NCBI RefSeq assembly: GCF_009498735.1
Contig: NZ_ML762429.1
Span: 25,195-89,194 of the forward strand
DNA: 64,000 nt
Reading direction: 5' to 3'
Source: Gracilibacillus oryzae
Lineage (GTDB): Bacteria > Bacillota > Bacilli > Bacillales > Amphibacillaceae
This document shows, one piece after another, positions 1 through 64,000 of this stretch (positions are counted from its first letter, which is position 1; every line of letters begins with the position of its first letter). The notes beneath the pieces were generated by a model. It made no database searches. It was not told where the DNA came from and saw only the letters and a list, made by a program, of their open reading frames with translations. The position numbers and the translations under genes were made by a program.

Positions 1-1155
1 AATGCTTTCTACTAAAACAGAATTATCGGAAATGATCAAATTCGGATCGATTTCATTTTCAATTCCATCAAGACCTGCTGATAATATGGCAGCAGCTGCT
101 AAATACGGATTGGCATTATTGTCCATTGCGCGGAATTCGATTCTCCCTGCTTCTGGAATACGCACAAGCTGTGTTCGGTTATTGCCTCCATAAGATATAT
201 GGTTCGGCGCCCATGTCGCACCAGAACTTGTGGATAAAGCGGAGAGCCGTTTATAGGAGTTAACAGTTGGACAAACAATCGCTGCAAGAGCGCGAGCGTG
301 TTTCAAAATTCCGCCAATAAAATAATAAGCTGTATCAGATAACCCTCTTAAGTCTCCATCTGATTCAAATAAATTCTGTTCACCGTTCCAGAGACTTAAA
401 TGCATATGACAGCCATTTCCTGTTAAATGAGAAAAAGGTTTCGGCATAAAGGTTGCTACTAAGTTCCGTTCCTCAGCCATATTGCGAATCATATATTTGA
501 AAAACGTCAACCTGTCGGCAGATGTAAGAACATCAGCAAAATTGAAATTCACCTCAAATTGGCCGTTTGCATCCTCGTGATCTGCCTGAGAAACTCCCCA
601 TTCTAAATCATCCATATATTTGATCAGTGTACTTAAAAAGTCATAATTTCTCATTAAGGCTTGCTGGTTATAACAAGGCTTTTTGGCTACATCAAATGGA
701 TCTGAAGGGGAGATCTCCCCTTTTTCATCCTGATTCAAAAGGAAAAACTCCGGCTCAACTCCTGTTTTCATCTCATAGCCCATACCTTTTGCTCTTTCCA
801 TTACATTCAACAAGATCGTTCTGGGGCAATAAGACCAAGGGGTTCCGTCTTCTGTTAACGTTCCGGCAAACCATGCCAGGTCTTTTTGCCATGGCAGAAT
901 CGTCAAGGAGCTTAAGTCTGGTATACATAGAATATCTGGATCAGTTGGTCCATGACCCAGATCTCCAACAGCAAAGCCTGCGAACCCTGCCCCGCTCTCA
1001 CAAACGGATGCTAACCGTTTGGAAGGAACTAACTTTGCTCGGGATGTTCCATTAATATCTGAAAAAGATGCTAACAGAAACTGGACCTTTTCCTCGGCAA
1101 GCTTTTTCTCAACAGCTTCCAACAACTCGGTATTTCTTGTCATTACTCCATTCAC
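1..1155 (-). CDS. glnT: GlnT-type glutamine synthetase, 3'-truncated by window edge
   Basis: ATP-dependent ligase of the glutamine synthetase superfamily, probably forming a gamma-glutamyl amide from glutamate and ammonia or an amine. About 385 residues are visible, and the C-terminus lies outside the window. Catalytic-type motifs are seen in order: GVEPEFFL near residue 132, NGCHMHLSLW, NNRTQLVRIP, then RIEFRAMDNNANPYLA. The GTG at 1155 is preferred because AAAGGGGA sits 7 nt upstream of it; the in-frame ATG at 1173 falls inside that binding site. It is the last visible gene of a run with GlxD, GlxC and GlxB, the arrangement of rhizobial glxBCD-glnT and of N-methylglutamate (gmaS-mgsABC) loci. 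A specialised amide synthetase is therefore more likely than the main glnA. The substrate is not shown by the sequence. Confidence 0.85.
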   Translation of the reverse strand, partial: MNGVMTRNTELLEAVEKKLAEEKVQFLLASFSDINGTSRAKLVPSKRLASVCESGAGFAGFAVGDLGHGPTDPDILCIPDLSSLTILPWQKDLAWFAGTLTEDGTPWSYCPRTILLNVMERAKGMGYEMKTGVEPEFFLLNQDEKGEISPSDPFDVAKKPCYNQQALMRNYDFLSTLIKYMDDLEWGVSQADHEDANGQFEVNFNFADVLTSADRLTFFKYMIRNMAEERNLVATFMPKPFSHLTGNGCHMHLSLWNGEQNLFESDGDLRGLSDTAYYFIGGILKHARALAAIVCPTVNSYKRLSALSTSSGATWAPNHISYGGNNRTQLVRIPEAGRIEFRAMDNNANPYLAAAAILSAGLDGIENEIDPNLIISDNSVLVESI

Positions 1156-1181
1156 TGTACATTCCCCTTTCATTTAAATGG

Positions 1182-2543
1182 TTACCTTAATGCCATTTCG
1201 GTCATTTCGGTTGAGTGGTCGTAATTTGCCCAATATGGTTTACGGGTTGTGCCCATTCCTACAATTGGCACACCTGTAATCATTGTTGCACTCATGGTTA
1301 ACGAGCGTAGATCAGTTGGATCTAAGTCAGTTACCTTACTCTTGCCACAAGACCTTGCAAAGATCTGCATTTCCATTGTGATCGAATTAATGTAGTTTTC
1401 CACACGGTCAGCTGCCTCCTCTGGATTAAGGCGAGCCATTAAAGCAGGGTCCTGTGTAGCTATTCCAACAGGGCATTTCCCTGTATGACAGTGATGGCAT
1501 GCAGATGGTACCGTTCCAAGTGCTTCATAATCTTCTACATATAATGATTTATTACAATTCAGGGCAACAAGCATTGCTGTACCGATATAGACAACATCTG
1601 CTCCTAGTGCAATTGCTTTTGCAGCATCTGCCCCATTGCTGATTCCTCCGCCGATGATCAGTTTAATCTCATCTTTCATTCCAATTTCGTGTAAAGCTTC
1701 TGCCGCTTCCACGACAGCTGCTATTGTCGGAATTCCAGTGTGATCCAGTTGAATTTCCGGTGAAGCGGCTGTTCCGCCTTCCATTCCGTCAATCACAATC
1801 GCATCAGCACCAGCTTTTGCTGCAAGTTTCGTATCATCATAGACTCTTCCTGCCCCAATTTTAATAAAAACAGGCACCTCATAATTTGTCGCAATCCGAA
1901 CCTGATCTATCTTGACACCAAGATCATCCGGGCCCATCCAGTCAGGGTGGCGGCACGGACTGCGCTGATCCACACCTAGTGGTAGATCACGCATGTTCGC
2001 AACTTCTTCTGATACCTTTTGTCCAAGCAATGTTCCGCCTGTACCTGGTTTCGCTCCCTGACTAACAACAATTTCCACCGCATCCGCACGTTTCAGATCA
2101 TATGGATTTAATCCATAACGGCTGGGAAGAAGCTGATAAACTAGTTTCTCGGAGGCTTCCCGTTCCACTGGGTGCATCCCGCCATCACCAGTACATGTAC
2201 TGATCCCGCAGCGTGTTGCCGCAATTCCTAAAGCTTTTTTTGCATTAGAGTTGATTGCCCCAAAACTCATCCCTGCAACCATAATCGGGGTTTCCAGAAC
2301 AAGCGGACGTTTGACCCTGCCTGCTCCTATCACTACTTGTGTATCACATTTTTCCCTGTAACCTTCCAAAGCGACACGCGACAACCCTGCTGGTGTGAAA
2401 ACAAGATCATCAAATGACGGCAAATCCTGTCTTTTCGTCGCCTGACCTCTGATCCGGTATCTGCCTAGTTCGGCTTTTTCTTGAATTTCATCAATTTTCT
2501 CTGGACTCCATACTTTGCTTTTTCTTATAGTACTGTTTTCCAT
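1182..2543 (-). CDS. glxD: Glutamate synthase-like FMN-binding subunit (GlxD/MgsC type)
   Basis: Stand-alone version of the FMN-binding TIM-barrel domain of glutamate synthase, which uses ammonia or an amine released by the amidotransferase subunit to make glutamate or an N-substituted glutamate. The 453 residues include SQGAKPGTGG (the barrel loop before the flavin site), IKIGAGRVYDDTKLA, a phosphate-binding GGG stretch and the CHHCHTGKCPVG cysteine cluster near residues 350-360. That cluster corresponds to the 3Fe-4S ligands of GltB. The ATG at 2543 overlaps the end of glxC by 19 bp, which indicates translational coupling. In ordinary GltB this domain is part of a roughly 1500-residue protein; here the three parts are separate genes. 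Confidence 0.88.
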   Translation of the reverse strand: MENSTIRKSKVWSPEKIDEIQEKAELGRYRIRGQATKRQDLPSFDDLVFTPAGLSRVALEGYREKCDTQVVIGAGRVKRPLVLETPIMVAGMSFGAINSNAKKALGIAATRCGISTCTGDGGMHPVEREASEKLVYQLLPSRYGLNPYDLKRADAVEIVVSQGAKPGTGGTLLGQKVSEEVANMRDLPLGVDQRSPCRHPDWMGPDDLGVKIDQVRIATNYEVPVFIKIGAGRVYDDTKLAAKAGADAIVIDGMEGGTAASPEIQLDHTGIPTIAAVVEAAEALHEIGMKDEIKLIIGGGISNGADAAKAIALGADVVYIGTAMLVALNCNKSLYVEDYEALGTVPSACHHCHTGKCPVGIATQDPALMARLNPEEAADRVENYINSITMEMQIFARSCGKSKVTDLDPTDLRSLTMSATMITGVPIVGMGTTRKPYWANYDHSTEMTEMALR

Positions 2544-3232
2544 ACGCCAAACTCCTTTTTATTAAAGTTATGAAGCATTCCGTTACAGACAATTTTCTTA
2601 AAGCTGGCTGGTGCCTTCATACCATAGCCTTCCATTGTACTTCTGATTTCCTCATATTCTTCAGCAGGAAGCTCGACAATTTCGGCTCCATTTCCTAACT
2701 CAGCAATATCTCCTGCAACATAGATCGTGCCTGCATACATCGAGTCACCTAACGCCTTGCCGGCATTTCCACATATGATCATTCTTCCTTTTTGCATCAT
2801 AAAGCCGGTCATATAGCCGACATTTCCGCCGACAATCAGTGTACCGCCTTTTAGCCCAATGCCTGTTCTTGCACCAGAACTGCCCTTTACTACAACTGTT
2901 CCGCCTCGCATGGATGCTGCAGTAGAAGATGCCGCATTGCCTTCGACAACAATTTCGCCATTCATCAGGTTCTCACCGATCGCCCAGCCCGCAGTGCCGT
3001 GCACAACAGCCGAAATATGGTCAGATAAGCTGCAGGCATAATAGCCGACATCTCCTTCATAGACGATATGGATTGGATCGGTAATCCCGACACCAAGATT
3101 ATGCTTTGCCTGCGGATTTTTTATCAGCACTTCTTTTATGCCTTGCTTGGCTGAATCAGCAATTATTTTATTCAGGTCTTTTTGAGAGACTTCATTGCAA
3201 TCAATCGTCATATGAGCCTTTACAGCTTCCAT
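2525..3232 (-). CDS. glxC: Glutamate synthase GXGXG-domain subunit (GlxC/MgsB type)
   Basis: A 235-residue protein matching the C-terminal GXGXG beta-helix of glutamate synthase. It shows repeated turns such as MRGGTVVVKGSSGARTG, LKGGTLIVGGNVG and YAGTIYVAGDI between residues 100 and 175. In GltB this domain is structural and holds the amidotransferase and synthase domains together. It overlaps glxB by 13 bp upstream and glxD by 19 bp downstream, so the three are one translationally coupled unit. Existence as a separate polypeptide is typical of Glx/Mgs/Mgd-type complexes rather than housekeeping glutamate synthase. Confidence 0.85.
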   Translation of the reverse strand: MEAVKAHMTIDCNEVSQKDLNKIIADSAKQGIKEVLIKNPQAKHNLGVGITDPIHIVYEGDVGYYACSLSDHISAVVHGTAGWAIGENLMNGEIVVEGNAASSTAASMRGGTVVVKGSSGARTGIGLKGGTLIVGGNVGYMTGFMMQKGRMIICGNAGKALGDSMYAGTIYVAGDIAELGNGAEIVELPAEEYEEIRSTMEGYGMKAPASFKKIVCNGMLHNFNKKEFGVWKTVL

Positions 3233-4116
3233 ATCATAACCTCCTCAGAATCAGGTTCAAATACGCTCAGGTTTTTGCCAAATCCATTAGTGATTGCCAT
3301 ACTTTCTGAAGCAAAAGCAACAAAATCATCTGTTTCGGCAATAACCATTGGCTTCATTCCAAATGGCTCTTTCGCTAACCCGACATTTTCCGGTGTAATC
3401 GCAATATAGCTGAACGATCCATCTAGTTCATTTAAGGACAGTTCCATCGCTTCTTTTAAGTCATAGCCACTTTTTAACTTATCAACTAAATAAACGGCAA
3501 TCACTTCGGAATCATTTCCAGTAATAAAATGGTAGCCCTTTTTCTCAAATTTGCTGCGCAGTTTGATGTAGTTGGTAATATGGCCATTGTGAATGATTGT
3601 TAAATCTTTTCCTTGATGACAACTTAATGGCTGCGAGTGAGAAATATCCACCTTACTTTCTGTTGCCATTCTTGTATGGCCAATCGCGACTTTCCCGTCA
3701 TAATCAGAGATTCTGAATTGCCTTTCTAAATTCTCCGCTCCTCCTAAAAACTTTAATACTTCCAGCTGTTCTCCATAACTTGAGACAGATACATCATGAT
3801 CAATATTGTTTACTGCATTTATTAACAATTCTTCGTCACTAACATCTTTAATCAGTGCCCGAACATAACTGCCATGATCCGTTGTGCTGACGATCGTCGC
3901 AAACTCTGTTAACAGATTGATAACTTTTGCGCCATTTCCTTCCTTTTCATAATTCACATCCATATATAAACTGTCTGCTGTTTTAGGATGCAAAAGGGCA
4001 ACTCCCGTGGAATCAGGTCCTCGTCTGCATAAACTCTCCAGCATTTTAATGACGATTTCGCCCGTTTTTTTCTCATGAACAGAATTTTTGTAAATAAGTC
4101 CTCCAATGCCACACAT
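3220..4116 (-). CDS. glxB: Class II glutamine amidotransferase subunit (GlxB/MgsA type)
   Basis: N-terminal-nucleophile glutamine amidotransferase of about 298 residues. The start is set by chemistry and by the ribosome site: the ATG at 4116 gives M-CGIGGL, so removal of Met exposes the catalytic Cys, and AAAGGAG lies 7 nt upstream. The ATG at 4122 would add two residues before the Cys. Other family motifs seen are GHTRMATES, IIHNGHITNY (glutamine-binding loop) and the NDSEV region. It would pass ammonia, or an amine from a gamma-glutamyl amide, to GlxD. The neighbouring GlnT could make that amide, giving a closed two-step cycle. Confidence 0.87.
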   Translation of the reverse strand: MCGIGGLIYKNSVHEKKTGEIVIKMLESLCRRGPDSTGVALLHPKTADSLYMDVNYEKEGNGAKVINLLTEFATIVSTTDHGSYVRALIKDVSDEELLINAVNNIDHDVSVSSYGEQLEVLKFLGGAENLERQFRISDYDGKVAIGHTRMATESKVDISHSQPLSCHQGKDLTIIHNGHITNYIKLRSKFEKKGYHFITGNDSEVIAVYLVDKLKSGYDLKEAMELSLNELDGSFSYIAITPENVGLAKEPFGMKPMVIAETDDFVAFASESMAITNGFGKNLSVFEPDSEEVMIWKL

Positions 4117-4158
4117 GTTCATTCTCCTTTACACATATTTTCTGAATATTCAGATTTT

Positions 4159-5424
4159 TTATAATGAATCTAATCTTTTATCTAAAGCTAGCAGTGTATG
4201 CAATAACACATTTGCTGCTTTTTCGATATCTTCTATCAGACTTTCTTCTTCCGGACAATGGCTTTTCCCTTCGATACTTGGCACAAACAGCATCCCGCTC
4301 TTTGTTATCGAAGCCATATGTGTTGCATCATGCCCTGCCATACTGCCCAATTGTAAGGATGAATAATTTAACTGAGTTGCTTGTTCCTCCATCTCCTGAA
4401 TAATCTGCTGATCCATTGGTGCGGGCAGCTGGTCTAATATTATTTTTCGCTGGACTTTTACTGGACGATTCATTTCTTCGATTCTACGATTCCATTGTGA
4501 TAAAACTTCCTTTATTTCTTGTGGTGACTTGCCTCTTATTTCTAACATAAATTCAACCTGTGCCGGGATAATATTGGCGGAATTCGGCAAAATGTCTAGC
4601 TTACCTACTGTTCCGACAACTTCATCTTCAGGATACTTACGGCAAATATCTTCTAATGCAAGCACCATTTCCGAAGCGGCTGCCAAAGCATCTTTTCTAT
4701 CTTTCATTAAGGTTGTTCCCGCATGATTGGCTTCCCCTGTCACTGTCACCTTTTCCCGATAGATTCCGGTAATTGCGGTCACTATCCCAATAGGAATGGA
4801 TTTATTTAATAATCTTTTTCCTTGTTCGATATGAACCTCGAGATAGGCACTTATTTCATCAGAATCTCGTACACATGCTTCAAAATTCGCTGAATCGCCT
4901 CCTGCTTTATTAAATGCCTCTGTTAGCAATGTTCCGTCTGCGTCTTTTACATCTAAAATATCTTCTTGCTTTAATTTTCCTGTGATTGCCCTGCTTCCGA
5001 AGGTGGATAAACCAAAGGGATTCGGTTCTTCTGCACTGAAGGATACTAATTCAAATCTGTGTCTTGTCGGTATATTGTATTCTTCCAGTACTTTCATTAC
5101 TTCCAAGCCGATTAGCACCCCCAATGCCCCATCATATTTCCCGCCATTTGGGACTGTATCAATATGAGAACCAAAAGTAATAGAAGGTAATGCCTTATCT
5201 GTTCCTTCTCTTGTTGCCCAGATGTTAGCTGCCTGGTCGAGCCTCACTTGAAGATGGAGCTTATGCAGCTCCCCTTTCAACCAGTCCCTTGCTTGTAATT
5301 CGGCCTGAGTGAATGTAGTCCGATCTAACCCGTTATTTTCATTGCGTCCAAAGATAGATAACTCTTCAATAGACCTTGCTAAACGTTCTCTGTTAATCTT
5401 GGTTTTGGCAATGGCCTTTTGCAA
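4159..5424 (-). CDS. Zn-dependent amidohydrolase, M20 hydantoinase/carbamoylase family
   Basis: Member of the M20-like family holding N-carbamoyl-L-amino-acid hydrolase, allantoate amidohydrolase and beta-ureidopropionase. Metal-site motifs occur in the usual order: GSHIDTVPNGGKYDGALG, FSAEEPNPFG, EVHIEQG and GHDATHMA. The TTG at 5424 is preferred over the in-frame ATG at 5466 because AAAGGGG lies 7 nt before it, whereas the ATG has only AAGG directly abutting it. The resulting 421 residues fit the family's usual 400-420. It lies 42 bp upstream of glxB on the same strand, so it probably supplies an amino compound or ammonia to the GlnT/Glx enzymes. The exact carbamoyl or ureido substrate cannot be read from sequence. 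Confidence 0.82.
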   Translation of the reverse strand: MQKAIAKTKINRERLARSIEELSIFGRNENNGLDRTTFTQAELQARDWLKGELHKLHLQVRLDQAANIWATREGTDKALPSITFGSHIDTVPNGGKYDGALGVLIGLEVMKVLEEYNIPTRHRFELVSFSAEEPNPFGLSTFGSRAITGKLKQEDILDVKDADGTLLTEAFNKAGGDSANFEACVRDSDEISAYLEVHIEQGKRLLNKSIPIGIVTAITGIYREKVTVTGEANHAGTTLMKDRKDALAAASEMVLALEDICRKYPEDEVVGTVGKLDILPNSANIIPAQVEFMLEIRGKSPQEIKEVLSQWNRRIEEMNRPVKVQRKIILDQLPAPMDQQIIQEMEEQATQLNYSSLQLGSMAGHDATHMASITKSGMLFVPSIEGKSHCPEEESLIEDIEKAANVLLHTLLALDKRLDSL

Positions 5425-5561
5425 GAAAATTCCCCTTTCTTGTTTAGTTTTGTTCTTTCCTTTCATACCTTTATCTTGCCTTATCTTTTCTCAAAATCAA
5501 AGGCGGTCATCCTACATAGTGGGAAATCTTGAAAAAGTATGTTAGAAGATCTTACATTTTT

Positions 5562-6329
5562 TTATTTATGGCTTGTGTCAACCCAGCCCATCTTATCTGA
5601 GATATCAAATGCTGTTTCCTTTACAGCGTTGATGATCCGATTCAAATAATTGGCCCGAAACCTTATTTCCGGTCCTGCGACACTTACAGCCCCTTCCACC
5701 TGGCCATTCCATGCAAAGATAGGTGCCGCTACGCCACTCGTACCATGTGTTGTTTCACTTGTGCTGATCGAATAACCTTGTTGTTTAATCAATGTCAGCT
5801 CATCTAACAATAAATCTAATTCTCTTTCGGTTTTTAAAATCCCCGTTCTAATTAAACCTTTAATCACTCGTTCCTGTGCGGATGGTTTCATATAAGCCAG
5901 AATTACTTTTTTCGATGCACCATGACATAAAGGCAGCCTCATTCCCAATGGTTCTGCAATTCGCAGCATTTGCGGGGAATTAATGCACTCAACAAATATG
6001 CCATCATTCCCTTCTCTAACAGTTAAATAAACACTTTCCTGCGTTTTGTCCGCTAATTTCTCCATTAAAGGTCTGGAGATGTTTAAAATGGATAATCCTT
6101 CCCAAATAGACAGACCTAATTGCATCAACCCAAGGCCCAGCCTGAATTTCCGGTTCTCTTTATTTTTGTAAACAAAACCATTCTTTTCTAAGGATGATAG
6201 CAGGCGATGAACAGTCTGGACTGGCATATCCACCTTTTTACTGATCTCTGTGGCACTCCATTCATATTCAAATTCATCTGGCTTCAGTGCCTGTATCAAT
6301 TTCACAGATTTGTTAATGACTTCCGACAT
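5562..6329 (-). CDS. IclR-family transcriptional regulator
   Basis: 255-residue DNA-binding regulator. An N-terminal winged helix (residues 20-75, containing VDMPVQTVHRLLSSLEKNGF) is followed by an IclR effector-binding domain with HGASKKVILAYM and the C-terminal VSVAGPEIRF signature. IclR proteins bind small organic acids or related metabolites. It is the first gene of the minus-strand run leading into the amidohydrolase, GlxBCD and GlnT, so it most likely controls that operon. About 140 bp separate it from the hydrolase start. Confidence 0.88.
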   Translation of the reverse strand: MSEVINKSVKLIQALKPDEFEYEWSATEISKKVDMPVQTVHRLLSSLEKNGFVYKNKENRKFRLGLGLMQLGLSIWEGLSILNISRPLMEKLADKTQESVYLTVREGNDGIFVECINSPQMLRIAEPLGMRLPLCHGASKKVILAYMKPSAQERVIKGLIRTGILKTERELDLLLDELTLIKQQGYSISTSETTHGTSGVAAPIFAWNGQVEGAVSVAGPEIRFRANYLNRIINAVKETAFDISDKMGWVDTSHK

Positions 6330-6601
6330 CTACAAGCCACCTCTTTCGTTTGGAAATCTGCTGCACAAAACAGATTAAGCCACCTCCACTCCTATTTTCT
6401 TAACTTTGCCATCTACATCTCAATTTTAATAGGAACATCTCTCGGATAGTGAGATTGCGTTATATATCTTGACAGGGTTTTTCGATATCATCATTTTCGT
6501 TTGTATGGATACGTTACGGAAGAGAGGGTACTGACGAGGGATTAGAAAGGTCATTTTATGAGTAGAACCTTTTTCGGCTTTTAAAAAGCATGCAAAAGAA
6601 C
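6330..6601. other. Intergenic stretch upstream of the IclR gene
   Basis: No convincing gene is seen. It should hold the IclR promoter on the minus strand, but I could not identify a near-consensus -35/-10 pair or a clear operator. Confidence 0.4.
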
Positions 6602-6655
6602 CCCAGCATAGCGGTGAAGAGGCCTTTCAATGCCATACTGGGTGTGTATTTTTCT
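6602..6655. terminator. Probable intrinsic terminator
   Basis: CCCAGCATAGC (6602-6612) can pair with GCCATACTGGG (6632-6642), with G-U pairs at the two differing positions. T-rich tracts lie on both sides. It lies downstream of the diguanylate cyclase and small-ORF pair on the minus strand, which it would terminate. Confidence 0.5.
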
Positions 6656-6713
6656 CATTCGGCAAGGGCACAGGATAGATGTCCGTTTCATTGCAAAAAA
6701 GAAAGCTCTCCTC

Positions 6714-6851
6714 TTATTGTTCAGATAATGTAAACATCACTTTTACAGGTGACCAATACTTAATATTCTCTTTTTTCATTTGATCCTTCTTTAAGTCTTC
6801 TAAACCTTTTATTATATTTTTTAAACCCTTTTCCAATTCCCTGTTGGACAT
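6714..6851 (-). CDS. Possible 45-residue protein coupled to the cyclase gene
   Basis: Short open frame starting with ATG at 6851, one base beyond the TGA of the upstream diguanylate cyclase, with an AAAAGAGA sequence about 6 nt before the start. The product is a lysine-rich, helix-prone peptide beginning MSNRELEKGLKN and ending WSPVKVMFTLSEQ. It looks like a short coiled coil. A terminator-like hairpin follows. The close spacing suggests translational coupling, but there is no recognisable family, so it may not be a real gene. Confidence 0.35.
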   Translation of the reverse strand: MSNRELEKGLKNIIKGLEDLKKDQMKKENIKYWSPVKVMFTLSEQ

Positions 6852-6852
6852 T

Positions 6853-8376
6853 TCAATATCTCTTTTTTATGGAAGGCTTATCCTCTTGCCTCTTCTGCCT
6901 ATACATCCGTTTATCTGCTATGCTGTATAATTGCTCTAATGTCTCTCCATCAGCAGGATAACTGCTAATACCAATGCTTGCAGACAGAGTTATTTGCTCA
7001 TTATCAGGGAGCTGCAGCGGCACGGCCAACTGCTTTTCAATTTTGTTGACAATCTCATTTGTCTCCTCCAGATCGAGCAGAAGGACAAATTCATCACCGC
7101 CCAATCTGGCTGTATGATCATCTTCATTGACTGCTGTTTGAATAACTTTAGCAACATGCTGTATGGCATAATCTCCAGCCTGGTGTCCAAATGTATCATT
7201 TATTTGTTTTAATTTATTTAAGTCAAGCAGCAGAAAATTAAATTTCGCATTTTTGTTTAACAGTTCTGTTATTTTCTTTTCAAATGCAGCTCGGTTGGAC
7301 AGGCCTGTCAATACATCATGATATGCAAGATACTGTACTTTCTCCGCTTTAACCTTCGCCTCTGTGATATCTTTCGCCATAACAAACAGAAGTTTCTTCC
7401 CATTTACCGTAATAAACTCAGAATCAACCAGTAACGTTTTGCGTTCCTTTAACCTATTTTCAAAAGATAGTTCAACATTTACTAGCTTTCGATTCTTCTC
7501 AAAAACCTTCTGATGCTCCTTCATGTACGTCTGCTTGTTTATCCCATCTAAAAGTGACACGATAGGGGAATGAACAAGTTCCTCCCTTTTCACACCTAAA
7601 TACTGAGGCACTTGAGGACTTGCCTCCACCACCTTTGCATCTTTATCAAGCAGAAGGATCCCTAAAGGAGATCGTTTGAATAGAATATGATACCTTTTTT
7701 CATAAGACGATAAATAATCAAACCGTGTCATACTAAGGTAAATGGCTATCGCCCAAAATAAAGATCCGTACGGGATGAGATAGAAAAATATATAGACATC
7801 CTGAAACGTTAAAGCTGCTGTTAACATAATGATGGTCCATACAAAAAACAACAAATGGCCAATAAACCACAATCTGGCAGCACTTCTGCCTCTTCTCATT
7901 TCTACTATTATGATAACAAAATTAATCAAAAGATAGAGAAAATCAACAATCCACAGCAAATATAAACCAGGCCCAGGAATAAATGTTTTATTTTGAGATG
8001 TTAGCGGATTTTCCACCATCCATGACTCAATCGGGAGCATTAAGATTAGCAAAACACCTGGAATAAAGGCCAGTTTAAGAAATTTACCATTCTTCTTCTC
8101 ATACATTCCGGCCGTCATAAACCAAAGATGGACAGATAGTAATGAAGTAACCGTGATCGACCCATTGATCCAATAAATAATAATTTCATTAATAGATTGC
8201 GGAAAAGTTATAAGAGCGGTGAATACACCAAAAAACCATAATGAAGCAAAAATGTACAATAGACTGCATGTTTTGTGCATTCTGCTATAACGGTTATTCG
8301 CATAGATCATACCTGCCATAAAAATAAAAAGTGAAGCAGGGATTATATATAGTATAAAGTAAAATAATATATTCAT
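6853..8376 (-). CDS. Membrane-bound diguanylate cyclase (7TM-PAS-GGDEF)
   Basis: 507 residues. The first about 220 form seven hydrophobic segments (histidine-kinase 7TM-type sensor module), followed by a PAS-like domain (about 225-345) and a GGDEF domain (about 350-500). The active site reads RLGGDEF, so it should make cyclic di-GMP from two GTP. No RxxD inhibitory site is present at the usual place five residues before the motif, so product inhibition may be weak. No EAL or HD-GYP domain is present. A second protein of the same architecture is encoded at 26852-28384. Confidence 0.9.
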   Translation of the reverse strand: MNILFYFILYIIPASLFIFMAGMIYANNRYSRMHKTCSLLYIFASLWFFGVFTALITFPQSINEIIIYWINGSITVTSLLSVHLWFMTAGMYEKKNGKFLKLAFIPGVLLILMLPIESWMVENPLTSQNKTFIPGPGLYLLWIVDFLYLLINFVIIIVEMRRGRSAARLWFIGHLLFFVWTIIMLTAALTFQDVYIFFYLIPYGSLFWAIAIYLSMTRFDYLSSYEKRYHILFKRSPLGILLLDKDAKVVEASPQVPQYLGVKREELVHSPIVSLLDGINKQTYMKEHQKVFEKNRKLVNVELSFENRLKERKTLLVDSEFITVNGKKLLFVMAKDITEAKVKAEKVQYLAYHDVLTGLSNRAAFEKKITELLNKNAKFNFLLLDLNKLKQINDTFGHQAGDYAIQHVAKVIQTAVNEDDHTARLGGDEFVLLLDLEETNEIVNKIEKQLAVPLQLPDNEQITLSASIGISSYPADGETLEQLYSIADKRMYRQKRQEDKPSIKKRY

Positions 8377-8589
8377 TATAAATTCACCCTCTAACCAAGA
8401 ATACTGGGTTATATATCAACCTCAGTGAGATAATGCAAGTATACTATAATTCTGCCATCTTAAATGTAATTGCTTAAGAATAGTAAAGAAACAGGATATT
8501 TTCCCCTTAATGGTAAACTATTTGAATAAAAAATAAAATGAACTTTTTACTATCACGTTGCCTCTTACCTATAGAAAGGGGGATAACAA

Positions 8590-9114
8590 TTGACTGGCAA
8601 ACTTGTGAAAAAGGCGCAAAAAGGCGATAAAGATGCGCTGTTACAACTTATTATGAAAAAACAGGATGAATATTACCGTCTCGCTTTCTCTTATATGAAG
8701 AACAAAGACGATGCATTAGACATGATGGAAGATATGATTGTTATTCTCTATGAGAAAATTCATACATTGAAAAATCGCGATTCCTTCTACAGTTGGAGTA
8801 AAACAATTCTCGTCCGATGTTGTTATGATGCCTTTCGTAAAAGAAAGAAAACTATTTCGATAGAAGATAATGAATTAGAATTTGCGAGTTCCGGTAATGC
8901 AGTGGATCAAAAAAATACACAGCTTGACCTTGATCATCTACTTGCCCAGTTAAACCCACAGCAGGCAGAGATGATCAGGCTCAAGTACTTGCATGATTTG
9001 GATTTAAAAACGATTGGAACAATGACCAATACATCGATAGGAACAGTGAAATCAAGGATTTACTATGGTTTGAAGAAACTACATCATTTAAATCGGGGTG
9101 AACAAGATGAGTAG
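8590..9114 (+). CDS. ECF-type RNA polymerase sigma factor
   Basis: 174-residue sigma-70 family protein. Region 2 spans about 20-85 (AFSYMKNKDDALDMMEDM, then SFYSWSKTILVRCCYDAFRK) and region 4 about 115-165 (LNPQQAEMIRLKYLHDLDL, GTVKSRIYYGLKKL). The start is TTG at 8590 with AAAGGGGG 9 nt upstream. It overlaps the next gene, a membrane protein of the DUF4179 anti-sigma-like type, so the pair is likely a sigma/anti-sigma module responding to an envelope signal. Confidence 0.88.
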   Translation: MTGKLVKKAQKGDKDALLQLIMKKQDEYYRLAFSYMKNKDDALDMMEDMIVILYEKIHTLKNRDSFYSWSKTILVRCCYDAFRKRKKTISIEDNELEFASSGNAVDQKNTQLDLDHLLAQLNPQQAEMIRLKYLHDLDLKTIGTMTNTSIGTVKSRIYYGLKKLHHLNRGEQDE

Positions 9115-10048
9115 GATAAAACAACTGATACATCAGAAAAAAGAGCAATTAGATGGGCATCAGGCACCAGAGGAAACAGAATTCCGGCTGCGTCAAGCCT
9201 TAAACAAGGAGCCAAAACGTCGTCATACGAACTGGAATATGAAAATATGGCAAAGTATCGCTGCACTTTTGGTTGTCAGTATACTGATCGGCTACAATTA
9301 CCAAAGTCTTGCCTATTATGGCAAAAAGATTATTGGGTATGACGATGTTGTCTCCGATACATTGCAGCACTTGAATGAGCTCGGGATGGGGCAGACCATT
9401 AATAAAAGCATCACTTTTGAAGATGGAGCAACTTTTACAATAGACGGAATAATTGTTGACGATAATCAACTGGTTATGTTCTATACATTAGAAAGCCCGC
9501 AATCAATCGAGAAAAATCCTGAATTTGACCATACCCCGAATAAAATTTCCGGTTTCTTAACAGATTCTAACCATGAGAGCGGCATGGGAGAAGTTAGCGA
9601 AGACGGAAAAGTTGTGAAAGGGACGCACAGCTTTGAACCGCCCAACGGATTTGCGAAAGAATTAACTGTCGAATTTTTTAATACAAGTAAATCGATCACT
9701 TTCGCTTATGATCCAGTAAAAGCATTAGGTCATAGTATCAAACAATCCATCAATGAAAAGGTGCAGCTTGATAATGATCAACTTGCCTTCCAATCAATCA
9801 CAGCCTCCCCAACCTTAACGAGAATAAGTGGGACAGGAAGTAAAGCAGTTGTTGAAAACCTGGATTTCAGTAAAATCAAATTAATCATAAATGGAGAAGA
9901 AATCAGTCAGCTAGGGAGTGGCTACAGTACTGATCTCACAGGCACTACTTTTGAATTAAAGTTTGAGGCATTACCGACAGATCTTGAGCAGATGAATATT
10001 GAATTGCATATGCCAAATGGGCAGGTAATTGATATTGATGATAAATAA
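9107..10048 (+). CDS. DUF4179-type membrane protein, putative anti-sigma factor
   Basis: About 313 residues: a cytoplasmic N-terminus of about 50 residues, one transmembrane segment (KIWQSIAALLVVSILIGYNY) and a large extracellular domain with the DUF4179-like stretch TINKSITFEDGATFTIDGI. The ATG at 9107, 8 nt after GGGG, is preferred to the GTG at 9098. It overlaps the sigma gene by 8 bp. By analogy with other sigma/DUF4179 pairs the N-terminus should hold the sigma factor and the outside domain should sense the signal; this is inference from family and context. Confidence 0.8.
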   Translation: MSRIKQLIHQKKEQLDGHQAPEETEFRLRQALNKEPKRRHTNWNMKIWQSIAALLVVSILIGYNYQSLAYYGKKIIGYDDVVSDTLQHLNELGMGQTINKSITFEDGATFTIDGIIVDDNQLVMFYTLESPQSIEKNPEFDHTPNKISGFLTDSNHESGMGEVSEDGKVVKGTHSFEPPNGFAKELTVEFFNTSKSITFAYDPVKALGHSIKQSINEKVQLDNDQLAFQSITASPTLTRISGTGSKAVVENLDFSKIKLIINGEEISQLGSGYSTDLTGTTFELKFEALPTDLEQMNIELHMPNGQVIDIDDK

Positions 10049-10088
10049 TTGAACCCAGATTAGCTTCCATGACTATAGTAATATGAAA

Positions 10089-10130
10089 ACCCCTTATCGA
10101 TAGAATAATCATAAGGGGTCTTCATTCTTT
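10089..10130 (+). terminator. Intrinsic terminator after the sigma/DUF4179 operon
   Basis: ACCCCTTAT (10089-10097) pairs perfectly with ATAAGGGGT (10111-10119), followed by a T-rich tract. Confidence 0.8.
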
Positions 10131-10213
10131 CCATTCATTAATAAAGTGAGACTTTGATCAGTGGGGGGATTACAGACGGTTAGCGCTGTGATAAACAGAA
10201 ACTATGGAAAGAA

Positions 10214-10240
10214 AAGAGCCCAACTTCTCGTTAGGCTCTT
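10214..10240 (-). terminator. Intrinsic terminator after phoA
   Basis: AAGAGCC-AAC and GTT-AGGCTCTT arms around a TTCTC loop. On the minus strand a TTTTCTTT tract follows, directly downstream of the alkaline phosphatase stop. Confidence 0.75.
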
Positions 10241-10249
10241 CCCTTTGTT

Positions 10250-11650
10250 TTATTCTTCTTCAGTCTCGTCTGATTCGTCTGATTCTTCTACCGTGTTATC
10301 TAGTTCTACTTTGATAACTTCAGCTAATAACTTCGGAAGGTCTGTATTATCATGGAATCCGATAAACTTGTCAGATTGTGGACCATAAACATATAAAGGA
10401 ATGTCTGCACCAGTATGGTTTGTGCTTGTCCAGCCGATTCCAGCACGGTCACTGATAAGTTTATTAATTGCACTAGCTGCATCTTCAGCTTCCTGAATAG
10501 CTGTTACTTCTTCTTCTGTTAATGTGAATTTAGTATTTTCTTCTACTACTTCTTTTGTATTTGAGCGGTCTTCATTTAACTGAGCAGCAATACCTTCACC
10601 AGTTGCAGTTACTTCTTTTAAAAGATCAGCATTTAATCCATCAGAAGCACCTGATCCTGTTGTCATACCACCAGTATCATGATCTCCACCAACAACCACT
10701 AATGTGTTACCATCTTTCTCTGCAAATTCCATTGCTACTTCTACTGCTTTTTCAAATGCTTCCACATCTGACATTGCCCAAGCTGCATCGTTTGCATGTC
10801 CAGCCCAGTCGATTTGGCTTCCTTCTACCATAAGGAAGAATCCATCTTTATCTTCTTCTAAAATATCAATTGATGCTTCTGTCATTTCTGCTATACTAGG
10901 TTCTTCTGTATCGCCACGGTGCAATTCAGGTGCAAGTGCAGCCTCAGCAAATAGACCAATTAATCTTTCATCATCTTCTACATCAATTTCTTCTTTAAGA
11001 TCCAGTAATTCATCTCTATCTTCTGTATAAGTGAAGCCTTCTTCATCAGCCTCTTCAATTAGATCTCTGTCTGTTTGTTTTCCGTTATCTTCTTCTAGCT
11101 TAAACATATCCTGTCCGCCGCCAAGAAGAACATCTACTTCGCTTTCAATAAACTGTCTAGCAATCTCTGTTTCGTTGTTTCTGCTGTCTACATTTGCTAC
11201 AAATGCTGCAGGAGTTGCATGTGTAATTCTGGAAGTAGCTACTAAACCAGATGATTTACCGTCAGCTTCAGCTGCTTCAAGAATGGAAGTCAGTTCATTA
11301 CCTTCTGGATCAAGACCAACAACACCATTGTTTGTTTTCACACCAGTTGCCATTGCAGTACCAGCAGCTGCAGAGTCTGTAATATCGGCATCAGCAGATA
11401 AAGTAGTGTACATTCCTTTTAAATGCTCATCCCAGATAGCATTTTCTCCTTTGTATACTCGGTAGTTAGCTGCATATGTAGAGCTGAATCCATCAGGAAT
11501 CATATAAATAATATTTTCTACTTTCTTACCACCATTACTATTTTCATTTCCTTTTCCTGGATTATCAGGCTTATCAGCCATAACTGGTAAACTCATAGTT
11601 GATAATACTAAACCTGTAGTTAATGCAATCGCACTAATTTTCTTAAACAT
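10250..11650 (-). CDS. phoA: Secreted alkaline phosphatase
   Basis: 466-residue phosphomonoesterase that releases inorganic phosphate outside the cell. A signal peptide (about residues 1-25, cleavage after PVMA) precedes the catalytic domain. Metal and nucleophile motifs are IPDG (Asp53), TDSAAAGTAMATG (nucleophile Ser93), SRITHATPAAF, GGDHDTGGM and TNHTGADIPLYVYGP. The protein is rich in Asp and Glu and ends in an acidic tail (ESDESDETEEE), a composition common in salt-adapted secreted enzymes. It is preceded by GAAGGAG and a four-repeat PhoP box, and followed by a terminator, so it is a single-gene phosphate-starvation unit. Confidence 0.93.
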   Translation of the reverse strand: MFKKISAIALTTGLVLSTMSLPVMADKPDNPGKGNENSNGGKKVENIIYMIPDGFSSTYAANYRVYKGENAIWDEHLKGMYTTLSADADITDSAAAGTAMATGVKTNNGVVGLDPEGNELTSILEAAEADGKSSGLVATSRITHATPAAFVANVDSRNNETEIARQFIESEVDVLLGGGQDMFKLEEDNGKQTDRDLIEEADEEGFTYTEDRDELLDLKEEIDVEDDERLIGLFAEAALAPELHRGDTEEPSIAEMTEASIDILEEDKDGFFLMVEGSQIDWAGHANDAAWAMSDVEAFEKAVEVAMEFAEKDGNTLVVVGGDHDTGGMTTGSGASDGLNADLLKEVTATGEGIAAQLNEDRSNTKEVVEENTKFTLTEEEVTAIQEAEDAASAINKLISDRAGIGWTSTNHTGADIPLYVYGPQSDKFIGFHDNTDLPKLLAEVIKVELDNTVEESDESDETEEE

Positions 11651-11692
11651 TCTCTACCAACTCCTTCATAGTTTTTATTACACTCCACAATC

Positions 11693-11731
11693 TATCAAAT
11701 GAATGTTTACCTACTGTTAATAGATGGTAAA
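11693..11731 (-). promoter_or_regulatory. PhoP box upstream of phoA
   Basis: Read on the minus strand, four 6-nt elements, TTTACC, TTAACA, TAAACA and TTGATA, lie at exact 11-nt intervals (plus-strand positions 11726, 11715, 11704 and 11693). This matches the Bacillus PhoP binding pattern of TTAACA-like direct repeats with 5-nt spacers placed just upstream of the promoter. Confidence 0.8.
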
Positions 11732-11845
11732 GATTATATTAAGAAAATTCTGACTAATTAATCAGGAATATTTATCTAATTGAGGTAATATTGTTTAGAC
11801 GAGCAACTGCTTCTCTATTAATAAGTTCCCCATTTAATAAAATAA

Positions 11846-11879
11846 CCCCTATTAATGGTATCCTCACCACTAATAAGGG
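11846..11879 (-). terminator. Intrinsic terminator after the NSS transporter gene
   Basis: CCCTATTAATGGT and ACCACTAATAAGGG form a long hairpin with one bulge. On the minus strand it is followed by GGTTATTTTATT. Confidence 0.65.
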
Positions 11880-11923
11880 CTGTCTGTCTATCGATAATAT
11901 ACAACAATATTTTGAAATATATG

Positions 11924-13264
11924 TTAATTACTTAATAAGCCTAATAAATTCACATATACAACTAGAATCGTTGCAGGCACAATCCATGTCATTACAACTC
12001 TCCAACTCTTATACCATGTGTCTGACAAGCCGTTTGCAAGCTTAAACTGTTCCTTTACAACTGCTTTATCCATCTTGTGCATAATAAACAATGCAATCAG
12101 CAGACTCCCAAGCGGTAACAGAATATTACTGACTAAATAGTCTGTTGCATCAAATACGGTTTTGCCAAAAATCATGAATTCACTCAATGTACTCATCGAT
12201 AATGCTGCCGGAATACCTGCAATGAACATGACAAGACCAGCAATCCATGTCACCTTTCTTCTGGAACGCTTTCCGCTTTCTGTGAATGCAGATACGATAA
12301 TTTCCAACAAACTAAAAGCAGAAGTCAATGTCGCAAACAAGAATAAAAGCAAAAACAGACTAAAGAACACTTCCCCAAGCGGGATTTGACTGAAGACGGT
12401 TGGCAGAATGATAAATAATAAGCCAGGACCTTCTGTCGGTTCCATTCCGAATGCAAAAACAGCCGGGAAAATCGCTAAACCTGCCAGCAAGGAGACAAGG
12501 ATATTCATAATAACAACAGAGGAGGCAGATCCCGGTATGCTCACTTCTTTTCCTAAATAGGAGCTGTATGTCACCATACAAGAAAAGCCAACAGCTAATG
12601 CGAAAAAGGATTGTCCTAAAGCATAAAGCACCCCTTCACCCGTAATGCTTGAGAAATCCGGTTTCAGGATAAAGGAAATTCCCTCCATCGCTCCTTCTAA
12701 TGTCAGTGAACGTACGACAAGAATAAGGAAAAAGATAAATAATAATGGCATCATATATTTATTTGCTTTCTCAATCCCATTCTTGATTCCCAGGGATATG
12801 ACCAGGACATTAATTAACAGAAAGATAGCTAAACCGATTAATGTAATAGCAGGTGAACCTGTCACACTGCCGAATAATGCCGAGTATTCAGCACCCTCTT
12901 TGATAACTTGTCCAGTTACAGACATTGCACTGTAAATCAGGACCCATCCTCCTACAACACTGTAGAAAGATAACAATAAGAAGCAGCCGAGCACACCAAG
13001 CTGGCCAATGATCTTCCAGTGACTGTCTGGAGCCAATGTTTTATAAGCAGTGATTGCCTCTTTTTTTGCACCACGCCCAATAATAAATTCAGAAATCAGC
13101 ATGGCAAGACCGATCACAAGTGTAAAAATAATAAAAATCAGAAAAAATGCTGCACCACCATTATTACCTGCTACGTAAGGGAACTTCCATATTGCACCAA
13201 GCCCAATCGCAGCGCCCGCTGATGCCATAATAAAACCAATTCTTGATGACCATTGCTCACGCAT
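11924..13264 (-). CDS. Sodium-dependent transporter, NSS/SNF family
   Basis: 446-residue polytopic membrane protein with about 11-12 hydrophobic segments. The N-terminal signature WSSRIGFIMASAGAAIGLG and WKFPYVAGNNGGAAFF is the sodium and substrate site of LeuT-type neurotransmitter:sodium symporters. It is most like the YocR/YhdH branch of Bacillus. Substrate is probably an amino acid or related amine but cannot be named. It has its own terminator downstream and stands alone, close to phoA but on a separate transcript. Confidence 0.88.
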   Translation of the reverse strand: MREQWSSRIGFIMASAGAAIGLGAIWKFPYVAGNNGGAAFFLIFIIFTLVIGLAMLISEFIIGRGAKKEAITAYKTLAPDSHWKIIGQLGVLGCFLLLSFYSVVGGWVLIYSAMSVTGQVIKEGAEYSALFGSVTGSPAITLIGLAIFLLINVLVISLGIKNGIEKANKYMMPLLFIFFLILVVRSLTLEGAMEGISFILKPDFSSITGEGVLYALGQSFFALAVGFSCMVTYSSYLGKEVSIPGSASSVVIMNILVSLLAGLAIFPAVFAFGMEPTEGPGLLFIILPTVFSQIPLGEVFFSLFLLLFLFATLTSAFSLLEIIVSAFTESGKRSRRKVTWIAGLVMFIAGIPAALSMSTLSEFMIFGKTVFDATDYLVSNILLPLGSLLIALFIMHKMDKAVVKEQFKLANGLSDTWYKSWRVVMTWIVPATILVVYVNLLGLLSN

Positions 13265-13340
13265 TTTTTCACACTCCTTTCTATTTTATAAATAATTTAA
13301 GTAGACTTCTCTAATTATACCAATAATTCTATCACCCAGT

Positions 13341-13375
13341 AAAAAAAAGCCATCTTCATATGAAAATAGCTTTTT
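13341..13375. terminator. Bidirectional intrinsic terminator
   Basis: AAAAGCCATCTTCATATGAAAATAGCTTTTT-type hairpin arms (13345-13375) with A and T tracts on either side, immediately 3' of the queuosine-precursor transporter gene. Confidence 0.7.
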
Positions 13376-13380
13376 CCGTT

Positions 13381-13923
13381 CTATTCAGCCAAGACACGCT
13401 TCTCTTTGACTACATACACTTGATTCAATACAATTGCCCCAATCATCTGAACAATCGTTTTTGCGATTATCTGGCCTAATATTGCTGCAGGTACAGCTTC
13501 CCATGGCAGCATTCCTGCTCCAAGCGGGCTTAAGCCGACAATCACAAATACAACTGAATCAAAGAACCCGCCAACAATCCCACTGTAAAAAACGCGCCAG
13601 GCCATCGGTAATTTTAATCTTGTATAGATTTCCGTATCAGCTGTTTCTGAGATGATAAATGAAAGAGCAGATGCTGCAACGATCATTAGTGTATCACCAA
13701 GCAGGGAGGAAACAAGTGCTGATAAAAACAATGCAGTAAAAATAAATGCATAGGTTTTGCCTCTTCCGAACTTATTCTGCACCAAATCACGGAAGATAAA
13801 AGTTGCTCCAATAAAAAGTGTCCCCATTGGAATAATAAACACGCCAAACTGTAATGGCATAAACGCTGCTGTTACCACATTTGCTGTAACAATTGATAGT
13901 AAATATAAAAATACTCGTAACAT
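13381..13923 (-). CDS. VUT-family transporter, probable queuosine precursor (preQ1/preQ0) importer
   Basis: 180-residue membrane protein with about five or six hydrophobic segments, of the VUT/YhhQ-YpdP type (PMGTLFIGATFIFRDLVQNKFG; FFDSVVFVIVGLSP). The family name alone says only vitamin uptake, but the leader contains a preQ1-I riboswitch, which makes queuosine-precursor import the likely role. It starts at ATG 13923 with AAGGAGAG 8 nt upstream. No que biosynthesis genes are visible in the window, consistent with salvage. Confidence 0.85.
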   Translation of the reverse strand: MLRVFLYLLSIVTANVVTAAFMPLQFGVFIIPMGTLFIGATFIFRDLVQNKFGRGKTYAFIFTALFLSALVSSLLGDTLMIVAASALSFIISETADTEIYTRLKLPMAWRVFYSGIVGGFFDSVVFVIVGLSPLGAGMLPWEAVPAAILGQIIAKTIVQMIGAIVLNQVYVVKEKRVLAE

Positions 13924-14009
13924 ATGATTTCTCTCCTTATTTTATCGATTAGAAAAAGACCCCAGGAAAGAGATCATAGCAAGGCAAAACAATCTATAGA
14001 ACAAAAAAA

Positions 14010-14031
14010 CCACATCCTTATGGACATGGCT
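14010..14031 (-). terminator. Riboswitch-coupled intrinsic terminator
   Basis: In the RNA, CCAUGUCC pairs with GGAUGUGG across an AUAA loop (two G-U pairs), followed by seven U. It lies 14 nt beyond the preQ1 aptamer and about 90 nt before the transporter start. This is the expected expression platform for termination when preQ1 is bound. Confidence 0.75.
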
Positions 14032-14045
14032 CGATTATCATGTAT

Positions 14046-14087
14046 CCATAGTTTTTTATAGAGGGTTTACAGCTATGAACCTCTCCC
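14046..14087 (-). ncRNA. Class I preQ1 riboswitch aptamer
   Basis: On the minus strand the leader contains AGAGGTT (14084-14078), a C-rich/CTAGC-like loop region, CCTCT closing stem P1, and the A-rich tail ATAAAAAACTA, in the order and spacing of the H-type pseudoknot of the preQ1-I aptamer known from Bacillus queC. It lies between a near-consensus promoter and a terminator hairpin. Confidence 0.85.
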
Positions 14088-14110
14088 GATCGGGTATTCA
14101 ATTCTATCCT

Positions 14111-14139
14111 ATGATATAGTAGTTATTGTTTCATGTCAA
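14111..14139 (-). promoter_or_regulatory. Sigma-A promoter of the preQ1-controlled transporter
   Basis: On the minus strand TTGACA (14139-14134), a 17-nt spacer and TATCAT (14116-14111). Transcription would start about 20 nt before the aptamer. Confidence 0.7.
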
Positions 14140-14161
14140 TCTAGTTTTTGGAGTGAGGGAA

Positions 14162-15253
14162 ATGAAAAGAAAATTTCAGAAGAAATATCTGATATATATA
14201 TTTGTATTAATTGCGTTTATCAGCTCAATCATTTTTGTTAATAATAATTATGAATTTTATGACCGAACGATTGTCCAGATTACTGAAACAGATGAGTTGG
14301 AACGGACAGAGATAGTCGATCAATATGACAATAAAGATGTTACTGTAACCCAGCAGATTACAGCGGTGATCAAAAATGGAGCAGATAAAGGACAAACGAT
14401 GGAGATTGAAAATCAATATTCCGAATCACAGGCGATCCATTTTCACCTGAAAGAAGGCACAGAATTTTTCCTGGCCAATGACGGTATTTCAGTTGGTGAT
14501 ATAAAGCGGGATCAGTACCTGATATTGGTTATCTGGCTGTTTGTCTTGATCCTGTTGTTTGTTGGCAAAAAACAAGGAGCATTATCTGTTCTTAGTCTTG
14601 CCGTTAATGCGATTATACTGTCGATTGCTTTAGATATTTATATCCATAATTCGGATATCAGTTTACTCATTATATGCGGGATCAGTATAATCTTCTTTAC
14701 TGTATTGTCCTTAGTAATGGTCAGCGGGCTTCATGAAAAAACGTACACTGCGATTCTCGCTACATTCCTTGGAACAGCAACTTCACTGGCCATTGCTTTC
14801 CTTGCCTTTTTTTTCACAGGAGAACAGGGCTTGCGCTATGAAGAGATGTCCTTACTCAGCAGACATCCACAAGTTATCTTTATGGCAGGTTTGCTGATCG
14901 GATCATTAGGCGCCGTAATGGATGTAGCGATAACGATGTCATCATCCATGTTTGAATTATATGAGAAGAATAACAAGATTAACAGTGATGTGTTGAAAAA
15001 GTCTGGTCTTGAAATCGGCAAAGACATTATGGGGACAATGACGAACATTTTGTTTTTTGCTTATGTCAGTGGATCGATCCCGAATTTGTTATTATACTTT
15101 AAAAATGAATCACCAATCGGCTTTACTTTAACAACCAATCTTTCCATTGAATTGGCACGCGCCTTAGCAGGGGGAATCGGGATTGTCTTAACCATTCCGA
15201 TTACACTCTATATTTCGATTTACTTTATAAAAAGAAAGCAGGCGAAACAATGA
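14162..15253 (+). CDS. YibE/F family membrane protein (first of pair)
   Basis: 363 residues from the ATG at 14162 (GTGAGGG upstream); an in-frame ATG at 14126 lacks a ribosome site. One N-terminal transmembrane segment and an extracytoplasmic domain of about 90 residues (with a QYDNKDVTVTQQITAVIKNG stretch) precede about seven membrane segments from residue 130. The YibE/F core shows AGLLIGSLGAVMDVAITMSS and GLEIGKDIMGTMTNILFFAY. The family has no established activity. Overlap ATGA with the next gene, also YibE/F, implies a two-protein complex. Confidence 0.82.
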   Translation: MKRKFQKKYLIYIFVLIAFISSIIFVNNNYEFYDRTIVQITETDELERTEIVDQYDNKDVTVTQQITAVIKNGADKGQTMEIENQYSESQAIHFHLKEGTEFFLANDGISVGDIKRDQYLILVIWLFVLILLFVGKKQGALSVLSLAVNAIILSIALDIYIHNSDISLLIICGISIIFFTVLSLVMVSGLHEKTYTAILATFLGTATSLAIAFLAFFFTGEQGLRYEEMSLLSRHPQVIFMAGLLIGSLGAVMDVAITMSSSMFELYEKNNKINSDVLKKSGLEIGKDIMGTMTNILFFAYVSGSIPNLLLYFKNESPIGFTLTTNLSIELARALAGGIGIVLTIPITLYISIYFIKRKQAKQ

Positions 15254-16017
15254 ATGTTTTACTATTATTAGCACTTATCCTGTTTATTCTGATGGCTTTA
15301 GTCGGTGGAAAAAAAGGGATCAAATCATTTATCGCTTTGTTTCTTAACTTTCTTGTCCTGATTGTTACTGTACTGATTATGAATGACCCAAATACAAATC
15401 CTGTTTTGCTGACATTAGTTGCATGTGTTTTTATAGGTGCGATTAGTCTTTTTTATATTAATGATATTAATAACAAAACAACATTGGCATTTATCGCGAC
15501 AATTTTTACAACCTTGCTTTTGCTGCTGTTTATCTTCTTCATCACAGAGAAGTCGATGATTTATGGTTTTAGTGAAGAAGAGTCAGATGGATTAACGATC
15601 TTCTCTGTTTATATTGGTATTGATTTTGTGAAAATTGCTGCATCCGGGATCATAATGGGTACGATCGGAGCAATTGTCGATACAGCTATCTCGATTACAT
15701 CACCAATGCGGGAAATCCACCAGCACAACCCTGGTATTACAAGAAAAGATCTTTTTATGTCCGGAATCCGAATTGGCAGAGATATTCTTAACACAAGCAG
15801 CAACACATTGTTTTTCGCTTTTTTCGGCGGCTATTTAGGTCTGCTGATATGGTTTAAAGATCTCGAATATTCCTTTGGAGAAATTGTTAATTCCAAAGTT
15901 CTTAATGGTGAATTGATCTCGATTCTGACAGCAGGAATGGGAGTTGCCATCGTCATACCGATAGCTTCTGCTATTACTGCACATCATCTTGTAGGTATAA
16001 AAGATAAAAAGAAATAA
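15250..16017 (+). CDS. YibE/F family membrane protein (second of pair)
   Basis: 255 residues, almost entirely membrane segments, without the N-terminal extracytoplasmic domain of its partner. It repeats the same core signature: SGIIMGTIGAIVDTAISITSP and GIRIGRDILNTSSNTLFFAF. Start codon overlaps the stop of the first gene by 4 bp; a strong terminator follows. Function unknown, most likely a heteromeric transporter or channel. Confidence 0.82.
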   Translation: MNVLLLLALILFILMALVGGKKGIKSFIALFLNFLVLIVTVLIMNDPNTNPVLLTLVACVFIGAISLFYINDINNKTTLAFIATIFTTLLLLLFIFFITEKSMIYGFSEEESDGLTIFSVYIGIDFVKIAASGIIMGTIGAIVDTAISITSPMREIHQHNPGITRKDLFMSGIRIGRDILNTSSNTLFFAFFGGYLGLLIWFKDLEYSFGEIVNSKVLNGELISILTAGMGVAIVIPIASAITAHHLVGIKDKKK

Positions 16018-16043
16018 GTTTGCACTTGCACTTATTTCTTTTT
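16006..16043 (+). terminator. Strong intrinsic terminator after the YibE/F pair
   Basis: AAAAAGAAATAAGT (16006-16019) is perfectly complementary to ACTTATTTCTTTTT (16030-16043), overlapping the end of the coding region. Confidence 0.85.
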
Positions 16044-16106
16044 ATGATTGTTTTAAGAACTAATCGTAATTCTGGGAGCACAAAAATGAATTAGAAATAA
16101 AAAAGA

Positions 16107-16134
16107 GACCTATTGGCATAGGAACCTTTAGGTC
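16107..16134. terminator. Bidirectional terminator-like hairpin
   Basis: AGACCTA and TAGGTCT arms with an inner CTAT/ATAG pairing, and T tracts on both strands. It would end the small membrane protein gene on the minus strand. Confidence 0.6.
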
Positions 16135-16159
16135 TTTTTCTTTGAAGCAGCATAAAAAC

Positions 16160-16342
16160 TTAAAATGAGAGACTTTGAAAAAGTGAGATGGTCAGAACAA
16201 GAGTTAATAAGGATCCTGCAGATGTTAAAGTTACTATTGTTTTCCCACTCTGTTCTTTGGAAGGCTTCATAAGCTCTCGAGACTGAGCAATCCATATAAC
16301 GATGGTTGCCATAGCAATAAGAAATAAAACAGAACTGTTCAT
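16160..16342 (-). CDS. Small two-segment membrane protein, 60 residues
   Basis: MNSSVLFLIAMATIVIWIAQ forms one membrane segment. A short charged loop with a KPSKEQSGK stretch follows, then a second segment. AAAGGAG lies 8 nt before the ATG and a terminator follows the stop, so it has the look of a real gene. It lies 17 bp downstream of the sigma-like gene and could be the last member of that operon. No family recognised. Confidence 0.55.
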   Translation of the reverse strand: MNSSVLFLIAMATIVIWIAQSRELMKPSKEQSGKTIVTLTSAGSLLTLVLTISLFQSLSF

Positions 16343-16359
16343 AAGTAAACTCCTTTTTT

Positions 16360-16842
16360 TTAAATTAGCAACTTGTAATCTCTTCTCTCTCTTTCCTTCA
16401 GAAAAGCGGTTAGAAACTCTCTGCTGTGATATAAGCTTTTCTTTACATCCTGTGCTGGGACATCTAATAGTGAACTGATGACTTCTACAGGTAATAAACA
16501 GACATGCGCTAAGCCTAAAACCATTCTTTCCCTAACCGGCAGATGCAGAATCGCTTCATTTATTAATGGCAGCTCCTGTCCCACACTTTTCTTTCTGTTT
16601 ATCTTTTCCTTTCTTTTAACAAGAAAGGAATCTTGTAGATTATCAATCACCTGTTGGTAAAGCATTAAGTGATCTATTTTTCGAAAATTTCCTTTCTCAT
16701 AGATTTTATTGAAAACCTGGCATGTTATTTCCTCTGCTAAAGGACGTTCATTTGTTAACAGATAACACAATTGATAGACTTTTGCCTGATTTCTTTCTAC
16801 AATTGCTTTGAAAATGAATTTATTCATAAATGAGAGAAACAT
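16360..16842 (-). CDS. Divergent ECF sigma-like protein
   Basis: 160 residues from the ATG at 16842, which has GGAG 8 nt upstream and directly follows the lipoprotein stop; an ATG at 16881 in the same frame lies inside that gene. A region-2-like part (ERPLAEEITCQVFNKIYE, then LMLYQQVIDNLQDSFLVKRK) and a region-4-like part (LPVRERMVLGLAHVCLLPVE, then VPAQDVKKSLYHSREFL) match the ECF layout, but the usual DA-D acidic motif in region 2 is altered to LAEE. It may be a sigma factor using an unusual promoter or a non-canonical regulator. It is the distal gene of a two-component-lipoprotein operon. Confidence 0.65.
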   Translation of the reverse strand: MFLSFMNKFIFKAIVERNQAKVYQLCYLLTNERPLAEEITCQVFNKIYEKGNFRKIDHLMLYQQVIDNLQDSFLVKRKEKINRKKSVGQELPLINEAILHLPVRERMVLGLAHVCLLPVEVISSLLDVPAQDVKKSLYHSREFLTAFLKERERRDYKLLI

Positions 16843-16843
16843 T

Positions 16844-17923
16844 TTATTTCTCCACAAATTCCAGGTTTTCAGCAATTTCAATTAAATCTTCTTTCGTTAG
16901 TTCTGGATTCATTGATAGCAGGGAATAACTCATGCCATCCTCATCCCAGACCAGGTTCTGAATCACATCATTCATATAAATCGCCTTCACACCACGAACT
17001 TCTATCTCTTCTTTTTCTTCTAAACCTACAGATAATTCTTCCTCTGGCGCTTCAAATGACGTTAATATGAATTGCTTATAGCCATCTTTCATAAATTCCT
17101 GTGTTGCTTCTGTACGGTCAAAGCCTTCCATATAAAATTTTTCTGCACTAACTAAATCATAATTTTTACTCGTTAAAATCGGCTGACCATAATTTTCTGC
17201 TAATTCTGCTAAGGTTGTTTTCTCCGCTGGATCCATTTCTTCCATTGTTTTCAGTTCTACTCCTTCAGGAAGGTCTATTGTAAATGTTTCTTCATCAAAA
17301 ACAGGATTAATCTCTAATTCTGTGACAGTATATTCGATCGTTAAATCATCAGATTTAGAAATAGACTTGATAATAAACCAATTATTCTTGGAGATCCAGT
17401 ACTCCTCTTCTCCCATTAGACTGTCTTTCTTTTTCGGTGTTGCTTTAATATGATAAGTATCGAAACCATTTATCTCTTCATCGCCAACTACCTCAATGTT
17501 ATGGGTTTCTCTTAAATTCTCTAATGTGAATTTCAGGTCATCCTTAGGTGATTGGCCAATGAATTGATCATTTTCTTCTAATGTATCCATTACAACTGCA
17601 TCTCCCTGTAAACTTGAATAGTGAATAATCTTCTCTCCATCATTTACACTCATGGATACTTCGCCTTTCGCTGTTTCAGACATAGACTTGATTCGTTTAT
17701 TTTCTTTATCTGTCCATTGTTCGATAATAGAATCTTCTATCTTTTCCTCCCCTTTGTAAACGTCAAAATCTGTTTTCATATAAAATCCAGTAATATTTTC
17801 ATTATCCTCTACTGCTTTTGCGACAATTTGATCAGGGGAATACTGATCTAGACCCTCCAATGAACATGCTGCTAAAAATAATCCAAGACTTACGATCATT
17901 AACATTTTCCAAATATTCTTCAT
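16844..17923 (-). CDS. LolA-like outer-surface lipoprotein
   Basis: 359 residues with a lipoprotein signal peptide (lipobox LAAC, Cys20). The middle part resembles the LolA/RseB-type beta fold (SLMGEEEYWISKNNWFIIKS, preceded by GFDTYHIKATPKK), as in Bacillus YdcC-type lipoproteins. It is strongly acidic. It directly follows the histidine kinase gene (1 bp apart), so it may tune or report the kinase's signal on the outer face of the membrane. In other bacteria LolA/RseB-fold lipoproteins bind lipids or stress sensors. Confidence 0.75.
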   Translation of the reverse strand: MKNIWKMLMIVSLGLFLAACSLEGLDQYSPDQIVAKAVEDNENITGFYMKTDFDVYKGEEKIEDSIIEQWTDKENKRIKSMSETAKGEVSMSVNDGEKIIHYSSLQGDAVVMDTLEENDQFIGQSPKDDLKFTLENLRETHNIEVVGDEEINGFDTYHIKATPKKKDSLMGEEEYWISKNNWFIIKSISKSDDLTIEYTVTELEINPVFDEETFTIDLPEGVELKTMEEMDPAEKTTLAELAENYGQPILTSKNYDLVSAEKFYMEGFDRTEATQEFMKDGYKQFILTSFEAPEEELSVGLEEKEEIEVRGVKAIYMNDVIQNLVWDEDGMSYSLLSMNPELTKEDLIEIAENLEFVEK

Positions 17924-17924
17924 C

Positions 17925-19394
17925 TTATTCGCTTCCCTTCTCTATTTGAAATTTCATTGCAATAATGGTTCCTTTATTCTCGAATGACCACAACTTCAAC
18001 TCACCTCTATGCTTCTCTGCTATCCGTTTGGCAATATTCAAACCAAGACCAGTATTTTTGGACTGATAGGAAGTCCTTGCTTCTTCCCCTTGAAAAAATG
18101 GCTTAAAAATTGATTGTTTGTCCTGGATAGCTGGTCCCTCATTCTGGACGATAAGTATTGCCTGTCCTTTTCTGAACTGGTCTAGATCTGCTCTTGCTTC
18201 AGCAAAAGTCCAGTCAGGTAAACCGTTGGAAGTATCTATCACTGCAACCCCAATAGTTTTGTCTGTTTCTGTAAATCTTAACGCATTGCTCATCAAGTTA
18301 TCGAGATAGCGCACCATCTGCCGATCATTCATATAACAAGTTCCACTGACTAAGTTATCTTTCTTAAAATGGACTTGATGCTTTCTGGCAAGTTCATCAT
18401 AGCCTTCAAACAACATATCAAAAAACTCTTCTGCATCGACTTTTACTAATTCCATATCATATTGAGCTGACTGAAGCTTCGCATATAATGTGAGATCTTC
18501 AATCATTCCTTTGATATGAACTGATTTGCTTTTTATAATCTGCAGGTATTCCTCCTGCTCTGTATCGGAAAGGTTGCGTTCATTTTGCAGTGCTTCTGCG
18601 TATGCCTGAAGAGAAGTTAAGGGCGTTTTTATATCATGAGAAAAAGAAGCCATCATTAATTGCTTTTCCTCCTGCTCATGTTTAGCCTTGTTTTGAGCTT
18701 CCTTGATTTCATCCTGCATTTGTTCAAAATGCTGCATCAGCTGGCCAATTTCATCTTTTTTCTTATGCTCAAAATAGGTTGGCTTTTGAGTTGATGAGAA
18801 ATTGGACATCCCTTTCATCAATTTATTCAGCGGCATGTTCAGTTTTCTGTGTAGCATAAAGATAACTACAACATAGGTGATAAGAAAAAGGGTGAGTGAA
18901 ACAGCTATCATGATATTGCGTCTGTTTTGCACTCCTTCTACCCACTCTGAACGGTCAATGCTGATTTGATAAATTCCTACAATTTGATCATTCTGATAGA
19001 CAGGCTTTTTTACTGTAAAAGCATCATAGGACATATCATATTGATAAAGGTTTTTAAAAAGGAGTGATCGGTCCATCTTAAATAATGACTGCTCTTCCGT
19101 ATTAGACTGATAGATTCCCATCCCATCATACCGGTAAAGTTCCACAATAATACTTTCTTTATGGATTTCCTCAGGCAGCAGTTTTTCCATTTCATCTCTT
19201 GGTCTAATCTGATATAGTTGTGGTGACTGGAGCTGTTCTTCCATTGATTCCATCCGCTCATATAATTCAAACGAGTCGGCCAGAGCTTTTGACTGATCCC
19301 ATTCCTGAACTAAAATAAAGAAACCATATGCTGCGACAAGCGGAAGAAGCATTACAATCAAATAAGAAATCATCAGCCATGCCCGGATTTTCAT
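17925..19394 (-). CDS. Sensor histidine kinase
   Basis: 489 residues from the ATG at 19394, which overlaps the regulator stop as ATGA; an in-frame ATG at 19433 would lie inside the regulator gene. Two transmembrane segments (about residues 5-25 and 160-180) enclose an extracytoplasmic sensor of about 130 residues. HAMP, HisKA (FSHDIKTPLTSLQAYAEAL) and HATPase domains follow, with DNLMSNALRFT and NTGLGLNIAKRI. It should phosphorylate the response regulator encoded just before it. Confidence 0.88.
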   Translation of the reverse strand: MKIRAWLMISYLIVMLLPLVAAYGFFILVQEWDQSKALADSFELYERMESMEEQLQSPQLYQIRPRDEMEKLLPEEIHKESIIVELYRYDGMGIYQSNTEEQSLFKMDRSLLFKNLYQYDMSYDAFTVKKPVYQNDQIVGIYQISIDRSEWVEGVQNRRNIMIAVSLTLFLITYVVVIFMLHRKLNMPLNKLMKGMSNFSSTQKPTYFEHKKKDEIGQLMQHFEQMQDEIKEAQNKAKHEQEEKQLMMASFSHDIKTPLTSLQAYAEALQNERNLSDTEQEEYLQIIKSKSVHIKGMIEDLTLYAKLQSAQYDMELVKVDAEEFFDMLFEGYDELARKHQVHFKKDNLVSGTCYMNDRQMVRYLDNLMSNALRFTETDKTIGVAVIDTSNGLPDWTFAEARADLDQFRKGQAILIVQNEGPAIQDKQSIFKPFFQGEEARTSYQSKNTGLGLNIAKRIAEKHRGELKLWSFENKGTIIAMKFQIEKGSE

Positions 19395-20092
19395 ACTATC
19401 TGTTCTCCAATAAACCGGTAACCTGTTCCCCAAACGGTTTCAATCCATTTGGGCTCTTTCATTTGCTCATCAAGCTTATTACGAAGGCTTTTGATATGGA
19501 CATTAATCGTGTTATTCCCGATCCCTTCAACTTCACCCCATACATGCTCGTATAATTCGGCTTTGGTAAACGTTCTGTTCGGGTGCTGAACAAACAGTTG
19601 CAGTAAAGCAAACTCTTTCGATGTTAAAGGAATCTCTGTATCATAAGTGGCGACAAGCCGCTGTTCCATATTGATTGTCAGTCCATTATTGAAATTTATC
19701 TGATTTGATTGTGGCTCAATCCCTTGGTATCGCTGGTATCTTCGTAAATGTGATTTTACTCTGGCGACTAATTCCTCAAGACTGAACGGCTTGGTAATAT
19801 AATCATCTGCACCCAGATCCAATCCCTTGATCTTTGCTTCCTCTTCTAACTTTGCACTAATAATGAGCAATGGAATATCACTATTCAGCCTGATATTCTT
19901 GCAAAGTTGAAATCCATCCATTTCCGGGAGCATGAGATCAACAAGCACCAAGTCATACGTAGCTTGATTAAAATCCTCCCAGCCTTCCTTTCCAGTCGAC
20001 GCCCATGTAACCCGCATCCCCTGACGAAGAAGATGATCTCGGCAAATCCGGGCAATCTCTTTATCATCTTCTACAAGTAAAATAGAAACCAT
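19391..20092 (-). CDS. OmpR-family response regulator
   Basis: 233 residues from the ATG at 20092, with AGAGGAG 8 nt upstream (the ATG at 20110 has no ribosome site). The receiver domain has the acidic pair in LLVEDDKEI, the phospho-acceptor in LVLVDLMLPEMDG and Lys in YITKPFSLEE; a winged-helix DNA-binding domain follows from about residue 130 (LTSKEFALLQLFVQHPNRTF; GNNTINVHIKSLRNKL). First gene of the regulator-kinase-lipoprotein-sigma-like operon. Confidence 0.9.
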   Translation of the reverse strand: MVSILLVEDDKEIARICRDHLLRQGMRVTWASTGKEGWEDFNQATYDLVLVDLMLPEMDGFQLCKNIRLNSDIPLLIISAKLEEEAKIKGLDLGADDYITKPFSLEELVARVKSHLRRYQRYQGIEPQSNQINFNNGLTINMEQRLVATYDTEIPLTSKEFALLQLFVQHPNRTFTKAELYEHVWGEVEGIGNNTINVHIKSLRNKLDEQMKEPKWIETVWGTGYRFIGEQIV

Positions 20093-20224
20093 GGTAACTA
20101 CTCCTCTCACACTATCGATTCTAAAGCAAAATTTTTATCATTCTGACAATTTAATAATTATTTTATAATTTCATCCAACTCTTCACTACTATAGTAGAGT
20201 AATAGTAAAAAGAAAAGCTCTTTT

Positions 20225-20505
20225 CTTGCGACTTCCTGCTCTCTTCTTGCGACTTCCTGCTCCTTTCTTGCGACTTCCCGCTCTTCTTGCGACTTCCTGC
20301 TCCTTTCTTGCGACTTCCCGCCCCTTTCTTGCGACTTCCCGCTCCTTCTTGCGACTTCCCACTCCCTTCTTGCGACTTCCTGCTCCCTTCTTGCGACTTC
20401 CTGCTCTCTTCTTGCGACTTCCTGCTCCTTTCTTGCGACTTCCTGCTCCTTTCTTGCGACTTCCCGCTCCTTTCTTGCGACTTCCCGCTCCTTCTTGCGA
20501 CTTCC
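20225..20505. repeat. Tandem repeat array, 14 copies of a 20-22 nt unit
   Basis: The core CTTGCGACTTCC occurs 14 times without interruption. Copies are separated by 8-10 nt variable C/T-rich linkers such as TGCTCCTTT or CGCTCCT, giving a period of 20-22 nt. It lies between the terminator of the giant kinase gene and the promoter region of the response regulator. Reading frames across it give only repetitive peptides and have no ribosome site, so it is not coding. Unit length varies by 1-2 nt, which argues against selection on a reading frame. Confidence 0.9.
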
Positions 20506-20513
20506 TAAAATAG

Positions 20514-20544
20514 AAAAAATCCAGCGAAGCTGCTGGATTTTCCT
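20514..20544 (-). terminator. Intrinsic terminator after the hybrid kinase gene
   Basis: AAAATCCAGC and GCTGGATTTT arms around a short loop, with T-rich sequence on the minus-strand side. Confidence 0.8.
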
Positions 20545-20552
20545 AATATCTA

Positions 20553-23500
20553 TTATAGAGTTATGCTCTCATTCACTTCTGCTACTTGATCATATTCTCT
20601 TTCATCAATAATCGGGATAGAGAAAGCAAAAGCAGTGCCTTCGTTCACAATACTTTCCACCCATATTTCCCCATTAAGGCAGTGTATAATTTCTTTACTG
20701 ATAGCAAGACCTAATCCATTTCCGCTTGTTTTTCTTTTCGTATAATATCTGTCAAAAACATAAGGAATATCTGCTGGTAAAATGCCTTCCCCTTCATCTC
20801 TAATAGTGAAAATCGCCTGGTTTTTTTCTGAAATGGCTAAGCTTAGCTCGATTGTCCCTTTATCGGTATGCTTAATTGCATTGGATACCAGGTTAGCCAT
20901 GACCTGTTCCAGCCTCCCCACATCAACCTCAATCAATGGATATTCATTCTCTGAATCTACTAACAATCGATTATGAAACTCTAGTCCACTCTGCTCTACT
21001 TCCAATGCAAATACACTGCAGAAATGGTAGTATAACTGATCAACAGGGATGGCTTCCAGCGAAAATTGCATATTACCTGTTTCCAGTTTTGACAAATCAA
21101 ATAAATCTTTCATCAATGTATTTAAACCGCTCAACCGATTTTGGATTGTCTGGAGAAAGTCCTTTTGTTTGGCAGGATCCTGAACTATTCCATCAAGTAA
21201 TGCACGGACATATCCTTGGACAACAGTAACAGGTGACTGGAGATCATGGGATATATTTGATAATAAATGCTTCATCTTCTCTTTTGAATTCGTTAATTGC
21301 TGATTGACATCACTTAACGATTGATTCGATTCATTCAAAAGTTCTGTCCGCATTCTTACCTTTTCTTCTAGTTCTGAATAAAGATACGCATTTTCTATCG
21401 ATACAGCCGCTTGTGAGGCGATTAAATTCAGGAAATTCAACCGCTCACGGGTAAAGACATTTGTTGATTGATTGTTTTCCATATACAGTACGGCAACAAG
21501 CTTATCTTGATAAATAACCGGCAGACATAATACAGATTTGGCTTTTGTTTCTTGAATATAGCTGTCTTCAGTGAAATTGCCCTGCTCTCCGGCATTATCT
21601 AACACTACGACTTCTTTGCTATTCCTCACATAAGAAACAATTGCCTGGCAAAATCTTTGTTTATTTTCGCCCTTCATGGATAGCCCATTAAAATGGTGAT
21701 AAGAAACTAAGTCAAGCTCCCCATCTGTATGTAATAAAAAGGAGGCATGCTCCGCACCAGCATATGACAGCACAATTTCCATTAAACGGTTAATTAACTC
21801 TTCTAACACTACCTCACTTGAAATAATTTGGGCTGCATTAATAAAAGCATTCCTATCAAGGTGTTCCATTGGTACCATTCCACTTAGCACACTGTCTTTT
21901 ATCTGCAGCAGTAATTGAGGATAATCTTGTTTTATCTTGCTTGCAATATGTTTTGCACCCCAATTCAAAAATCCGTTATAGGCTTCTGTCATAAAAGACT
22001 TAGCATTTTGGGAGAGACCTGATGCCAGATAGAAATTAGCTGCACAGTAATTCGCAATCGCTGTATCCTGCAAAAATCCATTCGCTTCCGCTTGTTCAAT
22101 TGCCTCGTGATAAAGCGCCATTGCCTTTTGTTCCTTTTGGTTAAACCTCTCTAATTCCGCTTGAACCAATAAGTACTTATGTAAATAATTAGCAGGTGCA
22201 TGCTCTGCCCAGTTTTTTAATTTTGCAATATTCTTTTTCAATTTTTTTAAATTCATTCTTTTCTCAATAATATTTTTATCCATCAGCTTTATCAGCCATA
22301 ATGAATGATAGAAAAAATATTCAGGCGCCACACTGAGGACAAGTGTATTATCAACTAGTGGCTCTAATTCCTCCATTAGTAATAGCGCTTTTGTTTGATT
22401 ATCTAATAAATACGCTACCTGCAATCTTGTTGTCTTATGAATAATTGCTGCTGACTTATCATCAGTAAAGTCAGGAAAGTTCCATGTTGGTTGTTTATCC
22501 TGCACAGTTAGAACAGCAATCCACTCAGATAGTTCTGCAAGATAATCACTGGTTATAGCATATTCATTCTTTCGTGCAAACATTAACTGTCGTTCAATAC
22601 CTTCTTCTACCAGCTCTAAATGATCCCCTTTTATATATTGGGCCAAAACGATAAAAGCTCCATTGGCACCAGCCAGGTGCAGGTTCCCTGTTTCAATACA
22701 GATCTGCTGGGATTGTTCTAAATACTCCAGGTTATGGCGAATATGATTTTTCCAATGATTAACAAATGTACCGAAAACAAAAAATACCCGTGCTTGTAAA
22801 GCCCGCTCACCGGATCTTTTCACATGTTCAATAGCAAGCTTCCCAAATTGATAGCTTCCCTTATAATCGCCAAAGCCTGCACTCAGTGTTAAGGCATAAT
22901 TGTTATAGACAAGCGCAGATAAATCCATATCCCCAACCTTTAATGTCAGGCGCAATGCCCGCAGCATTAAAATTGTCGCAAGATTCTGATTGAAGTGATA
23001 GGTTGGTGCATTCGTATTAATTAATGTACGCAAAACTTCCCTTTGGTAAGAATCAGCTACAGGTGTAATCTTTAGCAAATCTTCACTCCGCCTGTTACCT
23101 AAAGCGAGTTTAGTTAACATATATTCCTTCGCCACTGTTAGTTTACCTGGATTGTTTCTTATATCTAAACCGAATAATCGCACACCTGCAAGGCCCGCTT
23201 CTGTGGCCTTCTCCACCTTGTGAATATGGATATACAGAGTAATTTTTAAATTATAAATAGATAGTTTCTCTTGCTTTGTTTTCGCATGTGCCAACATCTC
23301 TTCAAAAATAATTTCAGCCTCTTCAAAATGCTGATTTAAATATAGTGACTCCCCGTATCCCATCATTACTTTAAAAGTCTCTTTATAATTTAGGTTCCAC
23401 TTATCATCTGGCAATAACCGGAACGCCCTCTGATAATAATTCCAAGCTGTTTGATATGCTGCAGCAGTCTTCGCTTTCTCACCTGCTATCCGATTCCATT

Positions 23501-25751
23501 TAATTAGATCACTTAGTTGCCTTTCAGATAATCTCGATCGGCATATATTCAAATGGTTGACGAGTGCGAAGATATGAAACTCAATTTCCTTATCTGTATA
23601 ATTTCTTAATAGTTCCTCCGCAATTTTCAAATGGGTGAGCTCCTGCTCTTCTTTTGACATGGAGTTATAAAAAGCCTGTTGAATTTTATCATGCAGGAAA
23701 CAGTACATTGGCGGATGCTGTTTAAGCAATTGTTCATTTTCCTTTGGGTAAACCCATTTATAATGAATGTCCATTGGCAGAATCACGCCCTCTTCCAATC
23801 CATCCCACAATTGCTTTGCCATCGTTTCATAGCTTTCTCCTGTTATCGTACTTAAAAGTTTAAGATCAAACTTAATTCCGATACATGCGGCGATCTGTAA
23901 CAAACGCATTGTCTGTGCTGGCAATTTATTGATCTGTTTCATAATAAACTCAAGCATCGTATCAGTCAGCGGAATCTGGTGTAACTCGGCAAGATTTACC
24001 TTCCAGGATGCCGTGCTTAGATCAAAGCGAATAACTTGCTCCTGATAAAGCAAAAGAAATAGTTGGTTGATAAAGAAGGGATTTCCTTTTGTTATTCGGC
24101 AGGTCAATTCTGTCAAGGAAGCGAGAGACTCTGCTTTTAATCCGAATACTTCATTAATCCATTGTTCCATATCCGTTTTGGTCAAAGGGTGAACCGGAAT
24201 ACTGGCAGATATGATATCCTTTTCTTTCAATTGCTTTAAGAGGATTTCAAATGGGTGACCCACTTCCACTTCATCATCACGGTATGCTCCAATTATCAGT
24301 AAATTCCTTCTGCCAGGATTCAGCAATAAGTGTTTGATTAAGTCTATTGTTGCATGGTCAGCCCATTGCAGATCATCGATGAATAGAACAAGTGGATGGG
24401 TTCCGGTTGCAAAAACATCAATGAAATTTCTGACAACAAGTCTAAATCGGTTATGCACCCCTTGCGGCGGCAAGTCAGGTCCATTTCCTTGCTTGCCAAT
24501 TAACCATTCAATCTCAGGGAGAAAATTAGAAATTATCCATGCATTGTTAGCGAGTGCTGTGTTTATTTTATTTCTCCACATTTCTATACTGCTGTTGCTT
24601 TCTGTTAAGATTTGCTTTATTAAAGAACGAAATGCTTCTATTATCGGTGCATAAGGAATATGCTTTTGAAACTGGACAAACTTCCCTGCTGTAAAGTAAC
24701 CTCTTTTATTTAACAGTGGTTTTTGTAATCGCTGGACAAGTGCCGTTTTCCCGGTACCTGATGAGCCTGGTATAAGTACAATTGACGGTTGGCCATTTTT
24801 TACTTGCTCAAAGATTTCTATCAGCTTATTAAGTTCCTGCTCTCTCCCATAAAGTTTATGCGGCTTTTCTAAAACGGAGCGAGCATCAGATACCCCAAGT
24901 GGAAACTGAATCATTCCTTGGGTTGAGTGAAAATGATAAAAGCATTTCTCTAAATCCCGTTTTAACCCATCTGTACTTTGATAACGTTTTTCCGGCATTT
25001 TGTCTAACAGTTTCATAATAATATTGGAAATTACAATGGGGATAGCTTTATTCATTTCATGTGGAGGTCTCGGTGATTGAGCTAGATGGGCATGGATTAT
25101 TTCAGCTGGGTCGCTCTTGTCATGAAAGGGAACCTGGCCTGTTGCAAGCTGGTAAAGCAAAGCACCTAGTGAATACAGATCTGTGCGATAATCCACTGAC
25201 CGATTCATTCTTCCTGTTTGTTCAGGTGATAAATAATAAAGCCCTTCCAATTGGTTAGTTGCTGCAGATGCCTGCAACAGTTCACTTGAAAGCATTGTTG
25301 ACAGGTGAAAGCCCGTTATCCTCAGCTTGTCAGTACTCTCATCATACAAAACGTTATTTGGCTGAATTGCTTTATGGATAATATTATTTTGATGAATAGA
25401 GAAAAGAACTGTCGTTAAGTTCATTGCCATTTTCAAAAAATGATTTGTATCAAATGGCTGCTTTTTGTTTATCCATTCCGTTAAAGGCTCCCCATTAAAA
25501 TATTCCAGGATCACATATGGCTGTTCTTTATCTTTCTCCAATTGAACCGGCAGAAGTACACCATAAAGCTCTTTATCCTTTAGTGTATAGTATTCATGAA
25601 TCAATTCAGCTTTTGCGTCTGGATAGGCCTTATTGTTTATGGTTTTAATGAGCACTTTCCTTTTGTCATCAATGGAAACAGCATTGTACAGTGCCCATTT
25701 ATCAGAAAGAATCCGTTTGTCTGTCAATTGGTAATTCAATACTTTCTTCAT
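20553..25751 (-). CDS. Giant hybrid sensor: pseudokinase-STAND ATPase-GAF-histidine kinase
   Basis: 1732 residues with several domains. Residues 1-270 are a Ser/Thr-kinase-like fold: Lys36 (VLIK) is kept, but the catalytic loop reads HKAIQPNN (Asp replaced by Ala128) and the DFG position reads ITGF (no Asp), so it is predicted inactive. A STAND/AAA ATPase follows, with Walker A GSSGTGKT near 330 and Walker B LVLFIDDLQWAD. A long helical TPR-like middle runs from about 700 to 1290. The C-terminus has a GAF domain (about 1330-1490), HisKA (SNISHDLQSPVTVVQGY) and HATPase with GNGLGLAISKEI. No transmembrane segment is seen. The architecture is that of large cyanobacterial and myxobacterial hybrid sensors. 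The OmpR regulator at 26022 is the nearest possible partner. Confidence 0.9.
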   Translation of the reverse strand: MKKVLNYQLTDKRILSDKWALYNAVSIDDKRKVLIKTINNKAYPDAKAELIHEYYTLKDKELYGVLLPVQLEKDKEQPYVILEYFNGEPLTEWINKKQPFDTNHFLKMAMNLTTVLFSIHQNNIIHKAIQPNNVLYDESTDKLRITGFHLSTMLSSELLQASAATNQLEGLYYLSPEQTGRMNRSVDYRTDLYSLGALLYQLATGQVPFHDKSDPAEIIHAHLAQSPRPPHEMNKAIPIVISNIIMKLLDKMPEKRYQSTDGLKRDLEKCFYHFHSTQGMIQFPLGVSDARSVLEKPHKLYGREQELNKLIEIFEQVKNGQPSIVLIPGSSGTGKTALVQRLQKPLLNKRGYFTAGKFVQFQKHIPYAPIIEAFRSLIKQILTESNSSIEMWRNKINTALANNAWIISNFLPEIEWLIGKQGNGPDLPPQGVHNRFRLVVRNFIDVFATGTHPLVLFIDDLQWADHATIDLIKHLLLNPGRRNLLIIGAYRDDEVEVGHPFEILLKQLKEKDIISASIPVHPLTKTDMEQWINEVFGLKAESLASLTELTCRITKGNPFFINQLFLLLYQEQVIRFDLSTASWKVNLAELHQIPLTDTMLEFIMKQINKLPAQTMRLLQIAACIGIKFDLKLLSTITGESYETMAKQLWDGLEEGVILPMDIHYKWVYPKENEQLLKQHPPMYCFLHDKIQQAFYNSMSKEEQELTHLKIAEELLRNYTDKEIEFHIFALVNHLNICRSRLSERQLSDLIKWNRIAGEKAKTAAAYQTAWNYYQRAFRLLPDDKWNLNYKETFKVMMGYGESLYLNQHFEEAEIIFEEMLAHAKTKQEKLSIYNLKITLYIHIHKVEKATEAGLAGVRLFGLDIRNNPGKLTVAKEYMLTKLALGNRRSEDLLKITPVADSYQREVLRTLINTNAPTYHFNQNLATILMLRALRLTLKVGDMDLSALVYNNYALTLSAGFGDYKGSYQFGKLAIEHVKRSGERALQARVFFVFGTFVNHWKNHIRHNLEYLEQSQQICIETGNLHLAGANGAFIVLAQYIKGDHLELVEEGIERQLMFARKNEYAITSDYLAELSEWIAVLTVQDKQPTWNFPDFTDDKSAAIIHKTTRLQVAYLLDNQTKALLLMEELEPLVDNTLVLSVAPEYFFYHSLWLIKLMDKNIIEKRMNLKKLKKNIAKLKNWAEHAPANYLHKYLLVQAELERFNQKEQKAMALYHEAIEQAEANGFLQDTAIANYCAANFYLASGLSQNAKSFMTEAYNGFLNWGAKHIASKIKQDYPQLLLQIKDSVLSGMVPMEHLDRNAFINAAQIISSEVVLEELINRLMEIVLSYAGAEHASFLLHTDGELDLVSYHHFNGLSMKGENKQRFCQAIVSYVRNSKEVVVLDNAGEQGNFTEDSYIQETKAKSVLCLPVIYQDKLVAVLYMENNQSTNVFTRERLNFLNLIASQAAVSIENAYLYSELEEKVRMRTELLNESNQSLSDVNQQLTNSKEKMKHLLSNISHDLQSPVTVVQGYVRALLDGIVQDPAKQKDFLQTIQNRLSGLNTLMKDLFDLSKLETGNMQFSLEAIPVDQLYYHFCSVFALEVEQSGLEFHNRLLVDSENEYPLIEVDVGRLEQVMANLVSNAIKHTDKGTIELSLAISEKNQAIFTIRDEGEGILPADIPYVFDRYYTKRKTSGNGLGLAISKEIIHCLNGEIWVESIVNEGTAFAFSIPIIDEREYDQVAEVNESITL

Positions 25752-25859
25752 TCACCATCATCCCTAAATATGAAATTTTAAAATAAATTTAACTACACTT
25801 TAGCACCACTTTAACTTTGAAGATTATACTTTTTCTGGTAAGAGAAAAGGAGGATCTGT

Positions 25860-26027
25860 ATGATGGATACAGTGCAACATAATTCCGGTAATGAACAGAA
25901 ATTAGATAAAGAGTGGCTGGCTCTTCTTCTATTTGCTAAACACAATGGCTGCTCTGTTCAACAAGTAAAGGAATTTCTAAAAGAAAAGAAGATTATCGAT
26001 TCAGATCAGCAGCTGGAAAAACTATGA
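25860..26027 (+). CDS. SinI-like anti-repressor (55 residues)
   Basis: A short gene with AAGGAGG 7 nt before the ATG at 25860. The product contains the Sin dimerisation helix pair: LDKEWLALLLFAKHNGCSVQ followed by QVKEFLKEK. SinI proteins bind the SinR repressor and release biofilm and motility control. No SinR gene is adjacent. It lies divergent from the giant kinase and overlaps the tail of the convergent response regulator by 6 bp. The call rests on motif resemblance to SinI (LDQEWVELM...SPEEIRKYL) from memory. Confidence 0.72.
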   Translation: MMDTVQHNSGNEQKLDKEWLALLLFAKHNGCSVQQVKEFLKEKKIIDSDQQLEKL

Positions 26028-26744
26028 TTGTATTTCATTAAATTTATAACCTATTCCACGTACTGTTTCGATATACTTGGGAGTATTCGAGTCTGTCTCT
26101 AATTTCTTTCTCAGATTGCTGATATGTACCATGACTGTCCGGTAATCTCCTAAACTGTTTTCATCCCAGATCAATTCGAACAACTTCTCAACACTGAATA
26201 TTCTTTCAGGGTTTTGCGCTAACAAACATAAGATTTGATATTCTTTTGCCGACAATCGCAGAATTTCGCTGTTTAATTTCACGACAGCACTATCAAGGTT
26301 AATGACTAATCCTGGATAATCGATAACAGAGGTATCCTTTACGTACTCATCATTTTGATTATTTTTCACGGATAAGTTCCGGTATCTGCGTAAATGTGCT
26401 TTTATTTTTGCCAATAATAATGGCGGATTGGTGTTTTTCTCAATAAAATCGTCCCCACCGACGCTCAGTGCCAGGATTTTGTCCATATCATCATTTTTCG
26501 AGCTTAAGAATATGATTGGTATATCGGTTATTTTCTTCAGTTCCTGGCATAATTCATAACCATCCAGCCTAGGCATCATCACATCTAGTATGATTAAATC
26601 TGGTAATTGCTGTTCCACCATTGCCAGTGCTTCGATACCATCACTGGCAACTAGTACGTTATAACCATTTGATTTCATATATAATTCTATTAAAGAACGA
26701 ATATCTTGATCATCATCGACTATTAATATTGTTTCACTTGCCAT
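26022..26744 (-). CDS. OmpR-family response regulator
   Basis: 240 residues from the ATG at 26744, with GGGGAGG a short 4 nt upstream; the in-frame ATG at 26768 has no ribosome site. The receiver domain shows ILIVDDDQDIR, phospho-Asp in LIILDVMMPRLDG and FLSSKNDD. At the switch lysine position it reads DDFIEKNTNPP: the usual K-P pair is KN, a noticeable deviation. A winged-helix output domain follows (LSAKEYQILCLLAQNPERIF; YRTVMVHISNLRKKLE). No histidine kinase is directly adjacent on this transcript, so the giant hybrid kinase may be the donor. Confidence 0.87.
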   Translation of the reverse strand: MASETILIVDDDQDIRSLIELYMKSNGYNVLVASDGIEALAMVEQQLPDLIILDVMMPRLDGYELCQELKKITDIPIIFLSSKNDDMDKILALSVGGDDFIEKNTNPPLLLAKIKAHLRRYRNLSVKNNQNDEYVKDTSVIDYPGLVINLDSAVVKLNSEILRLSAKEYQILCLLAQNPERIFSVEKLFELIWDENSLGDYRTVMVHISNLRKKLETDSNTPKYIETVRGIGYKFNEIQS

Positions 26745-26851
26745 AATACCTCCCCTAACTTGTTTCATTCTACTGAATCTTTAACATTATTAGTAGTAAG
26801 ACTAAGTCTATCATTTCTAGTATATCAAAAGTGTACTCAACAAATAATAGA

Positions 26852-28384
26852 CTAAATAATTTCAACCCGTTCAAAAGTACTAACCTGATTACGTCCATTC
26901 CGTTTAGCCGTATATAAAGCTTTGTCTGCTTTGATTAATAATTGCTCCAAAGTATCTGTATTGGCGATTGCCATTCCTATGCTTACTGTGATGGTAATGG
27001 TGAGATTTTCTGTAACTAACGGGCTGCTCTCCAGTTTCATCCGAAGTTGATCAGCAAGCTTCTCCCCTTTCTCTAACGAATAGCCGCTTACTGATAAAAC
27101 AAACTCTTCCCCGCCATAACGCGCGAAAATCATCTCTTCATCAAGCATTGACTTACAAGTTGAAGCAACATGCTGAAGTGCCTTATCGCCAATGTCATGA
27201 CCATGTGTATCATTCACTTTCTTAAAGAAGTCAACATCCATTAACATAACGATAAATGGAACGTCATGAATAATAGCACCACTGTATGCCTGTTCCCCCT
27301 TCTCAAAAAATGCCCTTCGATTCAATGTTTGAGTAAGTTCATCGTAATATGCCTGATGTTCCAGCTTCATTTGCAAGGTTTTCAACTTGGTTATATCTGT
27401 AAAAATAATGAGGGAACCGCTCGCTTTACGCAAACGTGAAAAACTAACTTGGTAGATGGAATGATTAATGGTGATCTCTGTCACCACATTCGTTTCCATA
27501 TTTTTCAGTAAAGGTTCTTCCGTTAAATCCTTCCAGACTTTTTCAATATCTTTCCCCGTCATCTTTTTATTGATTTGCGGGAACATTCGCTTGTATGCCT
27601 GATTAAACTCAATTAAACGATTCGATTCATCCAAAACAATTACCCCGTCATTCATACTGTTAAAAATAGCATCCTTCGCGACTGGCAGAATTGTAAAAAG
27701 ACGTGAGGAATTTATCGCCCATAGATATAATACAGAGGTAATCCATAAGACAATCGGAACTGGGTCAATCCCCGGAGGAGTTAAGCCGATTAAATAGATA
27801 AATGCTGTCAACATAGGAATGAATTGTCCCAACAATAACGCAACTAATTGTGGACGATAGATTTGGGCTGTATCCTTCCAACGTATGAGTAAAAATGAGA
27901 ATGCAAAAAACATGCATGCAAAGGTAAAGGTACCATGAACAACATACCATGGACCAATTTCAAGATATAAGTAAGGCAGACCTAAGGATGGATCCTGTTG
28001 AAAAACCCGGTAATGAGCATGGTGAAAGTCCTTGGTGGCCACCATCATCAGTGACAGGACAGGAATGATGAGAAGTGAAAAATAAATTCCAGGTGTTAGT
28101 TTTGTTCCCAAATATTTTAACGTAAATAATAAACCTAATGGTGGAGAGAAAGCAATTCCGATGTATTGGATTGTTGTCCAGATCTTTACTTCCACCATAG
28201 ATTCAGCCAACAAACTAAAGGCAGCAGCGAAACAATAGATGGTAATGGTCATCGCATATCCAATAAAGAAATCGGCAATATTAGAATAAAGATGTCTTTT
28301 TCTATAGACAAGAAAACACAAGTACAAGTTTAAAACAGCAGATGTACAGATAAGAGCAATCGTAGCAGTTAACTCGGAAGTCAC
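26852..28384 (-). CDS. Membrane-bound diguanylate cyclase (7TM-PAS-GGDEF)
   Basis: 510 residues: seven hydrophobic segments (about 1-225), a PAS-like domain (about 230-340, KDAIFNSMNDGVIVLDESN) and a GGDEF domain with active site RYGGEEF. It should make cyclic di-GMP. No RxxD inhibitory site at the usual place. Same layout as the protein at 6853-8376, but the two are clearly different in sequence. It precedes the response-regulator gene on the same strand (107 bp gap) and may share its transcript. Confidence 0.9.
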   Translation of the reverse strand: MTSELTATIALICTSAVLNLYLCFLVYRKRHLYSNIADFFIGYAMTITIYCFAAAFSLLAESMVEVKIWTTIQYIGIAFSPPLGLLFTLKYLGTKLTPGIYFSLLIIPVLSLMMVATKDFHHAHYRVFQQDPSLGLPYLYLEIGPWYVVHGTFTFACMFFAFSFLLIRWKDTAQIYRPQLVALLLGQFIPMLTAFIYLIGLTPPGIDPVPIVLWITSVLYLWAINSSRLFTILPVAKDAIFNSMNDGVIVLDESNRLIEFNQAYKRMFPQINKKMTGKDIEKVWKDLTEEPLLKNMETNVVTEITINHSIYQVSFSRLRKASGSLIIFTDITKLKTLQMKLEHQAYYDELTQTLNRRAFFEKGEQAYSGAIIHDVPFIVMLMDVDFFKKVNDTHGHDIGDKALQHVASTCKSMLDEEMIFARYGGEEFVLSVSGYSLEKGEKLADQLRMKLESSPLVTENLTITITVSIGMAIANTDTLEQLLIKADKALYTAKRNGRNQVSTFERVEII

Positions 28385-28494
28385 AGAGGGCCACCTCTTT
28401 TGTTAGTCATTTCCTCCTATTATATATCAAAATTTGTCATCTGCGGTGATTATTTTTTCACGAATTAAACTAACTATCTTGTAGTATTTAATTC

Positions 28495-29007
28495 TTACTC
28501 CCAAGGTTTGTCCATATTGATGTTCTTCGCTAACTCTTTGCTTTCCTTTCTTCGTTTTTTCCTTGCTTCAACACGGATTTTCGCTGTTTCATATAAATAT
28601 TTTTCCTCTTCTGTTTCTGGAATTACCTTCGATACAGGAACAGGACCGCCTTTCTCATCAACAGCTACAAATGTCAAAAAGGCAGTTGCTGCTATTACTC
28701 GTTCTCCTGTAATTAAATTTTCTGCTAATACTTTCACAAATACTTCCATGGAACTTGTCCCTGTCCATGTAACACAAGATTGTAAGCATACTGATTGATT
28801 TGTGTGGATTGGAACTAGAAAATCAACAGAGTCTGTAGATGCGGTGACAACAGGACTTCTTGCATGTCTCATAGCAGAAATGGAGGCAATATCATCAATA
28901 TCGCTCATTAATTTACCGCCAAAAAGCGTCCCATGGTTGTTCGTATCTGGCGGGAATACATGACTTACTTTAACAGCAAGCGTTTCTCTAATATAAGTAT
29001 CTTTCAT
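28495..29007 (-). CDS. Acyl-CoA thioesterase, hotdog fold (YkhA-like)
   Basis: 170 residues from the ATG at 29007 (AAAAGGTGA upstream; an in-frame GTG at 29016 is the alternative). The hotdog signature is complete: NNHGTLFGGKLMSDIDDIAS with the catalytic Asp region, then STDSVDFLVPIHTNQSV. The length and a Lys/Arg-rich C-terminus fit the BACH/YkhA family, which hydrolyses medium- or long-chain acyl-CoA. Single gene; no obvious operon partner. Confidence 0.87.
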   Translation of the reverse strand: MKDTYIRETLAVKVSHVFPPDTNNHGTLFGGKLMSDIDDIASISAMRHARSPVVTASTDSVDFLVPIHTNQSVCLQSCVTWTGTSSMEVFVKVLAENLITGERVIAATAFLTFVAVDEKGGPVPVSKVIPETEEEKYLYETAKIRVEARKKRRKESKELAKNINMDKPWE

Positions 29008-29119
29008 TTGCTTCACCTTTTTCTGTATATTTTATTATCCGAGATTACTATATCTATTTTCCACAATTGCTGATAAATTACTCCTGAGATTCTATCTGGA
29101 GAGAAGGTGAAATTTCAGT

Positions 29120-29183
29120 TTGCGATCAACTTAAAAAGTGATAAAATGGAATATGGTGTTAATGGCGTTTCTCACGCCTTTTT
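29120..29183 (+). promoter_or_regulatory. Promoter and possible attenuator of the MBOAT operon
   Basis: TTGCGA (29120) and TAAAAT (29142) with a 16-nt spacer form a plausible promoter. A short hairpin, GGCGT (29164-29168) with ACGCC (29174-29178), is followed by TTTTT, about 30 nt before the coding start. It resembles a leader terminator that could make expression conditional. The stem is only five pairs. Confidence 0.35.
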
Positions 29184-29214
29184 CATTTTATATAGAAGTA
29201 GAGGAGTCCTTTTC

Positions 29215-30645
29215 GTGATTTTTTCAACATACCTTTTTATTCTGGTATTTCTGCCAATTACGTTCTTAGGATACAGATTATTGGCACATTTTCGTTTGGA
29301 TGAATTATCAAAGGTGTGGCTTGTACTGGCTTCACTTGTTTTTTATTGGCAGGGAAGCGGGATGTTTACTTTCGCTTTTATTGCTTCGGTAATTTTCAAC
29401 TATATAATAGGAATAGCTATTATTCGGGCAAATGGGCGTAATAAAAAGTGGAAGAAAAGATTGCTGCTTACCATTGGTTTGGCAGAAAATATCTTGTTAC
29501 TCGGTTACTATAAATACGCGAACTTTGCCATTGAGAATTTCAACTTTGTGACAGGCAGTTCCTATGATTTGCTGGATATTTTACTGCCGCTGGGAATATC
29601 CTTTTTTACATTCCAGCTTATTGCCTTTCTTGTTGATTGTTACAAGGAGCACACAGAAGAGTATTCCTTCATTAATTATCTTGTATTCATTACGTTTTTC
29701 CCTCAATTAATTGTAGGTCCGATTGTGCATCACAAAGAAGTCGTGCCGCAAATTGAAGATGAAAAACGACCACTGTTTAACAAATACAATATAATGCTAG
29801 GAATTTTCTTATTCTCAATGGGTGCTGCAAAGAAGGTAGTTCTGGCTGATCCACTCACTTTATATGGGGAAGCTTATTTTTCAGATGTAGCATCATATGA
29901 TGTTCTTGCATCATGGTTAGCAACATTCAGCTACACATTGTCTTACTATTTTGATTTATCAGGATATGCTGATATGGCGATTGGATTGGGGTTATTCTTT
30001 AATATATTGCTTCCGCAAAACTTTATGTCTCCATATAAAGCAAGAAACTTCCGGGATTACTGGCAACGATGGCATATTACCTTATCGCGGTTCCTTTCTA
30101 CCTACATATTCCGGAGTGTCTACCGGAAAGGAAAAGGAAGCTTCAATTTTTATTTTGCCGTCATGTTCACATTCTTCGTCTCAGGCTTCTGGCATGGAGC
30201 AGGCTGGAGCTTTGTGTTATGGGGGATTATAAACGGCGTATTTGTCTGTATGTCTCATTTTATGCGGCGCCGCAAATGGCAGCTTCCTTTCATAGTAGCA
30301 TGGGTACTGACATTCGCCGGTGTTGTTGGAACACGTATATTATTTGTAGCAACAGATACCTCCCAGGCGTTTACCGTTATGGGGAAAATGTTTGATTTTC
30401 AGCAGTTTGCGAACTTAAGTTTTTCAGAAATCAGTTATGACATATATACTTTTGCCATGAATAATTCTGTTACAATTGTCATTTTACTTGTGGCGATGGG
30501 AATTGCCTTCTTTGGTAAAAGTTCGAATCAGATGAAAGAAGAGTTTAAACCAAGTGTGAAAAATGCAGTGATCTCAGCACTGTTGCTTGGGTTAGCATTA
30601 TCGCAAATGACGGCTGTTTCAGACTTTTTATACTTTCAATTTTAG
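29215..30645 (+). CDS. MBOAT-family O-acyltransferase (AlgI/DltB-like)
   Basis: 476 residues from the GTG at 29215, with AGAGGAG 8 nt upstream; upstream in-frame ATG codons lie in the leader and lack ribosome sites. About eleven transmembrane segments. Family motifs: LLPLGISFFTFQLIAFLVD, then FFPQLIVGPIVHH, then the active-site region NFRDYWQRWHITLSRFLS and the conserved His in FWHGAGWSFVLWG. It moves an acetyl group across the membrane for polymer O-acetylation, as in AlgI and PatA. It is followed 9 bp later by an AlgJ/X-like fusion protein that probably completes the transfer. Confidence 0.9.
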   Translation: MIFSTYLFILVFLPITFLGYRLLAHFRLDELSKVWLVLASLVFYWQGSGMFTFAFIASVIFNYIIGIAIIRANGRNKKWKKRLLLTIGLAENILLLGYYKYANFAIENFNFVTGSSYDLLDILLPLGISFFTFQLIAFLVDCYKEHTEEYSFINYLVFITFFPQLIVGPIVHHKEVVPQIEDEKRPLFNKYNIMLGIFLFSMGAAKKVVLADPLTLYGEAYFSDVASYDVLASWLATFSYTLSYYFDLSGYADMAIGLGLFFNILLPQNFMSPYKARNFRDYWQRWHITLSRFLSTYIFRSVYRKGKGSFNFYFAVMFTFFVSGFWHGAGWSFVLWGIINGVFVCMSHFMRRRKWQLPFIVAWVLTFAGVVGTRILFVATDTSQAFTVMGKMFDFQQFANLSFSEISYDIYTFAMNNSVTIVILLVAMGIAFFGKSSNQMKEEFKPSVKNAVISALLLGLALSQMTAVSDFLYFQF

Positions 30646-30654
30646 AGGTGCAGT

Positions 30655-32484
30655 ATGAAATTCAAAAAGTGGTTAATGGCATTTATCGGAGGATTGCTGC
30701 TAATAGGAATGTTGCTTGGCGGTTTTAATATGATTGTTGATCCATTCGGCGTTTTCGGGGATAAGGTATTAAAGTGGGATTCCTACAATATGGTCAACAA
30801 TCCACGTGTAGCAAAAATCGCCTACCTTGATGAACACCATGAAGAGTATGATTCCTATATTATTGGCGGTTCGAAATCAAGCTCCATATCGCCAGAACTG
30901 TTAAATAAATACTACGGAGATGCCAGTTTTTACAGTATGATGATGTATGGCGGGGATTTCCATGATTATGAGAAGACACTTTATCATCTTATTGATAATT
31001 ATGAGGTAAAAAATATTGTCCTGCATATGTCTTTGCAGGAAATTGGACATTTTCATGAAGAAGCAACAGATTTCAAACAAAGCCTGCACGCAAAAGTAAC
31101 CGACGAGCCTCTTCTTCCGTTTTATTTAAAATATTTATGGCTCAATCCTGCTTATGGTTATGACAAGCTGGCAGGATTCGGAGAGAATGCAATTGATCCA
31201 ATGGCATATTCGCAAATTATCCCGGAAACTGGTGTATATAATAAGGTGGAACGGGATAAAGAAGATATTGATAACCTGGACGAGTTTTGGCAAAACAATC
31301 CTAACTTTGAACTTCCCATCGGGAAAGTAGAAGGACAAGCCATTGATCAGAATGTGGAGTCACTAAAGCGGATGAAAGAATACGCGGAAGAACATGGGGC
31401 CACATTTACCTTTATTACAGGTGCCACCTATAAATCAGAATTACAGAAATATAACATGGAAGAATTAAAAGAATACTGGGTTAAACTTGCGGAGGTGACA
31501 GACTTTTGGGATTTTAGCGGCTATACCTCTATGAGCAATGACCCAAGATATTATTATGATTCTATGCATTACCGTAATAGTGTCGGTGAAATGATGCTTG
31601 GTTATATTTATGATGATCCAGAAGTTTATGTACCTGAGGAATTCGGCCATTATACAACGAAGGATAATGTGGAAGAACATATTGAAAAAGTATTTACTCC
31701 ACCTGCACACATTACAGCAGAAGATGGAGATGGCGTAAACGTCCCTGTATTAATGTACCATCATATTGCAGAAGATCCCAGCTTGCTTAATTGGATGATT
31801 ATCTCTCCAGAGAAATTCAGGCAGGACATGACGGCAATTAAAGAAGCAGGATTTAATCCGATACATTTAAAAGATCTTGCAGCATATGTGAATGGGGAAG
31901 GCGAACTGCCGGAGAAACCTGTTGTTATCACATTTGATGATGGTTACTTGAGTAATTACCAATATGCGTACCCTGTATTGAAAGAACTTAATATGAAGGC
32001 AACAATCTTTATGATCGGCTGGTCTGCAGGACGGGATACCCACCGAATTGAGGGTGCTGATTTCTATCCGCATTTCACCTGGCAGCAGGCACAGGAAATG
32101 CATGCATCCGGTCTTATCGAACTGCAAAATCACAGCTTTGATATGCATGAAGGAAATGATGCGGAAAGATTTGCAGCTTTGCCTAAAGAAGGGGAAACAA
32201 CAGGGGATTATGCCCGGGCTTTTATGGGAGATACATTAAAAATAGAAGAACAAATAGAGCAAAATGTTGGAAATGATGTGTTTGCTTATGCTTATCCGTA
32301 TGGTGAGTATGTTCTGCAGACAGAGCAAATGTTAAAGGATTTAGACTATGATGTCACCCTTAGTGTAAACAGTGGGATGAATACAATCAGACGAGGTGAC
32401 CCGTCAAGCCTGTTTGCGCTAAAGCGGATTAATGCAGGCACTGAAATCTCCAGCTCTAAGCTTGTTGAGATGTTATCAGAATAA
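30655..32484 (+). CDS. Fusion of an SGNH/AlgX-like domain and a polysaccharide deacetylase
   Basis: 609 residues. An N-terminal membrane anchor (about 7-26) is followed by an AlgJ/DltD-like SGNH domain (about 27-330): nucleophile region IIGGSKSSSISPELL and the DSMHY Asp-His pair. From about 355 a NodB deacetylase domain follows: VPVLMYHHIAED, TFDDGY (metal Asp), HSFDMH (metal His pair), YAYPYGEY and INAGTE, all catalytic motifs intact. The first half would accept acetyl from the MBOAT protein and place it on a polymer; the second half would remove N- or O-acetyl groups. Adding and removing activities in one chain is unusual. The outside polymer is not identified. Confidence 0.85.
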   Translation: MKFKKWLMAFIGGLLLIGMLLGGFNMIVDPFGVFGDKVLKWDSYNMVNNPRVAKIAYLDEHHEEYDSYIIGGSKSSSISPELLNKYYGDASFYSMMMYGGDFHDYEKTLYHLIDNYEVKNIVLHMSLQEIGHFHEEATDFKQSLHAKVTDEPLLPFYLKYLWLNPAYGYDKLAGFGENAIDPMAYSQIIPETGVYNKVERDKEDIDNLDEFWQNNPNFELPIGKVEGQAIDQNVESLKRMKEYAEEHGATFTFITGATYKSELQKYNMEELKEYWVKLAEVTDFWDFSGYTSMSNDPRYYYDSMHYRNSVGEMMLGYIYDDPEVYVPEEFGHYTTKDNVEEHIEKVFTPPAHITAEDGDGVNVPVLMYHHIAEDPSLLNWMIISPEKFRQDMTAIKEAGFNPIHLKDLAAYVNGEGELPEKPVVITFDDGYLSNYQYAYPVLKELNMKATIFMIGWSAGRDTHRIEGADFYPHFTWQQAQEMHASGLIELQNHSFDMHEGNDAERFAALPKEGETTGDYARAFMGDTLKIEEQIEQNVGNDVFAYAYPYGEYVLQTEQMLKDLDYDVTLSVNSGMNTIRRGDPSSLFALKRINAGTEISSSKLVEMLSE

Positions 32485-32496
32485 AAAGTTTTTACC

Positions 32497-32533
32497 AAAA
32501 GGTAGTGATTCCATGTAATCACTGCCTTTTTTT
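32497..32533 (+). terminator. Intrinsic terminator after the acetylation operon
   Basis: AAAAGGTAGTGATT and AATCACTGCCTTTT arms around CCATGT, followed by T-rich sequence. Confidence 0.8.
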
Positions 32534-32620
32534 CATGAATAAAGTGATCAGTGGGAGCCTTATGGATCCTTCCTTTACCAGGATGCTTAATTTGTATAAA
32601 AGCTTGTGCTCAATTCCGCG

Positions 32621-33418
32621 TTACACGATCATCCCGCTCCACACCATTAATATATTCAGAAACATATGCCATATGATCGCTGGAATAATACTATTTGCTT
32701 TTACCGTTATGGCTCCAAAGTACAACCCACCTAGAATAAATACAACGCAGCCACTCCAGGGAAATCCAAGTGAATAATGCTGAAGTCCAAAACCGACACT
32801 TGTGATCAATACAGCCCAGCTATTGCCAAAACACTCAGAAAAACGATCGAGAAGGATACCTCTCCATATGGTTTCCTCAAGCACAGTATTCATAACAGAA
32901 AAACCAAGCAGAAACAGCCAGACTTCCTTGATATATTCCCAGCCACTATTCCAGATAAAGGGCATACATACGATCAAGTTTATCATCATTGCAACCAGAA
33001 GGAACTGCCGAACAGTTGTGTTGTGTCTCCCTGTCAGGATAAAAGGGAGATGAACAGATTCTTTCCATTGGGGCTTTTGAAAGCTGCTGAAAATAACTCT
33101 TTTATAGATAAGAGAAACAATAATTAAGGAGAGGAGGATAAAAGTTAATGACAATCTGCTCCAAATGATAAAAGTTCCACCATCCATCATCGTTGCCAAA
33201 AGATCATTCACATGGCTGTACAGATAAAATCCTGCACCAAAGGCAACGGTTGTGATACTAAATAATCTCATCGATTTTACGAAAGAAAGCAGGCTGATTC
33301 CAGTCCCCCATAACAATAACAGCTGATCATCATTCCATTGCAGAATAACCACAAGCGAACTAAAAATAAATAATGAAGCTATATTTTTAAAAATGGTGGA
33401 ATGTAAAGAGACAGCCAT
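32621..33418 (-). CDS. CPBP-family intramembrane protease
   Basis: 265 residues with about eight hydrophobic segments and the CPBP/Abi (Rce1-type) motifs: EETIWRGILLDRF (EExxxR), FGLQHYSLG (His) and IIWHMFLNIL. Such proteases process membrane proteins, sometimes in peptide maturation or immunity. It lies just downstream on the minus strand of the 98-residue acidic/basic protein, but a 27-bp gap and unrelated content leave any link to the neighbouring aromatic operon open. Confidence 0.82.
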   Translation of the reverse strand: MAVSLHSTIFKNIASLFIFSSLVVILQWNDDQLLLLWGTGISLLSFVKSMRLFSITTVAFGAGFYLYSHVNDLLATMMDGGTFIIWSRLSLTFILLSLIIVSLIYKRVIFSSFQKPQWKESVHLPFILTGRHNTTVRQFLLVAMMINLIVCMPFIWNSGWEYIKEVWLFLLGFSVMNTVLEETIWRGILLDRFSECFGNSWAVLITSVGFGLQHYSLGFPWSGCVVFILGGLYFGAITVKANSIIPAIIWHMFLNILMVWSGMIV

Positions 33419-33445
33419 AACCTTTGAAACTCCTTCACTCTCTCA

Positions 33446-33742
33446 TTATCTTTCTACTTTTTTTACTCGTCTTTTGGATTGCACACGCCTTTTTTCCTTA
33501 TTACTGCTTGACTGGGCATTATACACTGTACTGAGTGCTGATTCCATTATCTCCTCTAAAGGCAGCTGCTCTAAAACTGCACTAACTGCACGGGACATCT
33601 TCCCTGTTGTATCTTGTGGTGAGTCCTCTGTACCTTCATCCTTTTCTGTGCTTTCTATTTTATCTAATTCCTCTTGGATAAATGTCTTCAATTCATCTTC
33701 TGTTCCGGTCACTTCTTCTGGTTTGTTCTCATTGTTCTCCAT
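33446..33742 (-). CDS. Unknown 98-residue protein, acidic N-terminus and basic C-terminus
   Basis: No family recognised. The first 50 residues are rich in Glu and Asp, a short helical stretch (AVSAVLEQLPLEEIMESALS) follows, then a basic tail ending KRRVQSKRRVKKVER. GGAGG sits about 8 nt before the ATG. It is divergent from the pair of small proteins at 33924-34453. Three proteins around the aromatic operon (this one, the one at 33924 and the one at 39462) end in strongly basic tails, which may mean binding to an anionic polymer or membrane. Confidence 0.6.
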   Translation of the reverse strand: MENNENKPEEVTGTEDELKTFIQEELDKIESTEKDEGTEDSPQDTTGKMSRAVSAVLEQLPLEEIMESALSTVYNAQSSSNKEKRRVQSKRRVKKVER

Positions 33743-33923
33743 GAATTGTAGCCTCCCTTTGTAAAATAAATGTATGCTCTATGGTGACTCTTTATATATA
33801 TGTAATCTTTTCCTGTTTGACTGGACTAATGTGGAATTTCATTAGAAATAGTTAAGCAACTATATGAATCTGGACATTTTTTCATATACTGGACTATTCG
33901 CTTAGGGTGGGGGTGACATCAGG

Positions 33924-34181
33924 ATGAAAATGAAGGATATGGGACATGGGGACAGAATTTTAACTGTTTTGGGCTATAGCTTATTTGGTGTTATTCTCTT
34001 TGTCATAGCAGCAGGTGTTATTGTTTCATTGCTTATCCCTAAAAACCAACAAAAGCAGACGGAAAAGATCCGTACCTCCACAGGACAAGAACAGAAGGGT
34101 CCAGCCAAACTACATGCCAATTCCAACCTAAAGAAGAGGTCTCCGGCGAATAAGGTAGCATTAAGGAGGAAAAAGAAATGA
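33924..34181 (+). CDS. Small membrane protein with a basic tail (85 residues)
   Basis: A transmembrane helix (residues about 15-38, VLGYSLFGVILFVIAAGVIV) is followed by a soluble, Lys/Arg-rich tail ending ALRRKKK. The ATG at 33924 lies 8 nt after GGGGGTG. It overlaps the next gene by ATGA, so the two are coupled. No family recognised. Confidence 0.65.
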   Translation: MKMKDMGHGDRILTVLGYSLFGVILFVIAAGVIVSLLIPKNQQKQTEKIRTSTGQEQKGPAKLHANSNLKKRSPANKVALRRKKK

Positions 34182-34453
34182 AGGAGGATAATCAATCACG
34201 GTCCATACTTGCCGGCATTAAACTGGAATTTGTAAAATTTGTTGAAGCCTACATGATCGCAGTAAAAAAAGGTGCTGAAACAGCAAAAACAGATATTGCC
34301 GATGCTGTAGATAAACGGGATCAATCCTATGATATTGGGATAGTCAAATTATCTAAAGCAATCAAGAAGGGCATACATTGCGCTATGGAATATATGGTGA
34401 ATTATTGCCTGGAAGTTATGGAACAAGTGAAGGAACAGCAGAAAAAGGAATAA
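34178..34453 (+). CDS. Small helical protein, phasin-like in feel (91 residues)
   Basis: Predominantly amphipathic helices with regularly spaced Lys, Ala and Glu (AYMIAVKKGAETAKTDIADA; KLSKAIKKGIHCAMEYMV). No membrane span and no known domain. AAGGAGG lies 7 nt before the ATG. A granule-coating, scaffold or chaperone role is possible only by analogy in composition. Coupled to the membrane protein encoded before it. Confidence 0.6.
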   Translation: MKEDNQSRSILAGIKLEFVKFVEAYMIAVKKGAETAKTDIADAVDKRDQSYDIGIVKLSKAIKKGIHCAMEYMVNYCLEVMEQVKEQQKKE

Positions 34454-34525
34454 ACTATCCTGCTTTCTTATGATACTGATGCAATGGCTGACCCAACGTA
34501 AGTCAAGCCAACCATTGCTCCAGTA

Positions 34526-35125
34526 TTATTCATCAAGCTCATGCGGCTGCTCGTATGCAACCTCCTGTTTTAAGCGATGCTGAATAATAGCTGGGTTGAA
34601 ATATTCTACCATTTGAATGCCTGGTTTTCGTCCAAAATAAATAAAATACTTTTTGTATGGGAATTTTTCACCATTGCTTGGCAAGTTGATATTCACTGGC
34701 CTGTTGAAAAGATCAACAGTTGCTGTTTCCTCTATGAATCCAAAATCGATAACTTCCCTTAATGTGCGAATTCCTTGTGAGTTCATCACTTTGCCGATCC
34801 CCTCTTGACGATTCGCCATGCTTTCAAACAATGCAGGCGGTACATTCTTTGAATAAACAAGTGCAATATTGTAAGACACGATAACGCCACTCTTCTCCCC
34901 GATCAAAACAGATTCACGAATATAATAAGGAGCGCCTTGGGACTCTCCTGTCATAACGGCCTCTTTCACCCCGATCTGTTCTTGACGGATTACCTGTACT
35001 TTCAGCTTTTCACCCAGCAATGTTTCTAATATATCTGTTGTACGGCCATCTGTTACCAGCAGAATACGGAAGATGATATCTTGTAAAATATCCAGCGTTT
35101 TTCTATTAAACTGTGAGCCTTTCAT
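34526..35125 (-). CDS. Chorismate pyruvate-lyase-like protein (DUF98/Rv2949c type)
   Basis: 199 residues from the ATG at 35125, with GGAGG 8 nt upstream. It matches the DUF98 chorismate lyase family, whose mycobacterial member Rv2949c turns chorismate into 4-hydroxybenzoate and pyruvate. Motif-bearing stretches are RILLVTDGRTTDILETLLG, then SVLIGEKSGVIVSYNIALVY and NRQEGIGKVMNSQGIRTLRE. It is the last gene of the four-gene operon with a DAHP synthase and two adenylating enzymes, so it probably supplies the aromatic acid that they activate. Whether the product is 4- or 3-hydroxybenzoate cannot be told. Confidence 0.8.
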   Translation of the reverse strand: MKGSQFNRKTLDILQDIIFRILLVTDGRTTDILETLLGEKLKVQVIRQEQIGVKEAVMTGESQGAPYYIRESVLIGEKSGVIVSYNIALVYSKNVPPALFESMANRQEGIGKVMNSQGIRTLREVIDFGFIEETATVDLFNRPVNINLPSNGEKFPYKKYFIYFGRKPGIQMVEYFNPAIIQHRLKQEVAYEQPHELDE

Positions 35126-35170
35126 TCTCTCACCTCCATTAGAAAACTCGTTCATTGAACAAGATTGCTG

Positions 35171-36001
35171 TCATTTATTATATAAGCCAGAATTAGTAAG
35201 TTCCTGCCAGAATACTTGGAACTCTTCCATATTCAGTTGCTGTTTTGCATCAGATAGAGCTTGAGGAGGGTTTGGATGGACTTCAATCATCACCCCGTCT
35301 GCACCTGCCGCAAGTCCTGCTTTGGCACAAGGGAGCATGATCTCTTTTCTTCCGGTTGAATGGGTCACATCGACTAAGACAGGAAGGTGAGTTTCCTGCT
35401 TTAAGATGGGGACAGCGGAGATATCAAGCGTATTACGTGTCGCTTTCTCGAAGGTTCTTATCCCGCGTTCCATTAACATTACTCTGTCATTTCCTTGATC
35501 AAGAACATATTCTGCTGCGAACTTAAATTCTTCCAATGTAGCGGAAAGTCCGCGTTTCAGCAATACTGGTTTGTCTGTTTTCCCGACGGCTCTTAGCAGA
35601 TCAAAGTTCTGCATGTTACGGGCACCGATTTGAAAGATATCTACATAATCTGCGGCAACATCAATCTGTTCTGGTGTCATAATCTCACTGATCGTTACCA
35701 TTCCGACTTCATCTGCGACCTTCTTTAGCATTTTCAACCCATCTTCCCCAAGTCCCTGAAAGTTATATGGTGATGTTCTTGGTTTGAATGCGCCTCCTCG
35801 CAATACAGTAACTCCTGCTTGCTTTAAGGTCTTTGCAACCGTCCTGAGCTGGCCTTCAGACTCAATGGAACAGGGTCCAGCGATCAGTGTATGAGATGAG
35901 CCGCCAATCCTTGTTCCTTTCACCTCAATAATTGTATCTTCACTTTTATGCTCACGGCTTATTAGGAGCTGTGATCTCTCTTGTTTTGATTTATCACTCA
36001 A
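35171..36001 (-). CDS. aroF: DAHP synthase without chorismate mutase domain
   Basis: About 277 residues (291 if the ATG at 36043 is used). The TTG at 36001 has AAAGGA 9 nt upstream, whereas the ATG overlapping the upstream stop has none. Type I-beta DAHP synthase: [47 protein letters not shown] and [17 protein letters not shown] with the metal and phosphate ligands. Unlike the Bacillus AroA protein there is no N-terminal chorismate mutase regulatory domain, so it may escape prephenate or chorismate feedback. Its place in this operon suggests a dedicated boost of chorismate supply. Confidence 0.88.
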
Positions 36002-36039
36002 TATAAACAATCCTTTCTGTTTATAACTAATAACAGCAT

Positions 36040-37269
36040 TCATGTTTTTCGTTTTTTTATATAAACAGGTTTTACTGATGGAATATTACTCACTAGCTCC
36101 TTTCGATCAAGCAAGCTGGTAAATTCCACACTAACCGGCACGGGAAGTTTAGAAGATAATTGATATGTGACTATATTTTCCGACCAGTTGCCGGCATTAT
36201 GGGAATCCAGCAGAAAATGCAATCTCTCTTCCTGTTCAAGCACTTGCCATGCATCTGGAACTTCCGACAAACTATATACAGCTTCTTGAATCTCCTTAGC
36301 ATCGATGACTCTCCCACCAAAAGCAATCCGGTCCTTGGCTCTTCCATAATGAGTCAATATCGAACCAGAGCGCCCGCATTTGCATACAGAAGGCTTTACT
36401 GAAATAATGTCTTCATTGAAGTATCTTAGCAGTGGAGAGGCTTTGTGAGAAAGGGTGGTAATCGCCGCATATCCTTTTTCTCCAGTGGCAACAGGCCCCA
36501 ATCCATCTTCATCAAGTACTTCCACATAAAAATCCTCTTCCACAATATGCATATGACCATATTCACACATTGTAGCAATGTTGGCAGTTTCGGTAGAACC
36601 ATACATATTAAATACAGGGACACCCCACAATTTCTCAATATGCTTCCTGCGTTTGTCGGTCATTAATTCTCCAGCAACACAAATGGCACGTAACTGCTGG
36701 AAATCTTTACTCAGATCCATACCCTCAAGCCGAGCTGTTTCTGCCAAAAGCTCCATTTCCCGAGGCAATCCTGCCAAAACAGTGACAGATAACTTTTTGA
36801 TCAGACTTAAGACCCTGGGATATGGCATAACGACAGTGCGTCCACTTGCTGGTACAACGCCTGCCCCTGTCTGCCATGCTGCATCCTGCATTAAGAATGC
36901 GGGAAGTGCCATTGCATAGGGGAAACGGATCAGCACAAGATCACTTGAAGTTAACTTGACACCACATTCCTTTAATTGTCTTCCACCTGTTTGTAAATCT
37001 TCCTTTGTAAACCACGAAGCAGATGGTTCACCAGTCGTGCCAGTTGATTCATGATATTGGGCAATTTCCGTCCAATCTACCGCCAGCGTTCCAAAAATCC
37101 CTGCTTCTCTCAGATCCTGCTTTGTTGTTAAAGGGAGGGTGCTGATCTGACTCCATTCCACTCCCTGTCTGGGAAAGGCGGATAACTTTCGTCTATACAA
37201 AGGGGAGTTTTGTAAATGTGTATACATTTCCCGAAATTTACGCTCTCTTTCCTCATTGCCTTCACTCAC
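36040..37269 (-). CDS. PaaK-like adenylate-forming enzyme (first in list)
   Basis: 409 residues from the GTG at 37269, with AAAGGGGG 7 nt upstream; the ATG at 37287 lies within that site. Phenylacetate-CoA ligase-like: P-loop [30 protein letters not shown] (metal-binding Cys pair) and [17 protein letters not shown]. PaaK enzymes adenylate an aryl acid and form a CoA thioester. At 409 residues it is a little shorter than the usual 430-440. Probably acts on the product of the chorismate lyase in this operon; it may have its own acyl acceptor. Confidence 0.85.
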
Positions 37270-37300
37270 GATGACACCCCCTTTCATCTGATTCTTTTAT

Positions 37301-38647
37301 TTAATCTGTAAAAACTCTTGTTGCTTTTCCAAATGTCCTTGGGATATCATCGCGAATCACTACTTTACATTCGACCCCAATACGGTCAGCCATATGCTTC
37401 TTGATTTTTGCTGCCAATTGTCTTTTACTTAAATTTGTCCGGAACTTCTCTGCCTCAATCGTTAAGTTTCCTTGCTCTAGTTTAAGGTGATACCACAGAC
37501 CTGCTTCCGGGACTTCCATGAGGAAATGTTCGATTAAGAAAGGGGAATAATCTTCTGCACCTAAACGAAGCATATGTTCCTGCCGTCCTCTTAACTCAAG
37601 GACATCCATGTTGATTCCACACTCACATATTGATTGTGTTAATTTCCCCAGATCGCCAGTACGATAGCGCACCATTGGCATTCCTTCTCTTAGCAGTGTT
37701 GTTACAACAATTTCTCCTGTTTTGCCATATGGAAGCACCTCTTCTGATGCTGGATCAACAATTTCCACTTTTACGTGACCTTCCATGATGTGGTACCCTT
37801 TATGGTTACTGCATTCCACTCCAATAACCCCACACTCTGTTGAACCATAAAAGAAGGAAACTTCACACCCCCACCATTTCTCCAATCGTTCACGGAAAGT
37901 AGAAGAACAACCTTCCCCTGTAAGCCAGATTTTCTTGAGACGAATGTCTTCCCCGATTTTGATGCCATATTTCTCACTTTCTTCTGCTAAAAGAGCAGCA
38001 TATGAGGGGGTTGTTGTCAGAACAGTTGCCTGATATTCCTTCATCAATTCTAATGACTTGTCAACAGGTGCCATATAGCCACCTTTTCCTAGAGACAGCA
38101 CAGTTGTCCCAAATGCAAATTGAAATAAACGCTGAAAGCCAAGACCTGGCAAGGCAAATTCATATGGCAAGGCAATTGCAGTAATGTCCTCTTCTTTTTC
38201 TTTAAAAAGTTCCTCATATTTTGGAAGCAAATCGTAAACATATTGATCTGCAAGTGTGTAAGAGGTGTAGATCGGCTTGCCTGATGTTCCGCTTGTAAGG
38301 TGAACTTGGCCGATTTCCTTCGGTTCGACACATAATAATTTTCCTTTATCCCCTCTGATAACATCCTTTTTCAATTGAGGTACTTTTGAAAGTTGTGTTA
38401 AATTATCAATTTCCGGATCTTGAAATCCAGCCTCTTCTAATCTTGATCGGTAATATTCGTTGTGTTCCCACACATGATTTAGTGTTGCATTAACTGCTTT
38501 CAGCTGATACTCCTCTACCTGATGGCGAGGCAGCTTTTCGATTGTTTTTCCTTCATCATCTAATTGCTCATAGAAGTCCTTGAACTGTTCCAGATGAGAG
38601 GAATGCTGATCAATCGAAACTGTCATTTTATGCGTTTGTCCTTTCAT
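37301..38647 (-). CDS. PaaK-like adenylate-forming enzyme (second, operon-leading)
   Basis: 448 residues from the ATG at 38647 (GGAGG 6 nt upstream). PaaK-like signature: HLTSGTSGKPIYTSYT, FFYGSTECGVIGVE, CECGINMDVLELRGR and a C-terminal PaaK-like domain (SKRQLAAKIKKHMADRIGVE) with a DIPRTFGKATRV end. It is clearly related to, but well diverged from, the enzyme encoded just downstream (30 bp gap), so the two may use different acids or act in sequence. Leading gene of the aromatic operon. Confidence 0.85.
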   Translation of the reverse strand: MKGQTHKMTVSIDQHSSHLEQFKDFYEQLDDEGKTIEKLPRHQVEEYQLKAVNATLNHVWEHNEYYRSRLEEAGFQDPEIDNLTQLSKVPQLKKDVIRGDKGKLLCVEPKEIGQVHLTSGTSGKPIYTSYTLADQYVYDLLPKYEELFKEKEEDITAIALPYEFALPGLGFQRLFQFAFGTTVLSLGKGGYMAPVDKSLELMKEYQATVLTTTPSYAALLAEESEKYGIKIGEDIRLKKIWLTGEGCSSTFRERLEKWWGCEVSFFYGSTECGVIGVECSNHKGYHIMEGHVKVEIVDPASEEVLPYGKTGEIVVTTLLREGMPMVRYRTGDLGKLTQSICECGINMDVLELRGRQEHMLRLGAEDYSPFLIEHFLMEVPEAGLWYHLKLEQGNLTIEAEKFRTNLSKRQLAAKIKKHMADRIGVECKVVIRDDIPRTFGKATRVFTD

Positions 38648-38853
38648 GTACATCCTCCATTCCCTCTTGTTGATAATTCAATGAAAGTGATTGAGTAAGA
38701 ACTCTTCTCCTTCCTTTACTCTTTATAAAATGCAGGGATGCTAATAATTGACTCGGACAAACATTTATTTATGAAAAAACTAATCATTTGATCCAAACTG
38801 TTCTGATAGAAAGTTCATATTGTAACTAGCACCAATCGTTAACTTTTTTCATA

Positions 38854-38869
38854 AGAGATTACGATCTCT
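38854..38869. promoter_or_regulatory. Inverted repeat in the divergent aromatic/TPR promoter region
   Basis: AGAGAT-TACG-ATCTCT, a perfect 6-bp inverted repeat centred 65 bp before the TPR-like start and about 215 bp upstream of the PaaK start. The surrounding 280-bp region (38648-38926) has no gene and should contain both promoters. I found no confident -35/-10 pair. Confidence 0.35.
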
Positions 38870-38926
38870 CACGTTAGTGGTTGCGTGACTCTTTACACCT
38901 GTCATTCTCAAAGGAGGAAGCTATTG

Positions 38927-39433
38927 ATGAAAAACAATGCTGCTAAACAGTTGGAAGAAGGAAGAAAAATTCTGATGAAAGGTGTGACTGGAGATAAGCA
39001 AGCTGTCAAGAAAGCACATGAGATTTTCGCAGCACTTCGAGGGTCTGAACCAAATAACGCAATTGTCGTCGCCTATCACGGAAGTGCACTGACACTTTTA
39101 GGCCGTGATGCCGCTCAACCTATCGAGAAAGCAGATAAAGCTGAGGAGGGTCTGAACTCTCTTAATCAGGCAATATCTATGGATCCCAACAGTAAGGAAA
39201 TTCGATTGCTGCGCGGGAAAGTGTGCCTTCGTTTGCCAGAATCCTTTTTTCAATGCTCCAAAATTGCTATTCAGGATTTTACATTCTTACTTGATCAGTA
39301 TAAAAAAGATGCTAACTACCTTCCAAAAAACCAAGTTCAAGAGATTATCAAGGATCTGAGTACAGCCTATCAAAATGCTGGCAATGAAGCAGAAGCAAAA
39401 AAGGTTTTACAGCAATTAGACGAAGTGAACTAA
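38927..39433 (+). CDS. TPR-like protein A of the aromatic locus
   Basis: 168 residues from the ATG at 38927 (AAAGGAGG 9 nt upstream); an in-frame ATG at 38885 has no such site. All-helical, with TPR-like spacing. It shares a core with the protein at 39462: AYHGSALTLLGRD, GLNSLNQAISMDPNSKEIRL and LPESFFQCSKIAIQDFTFLL. No catalytic motif. TPR folds mediate protein contacts, so it is probably a scaffold. Divergent from the aromatic operon and followed 28 bp later by its paralogue. Confidence 0.6.
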   Translation: MKNNAAKQLEEGRKILMKGVTGDKQAVKKAHEIFAALRGSEPNNAIVVAYHGSALTLLGRDAAQPIEKADKAEEGLNSLNQAISMDPNSKEIRLLRGKVCLRLPESFFQCSKIAIQDFTFLLDQYKKDANYLPKNQVQEIIKDLSTAYQNAGNEAEAKKVLQQLDEVN

Positions 39434-39461
39434 CGTCGTAAAAGTAAGGAGGGTATAAAAT

Positions 39462-40229
39462 TTGGCAGATACTGGTGATAGACCAATCAGTGGTATATTT
39501 GGAAAAGTTCATTTATTACACAAACAAGCAGTAGCAGGTATGCCAAATGCTGTTCAAGACGCACTTCAATTCTTAAAGGAGGCACGATCCTCCAATCCTG
39601 ATAATCCGATCTTGAAGGCTTACCATGGCAGTACCATGCTGTTGATGGCTCGTGATGAAACTAAACCGCTTGATCGATTAAGATGGGCAGACTCTGGACT
39701 GAAGCTGCTGGATGAGGCAGTGAACGCTGATTCTGATAATGCTGTAATCCGGCTTATACGAGGCAGATCCTCTTTTAAATTACCTGAAAAGCAATTTCAA
39801 AGATCCTCAACTACAATTGAAGACTATAAATTTGTTATTGATCAGGAAAGGTTGGGTAATCAGATTCTGGATCACCAAGATTACTTGCGGCTAATGTATG
39901 AAACTGGTGAACTGTATTATAAGATAGGTCAAAAACAAACAGCTAAAAACTATTGGACTAGTCTAAAAAACAAGACGTCCGATAGTGATTTTCAACGTCT
40001 TCTTAACATGAAGTTAGCACAAGTAGAGGAACAGGATTATGTTGAACCTGAAGCGGAAGTAAAAAAACCAATGTCTATTCTGATAAGTGAAGCCGCTCGT
40101 GTTACGGGAAATGAACTCCAATACTGGGCAAACCAGTTCAAGCAACAGGAAGAACCGAAAAAAGCGGAAGAACCCGAACCCCAGCCAAGAGGCTTGAACA
40201 AAAGACGTAGAAGGAGAAGACGTAGTTAG
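39462..40229 (+). CDS. TPR-like protein B with polybasic C-terminus
   Basis: 255 residues; TTG start 8 nt after GGAGGG. The first 150 residues are paralogous to protein A (AYHGSTMLLMARD, GLKLLDEAVNADSDNAVIRL, LPEKQFQRSSTTIEDYKFVI). A second helical part, a Glu/Pro-rich linker and the tail KRRRRRRRS are additional. The polybasic end suggests binding to an anionic surface, nucleic acid or polymer. Function unknown. Confidence 0.6.
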   Translation: MADTGDRPISGIFGKVHLLHKQAVAGMPNAVQDALQFLKEARSSNPDNPILKAYHGSTMLLMARDETKPLDRLRWADSGLKLLDEAVNADSDNAVIRLIRGRSSFKLPEKQFQRSSTTIEDYKFVIDQERLGNQILDHQDYLRLMYETGELYYKIGQKQTAKNYWTSLKNKTSDSDFQRLLNMKLAQVEEQDYVEPEAEVKKPMSILISEAARVTGNELQYWANQFKQQEEPKKAEEPEPQPRGLNKRRRRRRRS

Positions 40230-40272
40230 TTATGCTCATATTTGGATGCTTCTTGGAAGGGGGTGTTAAGTA

Positions 40273-40560
40273 ATGGAAAGGCCCGACCTTAAACAATTGG
40301 CTCAGGAATGGAAGGAACAATCGAAGCCGATCATAACACAAGCATTAGTCAATGGAGCTTCACAAATGAGCAAGAATATGAATAATGCTGCCAAAGAGGC
40401 CAACCAGTCACCAAAAATTCTATTTGGAATAATCAGAAATACAGTAACAAATGGATTGTTGTCAACCAGTCAGGATATTATGGCAAACAGTTTAGATATT
40501 ATCAGAAAAGACCGTAACAAAGGTTTTCAACAAGAGAAGCAAAAACAAGAAGAAGTCTAA
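40273..40560 (+). CDS. Unknown helical protein, 95 residues
   Basis: Asn-, Gln- and Lys-rich helical protein (ITQALVNGASQMSKNMNNAA; NTVTNGLLSTSQDIMANSLD) without known domain. AAGGGGG lies 9 nt before the ATG. It ends the plus-strand run of the two TPR-like genes, and a strong terminator follows. Its composition recalls the small helical protein encoded at 34178. Confidence 0.55.
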   Translation: MERPDLKQLAQEWKEQSKPIITQALVNGASQMSKNMNNAAKEANQSPKILFGIIRNTVTNGLLSTSQDIMANSLDIIRKDRNKGFQQEKQKQEEV

Positions 40561-40595
40561 GATTTGCTAAGACAGCAGTGAATGGGAAGATAAAT

Positions 40596-40621
40596 CCCCC
40601 GCATGTTTTTTCATGCGGGGG
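40596..40621 (+). terminator. Strong intrinsic terminator after the TPR-like operon
   Basis: CCCCCGCATG pairs perfectly with CATGCGGGGG across a TTTTTT loop; TTCTAATT follows. Confidence 0.8.
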
Positions 40622-40748
40622 TTCTAATTAAAGTGATTCAGCCGGTCCGTCCTTCACGCTTTGCTCTCTATCGATTTCATTTGTTCTTGCACCCGAACTT
40701 AAAAACTACTAACTTCAGGACTTTAATTTTACTTTTCCCCTTTTTGGT

Positions 40749-41357
40749 TTATGATAGACTTAATTTACCAAATGAAAAATAAGAAACCTGCATTAACACA
40801 AAACTCAATAGGCTGGCACCAACAAAGGGAATGATCCCAGGAAAATGACTGTACAATAAATATACGACGATCACCCCAAGCAGCATTGCCAATGTCTGAA
40901 CCGGTCTTCCGATTGCAATGATGAAGGCGTATTTTATGTAATCTCTCACTTTCATGTCATAATGAACGAATATAGGAAAAATATATAGAGTGACAGTAAA
41001 ATAAAGGAAGAGAAGTACCATAAAGATCATAGTTATCAAGCTGTAAACCGGGTGTGTAATTCCCTGGAAAAATTTAAAATCCACATAAATGAATACACCA
41101 ACTATCGTTACTATATATCCCAGAATGTTTGATTTTTTAAAATCAGCTTTAAAATACTGCCAGAACAACTTAAATATTGGTACATCTCTCTCCCCCAATA
41201 CCCATCTTCTGGTAACTGCAAACATTGCAGAAGTGGCAGGGAACAAACCTAATATACCCAAGCCAATAATGGTACATACTATCCACATTACATTCACATA
41301 TATAAGGCGTGCAATCCATTCACTTACCCGGTATACACTTGCAAACCAACCATCCAT
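40749..41357 (-). CDS. DUF624 (YesL-like) membrane protein
   Basis: 202 residues with about five membrane segments; DUF624 signature GILGLFPATSAMFAVTRRW and the FWQYFKADFKKSN stretch. YesL-type proteins are regularly encoded beside oligosaccharide ABC importers in Bacillus, with no proven activity. It lies 156 bp downstream of the solute-binding protein gene, with a hairpin in between, so expression may be partly separate. Confidence 0.82.
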   Translation of the reverse strand: MDGWFASVYRVSEWIARLIYVNVMWIVCTIIGLGILGLFPATSAMFAVTRRWVLGERDVPIFKLFWQYFKADFKKSNILGYIVTIVGVFIYVDFKFFQGITHPVYSLITMIFMVLLFLYFTVTLYIFPIFVHYDMKVRDYIKYAFIIAIGRPVQTLAMLLGVIVVYLLYSHFPGIIPFVGASLLSFVLMQVSYFSFGKLSLS

Positions 41358-41471
41358 GCTATACTCTCCTTTATCTTATATCTATAATAATCCCGGCATT
41401 TTAGAAACACTTTCGAGTGATATAATTTTATTCGAACAATCAAGTAAACGTAATTACCATCAACTATAGAA

Positions 41472-41496
41472 AGGAAGGATGATAAACATCCTTCCT
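41472..41496 (-). terminator. Hairpin downstream of the first importer operon
   Basis: AGGAAGGATG (41472-41481) and CATCCTTCCT (41487-41496) are perfectly complementary. The minus-strand T tract is short (TTTCTAT), so it may only partly stop read-through into the YesL gene. Confidence 0.55.
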
Positions 41497-41512
41497 CCCC
41501 AATATAGTTGTA

Positions 41513-43135
41513 TCAGCTTTCTTGATATCGTTTATATGCCGCTTTCTCAATTTCCATATATTGATCCAGTCCCATACTTTCTACTTGCTCCACATAACTA
41601 TCCCATTCACTGAAAGGAATGTCACCCGATACAAACCCAGCTTCCATTTCACTAATATACGTATGCATATCAGAAGCTGTGGATTGCTTGAACTGTAATT
41701 CCTCTTCTGTATAGTTAAAACTGTTCCAAATTTCTTCTGGTGCATTTGGTGCCACCTTTTCTCCAACTGCAAGAGAACTTGGCAGGGATTCAGAACCTTT
41801 AAAATACTTTTCTTGTACATAGCCAGGATAGCTTCCACCCATCCAGGTAACATATGGTGATAATGCCTGGTCCATTGTTAATCCATCTGGGTTATTGGTA
41901 AACTCCTCGAAGAATTGCATAGAACCATCTTCTGTTACTTCATATGTTTCTCCTTCAACACCCATGAATTGAAGAGTTGCTCCTTCTTCACCAAAGAAAT
42001 GATCTATCCAGCGAATTGTTGCTTCCGGATGCTGATTGTTATTTGTAATGGCAAATGCTCCTACATGGACAAGTGGTGATTTCAGGTGACTGTATAACTT
42101 ATCTCCATGCGGACCTTCCATTGCTCCTAAACCAATGTAATCATCTTGGCCACTGAATACTGTTTCAGGGTTAGGCACGATAGCTGAACCCAATACGCCA
42201 TTTGTACCTTTTGCATTTAGTTTGGTGTCATCCATTGTATAAATTTCACTGTCAATTAATCCTTCACTGTACAACTTATTAACAAACTGCAATACTTCTT
42301 TGAATCTCTCATCTGTACGAATAAAGCGTAATTCATCAGTACCTGGTGCTACATCGACATATTTATTTCCTACACCTCTTGTACCGATTCCCCATGATCC
42401 TTTAATCGAGTCAATGATCTGATTTGTACTTGTTGCACTAAACGGAATCTCATCATGCTCTCCGTTCCCATTTAAATCTGTTTCTTTAACAGCCTTTAAA
42501 TAAGCATAGAACTCATCAATTGTTTTAGGTTCTTCCATATTCAGCTGTTCAAGCCATGACCCTTTGACCCAAATTGGTTTTCCAATCAGCATTGGCATAA
42601 ATTCAGGGCTATAATAAGATGGCAAAGAATAAATATTTCCATCAGGCATCGTAAGTCCTTTTCTAATATCAGGATGTTTCTCCATAACTGCCTGGAAATT
42701 TGGCGCATATTCCTCGATCAAATCGTTTAATGGGATAAATACTCCTTGTTTCCCATAGTTGTATAAGTCTGCAGATGGAATACGAGCAGAATACAACACA
42801 TCAGGGTAATCCCCACTCGCTAATGCCAGATTTCGTTTTTCTGTCAACGTTCCAAACGGTACCTCATCAAAATTGACATTAATGCCAGATTTTTCGGCAT
42901 ATGTCTTAAAAACAAGCGTTTCTTCATAATCATCTAAATTTCCTTCATACTTCCCTGTGAAAAATGTCAAATCAATCGGTTCCTTCACAATAGGAAATCC
43001 TTCTGTGTTCACATTTTCTAAAGACTCTGTTCCACTCTCATTCTCCTCTGGTTCCTGGGCGCTTGAATTGTTACATGCTGTTAAGACAAATAATAAAACT
43101 AACAATGAAATGTAAAGCAAGTGATTTTTTTTCAT
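41513..43135 (-). CDS. Lipoprotein solute-binding protein of an oligosaccharide ABC importer (system 1)
   Basis: 540 residues from the ATG at 43135, with GGGAGG 7 nt upstream. Signal peptide with lipobox LTAC. It is the large LplA/YtcQ type of extracellular binding protein (GIGTRGVGNKYVDVAPGTDE; HPEATIRWIDHFFGEEGATL). It captures an oligosaccharide outside the cell for the two permeases encoded just upstream. The paralogue at 51141 has the same size and layout. The ligand, probably plant- or algal-derived, is not known. Confidence 0.87.
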   Translation of the reverse strand: MKKNHLLYISLLVLLFVLTACNNSSAQEPEENESGTESLENVNTEGFPIVKEPIDLTFFTGKYEGNLDDYEETLVFKTYAEKSGINVNFDEVPFGTLTEKRNLALASGDYPDVLYSARIPSADLYNYGKQGVFIPLNDLIEEYAPNFQAVMEKHPDIRKGLTMPDGNIYSLPSYYSPEFMPMLIGKPIWVKGSWLEQLNMEEPKTIDEFYAYLKAVKETDLNGNGEHDEIPFSATSTNQIIDSIKGSWGIGTRGVGNKYVDVAPGTDELRFIRTDERFKEVLQFVNKLYSEGLIDSEIYTMDDTKLNAKGTNGVLGSAIVPNPETVFSGQDDYIGLGAMEGPHGDKLYSHLKSPLVHVGAFAITNNNQHPEATIRWIDHFFGEEGATLQFMGVEGETYEVTEDGSMQFFEEFTNNPDGLTMDQALSPYVTWMGGSYPGYVQEKYFKGSESLPSSLAVGEKVAPNAPEEIWNSFNYTEEELQFKQSTASDMHTYISEMEAGFVSGDIPFSEWDSYVEQVESMGLDQYMEIEKAAYKRYQES

Positions 43136-43154
43136 AAAATAACCTCCCATTTGA

Positions 43155-44039
43155 TTATCCTTTTAATGAACCAATCATTACACCTTTAACAAAGAATTTC
43201 TGTAGAAATGGATAAATGATTAACATTGGTAAACTTGCAACTACTACTACGGCATACTTCAAACCTTCTATTTGGAGAAGGTGTTCGGCAAGAACATCTG
43301 TCCCTGAACTTGTCATCGCAGACATGTCTTCCTGAATCAGCATTTGTCTTAAAAATAATTGAAGCGGGAATTTATCTTCATCTGACAGATAAATCAGTGC
43401 ATCAAAATACGAATTCCAGTGTCCAACCCCATGGAATAATGCCATTACTGCAATAATAGGCATAGAAAGCGGCAGAATAATTCGAACCAGTAAGGTTATA
43501 TTATTGCAACCATCCATCGAAGCAGCTTCTCGCAGTTCATCTGGGATACTTTGGAAAAAGGTTCGCATAATAATAACGTTATATACAGATACTGCTCCAG
43601 GCAAAACGATAGCCCAGATAGTGTCCAGCATTCCCAGATCTTTGATTAATAGATAGGTAGGTATCATACCTCCACCAAAAAACATGGTAAATATAATGAA
43701 CCCTGTAATCACCTCCTTGCCATAGAAATCTCTGCGTGACAGAGGATAGGCAATCAGAATAGTAAACAATATATTAATAGCTGTTCCAAAAACCGTATAA
43801 ATGATAGTGTTTCTGTATCCTATCAACACATCTTCATTCTGGAAAACGGTCAAATAGGACTCTATATTAAATTCCTTCGGTAACAGCCATACTTCTCCTA
43901 ACACTGTCCGTTCTGGATTACTGAAAGATGCACTTAATACATAAATCAGCGGGTATAGCATCAGACAAGCGACTACTATCAGGATGGAGTATATAAAAAT
44001 TGTGAACATCTTATCTCTTAAGCTTAACTTTTTAAACAT
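43155..44039 (-). CDS. Sugar ABC transporter permease, LplC/YtcP type (system 1)
   Basis: 294 residues from the ATG at 44039, with GGGAGG 9 nt upstream. Six membrane segments and the EAA loop ELREAASMDGCNNITLLVRI facing the ATPase, with a typical C-terminal KGVMIGSLKG. No ATPase gene is in the operon; the shared MsmX/MsmK-type ATPase is expected to be encoded elsewhere. Lies 19 bp upstream of the binding-protein gene. Confidence 0.87.
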   Translation of the reverse strand: MFKKLSLRDKMFTIFIYSILIVVACLMLYPLIYVLSASFSNPERTVLGEVWLLPKEFNIESYLTVFQNEDVLIGYRNTIIYTVFGTAINILFTILIAYPLSRRDFYGKEVITGFIIFTMFFGGGMIPTYLLIKDLGMLDTIWAIVLPGAVSVYNVIIMRTFFQSIPDELREAASMDGCNNITLLVRIILPLSMPIIAVMALFHGVGHWNSYFDALIYLSDEDKFPLQLFLRQMLIQEDMSAMTSSGTDVLAEHLLQIEGLKYAVVVVASLPMLIIYPFLQKFFVKGVMIGSLKG

Positions 44040-44066
44040 CTGGTTGTACCTCCCACACACATTCGC

Positions 44067-45035
44067 TTACCATAAGCTCACCTTATTTACCCTATGTGCC
44101 ATATAATTTACCATTAATAAGATAATTAAATTTACAACAGATTCAAATAATCCTATGGCTGCCGAATAACTATATTGCGAACCTAGAATCCCTGTACGGT
44201 AAACATGGGTTGAAATAACATCCGAAGCACTCATATTTAAACTATTTTGCATTAAGAATACCTTTTCAAAACCTACACCGAGAATACTTCCGCATTGCAA
44301 AATCAGCATGATAATAATAGTAGGTTTAATGCTTGGCAGATTAATATGCCACATACGCTGTAATCTGCTTGCACCATCTATTTCTGCTGCTTCATGCAGC
44401 TGAGGATCAACTGCAGCTAAAGCGGCTAAATAGATAATCGAACTCCAGCCCATATTCTGCCAAACTCCTGAAAATACATAGAGGGTTTTAAACCATTCAG
44501 GTTCTGTCATAAAGGAGATAGGTTCTCCGCCAAATAAGACAATGATTTGGTTCACAATACCAGTCTGTGGTGATAGAAGTAAGAAGAGAAGTGCCACCAC
44601 TACTACACCTGATAGAAAATGCGGTGCATATGTAACTGTTTGAATAAAGGATTTAAAATATCTGTTTCGAACTTCGTTAATAAGTAATGCAAGGATTATA
44701 GGAATCGGAAAACCTACTGCAAGTTCATATAATCCAATAAGTAATGTGTTAGAAAGTAACCTTTCGAAGTAAAAGCTTTCAAAAAACCTTGTGAAATGTT
44801 CGATCCCTACCCAGGGGCTGCCTAGTATTCCCTCAACTGAGATAAAATCTTTAAATGCAATTTGCACTCCATACATAGGAACATATTTAAATATAATAAA
44901 GTAAATAATCACAGGTAGAATAAGCAAATACAAATCCCAGTTTTTACGGATACGTTTAAGCTTCTTTCCTTTTCTCTTAACCTTTGTGGGTAGTGTCATA
45001 TTTTCCATTGCTGGTTGTTCATTCAATCTTTTCAC
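44067..45035 (-). CDS. Sugar ABC transporter permease, LplB/YteP type (system 1)
   Basis: 322 residues, six membrane segments, a basic N-terminus (KRKGKKLKRIRK) and the EAA loop QLHEAAEIDGASRLQRMWHI. First gene of importer system 1. Partner of the LplC-type permease just downstream. Confidence 0.87.
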   Translation of the reverse strand: MKRLNEQPAMENMTLPTKVKRKGKKLKRIRKNWDLYLLILPVIIYFIIFKYVPMYGVQIAFKDFISVEGILGSPWVGIEHFTRFFESFYFERLLSNTLLIGLYELAVGFPIPIILALLINEVRNRYFKSFIQTVTYAPHFLSGVVVVALLFLLLSPQTGIVNQIIVLFGGEPISFMTEPEWFKTLYVFSGVWQNMGWSSIIYLAALAAVDPQLHEAAEIDGASRLQRMWHINLPSIKPTIIIMLILQCGSILGVGFEKVFLMQNSLNMSASDVISTHVYRTGILGSQYSYSAAIGLFESVVNLIILLMVNYMAHRVNKVSLW

Positions 45036-45130
45036 CCACCTTATTATTAATAAATTTATATCAGCTTTGTACTTTTTGCTGCAAGCAGATTAATATATCG
45101 TGGTAGAATTGGAGCTTCCATATAAAAATC

Positions 45131-45144
45131 TGATATCGATATCA
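45131..45144. promoter_or_regulatory. Perfect 14-bp palindrome between system 1 and its AraC regulator
   Basis: TGATATCGATATCA is its own reverse complement, in the 277-bp divergent region (45036-45312) between the importer operon and the AraC-type gene. It is a candidate operator. The remainder of the gap is AT-rich and shows no second clear copy. Confidence 0.4.
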
Positions 45145-45312
45145 CAAATTCTCACCATATATCTACCAATTAAAAATAGATAATTGAACATGCCCCCTTC
45201 ACATATTGCTTACAAAAACTTTACATTAATCACCTTTATAAGCTAATTTGTTGTTGCTATAATCATTATAGATTTTGAGGAAATCTAGGACAATGGTAAG
45301 ATTATTAGGAAG

Positions 45313-46209
45313 GTGGGTAAAATATTGCTGTCTAGTAATGGAACGTATTTCTTTAACTTCACAGATAATTCTCAGGACCGTATTGTGGGTATTCATACCT
45401 TAGGTTGGGAAAAGCGAAACAGTGCAAGCTACTTTTGGGATGGATTGGAACGCAGTGAATTGGGCAAAGTCATTTTCCAGTATACGTTAAAGGGAGAAGG
45501 AGAAATTACTATTGATAATCAGACAACCCGATTAAAGGCTGGTGAAGCATTTTTTGTTACTGTCCCCAGTAATCATCAATACTATTTCCCCGAGGACAGT
45601 GAAGAATGGGAATTTGTACATATCACATTGTACGGCCAGGAAGCTTTAAGGAGTTTTGAAGAAATTACAAGGTCAGATGGTCATATACTAACACTGGACA
45701 AGAACTCCACTCCAATTCAGATTATTTTTAATCTTTATAATGAAGCTGTTAATAATGGCATTTCGGATGTTTATCAAGCATCGTCTAATGCTTATACTTT
45801 TTTGATGGAGTTAAAACGGGCCATCAAATCTAAAGGTAAAGCAGGATTATCAAAGAAATATCCAAAGCCGGTTGAGAAAGCAATTGAATTTATCCATAAC
45901 AATTATTCAAAACCCCTGGCATTAGATGATATTGTTGAAGCATCCGGGGTATCCAAATATCATTTTTCCAGATTATTTAATGCAACCATGCATATTACCC
46001 CACTCAATTATGTCGTTAAAATCAGAATGGAGCAGGCAGTAAAGCTACTTAAAAATAAGGAACTTACTATAGAGGAAATCGCTCTGAAGGTAGGGTACGC
46101 GAATGGGAATTATTTCAGTAAGGCCTTCCGATCAATAATCGGCGTTTCTCCAGGGAAATACCGAAATAACAGGTCATTTATCCCTTTTGAACAAATTATC
46201 CAACGTTGA
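45313..46209 (+). CDS. AraC-family transcriptional regulator with cupin sensor
   Basis: 298 residues (294 if the TTG at 45325, 8 nt after AAGGTGG, is the true start). An N-terminal AraC-type cupin sugar-binding region (GEGEITIDNQTTRLKAGEAF) is followed by two helix-turn-helix motifs (LDDIVEASGVSKYHFSRLF; IEEIALKVGYANGNYFSKAF). It is divergent from importer system 1 and probably activates it. Confidence 0.88.
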   Translation: MGKILLSSNGTYFFNFTDNSQDRIVGIHTLGWEKRNSASYFWDGLERSELGKVIFQYTLKGEGEITIDNQTTRLKAGEAFFVTVPSNHQYYFPEDSEEWEFVHITLYGQEALRSFEEITRSDGHILTLDKNSTPIQIIFNLYNEAVNNGISDVYQASSNAYTFLMELKRAIKSKGKAGLSKKYPKPVEKAIEFIHNNYSKPLALDDIVEASGVSKYHFSRLFNATMHITPLNYVVKIRMEQAVKLLKNKELTIEEIALKVGYANGNYFSKAFRSIIGVSPGKYRNNRSFIPFEQIIQR

Positions 46210-46338
46210 AAGCATTAACAAAATTCATATATTTTTTCGTATAAACCAATATTACCACTTCACATTGTTTATTTAGGTCATTTGTATTATTATTAATTTA
46301 ATTGCAATTACTTTCAATAATAAATTAGGAGGGTTTAT

Positions 46339-46776
46339 ATGGAAAAAGAAGTAATGAAAGAATTTTATCAGGATGTTAAATTTATTTTTGATGAATATGT
46401 GCAATTCTCATTTCAGATGACGAGTAATGGATTTTATAAGGAAGAAGATCTAACAGCAGATATTGAGATAAGTCCTAATAAAATAACGGAATCGATTGAT
46501 GTCATCCTTCGATCATTATATGGGGGAGTTATAAAAAGTAATACCAGATTTTGGGGACAAAGTTATCCAGAACAAGAAGTGAATGGTGCAGTTGATGAGA
46601 TATTATTTTCCATTCCCTTTAACGATTATTACAATATAGACAAATGGCAACAGGTTTTGATTACTGATATTGAAGACTACATAACGAACTCAACGATAAA
46701 TGTACCGATTTTCACTGATAAGGATATGCCATCTTTTGAAGCGAAAAAGGTATATCAAGCTAGATATATAAGATAA
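46339..46776 (+). CDS. Unknown protein, 145 residues
   Basis: Soluble, acidic, no family recognised. A candidate motif is NTRFWGQSYPEQEVNGAVDE in the middle. AGGAGG lies 8 nt before the ATG and a hairpin follows, so it is likely a real single gene. It follows the AraC regulator by 130 bp on the same strand and could be co-transcribed with it. Confidence 0.6.
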   Translation: MEKEVMKEFYQDVKFIFDEYVQFSFQMTSNGFYKEEDLTADIEISPNKITESIDVILRSLYGGVIKSNTRFWGQSYPEQEVNGAVDEILFSIPFNDYYNIDKWQQVLITDIEDYITNSTINVPIFTDKDMPSFEAKKVYQARYIR

Positions 46777-46799
46777 TGGGACAGGCTTACTGTCCCATT
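46775..46799 (+). terminator. Hairpin after the unknown 145-residue protein
   Basis: AATGGGACAG pairs perfectly with CTGTCCCATT over a five-base loop. No long T tract follows, so its terminator strength is uncertain. Confidence 0.55.
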
Positions 46800-46820
46800 C
46801 CCCTATTTACCAGTCTTCTC

Positions 46821-48431
46821 CTAAAGCTCAAATCTATTAACCTGATGTGACAATTGCTCGGCCAGCTGTGCTAACTGATCAGCACGTATTGAAACTTCCT
46901 CCATGGAACTGCTTGTTTGTTGGGAAGAAGCTGCCACTTGTTCAATCCCTGCCGCAGACTCTTCTGATACAGAAGCAATGTCTTCAATCGATGTATTCAT
47001 TTCATGGCTGTTATTAGCAATACCTCGTAAACTAACGGAAATATCTTTAATCCTTGTTACCATATCAGATATAGAAGAATGAATAGATTCAAATGTCTCA
47101 CCAGTAACTTCTATCTGTTTAGATCCTTCATTAACTTCTTTATAGCCTTCTTTTAATGAAACAACGACCGTTCCGGATTCATGCTGAATAGTACTTACAA
47201 TCTTTGTTATATCTCCAACAGAATTGGATACTTGTTCTGCTAGTTTCCTTACTTCATTTGCCACAACAGCAAAACCTTTTCCATGTTCTCCTGCCCGCGC
47301 TGCTTCAATTGCCGCATTTAGTGATAGAAGGTTGGTTTGTTCTGAAATATCCCGGATTACTTGTACAAGCTTCGATATCTCTTGTGATTGCCTATCCAGT
47401 CCTTGGACTTTAGTAATGGAATCCTGTACAATCTGATCAATTGTTTTCATTTGTGTAACAGACGTTTTCATGAATTGGCTGCCTTGTTCTGTTAACTTTA
47501 GTACTTGGTCTGAGCTTGCAGCAATTCCTTCTCCGCCTTTGTGAGCTTCTTCTATCTGTGTTACGAACTGCTCCATCATTTCTGATAAATCAGTAGAGTT
47601 ATTTGCTTGTGACTCTGCCCCTGAAGAGAGTTCCTGCATAGTAGAAGCAATTTGCTCACTGCCCTCTTGAACTTCGTTGGCAGATTGATTTAATTCCTCA
47701 CTCTGATTGGATAAACTAACGGTAGCTTGTGACACACTGTTAATAATATCTCGTAAACTTGCTTGCATTTCATTAGTTGCCACAGCTAACTGGCCAATCT
47801 CTCCTTTACCCTTGAAGTTGACCTTATCACCTGTCAAATCACCTTTTGCAATTCTTTGAATGGATAGGACTATTTTTTGAATTGGCTTTGAAATCGAACG
47901 AGCAGTAATTATCCCTAAAACAATCAGAATAATAGTCAATACAATAATAGTAACTGTTGAAACAACTAACTGTGATTGTGCCTCATCTTTTAAACTAACT
48001 GACTTTCCTTTAATAACAGAAACTATCTTATCTTCTATTTCTTTGTATAGATTAATCTTTTCTGTCACTTGGTCATACCAATAGGTGCTTTCAACCTGGA
48101 AATCTGAAGTATTAGTTAAAGCGTTATCACGCATTTCCTGGACAATAGTTTTCACTGGAAGATTCATTTGCTGCTCATATAGATCAAGAACTTCTTTGTT
48201 ACTTTGATTTAGTTCAAATAATTCTAAATAGGTGTCCTGCTGTGTAATTAATGAATGCAATCTCTGGGATTCCCCAATCAGGAAACTGTCTCTTGAGAAG
48301 ACTGTACTCATTAATGCCCGCTCCACCCCAGCGATTTCCTTTACTTTCATAAAGAGCACATAGGCATTTATATCATTCGCTATTTCAGCATTTGTGGAGA
48401 TCTTAGAGACGAAACTTATTACATTTAACAT
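46821..48431 (-). CDS. Chemoreceptor, C-terminal part of an interrupted gene
   Basis: 536 residues if read from the ATG at 48431. It contains the second half of a NIT-type nitrate/nitrite-like sensor ([16 protein letters not shown]), one transmembrane segment, HAMP and a complete MCP signalling domain (the hairpin tip stretch [20 protein letters not shown]). The frame is continuous with the gene upstream: only one TAA codon at 48435-48437, then AAG, separates them. No ribosome site precedes the ATG. The intact parent would be one methyl-accepting chemotaxis protein. Confidence 0.85.
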
Positions 48432-48434
48432 CTT

Positions 48435-48878
48435 TTAATTGTGAGTGGAATAATACCCTGTTGCTTCACTATCATTAATACTGAAACTATCCACTGCTTC
48501 ACGGTGGGACTGTAATTGATCTTTTTGTTCAATTGCTTCCTGTAATGATTCGTAAAATTCAGCTCCATAACTGCTAGCATCAAAACTTTTCAGAAAGGTA
48601 TTTAACTCCTGTAATTTACCGTCAGTTAACGCTCGCTGCTCACTCAATTCAACCTGGAATGTTTGTCCATTACTTCCGGTAAACACTCCTGTTGCCCCGC
48701 GTTCCTTCTGCATTTCATGGACATAGGCGCTTAGATTAGTAGATAAAGTAATTAACTCATTTAATCTCTCAGACTGTTTTACTGTATTCATTTGACTTAT
48801 GATGCCTATTGCTGATAATAGAACTACGGCTATAAATGGAATTGCTATTAAAATATACAGTTTCTTACTTATTGTCAT
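48435..48878 (-). CDS. Chemoreceptor, N-terminal fragment ending at an in-frame stop
   Basis: 147 residues: an N-terminal membrane segment (ILIAIPFIAVVLLSAIGIIS) and the start of a NIT sensor domain (AYVHEMQKERGATGVFTGS). The frame ends in YYSTHN then TAA. The next in-frame codons (AAG ATG) start the sequence that completes the NIT domain, as expected for a YY-x3-N-x2-ML stretch in an intact protein. A ribosome site AGAAGGAG precedes the ATG. Together with the downstream piece it is a pseudogene, a sequencing error or a readthrough case. Confidence 0.8.
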   Translation of the reverse strand: MTISKKLYILIAIPFIAVVLLSAIGIISQMNTVKQSERLNELITLSTNLSAYVHEMQKERGATGVFTGSNGQTFQVELSEQRALTDGKLQELNTFLKSFDASSYGAEFYESLQEAIEQKDQLQSHREAVDSFSINDSEATGYYSTHN

Positions 48879-49034
48879 AACTCTTGTTGCTCCTTCTTCT
48901 TAGGATGTTTTTTCCTTGATTATTTACAGTTTAATACCTTAAAAATAATAGACGCTGTGTCTCCTCTCAATGCAGGGTGCTGCTTATTATGACATAATCC
49001 GCCAAGCTTGAATGTAATCTAGTCATCTCCTACT

Positions 49035-49042
49035 ATATCGGC
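49035..49042 (-). promoter_or_regulatory. Possible sigma-D promoter -10 element for the chemoreceptor
   Basis: The minus strand reads GCCGATAT at 49042-49035, an exact match to the Bacillus sigma-D -10 consensus. A TTTA lies about 16 nt upstream and TAAA lies only 11 nt upstream, so the -35 element is weak. It is placed about 155 bp before the chemoreceptor start, consistent with motility-regulon control. Confidence 0.5.
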
Positions 49043-49084
49043 TATATCTGACTTTTAGTAAAGTGATTCGATAACATTAAAAAA

Positions 49085-49146
49085 GAAGTATCTCTTCCGT
49101 CGAATCACCTGGTCTCAAACAACCAGACAATACGGAAAGATACTTC
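49085..49146 (-). terminator. Long hairpin terminator after importer system 2
   Basis: GAAGTATCTCTTCCGT (49085-49100) pairs with ACGGAAAGATACTTC (49132-49146), and an inner CTGG/CCAG pairing lies inside. The minus strand continues with TTCTTTTTTAAT, a good T tract for the permease operon. Confidence 0.75.
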
Positions 49147-49182
49147 CTGTGCTGCCTCTATCCATTTTTTACAGGTAATTTT

Positions 49183-50061
49183 CTACCCTTTGATCCCGCC
49201 AATCATAACCCCTTTCACAAAGTATTTCTGTAAAAATGGATATAAACAAAGAATTGGCACAGTTGCGACAACGATTGTGGCATACTTAACTGTCTCTCCG
49301 ATTGGCATTGCATCAACTGAACTGACACCAGTCGTCATGTTGCTTGTATCATTCGCGATCAGAATTTCTCTTAAAATCAACTGTACAGGGAACAACTCTC
49401 TATCCTGCAGGAAAATCATGGCATGGAACCAGGAATTCCAGTGAAATACTCCATAGAACAAAATCATTACAGCTACTACAGGTAATGATAACGGCAAAAT
49501 GATTCTAAAAAGGATGGTAAAATCCTTGGCGCCATCGATCCGGGCTGACTCTTCTAAACTGTCAGGGATTCCCTGAAATGCTGTACGCATAATAATCAGA
49601 TTGAATGCACTGACAGCTGTAGGAAGAATCAACGCCCAGCGTGAATCAATTAAATTGAGCTCACTCACAAGTAAATATAGAGGAATAAGTCCTCCTTCGA
49701 AAAACATAGTGAAAACAATCATAAACATAATCAAGTTGCCCCACATTACCTTCTTGCGGGAAAGAGCGTATGCCCCCAGGGATGTTAGTAAAATATTGAT
49801 CGTTGTTCCAACAGCTACATAAATCAGTGTATTAATATAGGAAGTGATAATCATAGGATTTTTGAATACCATTCTGTATGCTTCAAGTGTCAGATCCTTT
49901 GGGAATAGCATAAGGCCTCTCGTTTGTGCAACATAAGTCGGGTCACTTATGGAGGCAAATAATATATAGAGTAATGGGTACAATGTTACAAGTGATAAAA
50001 GAACTAAAAAGATGATATTTGTGTAATCAAAGATTCTCTCTCCTATCGACCTTCTCATCAT
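49183..50061 (-). CDS. Sugar ABC transporter permease, LplC/YtcP type (system 2)
   Basis: 292 residues from the ATG at 50061, or 291 from the ATG at 50058; AAGGAGG is upstream. Six membrane segments, EAA loop SLEESARIDGAKDFTILFRI and the same C-terminal KGVMIGGIKG as its system 1 counterpart. Last gene of importer operon 2. No ATPase gene present. Confidence 0.87.
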   Translation of the reverse strand: MMRRSIGERIFDYTNIIFLVLLSLVTLYPLLYILFASISDPTYVAQTRGLMLFPKDLTLEAYRMVFKNPMIITSYINTLIYVAVGTTINILLTSLGAYALSRKKVMWGNLIMFMIVFTMFFEGGLIPLYLLVSELNLIDSRWALILPTAVSAFNLIIMRTAFQGIPDSLEESARIDGAKDFTILFRIILPLSLPVVAVMILFYGVFHWNSWFHAMIFLQDRELFPVQLILREILIANDTSNMTTGVSSVDAMPIGETVKYATIVVATVPILCLYPFLQKYFVKGVMIGGIKG

Positions 50062-50071
50062 GTTTCCCTCC

Positions 50072-51061
50072 TTACCATAATTTTGTGTCACTTACTTTTC
50101 TGGCTATTCCATTAGCAATCACTAGCAATGTAAAGGCAATCATCGCCTTAAACAAACCTACTGCCGCACTGAAACTGAAATTACTTTCTAAGATACCCTT
50201 TCTGTACACATATGTCCCTATTACATCCGCTGTCTCATATGTGGTTGGATTGTACATTAAGAGGATCTTCTCTTCCCCTACAGTCATGAATTTTCCAATT
50301 AACAGAATTAATAAAATTACAACAGTCGGCATGATTCCAGGCAGGGTGATGTGAAACATCTGTTTAAACCGGCCTGCTCCGTCCATTTTCGCAGCTTCGT
50401 AAAGCGATGGATCAATGTTTGACATTGCGGCCAAGAAGATAATCGAACTCCAGCCTACATTCTGCCAGATATCAGAACCTACAAATAGGGTCCTGAACCA
50501 TTCTGCCTCTCTCATAAAAGCAATTGGCTCCATACCGAACAAAAATACCAGAATATCATTTACTACACCGTCTCTTGCCAGAAAATCGAATAAAATACCG
50601 ACAATAACAACTAGTGAAACAAAGTGAGGCATATACGTAATCGTCTGGACTGTTCGTTTAAAGATTCTTCCTCTTACTTCATTTAAAAGCAGTGCAAGGA
50701 TAATCCCGGCAGGAAATGCAAATAGTAACGTATAGAAGCTAAGGAGAATGGTATTAACCAATAGCCGCCAAAAGAAGAAACTGTTAAAAAATTCTATAAA
50801 ATGATCAAAGCCAACCCAAGGGCTCCCGGAAAAACCAAGTGCAGGAGAATAATCTTTAAACGCAATTTGCAATCCGTACATCGGTCCATATTGAAAAATA
50901 ATATAATATAACACTACTGGTGAGACCATCAAATAGATAATTTTATTCCTTTTAAAATCTTTCACCACATCTTTTCTGAAGTTTCCTACTTTCCTTCTGA
51001 AATTGCTTTTCGGTTTATCTTGAAGTTTCACATCTTTTTCTAAGTTTTCCACTTCCTTCAC
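50072..51061 (-). CDS. Sugar ABC transporter permease, LplB/YteP type (system 2)
   Basis: 329 residues from the GTG at 51061 (a GTG at 51052 is also possible). Six membrane segments, a basic N-terminus and EAA loop SLYEAAKMDGAGRFKQMFHI. It resembles the permease at 44067 along its length, so the two systems probably derive from duplication or a shared ancestor. Confidence 0.87.
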   Translation of the reverse strand: MKEVENLEKDVKLQDKPKSNFRRKVGNFRKDVVKDFKRNKIIYLMVSPVVLYYIIFQYGPMYGLQIAFKDYSPALGFSGSPWVGFDHFIEFFNSFFFWRLLVNTILLSFYTLLFAFPAGIILALLLNEVRGRIFKRTVQTITYMPHFVSLVVIVGILFDFLARDGVVNDILVFLFGMEPIAFMREAEWFRTLFVGSDIWQNVGWSSIIFLAAMSNIDPSLYEAAKMDGAGRFKQMFHITLPGIMPTVVILLILLIGKFMTVGEEKILLMYNPTTYETADVIGTYVYRKGILESNFSFSAAVGLFKAMIAFTLLVIANGIARKVSDTKLW

Positions 51062-51140
51062 CTCTTTTCATTATCTCAAGATGGATAATATGCCATCGAG
51101 ATAAGGTAACCCCCCACCCCGACAGCATATAGACAAGAAA

Positions 51141-52775
51141 TTACCTTGAATTATAACGGTCTAATGCTGCTTGCTGAAGTTCAATCGCCCGCTCAATTCC
51201 CATACCTTGTAATGTTGCCACAAACTCATCGAAGTTATCTAAAGGCTCTTCCCCCATAATAAATTTAATTACCATTTCATCATAATAGGTGTTCAGATCA
51301 CTCATAATCGAGTTGAACTCTTCACTTTCGTCAGCTGTCAGTGTTACTGGTGGAATAATAATATTGTTCTCCGCTGAATCTCCCCAAAGCTGTACTGCTT
51401 CTTGCTGTTCAGGTAATGTCAAATATTGTTCTACATAACGTTTATCCTGTACAAAAGGACCACCATAGGGTGATCTCACATATTTTCCTAATGCTTGTGT
51501 CATCGGTAAACCATCTGGATTATTCGTAATTTCTTCTGTATAAGCAGGGTAGCCGTCTACCATTTCATAGCTGGCTCCTTCGATACCAAAGTTAAAAAGC
51601 ATATGGCCTTCCTCTGAATAAGCAAAATCCAGCCATTTTACAAGCTCCTCAGGATTTTCCGCAGAGCTAGTAATCGCTACACTATGAACACCAGAATAGG
51701 CAGGATCCAATTGTCCTCTTGCCGCTTTTTCCCCTTCATTCAGACTAGGATGAGGAGAAGGAGCTAAAATAAAGTCAGGATCTTTTTCTGCCATTAATCC
51801 CATATACTTTCCAATTCCGCTGCCTGTAAAGCCATAAAAACTGCCTAGCTGCCCTCCTGTTACTTTTGCATCCAGCAGCTTAGAGTCAATTGCAGCAAAG
51901 TCAGGGTCTAACAGCCCTTTATCGTACCAGCTGTTTACCTTTGTTAAAAATTCCTTAAATTCCGGCTGGATCGAGCCATACTTTACCTTGCCGTCTTGCT
52001 GGTAAAATTCCGGAGTGATTCCATAAGCACTGACAAAAGCTCCTGAATATTTTATATGATTAAGTTCTAACAGTAATGGTATTTCATCATTCTCCCCATT
52101 CCCGTTCGGATCTTCATTCTTAAATGCTGTTAACACCGTTTCCCATTCATCAATGGTTGACGGTTTTTCTAAATTAAGATTCTCAAGCCAATCCTGTCGT
52201 ATAATAGGACCCATAAAAACCATTAAGGATTGATCGCCGCGCAGAAACGGAAAGGCATACATGTTGCCATCATCTGTTGTAACCATGTTTTTAATTTCCG
52301 GATTTTCGTCTAAATATTTGGTTAAATTCGGTGCATATTTCTCGATTAACTCATTTAAACGAATAATCGTTCCATTTTCTATCGCATTATCCGGACCTTT
52401 TGGAACCTTCCGCCAGTTATATTCAATAGCATCAGGCAGCTGATCGGAAGCAACCATTAAGTTAAATTGTTCTGTAATCTGTGTTCCTTCACCTGATGGG
52501 TGTTTAAATTCAACTTTTGTACCTGTAATTTTTTCAAGCTCTTGATATACACCTACACTGTTCAAACTTTCTGAAGTAATGGCAACATTGGGATCTATTG
52601 CAGTCCAATAAGTAAATTGATCTGGATATTCTACTTCTTCAGGAGACTTACTTACATCTGCTCCACTCTCTTCTGCATCATTGGAGGCCTCATTATTAGA
52701 GCACCCTGCAGCCAATAATAGAATTACGATTAGCGAAAACAAAACTGATAACGCTTTCAAATTTTTCTTGATCAT
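51141..52775 (-). CDS. Lipoprotein solute-binding protein of an oligosaccharide ABC importer (system 2)
   Basis: 544 residues with lipobox LAAGC. LplA/YtcQ type: VSKSPEEVEYPDQFTYWTAI near the start, FTGSGIGKYMGLMAEKDPDF and EELVKWLDFAYSEEGHMLFN. First gene of importer operon 2, followed 79 bp later by the LplB-type permease. Both operons carry the same three components, but the order differs: binding protein first here, last in system 1. Confidence 0.87.
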   Translation of the reverse strand: MIKKNLKALSVLFSLIVILLLAAGCSNNEASNDAEESGADVSKSPEEVEYPDQFTYWTAIDPNVAITSESLNSVGVYQELEKITGTKVEFKHPSGEGTQITEQFNLMVASDQLPDAIEYNWRKVPKGPDNAIENGTIIRLNELIEKYAPNLTKYLDENPEIKNMVTTDDGNMYAFPFLRGDQSLMVFMGPIIRQDWLENLNLEKPSTIDEWETVLTAFKNEDPNGNGENDEIPLLLELNHIKYSGAFVSAYGITPEFYQQDGKVKYGSIQPEFKEFLTKVNSWYDKGLLDPDFAAIDSKLLDAKVTGGQLGSFYGFTGSGIGKYMGLMAEKDPDFILAPSPHPSLNEGEKAARGQLDPAYSGVHSVAITSSAENPEELVKWLDFAYSEEGHMLFNFGIEGASYEMVDGYPAYTEEITNNPDGLPMTQALGKYVRSPYGGPFVQDKRYVEQYLTLPEQQEAVQLWGDSAENNIIIPPVTLTADESEEFNSIMSDLNTYYDEMVIKFIMGEEPLDNFDEFVATLQGMGIERAIELQQAALDRYNSR

Positions 52776-53044
52776 TTTAATCCTCCCCTTTTTTCGGTTT
52801 ACTGCCTGAAAACTTGCTCACAACAATCATAAGTTATCCTGAGCAAACTGGATATAATACAATTTTTAGATCTGTTATCAAATTATTAGATGTACTGTTA
52901 TCTGATTATTGTCTCCATTAACAGATGATTGTTCTTACGCCTTCTAAACAGCAATCCAGCCAGTTTGAATAAAAAACTCTGCCATCGTATTTGATAACAC
53001 TGGCAGAGCAAATCTTAATTATTAATTTGCGTAAACTATTGAAA

Positions 53045-55366
53045 TCATGAAGTGATTTTGCGGTATTGACCTGGAGTTACACCCTCCACTTTTTTAAATA
53101 CTCTAATCAAACCAACACTGTTTGCGTAGCCTACCCTTTTCGCAACCTCGGCTATTGTCAGCTTTTGATTAGTCAACATCCTTTTTGACTCTTCTATCCT
53201 TACTTTTGCAATAAAATCGGAGATAGTAAGGTCTCGCTGTTTCTTAAAGAATGTCGACAAGTATGACGAGTTCATCCCAAATTCGTCTGCTATCATACTG
53301 AGGCTGAGCATGTTATCACCATAATTATCCTCAATAAAATGGATTATATCCTGATACAGTCGTTCCCCCTGATTACTGTGGTTGTTTTGTATTTTAATAC
53401 AAAAGCTGGAATATAATGATTTAATATTTTCCTGCACTTCCTGAACTGTCCTGCATCCTGAAAGAACATGAAAAGGCTTGTTTTCTTCGATAAAGTTTTT
53501 CTTTTCTTCCAAGTCTAAAGTGCTGAGCAGTTTGATGAATGTACTTAATAAATCATGAGCAAGAAATTTACTTACTTCTGGCGTCATTTCCTGTTGCCGC
53601 ATATTGTTAACTAAAATCTGTTCAAGTGTATTCTCTACATTTGCATAGTCACCGTTCTTCGCAAAATTGAGTAACTGAACTTCTGTCTCTGTTGGATAGT
53701 GATAGTCACAACCGCTGTTATTTTTAATATCATTATATGCAATAATTGAATTTGGCCCTTTTATCATCCTGTAATCCAACGCCATCACTGATTCTCCATA
53801 GCATTCAGAAATCTTGTGCAGTCCATGGTGAATTTGACTGATAGCTACTGTAATCTTAATATGAAACCTCTCTTCAAGAATACCCTTCAATTCCTTGATA
53901 AAGCGTAATTGCTTTCGTTCTTCCTGACTTGAATTATCTTGATGATTGTTCACGATGATGAGCTTATCACGTTCAATTTCAATGGTGTAACCATCTCCAT
54001 CAAATAACTCTTCGCTAAGGTTAGCGATAATAAAACGGCTTAGCACCCATTTCGTATCAATATTTTCTTTGGTAAATTGACAATAATCATCAATCTGAAT
54101 TAAGACCGTGCTAAAAAAATCTTGCGTAAATCTAACTCCCATGAAATGTAACTCTCTTTCCGACATTGTTGTAACATCTACTTGTCCACGTACCATCCGC
54201 AAAATAAAGTCAGATCGAATGACAGGTTCCTGCCGGGCGATAAGACGATTTAACTGGCTTTGTTTATGTATATAGCCAGCAATGGACTGTTTGATCAAAT
54301 CCAATTCATTTTTAAAAGGGCCTTTTGGCTGATTATTTCCTATCACCGTATTCACTACATCCCGAATTGGGCGATAATTTCTGTTTGCTAAATAATAAGA
54401 GACAATAATTCCAATAACAACCGAAATAAGCAGCATTCCAAACGCCCATGATTTAACGTGATTGACCTGAGTTAAGACAATTTCCTTTGGGACAATAGAT
54501 ACGTAAGTCCAGCCATTTTCTTCTGAGGTAGTAAAGGATACGATCATTTCCTGACCATCTATCTTCTTTGTAATAAAACCAGCTTCCTTGTTCAGTAAAG
54601 GCTTTATATTTACAAAGGAGTTGGTATCATCACTTGTAGACATCATTATATTATCCTTTTGATCTGCTATATACATAACACCGCTGTTTAATCCCTCAAT
54701 CTTGTGTAGCATATTCCGAACCTGCCATTCATCAATGTGAACCATCAGTGCCCCTTTAATATTATCCCTTTCTCCATAAGGTAATGATTGAAGAAATGTA
54801 ATCACATTATCTTCCCCCGCATTTGTGATTACTTTCTCTGAGGGAGAATAATCTCTTAAATGGAAACCCGACATTTTATTCATAATTTCAATATAGGAGG
54901 TGTCTTCATAACGCTTAATATGATGAAAAAATAAGGAGGCATTTGTTTTCATTGTTGGTGAGAGTAATACATCAGAGTTGGAAAAGTATACATAATAATC
55001 ATCAATGTTTGTACTTACCGTTTGATACCTTTTAAGCTCATTGATAAATTCAATATACTTATAATTTCTCATATTCTGCTGATTTATTAACTCAATTAAC
55101 TTCGGGTTTAAGGAAACCTGTAATGATAATTGTTCTACTTCTTTCAATTTATTATCTACTACCTGCTTTACTTGTTCTAGCAGTGCTGTATTGGACTTAT
55201 TGGCATTATCGATTAATATTGACTCCACTCTGTTAAATAGGATAATGCCAATAATAATAGGCAAAAGCAATATGATGAAATAGGAAAATAGAAATCTTAT
55301 AAAAACGGTTTTCCGTTTTTCACTCATCTTTTCAGTTCGTTCACTTAAGCGCTTACATTTTAACAA
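53045..55366 (-). CDS. Membrane AraC-type regulator with extracellular sensor
   Basis: 773 residues from the TTG at 55366, with AAGGAG 8 nt upstream; GTG at 55375 and ATG at 55327 are alternatives. Two transmembrane segments (near residues 25-45 and 300-320) flank a dCache-like extracellular domain of about 260 residues. A cytoplasmic part of the YesN/YesS kind follows, ending in an AraC HTH domain (LSMIADEFGMNSSYLSTFFK; IAEVAKRVGYANSVGLIRVF). It probably senses the sugar outside and controls importer system 2, downstream on the same strand. Confidence 0.85.
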   Translation of the reverse strand: MLKCKRLSERTEKMSEKRKTVFIRFLFSYFIILLLPIIIGIILFNRVESILIDNANKSNTALLEQVKQVVDNKLKEVEQLSLQVSLNPKLIELINQQNMRNYKYIEFINELKRYQTVSTNIDDYYVYFSNSDVLLSPTMKTNASLFFHHIKRYEDTSYIEIMNKMSGFHLRDYSPSEKVITNAGEDNVITFLQSLPYGERDNIKGALMVHIDEWQVRNMLHKIEGLNSGVMYIADQKDNIMMSTSDDTNSFVNIKPLLNKEAGFITKKIDGQEMIVSFTTSEENGWTYVSIVPKEIVLTQVNHVKSWAFGMLLISVVIGIIVSYYLANRNYRPIRDVVNTVIGNNQPKGPFKNELDLIKQSIAGYIHKQSQLNRLIARQEPVIRSDFILRMVRGQVDVTTMSERELHFMGVRFTQDFFSTVLIQIDDYCQFTKENIDTKWVLSRFIIANLSEELFDGDGYTIEIERDKLIIVNNHQDNSSQEERKQLRFIKELKGILEERFHIKITVAISQIHHGLHKISECYGESVMALDYRMIKGPNSIIAYNDIKNNSGCDYHYPTETEVQLLNFAKNGDYANVENTLEQILVNNMRQQEMTPEVSKFLAHDLLSTFIKLLSTLDLEEKKNFIEENKPFHVLSGCRTVQEVQENIKSLYSSFCIKIQNNHSNQGERLYQDIIHFIEDNYGDNMLSLSMIADEFGMNSSYLSTFFKKQRDLTISDFIAKVRIEESKRMLTNQKLTIAEVAKRVGYANSVGLIRVFKKVEGVTPGQYRKITS
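55344..55357. promoter_or_regulatory. cre-like site at the start of the sensor-regulator gene
   Basis: CTTAAGCGCTTACA matches 12 of 14 positions of the CcpA consensus TGNAANCGNWNNCA (the two 5' bases differ). It lies just inside the coding region, where a bound CcpA would block transcription. Confidence 0.45.
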
Positions 55367-55515
55367 TCCTCTCACTCCTTACTTAAAAACTTTTTTAAGA
55401 TAACTGACGAAAAGGGGGGAATAAAAGAACGGAGACAGGAAGAATTTCTTGTTTGCTAAAAGAGATCATTTTGTTCTCCCTTTGAATCCCTACTGTCTCT
55501 GAAAAATATATTCCG

Positions 55516-56655
55516 TTATATTAATGCACTGTCTATAGAAATATTCTTTCCAGACCAGGCCTTCTTTGTTGTCCATTCTTCCTCTCCTTGCCAGAAGGTA
55601 TCATCTGCAGGTAATCCTAACGGCAGGAATACAGCCGCACATAAATATAAGCTGCCTGTTGAAATATATGGCTCGCCTAATTCTGGCTGATGTCCGCATA
55701 AACCAATTCTTAACCATCCATTATCATCAAAGGTTCCCGGAATCTCGATCATCCGGCGAATCACAGCTGTTAGAGCACACCGGACCTGGGCAGGCTTCAG
55801 ACTAGCATCCAGCCTGTGCTGCAAGGCCATTTGAGCAAGATGCTGAAAGGCTCCAAAGCGATAAGCAATTGATCTTCCTACAATAGGAAATGTACCTTCT
55901 GGTGAAATATTCCTCTCCTGAATCACAGCATAGCGGATCGCCCGTTCATGAATTTTAGATTGTAACATCTTCCAATCTGGTGATAATTCAGCAACAGTGT
56001 CAATTATATCAACAATCATCGGCTGAATCACATAACTGTTATAATAGTCGGCATGAAAAGCAGGTCCATCTCCATATAAGCCGTCGCCTAAATACCATTG
56101 TTCATGTTGTTTTAATGCAAAATCAATTCTCATTTGGTCATAGTCTTCATCAAACAAATATAGAGCTGTCTCAATCATCGCTGCAAACAATAGCCAGTTG
56201 TTGAAGATCGGTTTTCGTGTACGTGTTTGCTTTAATGCATTGATGACATTATTTCTTACATTTGGTTCTAATTTATGCATCAGTTCATTAGGGGCCCGTA
56301 CTATCGCATGGGCAAGAAAAGCTGTGTCCACAATAGGCTGTAGTCCATGGGAAAAATTCATATAGTCAGGGGATTGGGGATCTGTTGCCTCTTTCATTCC
56401 TTGCCTGATAAGATCGCCATAATTCTTCCTTAAGGCTCCTTCTTCTCCCTCATCCGGTCCATTTTCTATCCATGGTGCCATTCCGCATATTAAACGGGCA
56501 AATGCTTCTAAATAAGTGTATTCTCCCCGATCTTCCATTATTGCTTCCACAGGCATTTGCTGTTTTAACTGCTGATTTGCCAGAGAATGCAAAACAGGGT
56601 CCGCTATTTGGAGCATTGTTGTTAACCAAAATTCCCGGTCATTTGTGTAAGCCAT
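55516..56655 (-). CDS. DUF2264 protein, putative glycosidase
   Basis: 379 residues from the ATG at 56655, with AAGGA 9 nt upstream. DUF2264 proteins have an alpha/alpha-barrel fold; family members have been assigned to glucuronidase-type glycosidases, but I give this only as likely. Conserved stretches are YLGDGLYGDGPAFHADYYNS, SPEGTFPIVGRSIAYRFG and EPYISTGSLYLC. No signal peptide, so it acts in the cytoplasm on imported oligosaccharides. It lies between the sensor-regulator and the AraC gene, and a cre-like site is just upstream. Confidence 0.8.
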   Translation of the reverse strand: MAYTNDREFWLTTMLQIADPVLHSLANQQLKQQMPVEAIMEDRGEYTYLEAFARLICGMAPWIENGPDEGEEGALRKNYGDLIRQGMKEATDPQSPDYMNFSHGLQPIVDTAFLAHAIVRAPNELMHKLEPNVRNNVINALKQTRTRKPIFNNWLLFAAMIETALYLFDEDYDQMRIDFALKQHEQWYLGDGLYGDGPAFHADYYNSYVIQPMIVDIIDTVAELSPDWKMLQSKIHERAIRYAVIQERNISPEGTFPIVGRSIAYRFGAFQHLAQMALQHRLDASLKPAQVRCALTAVIRRMIEIPGTFDDNGWLRIGLCGHQPELGEPYISTGSLYLCAAVFLPLGLPADDTFWQGEEEWTTKKAWSGKNISIDSALI

Positions 56656-56746
56656 TTGTTCACATCCTTCACAATTTTTCACTTGTAAAATAACTCAATC
56701 CTGCTTCTAATCAATATATTTCCTTAGTTTCTACAAGTAGCAGTAT

Positions 56747-56761
56747 AGGTAAGCGCTTTCT
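56747..56761. promoter_or_regulatory. cre site in the divergent DUF2264/AraC promoter region
   Basis: AGGTAAGCGCTTTCT differs from the CcpA consensus WTGNAANCGNWNNCW at one position. It sits inside a larger imperfect palindrome, GTATAG (56743) to CTATAC (56765). It is about 92 bp upstream of the DUF2264 start. Confidence 0.65.
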
Positions 56762-56893
56762 ATACAGGTTTTTATTATAACTGGTCTTACAGCATAAAAG
56801 TTGTTGTATAATAACTAATAATATCGTTCTGTTGTTCTATAAATGCTTCGTATATTTTCGCCTGAAATCATTGTTTCATTAAGGAGGGGTGAA

Positions 56894-57769
56894 ATGAATA
56901 AACTGTTTGAACAGATCGACCTGAAGCCATTTCACTGGATTTACCGGAGGATTTCTGATGCGAATTTCAACGGTTTCTACCACTGGCATCAAGGCTGTGA
57001 ATTACTATTTGTCTACAGAGGAAAAGGACAAGTAATTGTAAATCAGCAAACCTATGAAATAAAGAAAGGAATGCTTTTCTTTTTTCAGCCATTTCAGCTG
57101 CACAAAATAAATGTGGAAGTATCCTCCCATACTCCCTATGAACGCAGTATTATGCACTTTGATCCGAAAACACTTGGACCGCATCTGCATCTGTTTTCAA
57201 GTCTTCATACCTTGTTACACCGACTGCAGAATGGCGTAATGGAACCACAGGCATTTGACTTAGAAAAAGAATTTGAATATGTTTATGAAATATGTGAATC
57301 ACTTAATAATTCATTGCAGACAAGCCACTGGGAGGAAGATAGCCAGCTCTTTCTTATGCAAATGCTTTCATGTATTCGCAGAAACCTTGAAGAATCGAAA
57401 ACAGACAGGTTCAGTAACAGTCTCCGTCCGCTTCGCCACTCTGAGAGAATGATGAACTGGATTGAAAAGAATTATACAAAGCCGTTTGATCTGGATCAAT
57501 TATCTGCTGATCTTCATCTGTCAAAATCTTATGCCTCGAGAGTTTTCAAGCGTGAGGTTGGGAGCAGTCTGACTGAATATATAACGATACGCCGAATCAA
57601 GCAAGCTTGCCAATTATTGCAGATGACCACTGAACCTGTTGAAATAATTGGTGAATGTGTGGGGATCGGAAGTGTATCTTATTTTATCCAGTTATTCAAA
57701 AAAATGATTGGTACAACACCACATCAATTCAGAATCTCTCATCAGCGAATGGTTAGTGATAAATTGTAA
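56894..57769 (+). CDS. AraC-family transcriptional regulator with cupin sensor
   Basis: 291 residues from the ATG at 56894, with AAGGAGGGG 5 nt upstream; the in-frame ATG at 56843 has no site. A cupin sensor (FNGFYHWHQGCELLFVYRGK) precedes two HTH motifs (LDQLSADLHLSKSYASRVFK; IIGECVGIGSVSYFIQLFKK). It is divergent from the DUF2264 gene and is its probable regulator. Confidence 0.88.
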   Translation: MNKLFEQIDLKPFHWIYRRISDANFNGFYHWHQGCELLFVYRGKGQVIVNQQTYEIKKGMLFFFQPFQLHKINVEVSSHTPYERSIMHFDPKTLGPHLHLFSSLHTLLHRLQNGVMEPQAFDLEKEFEYVYEICESLNNSLQTSHWEEDSQLFLMQMLSCIRRNLEESKTDRFSNSLRPLRHSERMMNWIEKNYTKPFDLDQLSADLHLSKSYASRVFKREVGSSLTEYITIRRIKQACQLLQMTTEPVEIIGECVGIGSVSYFIQLFKKMIGTTPHQFRISHQRMVSDKL

Positions 57770-58216
57770 CCAACTATTTTAGTAGGAAACAGACTATTCT
57801 CTAAAAAATGGCACTTACCGTACCTGGCAGGTGCCACCCATAAGATTACTTTATTAAATAAAATTCATACCTGCATTATTCAAACGATCTCGTGATGAAT
57901 CGGTACTTTTCCCCCTTTTGTGGAAGCATACTAAATTATTAGAAACTAAATGATGGAAATACAACCAACGCTTTCTTATAATAATATGTATAAACAGTCT
58001 CAACACCTCTATATTACTTTTAGAAATACTAAAAACAATTTTCCAATTTTTATTTTCATTTGTTTATTATCATTAGCAGCAATGTTGAATGAAAACTCAC
58101 TTATTTTTAATTCCATCATTTTTCTGAAAAATACTTTTTTCTGCAGTGAATGTATATTTCATGCTGAATCACCCAATCTATATACGGTAATTGATTAAAA
58201 GATAACTGCATTTTAA
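57770..58216. other. Intergenic stretch with a TGGCAC/GTGCCA hairpin
   Basis: No convincing gene. TGGCAC (57809-57814) and GTGCCA (57831-57836) are arms of a hairpin with an inner ACCT/AGGT pairing, downstream of the AraC gene. It could be a terminator without a T tract or a copy of a small repeat. An open frame at 57950-58198 has no ribosome site. Confidence 0.45.
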
Positions 58217-58281
58217 TTGACAATAATAACAGACCCTATATAATAATTAGTATAAATTAATAATTATTATATAGGGTCTGT
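58217..58281 (+). promoter_or_regulatory. ahpCF promoter with PerR-type boxes in a perfect inverted repeat
   Basis: TTGACA (58217-58222), 16 nt, and TATAAT (58239-58244) form the promoter. A perfect 21-bp inverted repeat (arms 58229-58249 and 58261-58281, 11-nt loop) overlaps it. Inside the second arm, TAATAATTATTATAT (58258-58272) matches 12 of 14 defined positions of the PerR box TTATAATNATTATAA; the first arm holds a mirrored, slightly weaker match. Confidence 0.75.
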
Positions 58282-58336
58282 GGATCAGGCAACTTTGTAT
58301 AATAATTAAAATTGAAACTTAGGAGGAATTTTTGTT

Positions 58337-58900
58337 ATGTCATTAATCGGTAAAGAAGTACAACCATTTACAGCCCAAGCGTACTTAAACGGTGAGTTCA
58401 TTGAGGTTACAGAAGAAAATTTAAAAGGTCAATGGAGTGTTGTTTGTTTCTATCCAGCAGACTTTACATTTGTTTGCCCAACAGAACTTGAAGACCTTCA
58501 GGAACAATATCCTGCGCTTAAAGAACTTGGAGTAGAAGTATTCTCTGTATCAAGAGACTCTCACTTCACACATAAAGCATGGCATGATTCTTCAGAAGCA
58601 ATCGGTAAAATTACTTACACAATGATCGGTGATCCGGCGCATGTTCTTTCCCGCAACTTTGATGTATTTGTGGAGGAACTAGGACAAGCAGATCGTGGTA
58701 CATTCATCATTGATCCTGACGGTATTATTCAAGCAGTGGAAATTAATGCAGAAGGTATTGGCCGTGATGCAAGCACATTAATCAACAAAATTAAAGCAGC
58801 ACAATATGTTCGTAACAACCCAGGTGAAGTTTGCCCAGCGAAATGGCAAGAAGGTGGCGAAACACTTAAACCAAGCCTTGATCTTGTAGGTAAAATTTAA
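58337..58900 (+). CDS. ahpC: Alkyl hydroperoxide reductase, peroxiredoxin subunit
   Basis: 187 residues, typical 2-Cys peroxiredoxin: peroxidatic Cys47 in FVCPTE and resolving Cys166 in EVCPAKW. Reduces H2O2 and organic peroxides with electrons from AhpF, encoded 15 bp later. AGGAGG lies 11 nt before the ATG. The PerR-like promoter upstream fits peroxide induction. Confidence 0.96.
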
Positions 58901-58915
58901 GGAGAGCGATTATTA

Positions 58916-60445
58916 ATGGCACTGGATGCAGAAATTAAATCACAATTAAATCAGTATCTTCAAATGTTAGAGAACGATATTGTGCTTAAAGTCAGTGCAG
59001 GTTCAGATGACATATCAAAGGAAATGCTAGTTCTTGTTGATGAACTAGCTTCCATGTCATCTAAAATCACTGTCGAACATACAGAATTAACACGAACACC
59101 AAGCTTCAGTATTAACCGTGCTGGTGAAGAAACTGGTGTAGCATTTGCTGGTGTTCCATTAGGACACGAATTTACTTCTCTCGTATTAGCATTGTTACAA
59201 GTAAGTGGTCGTGCTCCAAAAGTGGATCAAAGTGTGATTGATCAGATCAAAAAAATTGATGGTGAATATCACTTCGAAACTTATGTGAGTCTTACTTGCC
59301 ACAATTGTCCTGATGTTGTGCAGGCACTAAACATTTTGAGTGTGCTTAACCCTAATATTACACACACAATGATCGATGGTGCGGCATTTAAAGAAGAAGT
59401 AGAAAGCAAAAATGTTATGGCAGTACCAGCCGTTTTCCTTGATGGTGTATTCTGGAACGGAGGACGCATTTCTCTTCAGGAAATCATCGCGAAACTAGGG
59501 GAAGGCGTTACTGCAGAAGACTTAGCAGATAAAGAGCCATATGATGTTCTTGTTGTTGGCGGTGGCCCAGCTGGTGCTAGTTCGGCAATCTACACTGCAC
59601 GTAAGGGGATCCGCACTGGTATTGTTGCAGAACGTTTTGGCGGCCAGGTTCTTGACACACTAAGTATTGAGAATTTTATCAGTGTGAAGGCAACAGAAGG
59701 ACCAAAACTTGCACAGGCACTTGAAGAACATGTAAAAGATTATGATATTGATGTTATTGATCTACAGCGTGCAAAACGCTTAGAAAAGAAAGAACTTTTT
59801 GAACTAGAACTTGAAAATGGTGCAGTTCTTAAAAGTAAAACAGTTATTATCTCAACAGGTGCAAGATGGCGAAATGTGAACGTTCCTGGTGAACATGAAC
59901 TGAAAAACAAAGGGGTAGCTTACTGTCCGCAGTGTGATGGTCCATTGTTTGCTGGAAAAGACGTTGCAGTTATTGGTGGAGGTAACTCTGGAGTGGAAGC
60001 AGCCATTGACCTTGCCGGAATTGTAAAACATGTGACAGTTCTTGAATTTGCACCAGAACTGAAAGCAGATTCTGTCTTACAGGAGCGACTGAACAGCCTG
60101 CCAAACGTGACGGTTATACCAAATGCTGCCACGAAAGAAATTACAGGTACAGACAATGTTACAGGACTTACGTACACAGACCGTGAGACAGGTGAAGAGC
60201 ACCATGTTGAACTGCAGGGTGTATTCGTCCAAATCGGTCTTGTACCAAACACAGAATGGTTAGATGGAACAATTGAACGCAATCGCATCGGCGAAATTAT
60301 TGTCGATAAGAGCGGTGCTACTTCAATCCCTGGTGTGTTTGCAGCAGGAGATTGTACTGACAGTTCTTATAATCAGATTATTATTTCAATGGGATCAGGT
60401 GCAACTGCAGCGCTAGGGGCATTTGATTATCTGATTAGAAATTAA
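58916..60445 (+). CDS. ahpF: Alkyl hydroperoxide reductase, NADH-dependent flavoprotein subunit
   Basis: 509 residues. The N-terminal tandem thioredoxin-like domain carries CHNC (near 129-132). A thioredoxin-reductase-like part follows with FAD motif VVGGGPAG and redox pair CPQC (near 338). It passes electrons from NADH to AhpC. Co-transcribed with ahpC (15 bp gap) and followed by a terminator. Confidence 0.96.
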
Positions 60446-60480
60446 TACAGAGTAAGTATAAGCAAATTCGACATCTTTAG

Positions 60481-60524
60481 AAACCTACTATCCTATTATT
60501 GATGACAGGATAGTAGGTTTTACT
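60481..60524 (+). terminator. Intrinsic terminator after ahpF
   Basis: AAACCTACTATCCT and AGGATAGTAGGTTT form a perfect 14-bp hairpin followed by TTACTTTTAAT. Confidence 0.85.
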
Positions 60525-60600
60525 TTTAATCCTATTCCAAGCAAAAGTACCAATACGGCCATTATCCCCATTTAAAGGGACATAGCCCTACTGGTCTTAA

Positions 60601-61845
60601 TCAATTTCTCGGTAACAAAACTTTTACACTCGTCCCTTTATTGACCTCACTATCAATTGATATATGGCCTTGATGTTCCTGAATTATTTTGAAACTCACC
60701 ATTAACCCTAAGCCTGTTCCCTCTTCTTTTGTTGTATAGAACGGTTCACCCATCTTTGGTATTTTCTCTTCCGGTATTCCTCCACCTTGATCTTTTACTT
60801 CAATTTCTACATTATTATTGCCAATTTTTGCTGTTATTGTGATGACTCCTCCGTTTTCCATTGCTTCAATCGAATTTTTTACAAGATTAATGAAGACTTG
60901 TTTTATTTGGCTTTCATCACAAATAATATTCGGAAGATTTCCTGCTATTCTTGTTTTTAGCTTAATATTATTTTTTTCAGCTAAAGGTTTTAACAATGAA
61001 AGAACATAATCTAAGATAGTTTGGACGTTTTTCAAAGCAAAATGATGGGACTTTGGTTTCCCGAGAATCATTAAATCATTTACAATCGTATCTATCCTGT
61101 TGACCTCCTCAAGGATTATCGCATTGTATCGTCCTGCAGAATGTTCGCCGATTTGCTGCAACTCTATAAGTCCTTTTATAGAAGTTAATGGGTTCCTTAT
61201 CTCGTGGGCTACACCAGCTGCCATTTCCCCTACCACAGCTAATCTTTCCGTTTGCTGCAACTCTTCATATGCTCTCTTAATAGAGGTAATATATGATATA
61301 ATACGAGTTAATAACAAATAGGCAATAATAGCAATAATAATAATTAATATGATTGGTGTCAGCACATCCTCCATATGCCCTGTTATAAGTCCTGCAAAGA
61401 TATATTTAAAAATCATTCCGAGTGAAACCATCCAAAAGTATGTCTTATTAACAAATATAGGAGAAAACAGGACAAGTAAAACCTCAATAATATTTCCACT
61501 CTCGTAGGTATAATTAATATTATTACTCGATAAAAATATCATTGCATCATTAATCATAACGACCAGGATATATACAATAATGTAAATATATTTAATAAGA
61601 TTTGGTTTTTCTTTTTTAAAACAATAGAGAGCAACGAAAAGCAATCCGACATGAATGAGATAAGGAATAATACCCAAGCTCCCATCTGCAAACAAGACTT
61701 GCTCCTCTCCGTTCATAATGGGAACGATGTAAAAATCATAAAAATCATAACCCCAGGCAATAATGTAAAATAGAACTAAAAATAATATGGTGGCTTTTTT
61801 CTCTTGATGTAACAAAGCATATTTAGTAGAAACAGATTCTGACAT
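60601..61845 (-). CDS. Membrane sensor histidine kinase, sporulation-kinase-like
   Basis: 414 residues. The N-terminal 190 residues form about six hydrophobic segments without a large extracellular loop, like Bacillus KinB. HisKA (VAHEIRNPLTSIKGLIELQ) and HATPase (FINLVKNSIEAMENGGVITI; EEGTGLGLMVSFKII) follow. No response regulator lies nearby, which fits an orphan phosphorelay kinase (Spo0F donor). Sporulation kinase is the likely role but is inferred. GGAGGAGGG precedes the ATG. Confidence 0.82.
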   Translation of the reverse strand: MSESVSTKYALLHQEKKATILFLVLFYIIAWGYDFYDFYIVPIMNGEEQVLFADGSLGIIPYLIHVGLLFVALYCFKKEKPNLIKYIYIIVYILVVMINDAMIFLSSNNINYTYESGNIIEVLLVLFSPIFVNKTYFWMVSLGMIFKYIFAGLITGHMEDVLTPIILIIIIAIIAYLLLTRIISYITSIKRAYEELQQTERLAVVGEMAAGVAHEIRNPLTSIKGLIELQQIGEHSAGRYNAIILEEVNRIDTIVNDLMILGKPKSHHFALKNVQTILDYVLSLLKPLAEKNNIKLKTRIAGNLPNIICDESQIKQVFINLVKNSIEAMENGGVITITAKIGNNNVEIEVKDQGGGIPEEKIPKMGEPFYTTKEEGTGLGLMVSFKIIQEHQGHISIDSEVNKGTSVKVLLPRN

Positions 61846-62062
61846 AATCCCTCCTCCATCGACTAACTTATTCCGACAAATTTCCTATATCTCATTTTAT
61901 ACGATATATTCCCTTATATACAACGTTTTTCTCTTTCATCAATAAAAATACTATATATTTTTATAATACAGAAGTCATATATCTTTCTATCCATTATCCT
62001 GATTGGTCCAAAAATCACTTCATTTATGATATATTCTCTTAAAATATCTCAAATACAAAAAA
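61846..62062. other. Intergenic stretch upstream of the kinase
   Basis: AT-rich, no gene seen. It should contain the kinase promoter, on the minus strand. No clear sigma-A pair could be fixed. Confidence 0.4.
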
Positions 62063-62063
62063 G

Positions 62064-62103
62064 AACCTCTTCCTTCCTGTTTCCCTAAAACTGAAAGAAG
62101 AGA
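62064..62103 (-). terminator. Intrinsic terminator after the molybdopterin oxidoreductase
   Basis: On the minus strand CTCTTCTTTC pairs with GGAAGGAAGAG, followed by TTCTTTTTTG. Confidence 0.7.
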
Positions 62104-62276
62104 ATCCTCCTATGATCAACCCTTATAATCGTCCACAAATAAATTGCCAAAAATGATGAACTGACTCCCAAAAACGCCTGGACCAGCCTTATGGCTCCAA
62201 TAGATAATGCGCTTGTTGCAGCCTGTCGATTTAAAAAGCTGCAGGGCGCCAATTTGCTATAACCACTGCAGCTCAT
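62085..62276 (-). CDS. Possible 63-residue membrane protein
   Basis: Open frame 4 bp after the oxidoreductase stop, with a single hydrophobic stretch (SIGAIRLVQAFLGVSSSFLA). The ribosome site is weak (TAGGT), and the frame's 3' end runs into the terminator hairpin. It is either a short partner of the oxidoreductase or chance. Confidence 0.25.
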   Translation of the reverse strand: MSCSGYSKLAPCSFLNRQAATSALSIGAIRLVQAFLGVSSSFLAIYLWTIIRVDHRRILFFQF

Positions 62277-62280
62277 ATAT

Positions 62281-64000
62281 TTATTTACCTATCTTTTCCA
62301 GCCGACAGCTTGCATGCTTTAGCACAGGCTGATGGGAAAGTGGATCCACCTCATCCATTGTCATCTCATTAGCATTAGCTTCCCCATCAAAATTCCCGTA
62401 ATGAAATGGAACAAAGACTTCCCCCTTATTCATGATATTCCCTACTTTTGCCGGCACTTCAACGTTACCTCTTGGTGAAACAATTCGTACCTTTTCTCCA
62501 TCCTTGATTGCAAGGTTTCTCGCATCATCTGCATTTATTTCCACAAAAGCCTCGGGAGCTTCCTTTTCCATTTCAGGCATTCTTCCTGTCTTCGTCCTGG
62601 TGTGCCAATGCCAGATAAGTCGGCCTGTATTTAACCAGAACGGATAATCTGCTCTCGGCTGTTCAGTCGGACCGCCAAAACGAGTAACTTTAAAAACAGC
62701 CCGTCCGTTCGGGTTCATTTCTTCAAACTCTTCTCTCGACAGCGGTCTGCTTGTATAAGGATCCTTGCCGTAGTTCTGGCAATAATCAACCTCTGTGTTA
62801 AAGAAATGATTCTCATATAAACGAGTTTTTCCTTCAGGATTATCAGCAGTACAAGGCCAGCGAAGACCATTTTCTTTTTCCAGCCGATCATATGTCATAC
62901 CAGTCATATCACAAGGACGACCAGCAGAAACCTTCTTCCATTCTTCAAAAGCTTCTTCAGGTGTAGAGTAAGCAATCAATGGGTTCCCGTCTCTATCCTT
63001 GAATTCCATTCTTCTGGCGAATTCCACCAGGATTTCAAAGTCTGTTTTTACCCCATTTGGTGGTTCAATAGCTTTGCGAAGCACGTTGATGGTCCGATCG
63101 GCATTCTCCATTGTTCCTTCCTTCTCGCCCCACATGGCAGGTGGAAGGACAACATCTGCTACCTCTGTTGTTTCTGTTAAGAACGGATCCTGGACAACGA
63201 CGAAGGGTTTCTCCAGTGCCTTTCTTGCCCGCTCCTGGTTTGGCAGGGAGACCAGCGGGTTTGTATGGATATTCCAGAAAAATTGAATCTGTCCCTTTTC
63301 CATCAATTCAAGCTGCTTAATGATTCCTTTATTAGGTCCAATTTCTAAATCTTCCTCCTTTACATTCCAGAGTGCCGCAATATCCTGAATATGCTTTGGA
63401 TTGTTAGGATTCCGGTTGCCAGGATATGTTCCGACACCGCCTACTGTTCTGTTGCCTGACGAGCTCGGCTGTCCTGCCATATGTAATGGTCCACAGCCTG
63501 GTTTACCAATCAATCCACGCATCAAGTGAATATTGTTGATAGCTAAACAGGTTGTTGTTGCATCGCTTGCTTGATATACACCCTGCAGTGTTGTGGTGAC
63601 AAGAGATTCTGTTTTCCCTAACTTTTCAGCAGCTAGGGTAATCTTTTCTTCTGATAAACCGGTGATTTGACTTGCTTTTGCTATTGTCCACTTATTAATT
63701 TCCTGTTTCAGTTCATCCAGCTGGATAGTGTGATTGTTAATGAAGTCATGGTCAATCCATTCATTATTGACTATTTTGTTCTGGATGGCATTTAGTAAGG
63801 CAAGGTTTGTTCCAGGGTTTAAATCCAGATGTAAGTCTGCCTCCTTGGCTGTCGGTGTCCTGCGTGGATCAACTACGATTAAGTATGGTTTCCCTGTAGC
63901 CTTTTTTCGTCTTAAAATTCTGTCCCATAATACGGTTCCTGTTTCAGCCATGTTATGGCCAAACAGCATAATGGTATCAGCTTCGTCCACATCATCAAAT
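62281..64000 (-). CDS. Molybdopterin oxidoreductase, N-terminus beyond window (formate dehydrogenase/nitrate reductase type)
   Basis: C-terminal 573 residues visible; the frame stays open to the right edge, so the start, the iron-sulfur cysteines and the first domains are not visible. Molybdopterin-binding motifs include GHNMAETG, NNIHLMRGLIGKPGCGPLHM and the C-terminal dinucleotide-binding domain (TGRLIWHWHTRTKTGRM; VFVPFHYGNFDGEANANEMT). This layout fits the FdhF/NasA-type family; whether it reduces nitrate or oxidises formate depends on the missing part and the neighbours outside. A terminator follows. Confidence 0.8.
   Translation of the reverse strand, partial: FDDVDEADTIMLFGHNMAETGTVLWDRILRRKKATGKPYLIVVDPRRTPTAKEADLHLDLNPGTNLALLNAIQNKIVNNEWIDHDFINNHTIQLDELKQEINKWTIAKASQITGLSEEKITLAAEKLGKTESLVTTTLQGVYQASDATTTCLAINNIHLMRGLIGKPGCGPLHMAGQPSSSGNRTVGGVGTYPGNRNPNNPKHIQDIAALWNVKEEDLEIGPNKGIIKQLELMEKGQIQFFWNIHTNPLVSLPNQERARKALEKPFVVVQDPFLTETTEVADVVLPPAMWGEKEGTMENADRTINVLRKAIEPPNGVKTDFEILVEFARRMEFKDRDGNPLIAYSTPEEAFEEWKKVSAGRPCDMTGMTYDRLEKENGLRWPCTADNPEGKTRLYENHFFNTEVDYCQNYGKDPYTSRPLSREEFEEMNPNGRAVFKVTRFGGPTEQPRADYPFWLNTGRLIWHWHTRTKTGRMPEMEKEAPEAFVEINADDARNLAIKDGEKVRIVSPRGNVEVPAKVGNIMNKGEVFVPFHYGNFDGEANANEMTMDEVDPLSHQPVLKHASCRLEKIGK

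Follow-up and report, generated by a model that had tools for sequence, protein, structure and literature searches.

The tandem array at positions 20225–20505 of the window (the whole 64,000-nt stretch of DNA that was analyzed) is one of 14 arrays in a dispersed, non-coding satellite family of Gracilibacillus oryzae with units of 20–21 nt. The arrays of this family are mostly located at the 3′ ends of genes, in many cases after a terminator, and remain at the same junctions in orthologous regions of different species even as their units are exchanged. Their fixed core and their fixed strand orientation hint at a dedicated, putative protein that reads the DNA.

The window array lies on the plus strand and consists of 14 units of 19–21 nt, each with a core, CTTGCGACTTCC, that is part of a wider conserved block, TTCTTGCGACTTCC, and with a variable pyrimidine-rich linker. 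Core counts recovered 14 exact copies of CTTGCGACTTCC, in agreement with the original prediction; none of 100 shuffled sequences reached this number, and 0.14 matches are expected by chance when up to one mismatch is allowed. The array is described by TRF with a period of 21, 13.7 copies and a score of 428. The predicted tandem repeat is therefore real, but its unit length, given as 20–22 nt, measures 19–21 nt, with core-to-core distances of 21 nt (10 cases), 20 nt (2) and 19 nt (1). Linkers vary chiefly by C/T changes plus indels of 1–2 nt.

Both operons that flank the window array are encoded on the minus strand, and their genes were assigned from open reading frames and domain content. The gene whose 3′ end faces the array (20553–25751, minus strand) encodes a hybrid protein of 1732 aa with Pkinase, AAA_16, GAF, HisKA and HATPase_c domains. 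Inspection for hairpins revealed that the stop codon of this kinase gene is separated from the array by an intrinsic-terminator-like hairpin (20514–20543, minus strand), with 12 pairs followed by a T-rich tail; a hairpin was also recognized by eye at the corresponding place in Gracilibacillus ureilyticus (G010). On the other side, the start of an OmpR-type response regulator gene (Response_reg and Trans_reg_C; 19391–20092, minus strand) is found 132 bp beyond the array, together with the gene of a histidine kinase (HAMP, HisKA and HATPase_c; 17925–19394, minus strand) that is the presumed partner of the regulator. Orthologues of the 1732-aa kinase–AAA–GAF–histidine kinase hybrid occur in several species of the genus, with different genes after each.

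The search of the genome and its relatives for the core that accompanied the original prediction was carried out, and places all 164 exact copies of G. oryzae (83 + 81, in 4.63 Mb and 53 contigs) in arrays, with 0–1 copies in each of 60 other genomes and none of a reversed control pattern in the G. oryzae genome. A DNA search of the same genome returned 29 matches that resolve into 14 arrays, the sequences of which were examined whole, including the flanks. The arrays comprise 270 units (up to 3 mismatches) with a modal length of 21 nt and 13–31 units each, copy numbers that are possibly affected by the assembly because three arrays (C5a, C35 and C46) are found at the end of a contig or close to it. 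The exact 12-mer core is present in 164 of the 270 units and in 13 arrays, the remaining array, C21, having none, and CTTGCGACTT is found in all 14 array consensuses (21-nt units). A few further arrays of this genome are built of a sister unit, TTTATTTGCAG... Cores are spaced by 19–22 nt, or double this distance, in G. oryzae, and nearly always by 20–21 nt in G. ureilyticus and Saliterribacillus persicus (G148).

The flanks of the G. oryzae arrays hold varied genes with apparently unrelated functions. By eye, from the translations, we take the neighbors to include RNase HIII and the beta subunit of phenylalanyl-tRNA synthetase, tryptophan synthase alpha, purH and purD, and a NERD-domain protein with an anaerobic ribonucleotide reductase. 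The gene located 3′ of the TTGC strand (the right-hand gene) is transcribed toward the array at 41 of 46 loci (11/13 + 19/20 + 11/13), and a terminator-like hairpin precedes the array for 24 of 37 right-hand genes, a count made with a crude finder that missed some cases visible by eye (G010_L228). A coding repeat was discarded, as a frame would not be maintained through units of 19 and 20 nt and the arrays are intergenic; the open frames that cross some arrays do so by periodicity, with no support beyond it.

A conserved core with free linkers, which had been proposed as a sign of something other than simple slippage, is supported by a comparison of the consensuses of the 14 arrays. Between consensuses, a base other than the majority one occurs in 3 of 196 cells for the 14 positions of the conserved block, versus 36 of 98 cells for the seven linker positions. 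Within arrays, the deviation of 21-nt units from their consensus is 3.0% for core positions against 15.3% for linker positions, although core conservation is biased upward because the arrays were located by core-based searches. Singleton changes per site amount to 1.67 in the core versus 3.33 in the linker, and are thus only about 2-fold rarer in the core. In G. ureilyticus (133 units) and S. persicus (87 units), the TTGC and the next TT vary by 0–8% and the linker varies more. A core TTGCRNNTT is common to several genera and is kept while linkers are replaced, with versions that characterize the species: GCGAC in G. oryzae, and in G. ureilyticus usually GCAAC or GCAAT.

The majority of unit types (101 of 119) are private to one array, which indicates that the common core does not derive mainly from recent copying of units between loci. 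Some transfer of units is possible, but the signs of block transfer are limited. C5a and C35 have four unit types in common, as do C38 and C46. The longest run of identical units common to two loci is 3, and the pairs C46/C5b and C46/C32 exceed 500 of 500 shuffles; the run of 3 that C46 has in common with C5b and C32 is a single unit type repeated.

In a scan of 159 genomes of the family, 15 had tandem pairs of the degenerate core, some of which correspond to other repeats, such as a short-period run in G070. The sister pattern TATTTGCARNTT was found in tandem in 5 of the 17 Gracilibacillus genomes, and a triple pattern in 4 of 397 genomes of the order. Cytobacillus, Gottfriedia, Neobacillus and Ureibacillus are among the triple-repeat matches listed for named genomes. 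The arrays look dispensable, because in most Gracilibacillus species these patterns detect few arrays or none. The patterns nevertheless miss some arrays: the degenerate and sister patterns each score zero in G002, yet this genome carries an array of 6.5 copies at nrdD. Matches from outside the Bacilli (Prauserella, Bacteroidales and others) are not taken as relatives, because any large collection of 21-nt repeats would be expected to yield some TTGCRRNTTYC by chance. Among the matches listed, several Prauserella species (loci L111, L114, L119, L125 and others) have many 21-nt arrays with a GTGTTGCGGATTCCGGGG-like unit, which may be actinobacterial satellites of this kind.

That arrays remain in place between orthologous genes is apparent from the comparison with G. 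ureilyticus, where 4 of 8 examined arrays have counterparts at G. oryzae loci: the kinase–regulator junction, with the core TTGCAACTTCC, C5b (where only the right-hand genes match), purH–purD (C12a) and NERD–nrdD (C12b). At the NERD–nrdD junction, arrays with differing units are found in G. oryzae, G. ureilyticus, G014 and G002, and TTGCRNNTT recurs in all four. About three degenerate units are visible by eye at this junction in G009, where TRF reports none, and no array was found there in G005 and G012, in which the upstream sequence differs. S. persicus and Paraliobacillus ryukyuensis (G136) carry arrays after a NERD-type gene and also after a gene that we take to be gnd. By contrast with the two Gracilibacillus species, TRF finds no array behind the kinase orthologue in seven other species that have other downstream genes. 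The genes purH and purD usually belong to one operon; in two Gracilibacillus species they are separated by an array and a hairpin, and in Saliterribacillus the examined array is located after purD instead. In G014, more 21-nt arrays with other units (L283:3040–3159 and 15056–15192) are located near an array of TTTATTTGCAACTT.

The orientation of the arrays follows the GC skew of the surrounding DNA. The skew of the TTGC strand is negative in all 13 regions of 20–45 kb from G. oryzae, with values of −0.052 to −0.132 once the arrays are removed, and the same sign is found at 33 of 34 loci from this and related genomes when smaller, array-free pieces are used. A prediction was set beforehand for 13 loci. 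All 10 previously unseen loci, some of which are mutual orthologues, proved negative; of the other three, from Gottfriedia luciferensis (G482) and G255 and viewed earlier in 8-kb pieces, two are negative and one has a value of +0.014. Taken together, TTGC lies on the C-rich strand at 46 of 47 loci, a figure that includes orthologues and hence loci that are not all independent. The value depends on the length of the piece at locus L229 of G. ureilyticus, which gives +0.013 in 7 kb and −0.036 in 20 kb. Wider Bacilli loci chosen by name are negative in 19 and positive in 5 of 24 cases, the 24 being drawn from at least 80 loci and five of them belonging to genomes already counted. Negative GC skew marks the lagging strand in Firmicutes, and the TTGC strand is presumed to be the lagging strand.

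Convergent loci, at which transcription is symmetrical, are negative in 17 of 17 cases (20-kb values). These firm loci were selected by hand (C3, C5b, C7, C21, C38, L229, L232, L233, L237, L238, L242, L243, L244, L282, L285, L287 and L292); the automatic classes took open frames of the arrays for genes at C5b, C7, C35, C38, C46, G010_L230 and perhaps L234. Gene orientation, rather than replication, was rejected as the basis of the polarity: C9 and the NERD–nrdD loci depart from the gene rule but conform to the skew, so that GC skew offers the better fit. The polarity is nonetheless partly a general background, because intergenic pyrimidine tracts outside the arrays share the strand bias, with 51 of 79 tracts of at least 12 nt and 17 of 23 of at least 15 nt on the C-rich strand (tracts with a local skew under 0.03 were excluded). 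The GC composition of the arrays themselves does not set the orientation alone, because G exceeds C on the TTGC strand of four arrays (C21, L281, L286 and L290) that keep the same orientation; this strand is still T-rich in them.

The mechanism that best accounts for these features is an array of uniformly oriented DNA sites that would be recognized by a putative protein, a reading that we hold tentatively, at slightly under an even chance. The core, TTCTTGCGACTTCC in G. oryzae and TTGCRNNTT across the relatives, would be a double-stranded DNA site, and the placement of cores two helical turns apart would allow a putative sequence-specific protein to bind cooperatively along one face of the helix. 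The array would be oriented relative to replication and placed in quiet DNA, where, once bound, it would disturb neither promoters nor coding sequences. A shift in the preference of the putative protein would explain why each species has one version of the core. The constant two-turn spacing, the short fixed core, the free linkers and the species-wide core versions fit sites of such a putative DNA-binding protein. A more ambitious reading, which we consider rather unlikely, is that of a eukaryote-like bacterial satellite, with junctions fixed over species and genus divergence, genome-wide concerted replacement of units, uniform replication polarity and a rapidly evolving, dedicated, putative reader.

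Amplification that depends on the core and does not serve the cell is almost as good a fit as an array of protein sites, and we regard it as a serious possibility that falls short of probable. Such a non-adaptive satellite would grow and turn over via replication slippage and unequal exchange, and would survive where it is least harmful, at gene 3′ ends. Its single orientation would be due to instability of the other orientation or to a purine-rich leading strand, and its core would be kept for promoting amplification. The patchy presence among species, the private homogenization of linkers inside arrays, the species-dependent unit versions and the background strand bias are in line with this explanation, as is the partial conservation of 52-nt repeats between strains described in the available text of PMC8161180. 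What it does not readily provide is the sequence-specific step that is needed to constrain the core alone over 14 loci and, at one junction, across species; moreover, the arrays with G above C hold the same orientation. One particular route, slippage via a hairpin on the nascent lagging strand, is not supported, as the TTGC strand, in single-stranded form, is the less stable of the two in 36 of 39 arrays, by a small margin.

An element that acts as RNA is weakly supported, and we judge it improbable. It could be a transcribed antisense terminator on the TTGC strand that is C/U-rich and loads Rho in the manner of a rut site, or it could act as a small RNA or sponge. Sites of the rut type are C-rich, G-poor RNA, and the TTGC strand has 35–42% C and 14–17% G in 13 of the 14 G. 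oryzae arrays and 24–40% C and 8–16% G in 8 arrays of G. ureilyticus (the base fractions of G014_L283 are unreliable, with a sum well under 1, because this locus contains 100 N). The TTGC strand would face antisense or read-through transcription, the plus-strand RNA of the window array folds somewhat better than shuffles (z −2.28), and transcription of 52-nt satellites is reported for B. coagulans in the available part of PMC8625621. Against it, the window array and many others lie beyond a terminator, and the four arrays with more G than C, which depart from the composition of rut sites, occupy the same kind of place in the same orientation. The minus-strand RNA element of the original prediction, read into the regulator operon, is not supported, with folding worse than that of shuffles (z +1.82) and an array situated past the kinase terminator; Rfam yielded no family at the gathering score for the array. 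A local regulatory array of the response-regulator promoter is very unlikely. It would agree with the position of the array, which immediately precedes the regulator gene in G. oryzae as well as in G. ureilyticus, but the 13 other arrays adjoin unrelated genes, several of them between convergent genes with no promoter near, and the seven species in which the kinase orthologue is followed by other genes show no array there. The first interpretation of this array is thus supported for the core with free linkers and unsupported for the regulator-operon role and the minus-strand RNA.

Among known repeat systems, REP/BIME elements are dispersed, extragenic and biased to gene 3′ ends, and REPs are palindromic. 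The G. oryzae arrays resemble them in the first three respects and differ in that their units are direct repeats with at most a short TTGCAA palindrome, which is absent from the G. oryzae core; the reverse complement of CTTGCGACTTCC differs from CTTGCGACTTCC itself. CRISPR arrays likewise consist of direct repeats separated by variable segments, and this identity was rejected in view of the linkers of 7–9 nt that recur within arrays, the 21-nt units and the presence of 14 arrays per genome.

The window array belongs to the constant-size, non-coding tandem repeats of 20–21 nt of Bacillus, as this class is presented in the available text of PMC8161180 (Subirana and Messeguer 2021), which counts 781 repeats of 20–21 nt and 1886 of 51–53 nt among 4029 tandem repeats in 176 Bacillus genomes. 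The repeats are described there as species-specific, with short conserved signals and an unexplained function, for which nucleoid binding or a small RNA was proposed. Unit length, several arrays per genome, species-specific sequence, non-coding character and patchy distribution are common to that class and to the arrays described here. The G. oryzae arrays have at least 4 tandem copies of 20–21 nt, form several arrays of the same length and different sequence (mostly private linkers, and the sister unit TTTATTTGCAG), carry a short characteristic signal (CTTGCGACTT in all 14 consensuses), do not code for protein, and are specific to the species, as judged from the exact core counts in 60 other genomes. 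The 52-nt constant-size repeats of Bacillus in the same text are alike in constant unit, short conserved signals and species specificity, and differ in length and sequence. A 52-nt tandem repeat of 9.4 copies is present in the G. oryzae genome (L287:6658–7143; contig C5, about 96158–96643), and a 51-nt array of 5.3 copies in G009 (L298:13954–14225).

The 20–21 nt satellites were published as an enigma without a function, in the available text of PMC8161180. The common core, the consistent polarity and the orthologous arrays with exchanged units turn this enigma into testable predictions, namely which protein binds TTGCRNNTT arrays, whether their orientation has an effect, and whether reader and core co-evolve. 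Among the papers listed by a literature search, titles and the beginnings of abstracts gave, satellite papers aside, no earlier account of array polarity or of the TTGCRNNTT core. The available text of PMC8161180 contains the words "orientation", "terminator", "leading strand" and "intergenic" 0 times, as well as no mention of Gracilibacillus. It reports no sequence conservation, unlike the 9-bp TTGCRNNTT common to several genera here, and its signal for B. weihaiensis, TCGCGG, differs from this core. As far as the available text of the satellite papers extends, the common core, the strand polarity, the location at the 3′ ends of genes and the persistence at orthologous junctions are not found there and constitute additions to the known satellite class.
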